Below are positions 1 through 33,800 of a stretch of DNA of 33,800 nt, piece by piece. The translations under genes and the position numbers were made by a program. Origin of the DNA: Chromera velia (lineage: Eukaryota; Sar; Chromeraceae); contig JAHBMJ010000042.1 of the NCBI GenBank assembly GCA_018398765.1, positions 25,001 to 58,800 on the forward strand, given 5' to 3'. The notes beneath the pieces were generated by a model. That model was not told where the DNA came from and did not search any database. It saw only the letters and a program-made list of their open reading frames with translations. Each line of letters opens with the position of its first letter. The stretch's first letter is position 1.

Positions 1-153
1 GCATATCTAGCTGCATGCAAGAGCCCACCCACCCAGCCCGTCTCTCTGCATGGCGGCTGAGGTCTGGTTGAGATCACCCGTCCATGCATCCCTGTGATCT
101 CTCGATCTTCTGTGCTTGCACTGCTTCTTTCCCTGCCTGCCTGTGATAGAGAC

Positions 154-3100
154 ATGGAGTCCGGCAAAGAGTTCCCATCTTTTGTTTCTCCCGCTGTTAC
201 TCCCGCCCTCGATCGCCCCTGCGACGGCTACTTGTGGAAGTTAGGGGATGGTTTCTTCAACAATTACTGGAGCGAGAGGTACGTGGTGGTGTTCGCTGGT
301 TTCCTCTTTTACTTCGACAGCATTCACGACGAGAACGCGAAGGTTACAATCAACCTCCAACAGGCAGAGATTGAGTGGATTGGAGCCCACAGGGGAAGGG
401 GGAACGTATTCCTCCTCAAGTCCCCCCACCACTCCAGAGAAGTGCACCTAGCGTCAGTCACTGAGGCAGCCAGTCAGGGCATGCAGAAGTCAGTGTGTGG
501 GTGCTGGAGAATGGAGTCGACAGAAGAATGTGCGTGTCCCTGGATAAGTGGGCAAGTGAGAGGGTACAGAGCCATGGGGAAGAAAGATTCGTTTGCTCGC
601 GCCGTCTCCTGTTTGCCTGGGGTCCTGAAATGCGTCTGTATGGTCTCCCGTGCATCGATGTGGATGGAAAATTACTCTGAACGATTTTTCACTCCGTCTA
701 CCATCCTCTAAGTGCCCTCTCGCTCTCCTTTCTCTGCAGCTTAGATTGTTTCCCGTCTCCTACTTCCTTGCTGGTTGCCGTCGATCTCATCGCGCGCACT
801 TTTCTTCCCTTTTTCGAAGAATCGAACGCTTTCATGCCCTGTAAATTCTCTCTCTGTCTACTCTGTTTTTGTCTGTGCGCTCTCCTGCAGTGCGGAGACG
901 GAAGATTCGTCCCGACAATGGATCGATTTGATGCAAAGAGCCTCTGCAGCAGCCGCAGAGCCTGAGGCTTCCCCCAGTCCGCAAATGTCTCAGTCCGCCC
1001 TGTCGTCCCCCCACCGTCCTCTGTCAACCCTCGGCCCCCCCTCTTTATCCCTCGACTGGCTCTCTCAAAAAGCGTCACTCAGAGATACACAGCCGTTGCG
1101 TCGGTGGTCAACTCAGAAAACTTCCGGTTCTTCTCTGTCTCTAGCCTCTTCAGCCCTCTCAGTCGTTGAAGCTGCACCTGCAAGCACAGCTGTGACACCC
1201 CCAAATCAGGCAGACGACCCTGTCGCGCCTGCAGTTGCACGCGCAGCGCGTGACGTGGTGAGTCGCGCACAACGATTGATGGAGACAAAAACACGAGGGT
1301 GGATGGAGAGGAGAAATTCTTTCCGGGGTACAGGTCCGGGGTTGACCGACCCCTGGCCGCCCCCGTGCATCTCTCGCGAAATTGGTGAGGAAGCCGGGGT
1401 GCTCCATTGCGTTGCCTCGGGATACCTCGTCAATCCCTCTTTAGTCGGGAAGCCCTTGGGGGGTAAACCCCCTGAGGAAGGTTTGAGTCTTGTTGGTCGT
1501 ATGATGAGTTGCCTGGGGGGATTGGTGATTTCTCTTGTATCGTTTTTGCTCCCCTGTGTGGCTGGGGTGGTTCTCTTTTTTTTAGTTGACGCGTGGATGG
1601 AGGAACACCCAGACCGAGATTGGGCAGCGTTGTGGCAGAAGTATAAACGGGTGGCGACCCAGTCCGGAGATTGGGCCGGGCCTCAGGGGGGTAGGTGGCC
1701 TAGGTGGAGGTCCATTTGTGGAATTCGGCTTCATACAGCATGGGGGGCATTGATAGAACATTTTGTTTCGTGGAGGTTTTCCTTTTCCGATTTGGGTACT
1801 CTGTTGGGTCTTGGTCTTTTGGTGTTGCTTGTGGCAGTGGGGCTATGGGGTTTGTTGCAGATTTTGTGTCCGTGCAGACGCAGGGGGAGGAGAGGGGAGT
1901 CTGCGCTTCCTAGAGAGAGGGGCGATCTGATGTCGTCAGGGGCAAGTGGAGCGGAAGTGCTTTTTGCCGCAACCGATGTCCAAGTGTCTGTTGCGCATTT
2001 GGCGTCGGTCGTTGCATCTTTGCAGAGACGAAAAGAGCTTCTGCTCGGACTTTTGTCGGTTGATAAAGCTTCTTTGGCAAGAGATAGCAGAGATGAAAGT
2101 GAAGAGAGGAGTGGTGTGACAAGGGAACGGAAACGAAGTCTGAGTGGAGAAGATGGAGAGGCAAAAACCGGGGTCGGGGTGTCTAAGAGAGTCTGGTCCC
2201 GAGACTTTGCAGTGGTGGATGTTGTGGAGAGACATGAGAGACGGCCACACGGAGGAGGCACGTCATTTGCCTCACCCCACCGTTTCACACGAGCGTACAG
2301 AAGGTTGACAATACGTGATCGTGAATCTGTTGATGGTGGGGGTTGTTTCTTTATTGTGTCTTTGCCTATGGAAATGGACACGGGGGGGATGAGAGGAGCA
2401 CCGGGAAGAGGGTCTGGGCATGGAGGGAGTCTGGGCAGCTCTCCTCGGAGACGGAGAAATAGAGGGGTGCATGGGGGTCCAGGGGGGTCGGTATTCTCTC
2501 TGGAGGGTGTTTGCCCGCTTCCTCTGACGAAGATCGCGACGCCCTCAGATGACAATCCGGTGGAGGTCTTTGTGTGCCAGAGCTCTCGGAGTGACCGCAC
2601 GGCATGTGAGTCGATCAGTGGGGGTGTTCATCGTCATGCATGGCTGTGATCGTGTTTCTGCAATGCCTGTTGATGTGCAGTCCTTGTCTGACTGCTTTCA
2701 TATGCTTAGAAAGAGACTTCGCGGTCAAGGACGGGAAGCACGCCCTTTTGAGAGAGAAAGAGACAAACTATCAGGAAGGTACACAGCCAGACAGCGCGAC
2801 AGACAGACGAATAGACAGACGAATAGATCTGCAGAGAAACACATGCGTCGATCGAACGATGGGGCAAAGGGACGAAAGCGGGGAGACGGGGCAACCAACA
2901 CATGTGAATCGAACGAAGCCATTGTGCTGTACTTGAAAATTTTACATCCTGTAGAACGCATCACTGTCGGTACCCTCATGCGCCTCCGAAGAGGAGGGGA
3001 ACGAGAACAGAAAGAACAAGTTGGGGGGGGGCTGCATGGCCTCTGTCATCTCCTCTTCTCCTCTCCTCTCTTCTCCTCTCTTCTCTTCTCCTCTCTTCTC

Positions 3101-6100
3101 CTCTCTTCTCTTCTCCTCTCTTCTCTTCTCTTCTCTTCCATTTTCCGTCTGTCTCCTGCTTACTCTCTCTCTCTCCGTGCGCATGCACATCATATATGCG
3201 CAGCTGAGCTCTGCTACATGGCGACCGGCACCTTTAGGGGAAGGGGGGGGCTGGGGGGGTCGGGGCTCTTCGTTGGCGGCGCGGGTAGCGGGGAGATGGG
3301 GGGCGTTGGGGCCTCCTTGCCTGCCTCCCTCGCGGCGTCCTTCGTCGCCATAAGAGCATTTGCAGAGGTCAGGCAGTCAGTCAGTCAGCCCGTATACCTG
3401 CGGGTGTAAATTGGCTCAGATGGAGGCATTCGATTTGGTTCCCTTTTTTTGTAGCGAAACTGACAGAAGCCTCTCTTTCTCCCCATGAACTGCAACACAG
3501 GGCCGTTCGTAAACCGCCGTCTATCCTCTTCTCCCTTTCCCTTTGCCGCCTGATAACAAGCAAGCGTCAATGTTCAGCCATTGCACCCCTTCCCTTAATT
3601 TCTTTCCGCAGAACTCCGAAGGATCCCCCTACTACGTCTCAAGTCTGGAGAGAGAGCACAGACCCCCCCACTCCGTCCTTCGACCCTCCTTATCTCGGAA
3701 GGACAGTCCCAGAAAGCTCCTCGTCGCACAACCCTCCAACAGCCCAGCCCTGGGAAGCCAGCTTTGGATCCTCCCAGGCACAGACAGAGGCTCAGCCCCA
3801 CCATCGGAGAGCCTCACCGCGCCATCCCCCGCCGCCCATGCCGCCGCATGTGCAGCTGCCCCGTCAGTGGAAGTAAACGAGGGGGGCGAGTCCAGTCGGA
3901 GTGATCCTTCGGGTAGGGGGGGCAGGGCCAGCGTGCTGAGGATAGAGAAGCGCAGGGGCTCTACAGGAAGATCCCCTTCCATGTGAGTGGGTGGGTGCGT
4001 TCTCCTTGCACAACGTCCATTTGCCATGCTCAGCTTCCCCTCTCGAGTCGCCGTTTCTTCCTTTCTTTCCTTTCCTTTGTGCACAATGTCCACCTTCTAT
4101 GCTCAGCTTCTCCTCTCGAGCGGCTCTCCTTGTATGCCTGTCTTTCCTGGCTTGTCTGGCTGCGCGTCTGCGGACTCACCTTGCTTCTGTCACTGACGAT
4201 GCTCTTCTTCCCTCTCTTGAGTGCGTGTACTGACTGGACGACTGAATGACTGACTTACACTCCTTTCCCCTTATGAGATCATTGTTGGAGTTCCTCTCGG
4301 CTGTCTCCATCAAACAATCCATCCACTGTTTTTTTCCTTTCCTTTCCTTTCCTTGATTGTTATTCTCACCTTCTGCCCCTTCGATCCCTCCCGCCCCCTC
4401 TGTTTCCTCCCTCCCTCCCTTCAGGCTGGGTGTGGATCATCATCTGACATCTCAGGGCCCGTCTCGAGAGAGATCCCGGGGGCTCCTGTCGTCTTCCCAA
4501 GCCTTGGCAGAGGGGGGGGATCTCGAGTGGCCCCTCCACGGGTTTGAGAGGGTGTCGCACTATGGAGGCCTGAAGCTGATCGACCAGGATCTTCTCGACA
4601 AGCAGAAGGGGGTCGCCTCAGACATGCTCAGACAGGCCGCCTCTCTGATTGCACAAGTACGTTCGTTCTGTAGAGAGAGCTGTACTTGGGTCGTTGGCTA
4701 AGCCTCGAGTTCTCTCTCCCAGTGACGTTGTTCTTTTTCTCTGTAGTGGAGTACAAGGAGATCAAAGAAAGATGGAAGGAAGGAAGAACGACTGATCGAA
4801 CTGATCGACCCGTCGCTTGGTTTCTTTCACCTGCTTTCTCTCTTTGGTTTCTTTCACCTGCTTTCTCTCTTGAAGTCTGCTCTGCTTGCGACTGAAGGTA
4901 ACTGGGGGCTCCTTTTTTTTTGCTTGTCTGCTTTTCGCGAGTGAGTTGATTTGAGCCTTTTCGTGTCCCCTCACTCACTCACTGAATACATACAGGCCCG
5001 TCCGTTGACCCAAATCAGCCTGCCTGTGAGGGTGTTCGAAGGGCGCAGTCTCCTCCAGAGGGTTGCGGATCTCTGGGGATTCGGGCCTGCATTCCTTCCT
5101 CTGGCTGCAAGGTACACAGATACAGACCCGCTGGAAAGAGCAAAGCTGTGTCTCTGCTTCCTGCTCGCAGGCCTGCACAAAGGTCAGTCGGTCCTGCAAA
5201 CTCGAAGAGACGAACAAGCTTTAAGGGTTAGATTTTACGCGATGGAAGGAAGGAAGCAAGGAAGCAAGGAAGGAAGGAAGGAAGGAAGGAAGCCGGAAGA
5301 GGCTTGACAGCAGGCTGTTTTTTTATTCTGTTCTGCTTTTGCTTTCTGCTCCGTTTTGTTCTGTTTGCTTCAAATTCTTTGAAAAAGAAAGAGAGGGAGG
5401 GAGAGGAAGAGAGAGAAACAAAGTCCTTGCTGCAGTGCGAACATTTTTTGGTTCTTCTCCGCTTACATCTTGCTGCAAAAACAGGACAAGGAGGCTTCTG
5501 CTGTCGCTCCTTCTGATTGTTGTAAGGCTCTAGAGGTGATTACACGATCCTGTGTGAGTCCTTCCATGCAGGCACTCAACAGCTGAAGCCCTTCAACCCC
5601 CTCCTAGGCGAAACATTCCAAGGAACGTGGAGCGATGGGACAAAGGTCTGTCTGGAGCACACACGGCATCACCCACCTGTGTGCCATTTTCAGGTGGACA
5701 GCCCTAGAGGGGGATATCAAATGGATGGTCACTACAAGCTCTTGATGAAACTAGGCACAAATGCGGGCCTCGGATTTCAGGAGGGTCCGACGAAAATTCG
5801 TTTTCGTGATGGGGCAACTGTGACTTTGACGTGGCCAGCCATGAGGCTTTCCGGCATTTTGTACGGCTCTCGGATATTTGAATGGGTAGGGGAGGCGACG
5901 GTCACGGACGAGAAAAATGGGATTTTTGGGTCAGTGCGATTTGGGGAGACCACGGCGGACGGCAAGGGCGGAGGGAGCGTGTTTTCCCCGCCTGCCCTCC
6001 CTTCAGAAGAAATCAGGGGGAAAGTGGAAGACTCCAAAAACGGCACGAGCTCTCAACTCACTGGCAGTTGGCTCGACCTGGTCGAGTTCGACGGACAGAA

Positions 6101-6936
6101 GTCAGTCGAGTCTTCAAAGACATGAATGAAAGAAACGAGGGGGAAGAGGGGATGTGTACCTCGAGGAAGGGACGTCTGAGGCAGAAATGGAAGGCTGCGG
6201 GTATTCACGGAGGGATCGTTCTATTCGGTTTAATTTATATTGCTGGACAACAACTGTGTCTACACCCTACTTGATCCTTTCGCCATTCCTCCGACTCCGT
6301 GCCTCTTACAGGCCTGCGGGTCTGTCAGAAAGCCAGCAGGATTCCATGTGTGCGAGGACACTTGGCACTGTTGCGTAGGTGCATCCTCCTCTCTGTGATG
6401 GCTTTTTTAGGTTTGTACCTTTTAATTTTTCTTCCAATTTGAGTGCATGTGTATCCATGCTCATCTGCCAACGCACGGGGTCTCGGATCTGTCTTGGTCA
6501 TCTCCTGATTGCGTGCGCACTTTCTTTCAGATACTGGGGGATTTATGACAGCGGGTTCGAGGAGGCTGTGCCTGTCTCTGCTGCCGAGAGTCTGCCCTCT
6601 GATTGCAGGTGGGAAGGAGACGTCTTTCTTTTCTTTTACATTCTCTCCTGTGCTTCCTTTTGTTCCTTCTCAGAGGGATTGTTTGTTTGCTGCTGATTTT
6701 TGCTCGAATCAAATTTCCGGCTGCTCCTCTTCGTTTCTTTTTTCGCTGTTGTTCTTCTCTTTCATTCCCTCCCTTTCCGTTTCTTTCTTTCTTTCTTTCT
6801 TTCGTTCTTTCTTTCGTTCGTTCGTTCGTTCGTTCGTTCTGTCTGTCTGTCTTTCTTTCTTGCTTTGTTGCTTTCTTGCTTTGTTGCTTTCTTGCTTTGT
6901 TGCTTTCTTGCTTTCTTGCTTTCTTTCTTTCTTTTT

Positions 6937-6967
<31 letters not shown>

Positions 6968-7754
6968 GTTTTTCTCTTTTTCTTTCTTTGTTTCTTTCGT
7001 TCGTTCGTTCTTTCATTCTTTCTTTTTTTTCTTTTGTGGTCTGGATGAACGTTCCTCTCCCTTCTTGTGTGGTCAGATGGCGACCTGATATCTTCTTTCT
7101 TCGGAACGGCGACCTGGACCTGTCTCAAAAGTGGAAACACTGGGTTGAGGACAGACAGAGGGAAGACAGGTAGGTATGTCGGCCCGTACCTATGTCGCCC
7201 ATCTTCAAAAATCTTGCTCACAGTGTCTGACCATGTGAACCGTTGAGCTTTTCGACGCTGCCCTGGACTCTCTTACTTTCGTGAAGGAAGAGTCGGTGTG
7301 CCTGTGTGCAAGGACCTTTGTCTTTCATTTCGTATTGTCGGATTGCCCTGGACCGATTTCGCCGAGAAGAGAAAAAAGAGAACGGACCTCGTTCCCTGCC
7401 CTCATTTCAGCACGACACTATGTTTGTCGATCCTTTGTCACTCGCACGCTGGATGCTTCTCCAGTAAGAGTTTGTTTTTCTGCCTTTATTTATTACAATG
7501 TCTCATCTTCGACTTCAGAAGCATGAAGGACTCTCTGCCTTCCGCTCTCTTCCCTTCAGGGCGGTGGTTTGCTCAGCATGACTTCATGCAAGAGGTAGAG
7601 CTGACATGTGTCCTTCCAAATTTCAAAATGGTCCTCGATTGTTTTACACACGCAGTCTTTCTTTCTTTCTTTCTTTCATTCATTCATTCTTTTCTTCTTT
7701 CCTTCCTTCCTTCCTTCTTTCATTCATCCATCTGTCTCTCTCTCTCTCCCTCCC

Positions 7755-7825
<71 letters not shown>

Positions 7826-7958
7826 CGGTGTCGGTTCGATGTCGCTGCAGGAGCCTCCGGGCCACCAACGCAAAACTGGAAGGCTCTGGATGAAAACAGA
7901 AACAATTTTAACCATGTGGTGCCAGGTACTCGTAATTCTCGACCTACCTTGCCATTGA
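154..7958 (+). CDS. Oxysterol-binding-protein-related protein (PH - two TM - ORD), 11 exons
   Basis: Predicted lipid transfer protein of about 1283 aa, probably moving sterol or PI4P at membrane contact sites. Exons: 154-452, 891-2605, 3204-3367, 3612-3982, 4425-4656, 4996-5182, 5572-6100, 6531-6608, 7077-7169, 7519-7594, 7851-7958. All phases agree, all acceptors are CAG, and the total is 3852 nt. A PH domain lies at about residues 24-116, with its final helix (QWIDLMQ) in exon 2. Two hydrophobic segments lie at about 308-333 and 401-425. A possible START-like stretch spans about 530-726. The ORD begins near 930 (ISLPVRVFEGRSLLQR), then KPFNPLLGE at 995-1003, the OSBP signature LEHTRHHPP with HHPP at 1022-1025 (bases 5667-5678), and LPSDCRWRPD at the exon 8/9 junction. 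The start is the first ATG in frame before the PH domain. The family call is firm. The last exon (no typical ORP ending) and the exact start are less sure. Confidence 0.9.
3046..3137 (+). repeat. (CTCTT)n pyrimidine microsatellite in intron 2 of the ORP gene
   Basis: Imperfect tandem CTCTT/CTTCT units on the coding strand. The tract lies within intron 2, about 65 bases before the CAG acceptor at 3201-3203. Confidence 0.9.
5241..5292 (+). repeat. (GGAA)n microsatellite in intron 6 of the ORP gene
   Basis: Tandem GGAA/GCAA units just downstream of the exon 6 donor at 5183. It is purine-rich on the coding strand, unlike the pyrimidine tracts in other introns of this gene. Confidence 0.85.
6776..7035 (+). 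repeat. (CTTT)n / (CGTT)n pyrimidine microsatellite in intron 8 of the ORP gene
   Basis: About 260 bases of CTTT units with CGTT, CTGT and GCTTTGTT variants. The tract ends about 40 bases before the acceptor at 7075-7076. Open frames across it give only Phe/Ser/Leu repeats and are not genes. Confidence 0.9.
7656..7822 (+). repeat. Compound (CTTT)n-(CATT)n-(CT)n-(GT)n microsatellite in intron 10 of the ORP gene
   Basis: Consecutive CTTT, CATT, CCTT, CT and TG tracts. They end about 28 bases before the acceptor at 7849-7850. Confidence 0.9.
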
Positions 7959-8729
7959 ACTTGTCAAAATCCTTTTGCACATGTCCCCGTTATCTGCACA
8001 GTGGCCATCTTGCTCATTGGGAATCCCAGATATTATTAGAACGCAGAAGTTAGAAGTCATGGTGGTAGTAATCCGCTGAGATGATAGTATGTACAGGGTG
8101 ATGAATAGAGTCAGAACAAAATAAAAAATGAGAGTACCATAAATTTTAAATAATCATACTTGATTCACCATTGATTTGATTTGATTGATTTGAGTTGGAT
8201 AAAGCCGGCGAGCCGCCTCTAGAGTTGTATGGCGACTTACAGTTTTTGTTTGAAATGATTGTTGTTTCACAATTAATATTAAAGATCGAACATGTCATAA
8301 TTTTTTACTAATTTATTGTATGATTGATTGATTATAATGTTCTGTAGATTGTTCTGCACCTAATTATGTAGCAGGTATAACAATTTATTACTAGAAGTGA
8401 TGTGCACTGGCTTATATTGAGTTATACTGAAAGGAGTGTTCATTTAACTAGACAGAGTCTCTGAGAAAAAATGTATCATGCAGGATTGAATAAAAAAATG
8501 GAAATTTGAGAAGACGGCGAGAACCAACGTGCCAGGCCTCATTGCACCGCGGTCCGCGGGCCGGCCAGCCAGCAGCTCTGTCACAGTGACGATCGAATAA
8601 TGCTTTCAACATTGTCATTGCTTTGTGTATAGGATCTTTTTTTTTTTGAGACAGTTTTAATATTACTTTGGCACCAATGCACCAGCGCCAGCGCCAGCGC
8701 CGCGCCGCGAATGATGGAAGAATTGCGCG
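7959..8729. other. Intergenic AT-rich spacer, no gene seen
   Basis: Downstream of the ORP stop the sequence is AT-rich with stops in every frame. It holds short GATT repeats near 8172-8190 and 8320-8333, a GC-rich patch near 8547-8570 and a GCCAGC repeat at about 8684-8705. An AATAAA-like string near 8120 could be a polyadenylation signal, but this is weak. Confidence 0.6.
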
Positions 8730-9751
8730 CAGTGTTGTTAAGTCTCGGTACTTTCGGTACTTTGGTACCAGAGGGGGGGTTGGTATCGGATTTCGGATCG
8801 GATCTTTCGGTACCGACCTAAATGACTCTCAAACTTAAAAATCACATGTAGTCTGATGTTACAATATCATTTAAACATACTTCATAAAACAAAATAAATA
8901 AAATACAATGATAAATTAAAATTAAGAAAGTCTTTTCTAGCTTTTTTGATTGTTCCACGACTTCTGTCTTCTAGAACGGTCTATGGATTGAGACATAAAA
9001 CCCATGTGTAAAACTGTTTGCTTGCATGAATTGAGGATGCACAGGAGACACTGCACAGGAGACATTTCGCCTCAGATGGCGAAAGGAGCTTAAAATACTG
9101 ATAAAGAGGCGACGGCGGCATTGCTGCACCTCCACTGCCTGGCGGTGGAGACTGATATCCACCTCTTGCACAATAAAAGAGGAAGAAATCTAAAGAAAGT
9201 CCAAACAAAGAGGTAACTTTCAGATTTTTCTAAATGGAATTTAAGCAAAAGTCGGGACTTGCACACAAATCTCCCTGACCAGTGTTGATCACTGTTGGAG
9301 GAGAGAGATTAATTGAAGGATGGGAACAATATAAAAAGAGACTCAGACCAGCACTCTTGTTTTTTTTGTGGCGGTGCACGTGTGCAACCTCAAAATTCAT
9401 GTAAAGAGACGGTGATGCTTCAGATGGCAGTTCTGCATCCATGTGACGATAGTACGCGAGATACACATAATGCGCAGCCCAGGGCCTGCACGCCGCAGCC
9501 CATACAGGCGCGCAACCCCCCCTCACACTTCAAATTAGACATTAAAAGTTTATGCTAGTCATCTTTAAGCATTCCAGTGTCCTAATGGCATATATTAAAC
9601 AATCTGTAAAGAGTTCTAAAAACCTGTTTAGAATATGTAAAAAAGCTGGTACCGAAAATACCAAAAAGGTACCGAAAGTACCGAAAAATTTCGGATCGGG
9701 GGGTCGGTATCAGATTTCGGTACTTAGGTTTGTTGGGATTTAACAACTCTG
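8730..9751. mobile_element. hAT-like non-autonomous DNA transposon (MITE-like), 1022 bp
   Basis: The ends are imperfect 13-bp terminal inverted repeats: CAGTGTTGTTAAG at 8730-8742, and the reverse complement of CAGAGTTGTTAAA at 9739-9751. They match at 11 of 13 positions. They are flanked by candidate 8-bp target duplications, ATTGCGCG (8722-8729) and ATTGCACA (9752-9759), which differ only by two G/A changes at CpG sites. An 8-bp duplication and CAG(T/A)G ends are typical of hAT elements. Clusters of CGGTAC/GGTACC and TTCGGATCGG lie inside both ends (8744-8815 and 9645-9725). No transposase frame is present, so it would depend on an enzyme made elsewhere. Confidence 0.7.
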
Positions 9752-9830
9752 ATTGCACATGATTGGAGTGAAAGTACACATTTTTAAATTGCGTTTTTTT
9801 GTTTCATATCATATGCACAATTCAGAGACC

Positions 9831-10240
9831 TATACCAAGCGTAACTCAATTTGGCACGATTACGATTGTGATTGCAAATGTGAAAAATATTTTTATCGTG
9901 CAAACAGTCTTTTAAGACTTGCGATATGTTTCTGATAATATTTGTAAAGTCTGTACAAATTTTCAAGTTCATACGCGCCACCGATTACGTTTGCGAAAAA
10001 TATGAAAATTTAAAGTCAGGATTCGTTTTCCGGGGCCGCCCGACTTTGAATTTTCATATTTTTTGCAAACGTAATCGGTCACGCGTACAAACTTGAAAAT
10101 TTGTACAAACTTTACAAATATTATCAGAAACATGTTGCAAGTCTGAAAAAACTGTTTCCACACTAAAAATATTTTTCATATTTGCAATCGCAAACGTAAT
10201 TGGCTGTATGGGTTTGCTAAATTGAGTTGCGCTTAGTATA
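9831..10240. repeat. Long fold-back inverted repeat
   Basis: Arms of about 190-200 bases (about 9831-10020 and 10041-10240) are reverse complements over nearly their whole length with scattered mismatches and one small gap. They share blocks such as TTTCTGATAATATTTGTAAAG and CCGATTACGTTTGC. The loop is about 20 bases and GC-rich. It could be a fold-back transposon or a palindromic MITE. No coding capacity is seen. Confidence 0.85.
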
Positions 10241-10557
10241 TAGCTGCGTACGTATAATATGATGAGGAACGTCTTGTGCATAGTCGGATTCACTCAGAAT
10301 GCTGACCATTTTTGGTAGCTCTCATTTGATGTAGACTTCACAAAATCTGATACTGAAGGTTGTATCTGAGGCACTCTACTTGAGCATACAGCGTCATCGC
10401 GTTGTTTTACTTTTAACTGTTGCAACAGCTTCTTTGCAAGAGCTTCTTTGCATTCCAAAATCCAAACGTTCTCACATATCTATATATATTTCTCTCCGCT
10501 AGCATTTTCTCACACGCAATCAGCTTGCAGAAGACAGTAGCAGAAAATTTCTACACA

Positions 10558-11370
10558 ATGCAGTCTCCATTGTACTTGGCCATCGGTAGAGTCTTTCCGA
10601 TCAATTTTGAGGGGAAAATGGAACTAAGAGGCATAAAGTACGACGAACACACTGACACATCCCGGTACGTATTGCAACATTTCACAGGGGACTGGCAAGG
10701 GAAGCCAGAGTACTCCTTTTGGGTGGTACGCTGGACTGCTAAGCAGGTCTTCAGAAAGGTCAAACCGGCTTTTCGGGGATGAGTGCAGTGGCTTTGCCGG
10801 ACCTGTTCTCCTCAAGGCTTCATGCCCACAGCCAACGATGTCCCCGAAGCCAATCACATCGAACAGCAACAGACTGCAAGTGCATGTGAGATCTGTCCTG
10901 CAGTACAGGCAGTAGAGCAGAAGCAGAAGGAGGAAGAGGAGAGTCGGGTGGCAGAGATGCACTCTCTTACTCGCAGTTGTGTCGCTCGTGTAACACAGGT
11001 GGCAGTACAGGCAGCAGAGCAGAAGCAGAAGGAGGAGGGCGAGAGCCGGGTGGCAGAGATGCGTACTCCATACATCCTAACACCCAGGCAGAAGGAGGGT
11101 ACGCCTCCAGGCTTGGCGGAGCTTAGGAAAAAGACCTCTGCAATTAATACCCATGTCACCTCTGCCCTGACAGTTTCAGGTTCCTCTCAGACCCGAGGAA
11201 CGATTAACGGTCCTCTGCCTGTCCGTGAGACGTTGCCAAAGAATTGTCAAAATGGTTTCCACTTCCGCTGGGGCGGCGTTGGCAAATTCTTCCGTCAGGT
11301 TTCTTGCCGCCTCTCCTGTGGTCTCTGTTTGTGGGGCTCCCCTGTTCTTGAGGATGACAGCGGTCAGTGA
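10558..11370 (+). pseudogene. Unrecognised reading frame broken by one in-frame TGA
   Basis: I do not recognise this protein. One frame stays open from before the ATG at 10558 to 11370, except for TGA at 10780-10782. The first part (to 10779) has SPLYLAIGRVFPINFEG and FWVVRWTAKQVF. The second part has a Gln/Glu/Lys-rich duplicated block (10901-10960 and 11003-11062) and then a Cys-rich end. Coding-like composition on both sides of a single stop suggests a recently broken gene, perhaps part of a mobile element. The start is uncertain. Confidence 0.4.
10901..11062 (+). repeat. Two 60-bp direct repeats, 102 bp apart
   Basis: Copies at 10901-10960 and 11003-11062 differ at a few bases. The spacing is a multiple of three, so both encode nearly the same peptide (VEQKQKEEEESRVAEM versus AEQKQKEEGESRVAEM). 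This supports a past protein-coding role for the frame. Confidence 0.85.
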
Positions 11371-11465
11371 GTGATGCATGAGAGAAAGAGACTCTGCAGG
11401 TCTAACGGAAGCATGCATGGTAGCCTCAGCCTCTTGACAGATACCTGGCAATAGGTCACGAAATA

Positions 11466-11586
11466 TAAAGAGAGCAACGAGAGCGAGAGACAGAGAGAGA
11501 AAGAGAGAGTAAAAGAGAAGAGGAGAGAGAGAGAAAGAGAAAGCTAGAGAGAGAGAGAAAGAGAGAGAAAGAAAGAGAGAGAGAGA

Positions 11587-11620
<34 letters not shown>

Positions 11621-11690
11621 GAGAGGGAGCGAGAGAAAGATAGAGAGAGAGACAGAGACAGAGACAAAGAGAGACAGAGAGAGCAAGCGA
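11466..11690 (+). repeat. (GA)n / (GAGAA)n microsatellite
   Basis: About 225 bases of purine repeat in the intergenic region. The long minus-strand Ser/Leu-rich open frame over it comes from the repeat and is not a gene. Confidence 0.9.
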
Positions 11691-11875
11691 TGGACATCGT
11701 TTTGTTCAGAGCCTTTCATATACACCTCAATTATATGTGAGACAGTGAGTGAATAAGGGTGTGACGGAATGAGAGACGCTCAGTGTGAGAGAGCTGGGCA
11801 GAAAACGTTTGATTGTCTGTTGTACGATGAATTTGAAATCCAATCCGTCAAATTTGAATGTAAGTCAGACAAGCA

Positions 11876-12001
11876 CGGACAGACAGATGGACACACAGAC
11901 AGAGAGACAGACAGACAGACAGACCGACCGACAGACAGATTATATCATCTTTTCTTCACTTCACTTTTTCCGAATCACTTCCTTTCTTTCGGACAGACAG
12001 G

Positions 12002-12047
<46 letters not shown>

Positions 12048-12098
12048 CGGACTGACATGGATTGACACAAACAGACAGACAGATAGACAAATACACAG
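11876..12098 (+). repeat. Two (CAGA)n microsatellite blocks
   Basis: CAGA tracts at about 11876-11939 and 11993-12098 are separated by a 50-base pyrimidine-rich stretch. Frames over them give only repetitive TDRQ peptides. Confidence 0.9.
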
Positions 12099-12540
12099 AT
12101 AGAATGAATAGGGAGTGAGAGGGAGCAAGCCAAATTGAGCCAACAGTCATACTGAATGACTTTTGATGTATACAGTCTTCTTTTTATTCTCTTTTTGCAC
12201 TCATTCGTTTCCTTTTGGTTTTTGACCTTGCTGCAGACGGACTTCGACAAATGTAGATGATGGTCGCACCTCTCTAAGGCCACGTGATGCTTGAGATGGA
12301 CCCGACGAGAATTTCTGACGATGATACAATCCAATCGGTATGGCCATGACAAAAGTCTGGCCGCTTGACCCCTCGCTGTCTGTCTCTGCAAACGGCTGCT
12401 GTAGTGGCATGAATAACTCGGATTAGCATCGATCAAGCTGTTGAGAGTGTGGGGGGCTTTGGGTTGACTATTAATTAACCGGCTCATGGCTATGACGCAA
12501 GTCGGGCCGCTCAACTCCATACTGTTCCTCTCGACACAGC
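12099..12540. other. Spacer with a diverged direct repeat
   Basis: No convincing gene. Two related stretches, ATGGCCATGACAAAAGTC (about 12340) and ATGGCTATGACGCAAGTC (about 12485), each followed by a similar GGCCGCT string, point to an old duplication. Confidence 0.5.
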
Positions 12541-12541
12541 G

Positions 12542-13318
12542 ATGCCACAGTACCTCAACTACACCCCTGGGTCCATATCATTCTGTAATATCATCCCGAT
12601 GCTGAAAGCGAGAGTGTCTGCTTTGAGACGGGTGGGCGCGGCTGTTCGCTTGCATGCTCGGGCGAAAGCCGGACTCTCTTTCTCTCTTACTAACAGGGAT
12701 AGGAAGCTCCTGAATGACTTGCGACTACTCTATGAAGCCAACTTTCAAGGAGAGGTATCTGAGGCGCAGAAGATTCTGAAGTGCTACCTCAGCTACCTAT
12801 TCAGCGTCCCTTTGCTGAAGAACCAGGAAAAGCGGAGGGTGGCGAAGTGAGAAGATGTCCCTATCATGTCTAAGGGGGCAGGTGGGGGGAAGATGGAGCT
12901 TCGGTTTCCTTACAGGGAGGTCCAACCGCCAGGGGGGGGCAAGATGAGTGAGAGAGAGTGGGGAAGTCTGGGAGAGAGAATCGCCGACCTTATCCTCCCC
13001 ATCATCCAGCAGAGTTGCAACGCCAATCTGTCACGGATGGGGGAAGCGATCGAGCGATTCGCTCAGGCAATCTCTTTTGAGTATGAGGCGCTGTGTGGGA
13101 TGCAGGTCTCCATCCCATCCCTTGGGACCTCCTTCTCCGTCCATAGCTCCATGGACAGCCTTAAGACTGCCGTCTTCAACGGTGTATGTCATCGAACCAA
13201 CATAAAAATGCACCCAGTCTGCGGTGAAGAGGGTGCGACAGGGATTCTTGAGCTTGTGAGGGGAGCCCTGGGACTCGGGAAGCTAACCATCCCGGCAGTC
13301 CTGAAATCATGGGAGTGA
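12542..13318 (+). pseudogene. Unrecognised reading frame broken by one in-frame TGA
   Basis: A single frame runs from ATG at 12542 to a TGA at 13316-13318 and is interrupted only by TGA at 12848-12850. The first part (102 aa) has Arg/Lys-rich helical sequence such as LKARVSALRRVGAAVRLHAR. The second part (150 aa) has LGERIADLILPIIQQSCN and SFSVHSSMDSLKTAVF. I recognise no family. TGA could have come from CGA by one transition. It may be one decayed gene or an element ORF, as with the broken frame at 10558-11370. Confidence 0.4.
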
Positions 13319-13845
13319 ATGTGCCCATCAGTTGGAAAAGAGTTGTCATTGAGGCTCTGCCCCACCATCAGGTCCACCATGGGCTCAAACCTATATATGT
13401 ATAATATGTTAAACCTTGAAAACCTATAACTTAGAATTGCACTGGTGGATTATGATTCATTATTAAACTCCACTGACTCAATTTAGTTTAAAGTTTAAAC
13501 TAGATTTAAACTAAAATTTAAACAAAAAAAACTAATATTTATCTATTGATTTATTTTTAATTGATTTATAAAGTGAAAAAACCAGAGAAACAAATATATG
13601 GTAGTTTAATTGCCAGTGGTAGTAGTTTGATTACGGTAGTATACTAGTAGTAAATTTAAATTTTTCCTTTAATTATACATATAAACATTATAAGAGGAAC
13701 CCTTTTTAATTAATATACCTTAGAAAGATATAAGAAGTCCATGTGGAAGTCAATGTAGCCTATTGAAGTAAGTTTATAGAATTCTTTAAGTTCAGCTTCA
13801 ATAAAGTACTCAAAATTTGTATTCAAAAACCAGCTTTGTAGTTGA
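13319..13845. other. AT-rich spacer downstream of the arrestin gene
   Basis: Very AT-rich and closed in all frames. It contains closely spaced TTTAAAC/GTTTAAA motifs (about 13487-13522) that could pair with each other. The arrestin 3' UTR and polyadenylation site should lie here, but no clear signal was fixed. Confidence 0.5.
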
Positions 13846-16723
13846 TCATGCTTCATACCCAGGCAAGGAGCTGTTAGAGGGGACCCGCTGCTGCGGCTGT
13901 TGGGCTTGCGCTGCTGGCGTCTCTACTTGGGGCTGGTGGGGAAGGTTGGCAGACTGAGACTGCCCCGGGGGGGGTTCCTGCTGCTCCTTGGCCTCGGGAG
14001 ACTGAGGTGCCTGTGTTCCTTGGGGAGGTTGGACTTGTGGTTGTTGTCCTCCGGGCACCGTGGCTGGGGGTGGGGGGGTGTCGCCGTAGGGGGGGGGGAT
14101 TTGTCCGATANNNNNNNNTGTCCGATAGTGACAGCGTCATTTCTGCGGGGGTTCCAGTAATCCGGGGGTCTTTCGGGTACCTGCGGGGCCTGTGGAGGGG
14201 GAGGGGCGTCTTGCATCTGAACGATGGTGATGACAGGGATGGCAGCCATGGAGGGGCTCCCCGTGGGAGAGGGGGTAATCTGGTTGGGAAAGCCTCGAAC
14301 GACCAGGGGGAGGACGACGGGCGGGCCTTGAGACTTCAGAGGGCCTATCAGGGGGGTCAGAGTCCTGCATGCATGCGGGGGGAGTCAGATTGGCGTTCAG
14401 GCAGGCATCTAGCCAGGTTTCGCGTCAGGGTGGACAGAGACGAGCACGCTCAGATATAGATGGACGAACAAAAGGTGCAAATGGATGTAGGAATGGATAG
14501 ATGGATAGATGGATGGATGGATGGATGGAAGGAATGATGGAAGGATGGAAGGATGGAAGGAAGGATAAGGTCAGAGGTCTACATTCAAGGAAAGGATGCA
14601 TGAGGAGCCAGCCAGCGCAGGAAGAAGTCAGTGAAAGCAGCCAGCAAAGGGCGCATTGTTTTTCTCTTTGCAAACACGGGTGTGTATGTGTGTCGACGTT
14701 GATTCTCGTGAACGCCTTCGACAGTCTTTGAACAAAGAGCTCAGCAAACTTTCCGAGGTCTGTCTCGATGAACCTCTTCCTCTTTCGCATGCGCGGATGA
14801 CAGGCTGACAGAGTGTGTGTGTTGGTAATCATGGGCGTCTGGATTGTTCCCGCCATGTTCCTTGGGAGGGCGATGCGGAGTTTTTGTTGGTGCTTCCCGG
14901 TGGGGAGACTGACAGGGACCTCGGTGTAAATCTGGAGGAACACGAAAGGACAGCCGACAGAGGAAATCGGCATGCAGCCAGTTGACATTGAAGGTAGACA
15001 GGAGAACATAGAACCCAGGCTGGGTACGGGCAGAGCCAATGCTTTTTGTTCCATGTAGACAGAAAGAGTAGAAGGGACCTCAAGAACGAAGGGGGACTTT
15101 GTGGAAGAAAAGGGGAAATACTGCGGCATGCCGACGAAACAGTTCGTTCACACTGTCACTACCGCCTTTCTCTTTCGGCGTCCCAGTCAAGCAGCTCTGA
15201 TCTGATTTCGATCCTTTTGTTTTCATCGCATGCTCGTCCGATCGAGTTTTGGGTCCACAGGACCGACCAAGCAGTCCAAAGAAAGGAAGAGAAAACAAAA
15301 AGAGCTCAGCGAAATGGACGCACATGTAACGAATTCGGAGGAAAAAGAAAAGAAGGGAATGGACAGGGGGGAAGTGGGCCCACCACTTTTGGTGCTCTCT
15401 TCAATTCTAATCCTTGTCAAAGCCCGATGGATCGCTCGATCCTTCCCTCACTCAAACTATGGGTCAATCAATGTGTTCGAACTAAAGTTACCCTGCCCAC
15501 CGACCGACCGACCAATCTACCCGTGTAGTGTTGCTGTCTGCCCTGCACTCTCCAGGCTGTGTGGGTCTCCACTCTCACCCTCACTCGGGAGACCCCACAC
15601 CAGCCGTTGTTCTCTGACCCCAACACCACTGTCACAGAAGTCCCTGCAGAAGGAAAAAGAAAGACAAACAATAAATGGATAGAAAGATCCGCGCACGTAC
15701 TCAATGCAGCACGCATCACGAGGTCTTGGGTGCAGCGAAGTAAAAATTCAAAAAGTTTCACGAAAAGATTCATGAGGCAAAGGCCGCAAAGCTGATTGAT
15801 TCAATTTGCTCTCCTTCCCCGACAAACACAGCATGCACAATGATTCCTTCTTCAACAACCCACCTACCAGGCGGATGCACGTCCGTCTCTGTGTGAGCTG
15901 TGAACGCCACCTTCCCTCCGAAGCAGGGCCCCGGCTGCATCCCTGAAGAGTACAAGGGAGAGGGCCCTTGAGGGACCCAGGCATCTGCTATGCGGAGCAT
16001 GTAGGAGGACGCTTTGACCTCCCCGGAGGAGGGTGTTCTGTACAGTGCGTGCAGCTCGTACCGGATCAACACGTTCCCTTTGCCGGCCATCTGGGCATTG
16101 AAGGACGGAGGCAGGTACTGGGGTAATGTGAAGTTGAAGGGAAACTCATACATTCTGCAATAAAACAAACATATTAATATATTTGAATTCACATGCATAC
16201 AGGGACGAATTCGTCATACCTTTCCGAATATTATCAATGCAGGCGCATACACATCCAGGTATGTATCGACGAACCGACAATGCGAGGTCCTAAAGAAAAG
16301 CAAAGGAAAGACATACAGCAAAGGCAGTGAAATGACTCTCCAGCCGCCTACCCCGGCTGAATCGTCCCTCCAAAGTTGGCCAGAGTGAAGCGCGTCCCCA
16401 TAAGGCTGAACTGTGCAGAAGGGCCGCTGCTGTCGAATCCCACCAGACCCCCTGATGTCATGCTGCAACTCTCATTTCCTGCATCAAGTCAGCACACCAA
16501 CACGGAGTGTGTGCAGCGAAACGACTAGAAAGATATTACATATCTCTTTTATATAGGCCAATGAAAATGTAAATGACACACCTGAAATGAGCACATCCAG
16601 GCAGGACACGGAGAATGCCTGTGGGGCTTCCACGTAGACGGTGCACCTGACTTCTTCCCCAGCCATGTAGGCCTCTCGCTCGGGTTTGATCAGGGTCCGG
16701 GGGACTCCGGTGGTATTTCCCAT
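13846..16723 (-). CDS. Alpha-arrestin (ARRDC/ART-like) with two PPxY motifs, 8 exons
   Basis: Predicted adaptor of about 473 aa that would link membrane cargo to HECT-type (Nedd4/Rsp5) ubiquitin ligases. Exons, high to low: 16723-16582, 16478-16352, 16289-16251, 16154-15868, 15643-15521, 15201-15122, 14931-14810, 14364-13846. Arrestin-N features are CTVYVEAPQAFSVSCLDVLI in exon 1 and YEFPFNFTLPQYLPPSF in exon 4. Arrestin-C features are GTSVTVVLGSENNGWCGV in exon 5 and VVLPLVVRGFP in exon 8. The Pro/Gln-rich tail holds PPDY (14157-14168) and PPPY (14086-14097). The start MGNTTGV fits an N-myristoylation pattern. An 8-N gap breaks the last exon; see the gap entry. The exon 3 donor is uncertain (16251 keeps frame, the stronger site at 16220 does not), and exon 6 rests mainly on phase. 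Confidence 0.85.
14102..14127. other. False assembly gap (8 N) flanked by a 9-bp duplicate
   Basis: Eight Ns at 14111-14118 are bordered on both sides by TGTCCGATA (14102-14110 and 14119-14127). The 17 extra bases shift the arrestin frame. If the two copies are treated as one, the frame runs straight from DAVTIG into QIPPPYGDTPPPP and on to the stop, so this is most likely one sequence joined wrongly. Confidence 0.85.
14497..14562 (+). repeat. (GGAT)n / (GGAA)n microsatellite in intron 7 of the arrestin gene
   Basis: Tandem GGAT units with GGAA variants. On the transcribed (minus) strand this is a CCAT/CCTT pyrimidine-rich tract within the intron before the last exon. Confidence 0.9.
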
Positions 16724-17438
16724 CTTTTCTTTCTCTCTTGATCGCCGAGAATCTAACGAATGCCAGGGAGCAACAGGTAGAGGTTTTGAGGATATAATAC
16801 AGAGATGCCAGATTTGCAACCTAACGCACGAACTCAGCTCGGGGTGAAGAAATGATGAATGAAGAGAGGAACGGTTTGCCGACCGGCTTGGTTTGCCTAA
16901 TCTGACAGCGTGGGAGCTGCCAGATTCTCTTCCCATGCATGAGAGAGATTGAAAGAGATACGGCGAAAGCTTTGTCACTTTGAAGGTCAGACACTCTGAT
17001 ACATAGTCTGCAGCGCGCCGCCTCCGGACCCGGGCCCCTCGATCGATCGAGGATCGATCGATCATATCATATATGGGGCGCGCCGCCATGCATGGCGCCG
17101 CCGAAAGTCTTCGGGCGCCGCCGCACATGCAGTCTGGTGTGTTTTGCTGTCTCCTCCAACAGACCCTTTCTGACAAACTGTCCCCCCCCATCTGTTTTCC
17201 ACGAGATTCCTCTAACGCCACACAGGCACACGACCGAGCCGGAGTCAAGAGAGAGAATCCTGGCTCTTTTTATGCACTTTGTGCGTGAAACTGGTGAATT
17301 GCATTTGGGAGTGCACTCTGTAGAGATGCACAAACGGTTCTCAACGCGCGAAAACGGCAAGGGGATGGTCTTACCTGACCCTGCCCACACTAGGAGCAGG
17401 GGTGAGGGCCACTGAGTGGTTGGTGGAAGGGGTTCAGA
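16724..17438. promoter_or_regulatory. Divergent intergenic region, candidate bidirectional promoter
   Basis: The arrestin and PCIF1-like genes start 715 bases apart on opposite strands. The middle holds a 16-bp perfect palindrome CCTCGATCGATCGAGG (17037-17052), followed by more GATCGATC and an ATATCATATATG string. A 14-bp perfect palindrome CGCCATGCATGGCG (17084-17097) lies in a GC-rich block. These could be protein-binding sites, but function is inferred only from position. No TATA box or start site is certain, and the region must also hold both 5' UTRs. Confidence 0.45.
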
Positions 17439-20400
17439 ATGTCGGACAGAGACGCGCACAGAGCGGGGGGGGGATGGGAGTCTTCCAATTGGAGAGACTC
17501 TGCAGACGATCGCTCATATGTTCCGGGTGTGTCGTTCAAGAGCATGAACAGGAAGAAGGGTGGCGGATACACGCACTTCAGCAGCCACCAAAGAGAGCCA
17601 CGCGGTGGTGGTGGGGACAGAGATAGAGATGGATTTCGAGAGCGTAGAGGTTCCTGGGACTGGAGGGATAGGGACAGGGAGACGAGAGACCGCCGTGATT
17701 CCTGGGACAGTCAGGGGGGCAGAAAGCAACAGACGGCAGTTCGGTCATCTCAAGGACCTCCGGAGAGTCCGGGGGCTGCTGGGCGCGATATCTCGTGTCT
17801 TCTTGCTGACACACCTCAGCCTTGGAAGAGGGAGAGGGGGAGCGTCGGCAATGCGCACTCGTCATCTGGGACCGTGGGAGGTTCGAATGCGCACGGTGCG
17901 GGAGGTAACCGAGGAGGTCGGGGGACCGGAGGAAAAAACGCGGCATCAGACTTTGGGGAGATCGAGTGGCGTGACGGGAGACCGTTCAGGAAAGGTGGGC
18001 AGGGAGGGCGAATCTACTTGACCAGGCCGTCCAGAGAGGCGAGCTCGCACACTTTTTGTTTTCCGTCCACATAAGATAAAAGCAGTATGAGGAAACTTGC
18101 GAGAGACGGCAGGAATGTGGCCTTCTTCTTTCTTCTCCGGCATTTCCCGCCAGGGAGCAATCAAGAGTGCAAGAGAAGAACTTGACAAATGCGTTTGCTG
18201 CCATAAATTTTACAGCGTGTGACGCAACAACCGCATCTGTATGTATCCACGTTCTGTTGCTTTTCTCTTTATGTGCAGGTGCCCCTTTGTGGGACTTTTC
18301 TGTGGATACTCACCCTTCAGTATGGGGAGAGAGGGAAGACTTGGCAGCGCTGGAGGAGGTGCACCCCCTGACTGAGTATAAACGGAGCCGACACGTCAGT
18401 TCAGACCCTTTGATGTTCACGTTTACGTTCGATCATGTGGTGCTGTTTGTCTTGTCGGAGTCCACTTTGTCTTTTTCATTTCAAACAATCCTGTGGCCAC
18501 TGGATGGAAGGTGATGAGTGTCTGCGCAGCACACTGGGCCCGCAAAGCAAATGTCTCTTGGATTTTTCAATCTTTGAGGCCGTCTTCATTCTTCCAGCAC
18601 ATGTGCCTGATCTCGGTCTACAGCCCACCTCTCGATCCCCTCTCCCCTCTCCCCTCTCCTGTTCTTTGCAGGTTCTCCGTTTACAGCGCAGATATCGTCT
18701 GTGGTGCCGTCAGGAGATGGGTCTGGCAGAGCCTCCCGGAGACTCTCTTGACCGGTTTCTCCTGCACGGCCTCGCGCTACCCCGTCTCCCTGCGCCTCCC
18801 GGGTTTCCTTCTCATTGCAGATGGAAGAAACCCGAGGGGGTTGCAGAGGCACAACAGGGGCAGGGAAGTCTGCCTGCCGAGGCAGTCTCTTCGAATGGTC
18901 TCACTTGGTCCACCGTCGTCTCGTCAGATTCCTCCCTGTCGTGGCCAGGAAAGCCCAAAAAAGTGAAAAGACGGAGGTATAGGAGAGCGAGAAATCCCGA
19001 AGAAAGAGAAGAGCATGAACGAAAGAAGGCACTCAGAAGAGCTATTGCAGAGAAAGACAGAGACGCATCTTTGTCTTCTGCGTCTGATTCAGACTCCTCC
19101 AGAAGTTCCGCAGCTTCTCGAGTCGAGGCTGCGGCGCCTCACAGAGATGAACCCCCGATATCAGACCCGACGCCCCCCCCGACCCCCCCCGCAGCAGAAG
19201 AAGAGCCCCCCCCGCCCCCAAAGAAGAAAGGGTGGGGAAAAGTAGACGAAGATAGTCCAAGGACAAAAGCAGCAACCCCCTCTCCCTCAAATCCCGAAGA
19301 GGATGCAACTGTGGAGAAAGAGGAGAAGGAGACTCCCTCTAAAGAGGATACTAATTTTCCTTCCTTGTCTTCTTCTGCCTTCCCTTCTCTTGCTGCTTTG
19401 CGCACTTCTCAACAGGTGTCGAAGAAAGGAGGAAAAAAGGGAGGACAGAAACAACACCAGCAAAACGAGCCCGCCCACCCAACCTCCTCTCTGCCGGTCC
19501 CCCCCCCTCAACCAAGCGCTGCCGTCACTCCCACAGCTACTGCTGAAGATGAAGTGGCAGACGCGTCTGGTCGCCAGAGTGAGGCCAGGGGGGGGCCCTC
19601 CCCTGGAGGGGTGGGCGGGCGGGTGTCAGGCGCTCGTAATCGAAGGCGAAAGCGTCTGGGCAACAAGGCCGCCCGTGCTGGCAAGAAGACAGACGCAGAT
19701 AGGGAAGGGGGTACGGGTGACGGCCATTCCGAGCTATCTTCTGCCGTTACGCCTGCGGGTGTGTTTGCGTCCTCCCCCGCCTCCACGGCTGGAGTGACTT
19801 TGAAAGCTGAGCAGAGCGGGAGGGAGGAGCTTGGTGGAGAGTCTGGGGGGCATCAGACGCAAAGAGAGGCTGCGGAAGATCTTCGCAGAGTAGAGGAAGA
19901 GGAGGAGGGGGGTTGTTTGAGCAACGACAAAACAGCACCTTCAGGAGCAGGAGTAGCCGGCCCTAGCCCAAAGGCAGCAGCTGAGAAGGAAGAAAAGGGG
20001 ACAAAAGATGATGACCCACTCCTCAGAGCACCAGAAAGGGCTCTGGAAACTGACGTGCGTCTCTCTCTCTCTTTCCTCTCTTGCTCGTCCCATCTCTTTC
20101 TGTCTTTCTTCTGTGCTTCTCTATCCTTCTTCCCATCTCTTTTTTTGTCTACCTTGTAGCATTCTCAAGACCCCCCTGTCCCTCTGTGGGGAACTCCAAC
20201 ATTTTTTTTGTCGGTTGTGTGTTCTGGCTCTTTGGAAATTTGGACAGCACAAAGTCAGATTTTTCGATTGTTCGCTAAGTCCTTCACCTTTTGCACACTT
20301 CTGCTTTGCCTCTCTGTTGCTGCTCTGTCTGAACGAGCTTATGCAGGTTCTGCGGCGTGAGCTGATAGCCGAGTTGCCATTTCGTCTTCCTCTCTCACAG

Positions 20401-22410
20401 GTGGGCTTCTTTTTTCCTTTCTTTCATTGTCGCTGTATTTTTTGCACTGTAGACATTCACTCCACTCCTTGATCGAATTACAGCAAGAACTGTCTCTCCC
20501 ACGACAAAATAAGTGGGAAGGGTTGCGCACGGATGAAAACGTGGAGAGAGAGAGAAAGAGACAGAGAAGCAGAGACAAAAGCAGACCATTTTCATAAGAA
20601 AGGCAGCACGTTTGTCCAAAGACCTTCCTTCCTCTTTGATCAAGACGTTCCCTTGCCGCTTCCACGTTACAAAAGGAGGGGTAGTCAGTGACTGCACTTC
20701 TTTTCTCTTTTCTCTGTCTCATTTTGTCATTGCTGTAAGTAAACACTCCAAACATGCATCGCAGGATGAATGGAGGGCTCAGCATAGGGTATCTGCGTAT
20801 CTGCGCAAATCCGAGGAGCTTCTTCGGAAGGTCCGGAGGTTGGTCGAGCGCCCCCACCCTCACGAGCTAGAGGCCGCTCGAGATCTGGCGCTCCAGATTG
20901 ACGCGGCAATGCGGGGGAGAAAGGCGGCGGTGCGATTCGTCCCTTCTCGGTCCTCTCCGTCTTATCAACAGGCAAACGAGCCAGATGAGCCTCTGTCTCG
21001 AGGAGAGAAGAAAAAGAACAAGAAAAGGAGAAAGAAGAGCGAGACCACCGTGCAACAAAGTCTCGGGGGGGAGGGACTTAAAACCGCCGTTCACCCGCCG
21101 CTCCCTTCTCTTTCAGTTGCGGCCTCAGGGCGCCCCCCGAAATCGCCTCCCCCCGTCCCCCCTTCTCCCCTCACGCAACCCCCACAACAGCAACCGCAGC
21201 AGCAGCAAAGTTTGCAAGTGCCGTCTCCATCAGTGTGCCCCGGAAACGGCAAAATCGAAAAGGAGAAAGAAAAAGAAAGATCTGCTGCCAACGGTCCGAA
21301 CGGAAGCCGGTCGGGAAGTCCGAATTATTCGGGCAAAGATTCTCCAGCCCCTTCCGAGACCTTCCCTGCCCTTTCGCCTCCAATGGGCGGAATGGCTCCC
21401 TCTGCTTCCTCCCGAGCGTCCACTACAGTGCCTCCAGGGGGGGCCCGGGGGAATTGTGGGGCGGTGGGAGAAGGGGGAGGCAGCGTCTTGCCCCCCTTGG
21501 CGGAAAGCGAGCGAGAGTCTGTTCGTGGAGAATGTGAAAGTACTGTCGATGGGGGGACGTTCGCGTTGACTGAGAGCGATACCGAAGATCCGTTACTGTG
21601 CCCTTCTGCCGTCGGCACCGCGCTTTTTGCCTCTCCTCTTCAGCGTCGTGCTGCCACAGGGGACGGAGGACTGACGCACGCAGCGGCCTCCTCGTCTGCG
21701 TCTTCTTCTTCTGCAGCTGCTGTGCGCGCGCACAGCGATGGTAATTCTTTGCACCCACCTCCTGAGGGGGTGGTGGTTCTTTTTGACCATATAGAGGAGT
21801 CCCTGGAACAATTAAATGAGCTTTTAGGGACTGCTGACAGTGGGAGGGGGGGATCGTCCTCATCCCCCTGTCCCCCATTTTCAATAGCCAGGGAGGCGTT
21901 TGCCTTCCGGAGACTTCGAGAGCTTCGAGGTCTCTTGTGTATTGCCGCGGAAAAGGAGTCTATGGAACTCCTGCGTGAAGAAACAAAAGAGAAAGAGAGG
22001 GAACAAGAGAAAGACAAAGATATAGATGAAAAGGAAGAGAAGGAGGAAGAGGAGAAAGAGAATGGGTCTTTAATTGATGAGATTCAGAGTCAGAAAGAGA
22101 GAGAGAAAGAGAAAGAAAAGGAGGTTTCCGGTTGGCGTGCGGCAGTCAGGTTAATTCACGCCACGCTGATCCATTTGTGGAAGCCGATAGTGTCCCCTTT
22201 GGTAGACCGGGTCTTGGAGCTTTTGGAGTCGGAGGTTCACCACACATCGGTGTGTTTGAAGGAGCTTCGTGACCTGACGTGGGAGAGTGCGGAGAGGGAG
22301 GGAGAACCTCCGCCGGTGATTCGAGCGCACAATGGAGGTTCGTCGTTTCCTTCATGTGATGCTCAACAATAGGGCAGAGAGAGGGAAAAGCGATGAAACA
22401 CACAAGTACA

Positions 22411-22480
<70 letters not shown>

Positions 22481-25400
22481 CTCGAAGTCGTGTCCAAAGA
22501 ACACTGAGAGAAGGATGTGCATATGCAGCACCAGGACTCTTGCTTGACCAATCAACAGATTGCATTCATCCCCCTTTCATGTCTCTACAGGTGACTCTGA
22601 GAGTGGGCACACCTCTGGAAAGGGCGGTGGGTGCCCCTCTGCGGATTCGCATTCTGAGTACATGGAGATTCGTTTCAAAGACGACCGTCAGTCAGTCCTT
22701 CAGTTGAGCATAATGTCCATATGGATCACGGTCGCCATTGTCTGACCGAGTTTGTCTCTCAACTTCGCCCTTTTCTTTTTCATTCGTCTGAACAGGTCTG
22801 TCTTTCAACTTCGCCCTTTTCGTTTTCATTCGTCGTTGCGTGGGAGTTTCTGTCGGTGCGATGAACTCAACCAAGAGGGCAGACAGCTCGAGTGAATTAA
22901 CAGAAAGAAATAAACAGATGGTTGGAGATTTTCTCATTCGCATGTCATGTTCTGCAACCCGTGCTTGTACGTCTGCGTCTGTGTGTGCATGCATGCATGC
23001 AGGCATCCCGTTGAGTGTGCTCCACTTCACGAAGATGAAGGCCCTGTACGAGAGGCACAACAGGGAGTCTGACCCTGGTAAGTGAGTGAGTGCATGGGCT
23101 CTTCTGGGTGTGGGAGGGAGAGGGACAGGGCGGGTCGGGGCAGGGTGGATTTTGAGAGAGAGAAAGTGAGGACAAAGAAAGTGGGGACAATCTAGGAGGG
23201 GTGGAGGGAAAGTCAATCAGGGTTTGACATTGAAGGATTGTGAAGTAGGGATTTCATTCCTTTTTTGGCATCAACAACAACACCCATGAAGGTTCGGTGA
23301 GGTCTCAACGAATGACGTTCCGTGGGCGATTGGTGAGCTGAGAGGCAGTAATCTCATCGGCTTGCTTGTCTTGTCTGTCTTCTGCGTGTCTGCAGAAAAT
23401 GAAAAGCTGGCCAGACGTCTGTATATCCTCGTTCGTCGCTACGTGTCTTTTATCGGTCGGTCACTTATGCATGGGAGGTGTCTCTCTTCTCTTTCTGTGC
23501 AAGCGAGGCCTGTCCTTTTCTCTTCTGTTTCTTCTCATCGATTTTGCCAATTCTCTTGAATGATAGACTTCCCGGCTTTTTCTCAGACAGATCAATCAGG
23601 CCCCTTCCGTTTCTAGCATCTATACGCTTGTTGGTTGATTCATTTGGTTCCGCGCGTAAAAAAAAAAAAAGAGACGGGCATGGACACGCAGTTGGAATTC
23701 CTCAATCTGTCACTTTGGGCGGGCTGCTGTCTCTCCGCATCTTATTTTCGTGAAGTGGATTGTTGCTTCCTCCGTCTCCACATAATTCCTTCCTTCCTTC
23801 CTGTCTGCAGGGATTGATCCACGAAAACCCGGAAACCTGGGGGGAAATATGCACGCAGCAGCCCCTGGTGAGTTTGTTTTCATGAGAACTTGCGCGAGTT
23901 TGTGTGTTTGTCTTACCATCTCGTCCGTCGGTTGTCTTTTAATCCGAAACGAAGGAAAATTCCAATTCCATCTTCGCACTGCGCGGAAAAGGAAGAGAAA
24001 GAGAGCACCTGTCTCTCTGGTTGACTCTTTCGATCTTCATTCTGTGCCCTCTCTCTCGAATTTGAAGAAAGAAAAGAGGGTAGAGGTGACTGCTGTGCTT
24101 TTCGATCTCTGGGGCTGCTTTTCGATTTTGTGGGGGCTGTGGTGGGTCCAACAGGTGAAAAGCTCTTCGGAAGCAGACGGCAACAGAGTGAGGCAAGGGA
24201 ATGAGATAGAAAAGGATGCACTGCGTGGCTGTTTTTGCCCTTCATCATACCAGTGTTTGTTTACGTGGTTGCGTGCATTTTTTTCTTCGATTGATTGCTT
24301 GTCTGTTTGCAGAGAACGTTTTCAAGTGGCTGCACGCGAACATGGCAGTCTCATTTGAGGGATTTGCGAGCCCTCTGAACTGCTTCTTCCCCCGCTTTTG
24401 CTCGGCGTTTCCGGACACCGATAGGTCGGTCGGTCTGCCCGTCAGTTTCAGACGGCAAATGCTTGCCCGACAGGGGCGGTTGCTGCCCTATTGCTGATTG
24501 TCGGTTACGCTTTCCGCTCTTAGACCTCAGTTGATGGATCAGCTCGGCTGTCTTGATGTCGGAGTGAAAAAAAATGAATTGCTGAGCCTCTCTGCCTGCC
24601 GTCTGCAAAGATGGCCTTGGAATAGAAGGGCCAAACTGAGAAATTAGAGAGAGGGGGGGGCCTCGCCTTACCCCACTTCTTTTTAAACGTGTCTCTTTCT
24701 CCCTCCCTTACCCTTCTTCCTTTCAGGTGGTTCGGTTCGCAGGGCAGCTTTTTTGACTTCTGGCCGAAGAGCGGCCACTTTGAGGTGGGACCTCCGTACA
24801 CTGAGGAGGTCATGCAGGCGGCGGCTGAGCACCTGCTGGAGGTCTGTCTGTTTTTTTGTTTGCAGCCCCAGCTGTCCTCGCGTGCCTGCCAGCGTGCCGA
24901 TTTGTCCTTCCTGCATTTCCCCCCCCCCCTTCATTCCCCTTAAATGGCTCTTGCTGCCCTTCGCTGCCCTGGGTTAAGTGTCTTTTGTTCCGGTGACCGC
25001 GCCTTCCTTGCCTGCGGTGATCTTGCAACATGAAGTGCCTGCCTGATTGACCGAGGTTGTATAGAGGACCATGGGCACAGGGGGGCATTTCCGTTTGCAC
25101 ATTAGTCTGTGTGCCTTCATGCCTGCCTGGTTCACATTTTGCCTCTCTGTTATGTTCATTGGTCGGAGGAAAAAGCCAAGAACGATACAGAGGTGAACGA
25201 AGAGGCGAACGAACAATCGGGTCCTCAGTCCTACAGGGGACACAAACGGAAACGGAAGGTCCATAGCAACAACCGAGCAGAGAGAGAAGGGGAGAGATTC
25301 GGTTCACTTCACATTGAGCGTCATTTTTGTGTCTGTCTGTGTGTTCATGCATGCAGCTGTTGGAGGCAGCGCGAGACTCTTCGGACCCGCTCTCCTTCAC

Positions 25401-25915
25401 CTGCTTTGTGCCTGACTGGCACTCGCCGCCTTGTCCTGGTCAGTCCTTTTTCTTCTCTTTGACCTTTTTCATTTTCAGTCCGAAAACCCGATTTTGTGCT
25501 CTCTGCCAAAGCGAATCTCGCTGCCTGGCCGGTCGAAAGGGAATGGTGCGATCGCCGTGTTTTTCCGCCACAATCTTCATGACCTGTTGTCCTTCTCAGT
25601 CGCACTTTTCTTTTCTTTCTTTTCTTCTCCCCCCTCGTCTTCTTCTTCTTCCTCCTCTTTTTCTTCTTCTTTTGACTTTTAGCTTCCTTTCTGCGTGCCT
25701 CAGATTTCCTGTCAGACATACCCGATGTGATGTGATGTGATGCAGCACTAGAATTCATGGAGAGTGAGCGCTTTGGGGACTTCCTCAAGGCACGAGAGGT
25801 CGCTCCTGGACGGGCGGTGAGTCTTTTTGTCTTTTTGTTTGTTTGCTTGCGTTTTCTTTTTTTGTTTGTTTGTTTGTTTGTTTGTTTGTTTGTGTTCTCT
25901 TTTTTTCTTTGTTTG

Positions 25916-25949
<34 letters not shown>

Positions 25950-26957
25950 CTTTCTTTGTTGGTTTGTTTGTTCGTTTGTGTTTTTCTTTGTTTGTTTGTT
26001 TGTTTGTCTGTGTTTTTCTTTGTTTGCCTACATGGCTACATGTGTTTGAACGTGCCGAGGGCTCTAGGAGTGGGTGGGAGTTTATGAGCACCGCCTCCTG
26101 TGTCCACGTGAATCAGCCAGTGCAGCGCAGAGCGTGCGTCAAGCACCTCCATTTGTCTGGTCACTGTCTGGTGAAGCAGGGCGAGAAGCAGCGAAAGACA
26201 AAGAGAGAGAAGAGGAGGGGGGGGAGACAAATCAATGAGTACCTTTCCGTTGCAGTGTCCCCTGCTCCTTCCATTTTTTCCGCTCCTTTTCGGACGAGTG
26301 CAGTGAGGAAGGAAAGGCAAAATACACAGAGAGGGAGATGCATTTTTCAATGGCATTGAATCTGAATCGTCTCAGCATTCCTTGATGGTCGTCATGCTTG
26401 TGTTTGTCTGGTGCCTGCGGTTTTATCGGCGCAAGAAGCGCTTGAGAAGTTTGCGACAGTCCTGTTGATTCTGAGAGTGTTGATGTGAAAGAAACTGTTG
26501 TTTGTCTATGCGCGCTCGTCCCTCTTGCCTGCCTGCCTGCCTGCCTGCAGCACCAGTACATTTCCGGAGTCCAGTTCATGCTCGACAAAGGGTCCGAGAA
26601 GAGATACTACGTGCCCCCCCATGGAACGAGGGCGTACGTGTATCAGGTCAGTGAGTCTTCACGTTGGTGTATGGTGCTTTGAATGTGTGTCTAACAACCA
26701 AAAATAAGGTCTTTTTCCGGACCTCGTCAGTCATCTTTGGAGTGGCGTATGCAGGCGTTCTCATTCTCTCAAGACTCTACGTGGAATGAAGTGGAGAGCT
26801 CGACTTCCGGACTGATCCCTCATGTCTGGCTTCTTTCTCTCGTTTGTCCTTCTCTTGCCATCTGCCTTCCTTTCAGAATGCGGCAGCAGCTGAGGCACTC
26901 CCAATCACCGTCCTCTTCAAGCGAACTCTCCTAAAGCAGATGTGCAACGTCCATTGA
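17439..26957 (+). CDS. PCIF1: PCIF1/CAPAM-like cap-specific mRNA (2'-O-methyladenosine-N6) methyltransferase homologue with altered active site
   Basis: Homologue of the enzyme that makes m6Am next to the mRNA cap, about 1508 aa. Exons: 17439-17994, 18279-18394, 18672-20054, 20347-20400, 20765-22337, 22591-22686, 23003-23077, 23396-23455, 23811-23867, 24313-24424, 24727-24841, 25357-25438, 25746-25816, 26551-26646, 26877-26957. All phases and CAG acceptors agree. PCIF1-family blocks in order: PLWDFSVDT (about 188), RRYRLWCRQEMGLAEPPGDS (about 230), LPFRLPLSQ (end of exon 4), YMEIRFKDDR (about 1250), FASPLNCFF (1341-1349), SAFPDTD (1354-1360), LSFTCFVPDW. The catalytic NPPF is GPPY at residues 1382-1385 (bases 24788-24799). 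Residues 1-185 are rich in Arg/Gly/Asp and have no WW domain. Long low-complexity inserts fill exons 3 and 5, including a Lys/Glu coiled-coil-like run at about 1101-1158. The family call is firm. Catalytic activity is doubtful. Confidence 0.95.
22411..22474 (+). repeat. (CA)n-(GA)n microsatellite in intron 5 of the PCIF1-like gene
   Basis: About 15 CA units run directly into about 16 GA units, inside the intron between 22338 and 22590. Confidence 0.95.
25601..25680 (+). repeat. Pyrimidine (CTT)n / (CTTTT)n tract in intron 12 of the PCIF1-like gene
   Basis: An almost pure C/T tract ending about 65 bases before the acceptor at 25744-25745. Confidence 0.85.
25840..26033 (+). repeat. (TTTG)n with internal (GT)n microsatellite in intron 13 of the PCIF1-like gene
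   Basis: TTTG units start just after the exon 13 donor at 25817 and surround a GT run near 25918-25947. Both strands give only repetitive open frames. Confidence 0.9.
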
Positions 26958-28335
26958 AGCCTCATTGACTGGTCGTTCACTCATGCTGAAGAGTCTGTAT
27001 TACAGAGAGTTCATGTAGCGAACTGGAATTCTTGAAATTAGAGAATTTTAACCAAAAGTCAAAAATCCTAGCGAACATCCTTATGCCCCGGATAGGCGCT
27101 TAAACCGCGCGGCCCGCGCCTTAAGGCATTACCGGTACCACTGGTATCAATTGGATCTTAGCAATGTGCTTTGTCCCTCCTGTTCAGCCACCTTATGGCG
27201 TCCAGACAGAAGGTAAAGCGAGGACAAGAACCCTGCGGAAGATCTAGAGAATTAAGGAACGTGTGTAACGTTAACTGAAGCAACACTTCACAGGTTTAGG
27301 TAAACGAGGTCTCAATCCTACTTTGACTCTAAGAGGTTCTATCAAGCTTTGTCTTCAGACTTCTTTCGACTTCACATGAATCCGACTCTATAGGTTCAAC
27401 TAGAGATTCAATGACTTCGGCTGACTTCAACTCAAACCCTGCCGTAGGATGTTGCTCAGACAACATGTTGCTAAAGAAGCCAAATGTAGACTTGCATGCA
27501 TGCGCAGACCTTCGAGTGCGGCACGTACAGGCAGACTGTGTATACGTGCAGCGGCAGGGCATGACATCGGCACGCGGGCTCATTCAGATACAGCGCATGC
27601 GAGGGTCTAGAGGGCGGCGCTACAGAGTAGGACTCCACAAATGACTTGATTAATTTACATAAATTCTCTTAAATTAAGTCTCAAATTCTCAATTTATTTA
27701 TAGAAATTTGTGCTCAACACGTGTACGTATACGGGTTGTATACTTAGGGGTCAACAGTTGTTATTTCTGTTCAATTGCAAGGATAAAACATATTGAATGT
27801 ACTGGATCTATCTAGGTATCTATTAATTTATATCGCCTGTTGGCACAATGGTATTATTCCTAGCGTTATTGAGCGGTTTGTTTTAAAATTGTTTACTTGT
27901 AATTTTAAGGTGTAAATTTTTATTTTAATTAGAGCTCACTATAGCATACTGGCAGTTAGTATGACACAGTTTCAAAATCTTTTTTCTAGTCTTTTTTTAA
28001 AAAAATGTATGATAAAATTGCACTCAGTCATAATAACACAACATTATACAACCTAGTACACAACATGTTTTGAATATTTTAACACAAATTGTTACATAAT
28101 ATCAAACGAGTCAATCCTTTTATATCTTTCTTGTATATTTTTATTTATTATTATGTCAATGGGTTGTTGATTATTAGTCGGATCAATTTTATGCAATCAA
28201 AATTTATCCTAGAATTTGTCCTAATTCGGCAACCAGCTTAGAAAGTAACAAACAAGCTCACATATCATGCAGAACGAACGACGGAGGGAGGGATGCACAA
28301 GCAGATGCACTGCCAGATGTATTGAGCAATGAACT
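26958..28335. other. Intergenic region, no gene seen
   Basis: After the PCIF1 stop there is a moderately AT-rich stretch with a GC-rich inverted-repeat-like patch at about 27088-27130 (CTTAAACCGCGCGG...CCGCGCCTTAAGG). From 27650 to 28260 the sequence is strongly AT-rich and closed in all frames. I saw no tRNA or coding signal. Confidence 0.6.
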
Positions 28336-28463
28336 GCTAGTTCAGGATACGTTCAGGAGAAGCGCACGCTTTGCTGCAGTGCAATTCGTGCCTCACTGCT
28401 ACTGTTAGGGCTGTGGTGGCGGAAGTCCAGGGAACAAACCTCCAAACTGTCCCAACACGATGT

Positions 28464-29607
28464 TTACTCAAGCTCTGTGATCCTCTCTCGCAGTTGCGTA
28501 TTCTCCTGCGGAAAGACATTGCACTGAGAAGACACATTCTGCAAAGCCTGCTGCTGGGACTCTGATTTAATAGTTGCACTGAGTTTCTGACGCTGAAGAC
28601 TTCTCTGCATCTCAAACAGTCGAAACTCGTACTTAGTGAGTCGCCCAGCCTGCTGAGGCACAGCATTATACAGTGCACGACTGAACTCTGAAGCCTCCCG
28701 TTCATCTTGTTCAATGCCATCCTCAGGTTATCTCCCCCCAGCTTCATGGTCACTTGTCATTTTAACCATCGGCCACGCCCCTAGGGTTGCCACAGTAAAC
28801 CTCCCCCCCTCCGTCACGGTATTTACACAATCCCCTCCATAGAGAGTGAGGGAGGGTCTACAGGCCTCAGCGCTTGTCCCCCACCAATATGAATTAGACG
28901 AGGTGATCAATAGCAGGAAGCTGGTCTTCACACCGTTCAATTCTACATTGACAAAGGTATGCCCCCCGCAGTGTCCCTCAACAACTTGCCCCTCCCCCCG
29001 CCTCCCCCACCACTTTCAACCGCCCTCCGTCGCTCTCAAACCCCTGCAATGTCGTCTTAACTTTGAGAAGCATCCGGTTTTTGAAAAACGGACTGCCCTT
29101 CCAAAGTGCCGTGTGTGAGGGGGCATCAAGGTAGCCCGCTGCTCGGAGACGCTCAATGCTTATCCAGTCTAAATAAAGGAAGAGATGTCGGAGAAGAATG
29201 ATAAGAAGTGCGTTTGCAGGATAAATGTTTAATTCGGTGAAAAAACGCGTGTGGAAGTAGAACTGTGGGCACAGAGACGCAATTACATCACAAATTTTCC
29301 TAAGAATTTTTGTGATGAAAACGAACATCCGATCTATGAAGGGGTTCTGAGGGAGATAAAAGTGCAAGATCTTCTCCAACGGTTCTGTTCCATCTGCTAC
29401 TATTGTTGAGATGGACACAAATTGTTTCTCCTCTTGAATCCCTCCAAACTCCCGGTGAAGGACCCTCACACGAATGTTGAGGCTTTCTGCACTCACAAAC
29501 AAACCTTTGGATGGGGTTTTCGCAGCCATCAAACGCACTTCCAAACAGTTAAATTTGTGCACCCCCCTCCACTTTGGACAGCCAGCCACAGGGTCGTGTC
29601 CCCCCAT
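28464..29607 (-). pseudogene. Unrecognised broken reading frame with a coiled-coil-like end
   Basis: I recognise no family. A 209-aa minus-strand frame (29607-28978, start MGGHDPVAG) has hydrophobic stretches such as NALLIILLRHLFLYLDWI. Near 28985-29010, in a G-rich run, the coding signal moves to another frame that reads VEGHCGGHTFVNVELNGVKT. That frame continues to 28464 and meets only one stop, TAA at 28728-28730. Past it lies a Gln/Glu-rich, probably helical end (YEFRLFEMQRSLQRQ, ENTQLRERITELE). One frameshift plus one stop suggests a decayed gene or mobile-element protein. Confidence 0.35.
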
Positions 29608-29689
29608 CCAAATCGATGTCTAGTATATATAGGTGGCGGACTGTATGCTAGTACAGGCGGTGGAGGATATAGACGAAGGCTCCATGGCA

Positions 29690-29896
29690 TCATGCACCCC
29701 TTTCTTCCTCCCCTTCGGTATACAAATTCATAAGCACTGCAGTCACAGTCGCTTTCTCTTCCGCAGTCACTGAAAGCGAAAGCTTCTCAAGCTTTAACTT
29801 GTATGCTGCAGTGGCTGTGTGTCTCTTAAAAATTGCCTTCACGTATTGCTGCCCTTTTTTGTACAATCGAAACCCGGATGGATCCGCACGGATCAC
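29690..29896 (-). pseudogene. Short unrecognised reading frame, possibly part of the same broken gene
   Basis: A 68-aa minus-strand frame with a basic, plausible protein composition (DPSGFRLYKKGQQYVKAIFK) and a final TEGEEERGA. It sits just upstream of the broken 28464-29607 frame on the same strand. It has no clear start, so it may be an upstream exon or fragment of that locus. Confidence 0.25.
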
Positions 29897-30879
29897 AGAT
29901 AAAAACCTACTGTCTATTTTCTTTTTGCACTAGACAGCAGCAGTAGTCGCATATTTCTTGGCGCAGTCCTAGAGGTATGGGCTCCAATGGGCAATCTTTC
30001 AGCTGGACGGGCATTGTTCCCTCAGGGCTGTCGGACCCTGCATGGTCCTGACCAGAATCACTCGAAGTCCCACCCGCGGGCTTTGAGCATCCCTGTCGTC
30101 TCGCGACCTCTTTGAGGTTTGTTGCAGCTCAGACATTCCAGACAGATGTACGGCTTTTCTTCCGAGCTCCGACATCGTATTACTCACAGCATTGATTCAA
30201 TTGGAACGCGCCAGATCGACTCGATCATGAGACGGCTGCCACTCCAAACAGCTGATGCCAGAATTATACCGACCTGCATCATTTTTTTTTCCCGCCCGCG
30301 CATCGCGCGATCATGCATGCATGCATGTATGTGCATGCATGATGCATACATATTTCTTTTTATCGCCTCTCTAGGTATGTATTGGTCCGGTATACATAGG
30401 TTTGGTTCCTATTTCCGGGGCTATCAATCCTAGTTGCTCCACATAGGCACCCTGCGTGGTCCCTATGCCTGCACCTAGAACTGCCATAAAAATTCCTTCC
30501 TGCGAGATGTGCTGAGGTCCCTGTATGCCTAGGGCCTCGCACTCTTAATCACTCCCTGCCTTGCTGGATGTGTTCGGGTGATCTATCAATTCGATGTGAA
30601 GGTGGAATATAAAAATAGAGACTGATCAACACTTTCTCCACTAATCTTCCCTTCTCCCGCTTTTCCTTTCCTTTTCTGTTCCTTTGTGTTGATACTAAAT
30701 ATTTTAAAGAATTTTTTTCTTTTCAACAATGTTACTGCTTTCTTTCCTTCTTCATGCAATGGGTCTCTTCAACCTTATATTTTTTCTCTACTAAATTTAA
30801 TTGTGTTCAACTTTTCCTTGATCTCCTTATTTCTTTCTTCCTTCAATAGTTCTTTCCCCCCCCTCTCCCTCTTCTTTCT
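29897..30879. other. Spacer and probable 3' UTR of the retrotransposon
   Basis: No gene is supported. A (GCAT)n-like palindromic cluster lies at about 30314-30350. From about 30660 to 30879 the plus strand is pyrimidine-rich; read on the minus strand this is the purine-rich sequence directly after the retroelement stop and may be its 3' UTR. Confidence 0.5.
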
Positions 30880-33175
30880 TCACTCTCCTCCATTTGTTCG
30901 GTCGGCCAGTCCAACATACGCCGAGTACTCCCTCCTCAGCAACATTTCAGTAACTTTGAAACCGCGGGCCCCACAGCTTGCTTGTATTGATGCAAATACT
31001 GTAGAAGAAGCTGCTCTCTGAACTGCGACCGAAATCGTTTTCCACCACTGATCTGCCATTCTCTGTCTTGCTGCCTGGTCTACACCCTCTCCCAACCTCT
31101 CACTTGACTGTTGCACCATTTCTTTCATAAAGCGCACTGTCTCTTTCCCTAGTCTCCCAAACGTCTCGAACACCAGAGGTACGAACCTGATCCCCATGGC
31201 TCTGCAAGCTTTATCGTAATGGGAGTGTTTATTGTTCTCCTTCTCCAATGCTGCTGCCCCTGCTTTCTTTGAGTTTCGTTGCAGTCGGGCCCCAGTTTGG
31301 ATTGGGTGAATCAATGTAACATCTCCCACCACTGAGTCTCCATTTGGCAAACTTGCAAATAGGTTGGGCCACTTGTCTCTCTCTTCTGCCAATGGTCCCT
31401 CTAGTGTGAGACCTAAGGTGCCAAACGTTGTTTCCCCCTCCACTGTGTAGTATTTCACCCCTGTTATGAGCTCAAAAAAGGCTGCTCCCACCATCTGATG
31501 ACGTCTCCACAACCCTCCTCCCGTAGGACACTTACCTCCGTGTATTCCTTGGATATCACTTCTTGTTCCACATCCGTAAATAGGTTGTCTGACAATCTGC
31601 GGAATCGGTAGGCCAAGTCGAAGCCTGAGTGCCGTACGAAAGATCGGAGGGTGCATCTTGTGATTTGCATCACATGGAATGGCCCCCATCCACGCACTTG
31701 CTCTATTCCCTGAACAGCTGTGTAGGCGGACTCGTCCTTCTGTGTCTAAAGGGACAAGCTGCATAAGTATGTCTAAAAACGACCACCCCATGATCGTATT
31801 TGGCGCCTGCCTGCATGCTGCCCCCCTCTCTATGTCCCCTTAACAAGGAATCTCTCCAAGAAATCGTTTTCTCGTTGCCGCTTGTACTGTATCAAACAGC
31901 CTCCCCTGCACTCCTTTTGCACTTTCTTTTCTCCATACCTCTGCATTTGCTTGCCACTCTTTACGGAGGAGAGTCTCAGACCCTGCTGGTGCTGCTTCTA
32001 GTGCCTTACTATCGTTTTTCAACCGGGAAAACGCTGTTTCAGCTTATCATGCCCAAGCTTGTCGCGACACCTTCCGCCAAATCTCTTCAGCGTTGTTTCC
32101 ATACCCCTGCTCCAACAGCCGTTTCAAAACGTCTGCTAAGCATGACGCAAAACACCCCACAATGGCACTTGTCTGTAGCAAGTTGTACCGCGGGATGCCC
32201 AACCCTCCTTGCACAAGGGGAAGCGTTGCCTAGAGGGTGTGTTGCACTGTCCATTCCCCATGCCCAATGCCCATTCCCTTCCTGAATGCGGAGAGAAGCG
32301 TGTCGTCTGCTTCTGCCCACACCATTGCGGGAATAGCATCTCCCATCAGCTTGAGCAAGAAGCTCAGCTTGGGGAACACACAGTATCGGAAAAGAAGCCA
32401 ACTTCCCTGTGGGTCTCTGTATTCTGCCACCTTCTCTGCAAGCTCCACTGCATCCTTCTTCACTTCTTCAAAGCGTTGCAGCTCGAACTCGTGTGTCCCT
32501 ATTCTCCCCCCTCCCAGTATGAACCCCTCTCTTGACAATTCTAAACCGTTTGGAGGATCTTCTGGGCACTGCCACCTGACCGTGTTACTCTTTCCATACC
32601 TCTTTGCCCAGTCCGGTGAGAATGTGAGACTCTTCCCTTTCCCTAGGTTGAGGGTCAGGTTGAATGTCGCAAAGTCCCGCACCGCTGCCCCCCATGACTT
32701 TTTTAGTCCTCCCGCTGGAAAAAAGAGCCCAACGTCGTCCATGAAGGCCCCAATCATTCTACTCTATCTTAGGTGCTGTTATTGGAGCATTTCTGCAAGC
32801 CTGTCCCAAACCGGCTTCAAGCCAATGCAGAACAATGCTGGGCCCATTACATCCCCTTGCTGCACTCCCTCCTCCGACATAATTACTCTTGTCTCTCCTG
32901 AATCTGTTTGGAAGAACGTTGGAGCTGCCCGCCTATAAAAGAACATCAAGAATGTATAAAGTTCTAGAAAGTGCTCTAAAACCTCGTCCATAATCTTTTG
33001 TCGGTCCGCTGCATTAAAAGCGTTCTGGGCGTCTAGTCGGAGGAAGACGGCCGACTTATCCATCTGGAGGGCCGTTTTCACTGTATGATAGAGGCAGGCA
33101 CATAAGATAAATCTATCCCGAACGGTCTCCAACAGTAAAACGGTCTCCAAAACAACCATACCTCTCAAGTTTTTT
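30880..33175 (-). pseudogene. 5'-truncated non-LTR retrotransposon: reverse transcriptase plus C-terminal nuclease-like domain
   Basis: One minus-strand frame of about 763 codons (33168 to 30880) contains reverse transcriptase motif A (LRLDAQNAFNAADR), motif B (EGVQQGDVMGPALF), motif C (GAFMDDV) and thumb (GFILGGGRIG). The C-terminal part seen in RLE-type elements follows: FRTALRLRLGLPIP, a damaged zinc motif (YGCG...H...C), RRHQMV, GDVTLIHPI and GIRFVPLVFETFGRLG. Six in-frame stops (32779-32781, 32764-32766, 32230-32232, 32047-32049, 32044-32046, 31840-31842) and no frameshift show that it is dead. The N-terminal part is missing, as in usual 5' truncation. The RPD-type nuclease motif reads WPN. 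Confidence 0.88.
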
Positions 33176-33800
33176 TAGGCAGTAAACAATATTTAAAAGC
33201 TTAAAACAAAGAGTTTTAAGCGATCAAACAGTACGATTTCCTGTTTTTAAATTAATTGGGTTTAGTGAAAGAAAAAAATATATTGTGTTTGACCGCTCGG
33301 CGTGCATGTTTCGTGCGTTAACGCACGCGCCTGTCATGCATGCAATTAAGGCAGCGGTGGGGAGCACCGGAATTTAAAATCGCGCGGATCATTGTTTCGG
33401 CGGCATTAAAAAATTGTTATATGAGTTGAACAACTTCGTTGTCTGGTTGTTGCGGTGTTACGCTGAAACAGTGCCTTCAGCTCATGGCCAATATTATGAG
33501 CGTTCTGCTCATGATTTGTATTCAGACAGTCTAGTACACAGTATATATATATATATATATATATATCAACATATTAATAACATCAATTGTGATACTTATA
33601 AAAGCTCTACACTATGTTTTATATGTTTTCAATCTTTCTGTTAAAACCTTAAGATTTATTGTACAGAAAATATTTTAAAGAGTTAAAAACTTAAAATCAT
33701 ACATTCAAATTTAAATATATATATAGTTATCATAAATCAAATTTTTATATAATTCTCTCACTAACTAGGATTTAAAAAACACTTAATTGCACTCTCAAAC
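33176..33800. other. AT-rich flank with a palindrome and (TA)n tract
   Basis: No gene seen. It holds a perfect 16-bp palindrome CGTGCGTTAACGCACG at 33312-33327 and a (TA) tract at about 33542-33566. The rest is AT-rich and closed in all frames. Confidence 0.6.

What the first reader, a model, noticed from the sequence alone, without database searches (positions are those of the whole stretch)
24788..24799. PCIF1/CAPAM homologue whose catalytic NPPF is GPPY
The flanks are strongly conserved (SAFPDTD, FGSQG, SGHFE before; EEVMQAA after), so the position is certain. The codons read GGA CCT CCG TAC. In human PCIF1 the NPPF Asn is needed for N6 methylation, and amino-methyltransferases of this class use (N/D/S)PP(Y/F/W). 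Gly has no side chain to hold the adenine amino group. GGA is three base changes from either Asn codon, so a simple read error is unlikely. The gene otherwise looks intact, so it may be a cap or Pol II CTD reader that lost catalysis, or an enzyme with altered chemistry. Drosophila PCIF1 has been reported inactive, so loss has a precedent.
Basis: partly seen in the sequence, partly recalled or inferred. Interest (0 to 1): 0.82.

Follow-up and report, generated by a model that had tools for sequence, protein, structure and literature searches.

The report
Cap-methyltransferase homologue lacking its catalytic asparagine
An intact gene in a photosynthetic protist encodes a relative of the animal mRNA-cap methylating enzyme PCIF1 that has kept the reported cap-gripping residues but lost the key asparagine of its active site, so it may read mRNA caps rather than methylate them.

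Summary
GGA CCT CCG TAC at 24788-24799 (+) encodes GPPY where PCIF1/CAPAM has NPPF, inside exon 11 of an intact 15-exon gene model (17439-26957, 1508 aa, all introns GT-AG). The methyltransferase domain matches zebrafish and human PCIF1 (E 5.8e-41 and 1.4e-39). All six relatives compared (human, zebrafish, one viral-collection protein, three other loci of the same genome) keep NPPF. Two further points: Gln490 of the active-site loop, constant in those six, is His here; and the three residues reported to recognise the m7G-cap ribose (zebrafish R239, R269, E563) are all kept here, while each of the three NPPF paralogues lacks at least one. No WW (Pol II CTD-binding) domain was found. Best reading: a PCIF1 homologue that still binds the cap, and probably SAM, but has lost or reduced N6-methylation: a cap reader or non-catalytic partner. 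Altered chemistry is not excluded. The Drosophila precedent is F to H (NPPH), not loss of Asn. The organism is probably Chromera velia (inferred). Activity, expression and orthologues could not be tested.

The parts
17439..17994 (+). exon 1 (aa 1-186), low-complexity N-terminus; no WW domain found
   Evidence: gene model; 0 Pfam families at E<=1 in the first 285 residues
18279..18394 (+). exon 2 (aa 186-224), start of the PCIF1 helical domain (WDFSVDTHPS...)
18672..20054 (+). exon 3 (aa 225-685), helical domain then a long low-complexity insert; Arg equivalent to zebrafish R239 at 18753-18755
20347..20400 (+). exon 4 (aa 686-703), helical domain; Arg equivalent to zebrafish R269 at 20356-20358
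20765..22337 (+). exon 5 (aa 704-1228), helical segments (inferred) and a long low-complexity insert
22591..22686 (+). exon 6
   Evidence: end of it aligned to PCIF1
23003..23077 (+). exon 7
23396..23455 (+). exon 8
23811..23867 (+). exon 9, most of the active-site loop (equivalent of human F479-P494); His at 23852-23854 where relatives have Gln490
   Evidence: loop limits from PMC10544176 passages
24313..24424 (+). exon 10, FEGFASPLN...CSAFPDTD
24727..24841 (+). exon 11, carries the catalytic-loop motif
24788..24799 (+). GPPY in place of NPPF (aa 1382-1385)
24803..24805 (+). Glu equivalent to zebrafish E563 (cap ribose), kept
25357..25438 (+). exon 12
25746..25816 (+). exon 13
26551..26646 (+). 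exon 14, substrate-binding-loop region
   Evidence: loop limits
26877..26957 (+). exon 15, C-terminus and stop codon

Best explanation
The gene encodes a PCIF1/CAPAM-type protein (helical domain plus Rossmann methyltransferase domain) that still docks on the 5' m7G cap, and probably still binds SAM, but no longer transfers a methyl group to adenosine N6 at a normal rate. The side chain that holds the acceptor amino group (Asn553 in human) is replaced by Gly, and Gln490 in the active-site loop by His. It most likely works as a cap reader, competitor or non-catalytic partner. Shown: the substitution, the intact gene model, homology over helical and methyltransferase domains, the kept cap-ribose residues, and Asn kept in all six relatives compared. 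Inferred: cap binding, SAM binding, loss of catalysis, and any partner.
For: Asn in 6 of 6 relatives and Gly only here. Among alignment positions where the other six agree, this protein departs at four: Q490H, N553G, F556Y, S602E; three lie in the published active-site and catalytic loops (loop limits PMC10544176 passages). N553A and F556G reduce PCIF1 activity, and R239, R269 and E563 are reported as crucial for cap-ribose recognition (PMC11550742 passages). These three numbers fit zebrafish chain 6irx with one offset (R, R, E). The window protein has R, R, E; paralogue A has D, P or E, P; B has R, R, P; C has R, H, E. The gene model is intact. Of the four loci it is the closest to zebrafish PCIF1: 44.5% (B 37.9, A 36.0, C 25.6), and it has the highest PF12237 score of the pieces scanned (181.3 bits; A 156.9; B and C were scanned only in part). 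Its end branch is not long (0.51; A 0.45, B 0.86, C 3.26). A methylation-inactive human PCIF1 mutant kept a role in interferon control (PMC12896973, title and passages), so a role without methyl transfer is plausible.
Against: No biochemical or expression data. N553A is reported to reduce activity, not necessarily to abolish it, so Gly plus a new His could still support slow transfer. PP and an aromatic residue are kept, which a dead site need not keep. The concentration of the four departures in active-site loops is not significant on its own (hypergeometric P 0.083), and B and C have as many or more departures (4 and 6). Three kept cap residues could be kept by chance. The numbering of R239/R269/E563 was inferred by offset; R269 of paralogue A is poorly aligned; B has a Glu one position after the E563 site that might serve instead. 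The length of the active-site loop varies among the relatives too, so its extra four residues against the animal proteins say little. The tree is weakly supported (1 of 4 inner branches starred).
Confidence: 0.6

Rival explanations
1. Still an m6Am writer: the Pro backbone carbonyl, the aromatic residue and a compensating His at 490 hold the adenine well enough without Asn.
For: PP-aromatic kept; Q490H occurs in the same protein as N553G; N553A is described as reducing activity (PMC11550742 passages) and NPPF point mutants as reduced (PMC6318281 passages).
Against: Asn is kept in all six relatives compared, even a viral one at 27-33% identity to the five sequences it was compared with. APPA and SPPG are used as inactive mutants of PCIF1 (PMC10544176 passages).
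Confidence: 0.2
2. Altered chemistry: the pocket now methylates another acceptor on the cap or first nucleotide, or another group.
For: The substitutions reshape the acceptor site (N to G, F to Y, Q to H) while few other family-constant positions changed.
Against: No positive evidence; no methyltransferase with GPPY came up in the calls made, though no search was aimed at that motif outside the PCIF1 family.
Confidence: 0.1
3. Decaying duplicate or sequence/assembly error, functionally irrelevant.
For: Three other PCIF1-family loci with NPPF exist. Single assembly, no reads available here.
Against: 15 exons open and in phase with GT-AG borders. GGA is three changes from Asn. This is the least diverged of the four loci from zebrafish PCIF1.
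Confidence: 0.08

Closest known systems
PCIF1/CAPAM (human 6irv, zebrafish 6irx; Pfam PF12237)
   Same: Helical-domain start and methyltransferase domain align; PF12237 E 1.7e-53; cap-ribose residues R239, R269, E563 (zebrafish numbering) kept.
   Different: GPPY for NPPF, His for Gln490, active-site loop four residues longer than in the two animal proteins, two long low-complexity inserts, no WW domain found, m6Am activity unknown.
Drosophila Pcif1 (catalytically dead, still binds Ser5-phosphorylated CTD; PMC9916840 and PMC9479742, passages)
   Same: A PCIF1 homologue with a changed catalytic motif in an otherwise kept gene.
   Different: Fly change is Phe to His (NPPH) with Asn kept; fly protein binds the CTD, whereas no WW was found here.
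METTL14 (non-catalytic partner of METTL3; its motif and role recalled, from no call)
   Same: Possible analogue: a methyltransferase fold with a changed motif that serves substrate binding beside a catalytic paralogue.
   Different: Different family; no evidence of a complex here.
NPPF paralogues of the same genome (C2013:50246, C994:112449, C994:69239)
   Same: Same family; helical-like region plus methyltransferase domain.
   Different: They keep NPPF and Gln490, but each lacks at least one of the three cap-ribose residues.

Membership tests
PCIF1/CAPAM m6Am writers | PF12237 methyltransferase domain homology | tested here: met
   PF12237 E 1.7e-53, profile positions 1-176 of 176; PDB 6irx E 5.8e-41
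PCIF1/CAPAM m6Am writers | PCIF1-type helical domain before the methyltransferase domain | tested here: met
   its first ~120 residues aligned to 6irv i-E 2.7e-6 and 6irx i-E 6.8e-4, in a query from which low-complexity inserts were left out; the middle of the domain was not aligned
PCIF1/CAPAM m6Am writers | catalytic NPPF motif | tested here: not met
   GPPY; so it is described as a PCIF1 homologue, not filed as a CAPAM writer
PCIF1/CAPAM m6Am writers | m7G-cap ribose residues (zebrafish R239, R269, E563) | tested here: met
   R, R, E; residue list from PMC11550742 passages, numbering inferred by offset
PCIF1/CAPAM m6Am writers | N-terminal WW domain binding phosphorylated CTD | tested here: not met
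   0 Pfam families in the modelled N-terminal 285 residues; none of 22 genome WW matches is on C42. Unmodelled upstream exons, or a WW split by an intron, not excluded.
PCIF1/CAPAM m6Am writers | N6-methylation of cap-adjacent Am | not testable with these tools
   needs protein assay or cap mass spectrometry
catalytically dead PCIF1 (Drosophila type) | loss of methyl transfer with a kept non-catalytic role | not testable with these tools
   sequence is compatible; no activity or phenotype data

The most novel reading that the evidence does not exclude
Division of labour among PCIF1 paralogues: this protein keeps the cap-docking residues but not catalysis, while NPPF paralogues keep the catalytic motif but lack cap-docking residues, so cap adenosine methylation in this alga may need a hetero-complex of a cap-binding and a catalytic PCIF1, as METTL14 serves METTL3.
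Probability: 0.13. Interest if true: 0.78.

Novelty: new variant of a known kind. Interest (0 to 1): 0.55.

Why it matters
Reviews seen here describe PCIF1 as the only writer of m6Am next to the mRNA cap (PMC9916840, PMC10544176, passages), and its roles apart from methylation are debated. A natural homologue that has lost the catalytic Asn while keeping the reported cap-ribose residues would separate cap binding from methylation and give a natural test of which PCIF1 roles need methyl transfer. The four-member family, in which each locus departs at one or more of the catalytic or cap positions compared, also raises the question of whether this organism makes m6Am caps at all, and which locus does it.

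Tried and rejected
Alternative NPPF exon or second copy of exon 11: none seen. Bacterial, archaeal or phage relatives: none by one scan of genome contigs and one tblastn of phages. Viral scans: of four scans of viral contigs three gave a relative, always the same contig (L011/L025), with NPPF. Extra PCIF1 loci suggested by weak matches: C1842 and C491 (E 0.28, 0.64) and C509 (E 0.03) were fetched and read. C1842 and C491 look like chance matches without the motif; the 5 kb at C509 gave no methyltransferase-domain match beyond a broken one (best E 0.006 for that 5 kb, with a stop inside) and I take it as chance. A fourth weak match, C3834 (E 0.20), was not read. The helical-domain query did not find the window gene or locus A, so it is not sensitive. 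Identifying the organism through light-harvesting proteins against PDB: no match at 1e-20 for one and only distant ones for the other, best E 4.1e-23. Dating the Asn loss or a selection test was not possible without a close orthologue. Paper searches, 10 of 10 used. 'PCIF1' with 'dinoflagellate' gave 0 papers. 'PCIF1' with 'Chromera' gave one review, PMC9778586; its passages name 'the PCIF protein' once in general terms and PCIF1 in reference titles, not for Chromera. Where something is called new, it is new only with respect to these searches and the sequences examined.

Full report
OBSERVATION. The window comes from a eukaryotic genome with introns (G000, 177,833,721 bases, 4040 contigs; the window is contig C42, bases 25001-58800). 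At 24788-24799 (+) the sequence reads GGA CCT CCG TAC. I built a gene model from conserved peptides and splice signals: 15 exons from 17439 to 26957, GT-AG at all 14 introns, phases consistent, one terminal stop, 1508 residues, GPPY at 1382-1385. The methyltransferase part hits zebrafish PCIF1 6irx (E 5.8e-41) and human PCIF1 6irv (E 1.4e-39), with GPPY aligned to NPPF without gaps. A longer query, with low-complexity inserts left out, also aligns the first ~120 residues of the helical domain (i-E 2.7e-6 to the human chain, 6.8e-4 to zebrafish). Pfam gives PF12237 over its whole length, E 1.7e-53. PF12237 is named PCIF1_WW, but PMC7641849 (one passage) states that it is a CAPAM-like methyltransferase and not a WW domain.

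IS IT CHANCE OR ERROR? GGA is three changes from the nearest Asn codon and two from Asp or Ser. The exon is unique in the held genome by DNA search. Of 7 places with [NDSG]PP[FYW] in six frames of the window, none other is PCIF1-like. The reads could not be inspected, so a sequence error is unlikely but not excluded.

RELATIVES. A search of the genome with PF12237 gave 7 exon matches in four loci; the window protein gave 13 matches in the same four loci. The other three are C2013:50246-50752 (A; one open frame of 794 codons), C994 at 112.4 and 111.9 kb (B; one intron in the domain) and C994 at 69 kb (C; one intron in the domain). All three read NPPF. One contig of the viral collection (L011; 79.5 kb; next to a piece of family B DNA polymerase, so probably a large DNA virus) encodes a PF12237 protein (E 8.5e-21) with NPPF. 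One scan of genome contigs and one of phages found none. With human and zebrafish this makes 6 of 6 relatives with Asn, against Gly here.

WHAT ELSE CHANGED. In an alignment of the seven sequences, 145 columns have a residue in all seven and 14 are invariant. For each sequence I counted positions where the other six agree and it does not: window protein 4 (Q490H, N553G, F556Y, S602E, human numbering), A 0, B 4, C 6, zebrafish 0, virus 1, human 3. So the number is not unusual. Without the virus the counts are 10, 1, 6, 21, 0 and 4 (window, A, B, C, zebrafish, human), and the window protein again has Q490H, N553G and F556Y. What is unusual is that three of the window protein's four lie in loops that PMC10544176 (passages) calls the active-site loop (F479-P494) and the catalytic loop (N553-C557). 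This concentration is suggestive only (P 0.083). The active-site loop is four residues longer than in the animal proteins in the alignment, but its length varies among the other relatives too.

CAP BINDING. [quoted passage not shown] Human 563 is Ala, but all three numbers fit the zebrafish chain 6irx with a single offset of 177 (R in FNRWLL, R in MFREIM, E in NPPFCE; alignments). In three alignment modes position 239 is R in human, zebrafish, window, B and C, and D in A. Position 269 is R in human, zebrafish, window and B, H in C, and P or E (poorly aligned) in A. Position 563 is E in human, zebrafish, window, C and virus, and P in A and B (B has a Glu at the next position). So the window protein is the only one of the four loci with all three cap residues and the only one without the catalytic Asn. 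No locus of the four keeps the full set. This rests on one residue list and on alignments that are weak in the helical domain of A.

CONSTRAINT. The window protein is the closest of the four to zebrafish PCIF1 (44.5% over 211 columns; B 37.9 and A 36.0 over 211, C 25.6 over 207). Its end branch is 0.51 changes per column (A 0.45, B 0.86, C 3.26), though only one of four inner branches is well supported. An intact frame and low divergence argue against a pseudogene. A selection test needs a close orthologue, and none was found in the collections searched.

NO WW DOMAIN FOUND. The modelled N-terminal 285 residues have no Pfam match at E 1 or less, and none of 22 WW matches in the genome lies on C42, C2013 or C994. 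A Pol II CTD reader is therefore less likely than a cap reader, but upstream exons were not modelled and a WW split by an intron could be missed.

MECHANISM. From what is recalled of amino-methyltransferases, the Asn side chain and a Pro carbonyl hydrogen-bond the acceptor amino group while the aromatic residue stacks on the base. N553A and F556G reduce PCIF1 activity (passages); APPA and SPPG are mutants in common use as inactive (passages). Gly removes the side chain. I infer that the protein binds the cap and probably SAM, but transfers little or no methyl to N6, and acts as reader, competitor or partner (0.6). A human PCIF1 mutant without methyl transfer (NAAF) is reported to keep a role in interferon control (PMC12896973, title and passages). 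Residual m6Am activity (0.2), altered acceptor (0.1), and decay or error (0.08) remain. The bold version is that cap binding and catalysis have been divided among paralogues; nothing here tests for a complex.

PRECEDENT. Fly Pcif1 is described as catalytically dead and still able to bind Ser5-phosphorylated CTD (PMC9916840, passages), but its change is Phe to His in NPPF (PMC9479742, passages). In honey bee the change is Phe to Tyr and no m6Am was detected, which those authors do not ascribe to the change (same passages). Loss of the Asn itself was not met in any natural sequence or passage seen here.

ORGANISM. 58 matches to the light-harvesting family point to a photosynthetic protist. The size is compatible with Chromera velia (193.66 Mb, 5953 scaffolds; PMC4501334 passages), of which the held genome would be about 92%. 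This identification is an inference, not a test, and a canonical PCIF1 in the missing part is possible. The genome also has two MT-A70 matches and 10 FtsJ-family matches.

Noticed in passing
window 61-708 and 5526-6122 (+): PH domain (E 5.2e-9) and oxysterol-binding protein domain (E 2.9e-23) in open frames about 5 kb apart, perhaps exons of one OSBP-like lipid-transfer gene upstream of the PCIF1-like gene.
   Followed up: no
L011 2371-3411: A 79.5-kb viral-collection contig encodes a PCIF1-like methyltransferase (PF12237 E 8.5e-21) with NPPF beside a piece of family B DNA polymerase and a DUF7487 protein; perhaps a cap-adenosine methyltransferase of a large DNA virus.
   Followed up: partly
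G000 C2013:50246, C994:112449, C994:69239: Three further PCIF1-family loci in the same genome, two of them about 43 kb apart on one contig; A is a single open frame, B and C as modelled have one intron in the domain, unlike the 15-exon window gene.
   Followed up: partly
window 25826-26026: About 51 copies of TTTG inside intron 13 of the gene; a similar TTTC array of about 64 copies at 6780-7034.
   Followed up: no
window 18672-20054 and 20765-22337: Two long low-complexity, charged and Pro/Ser-rich inserts split the PCIF1 helical domain, making the protein 1508 aa against 704 in human (human length from PMC10544176 passages).
   Followed up: no
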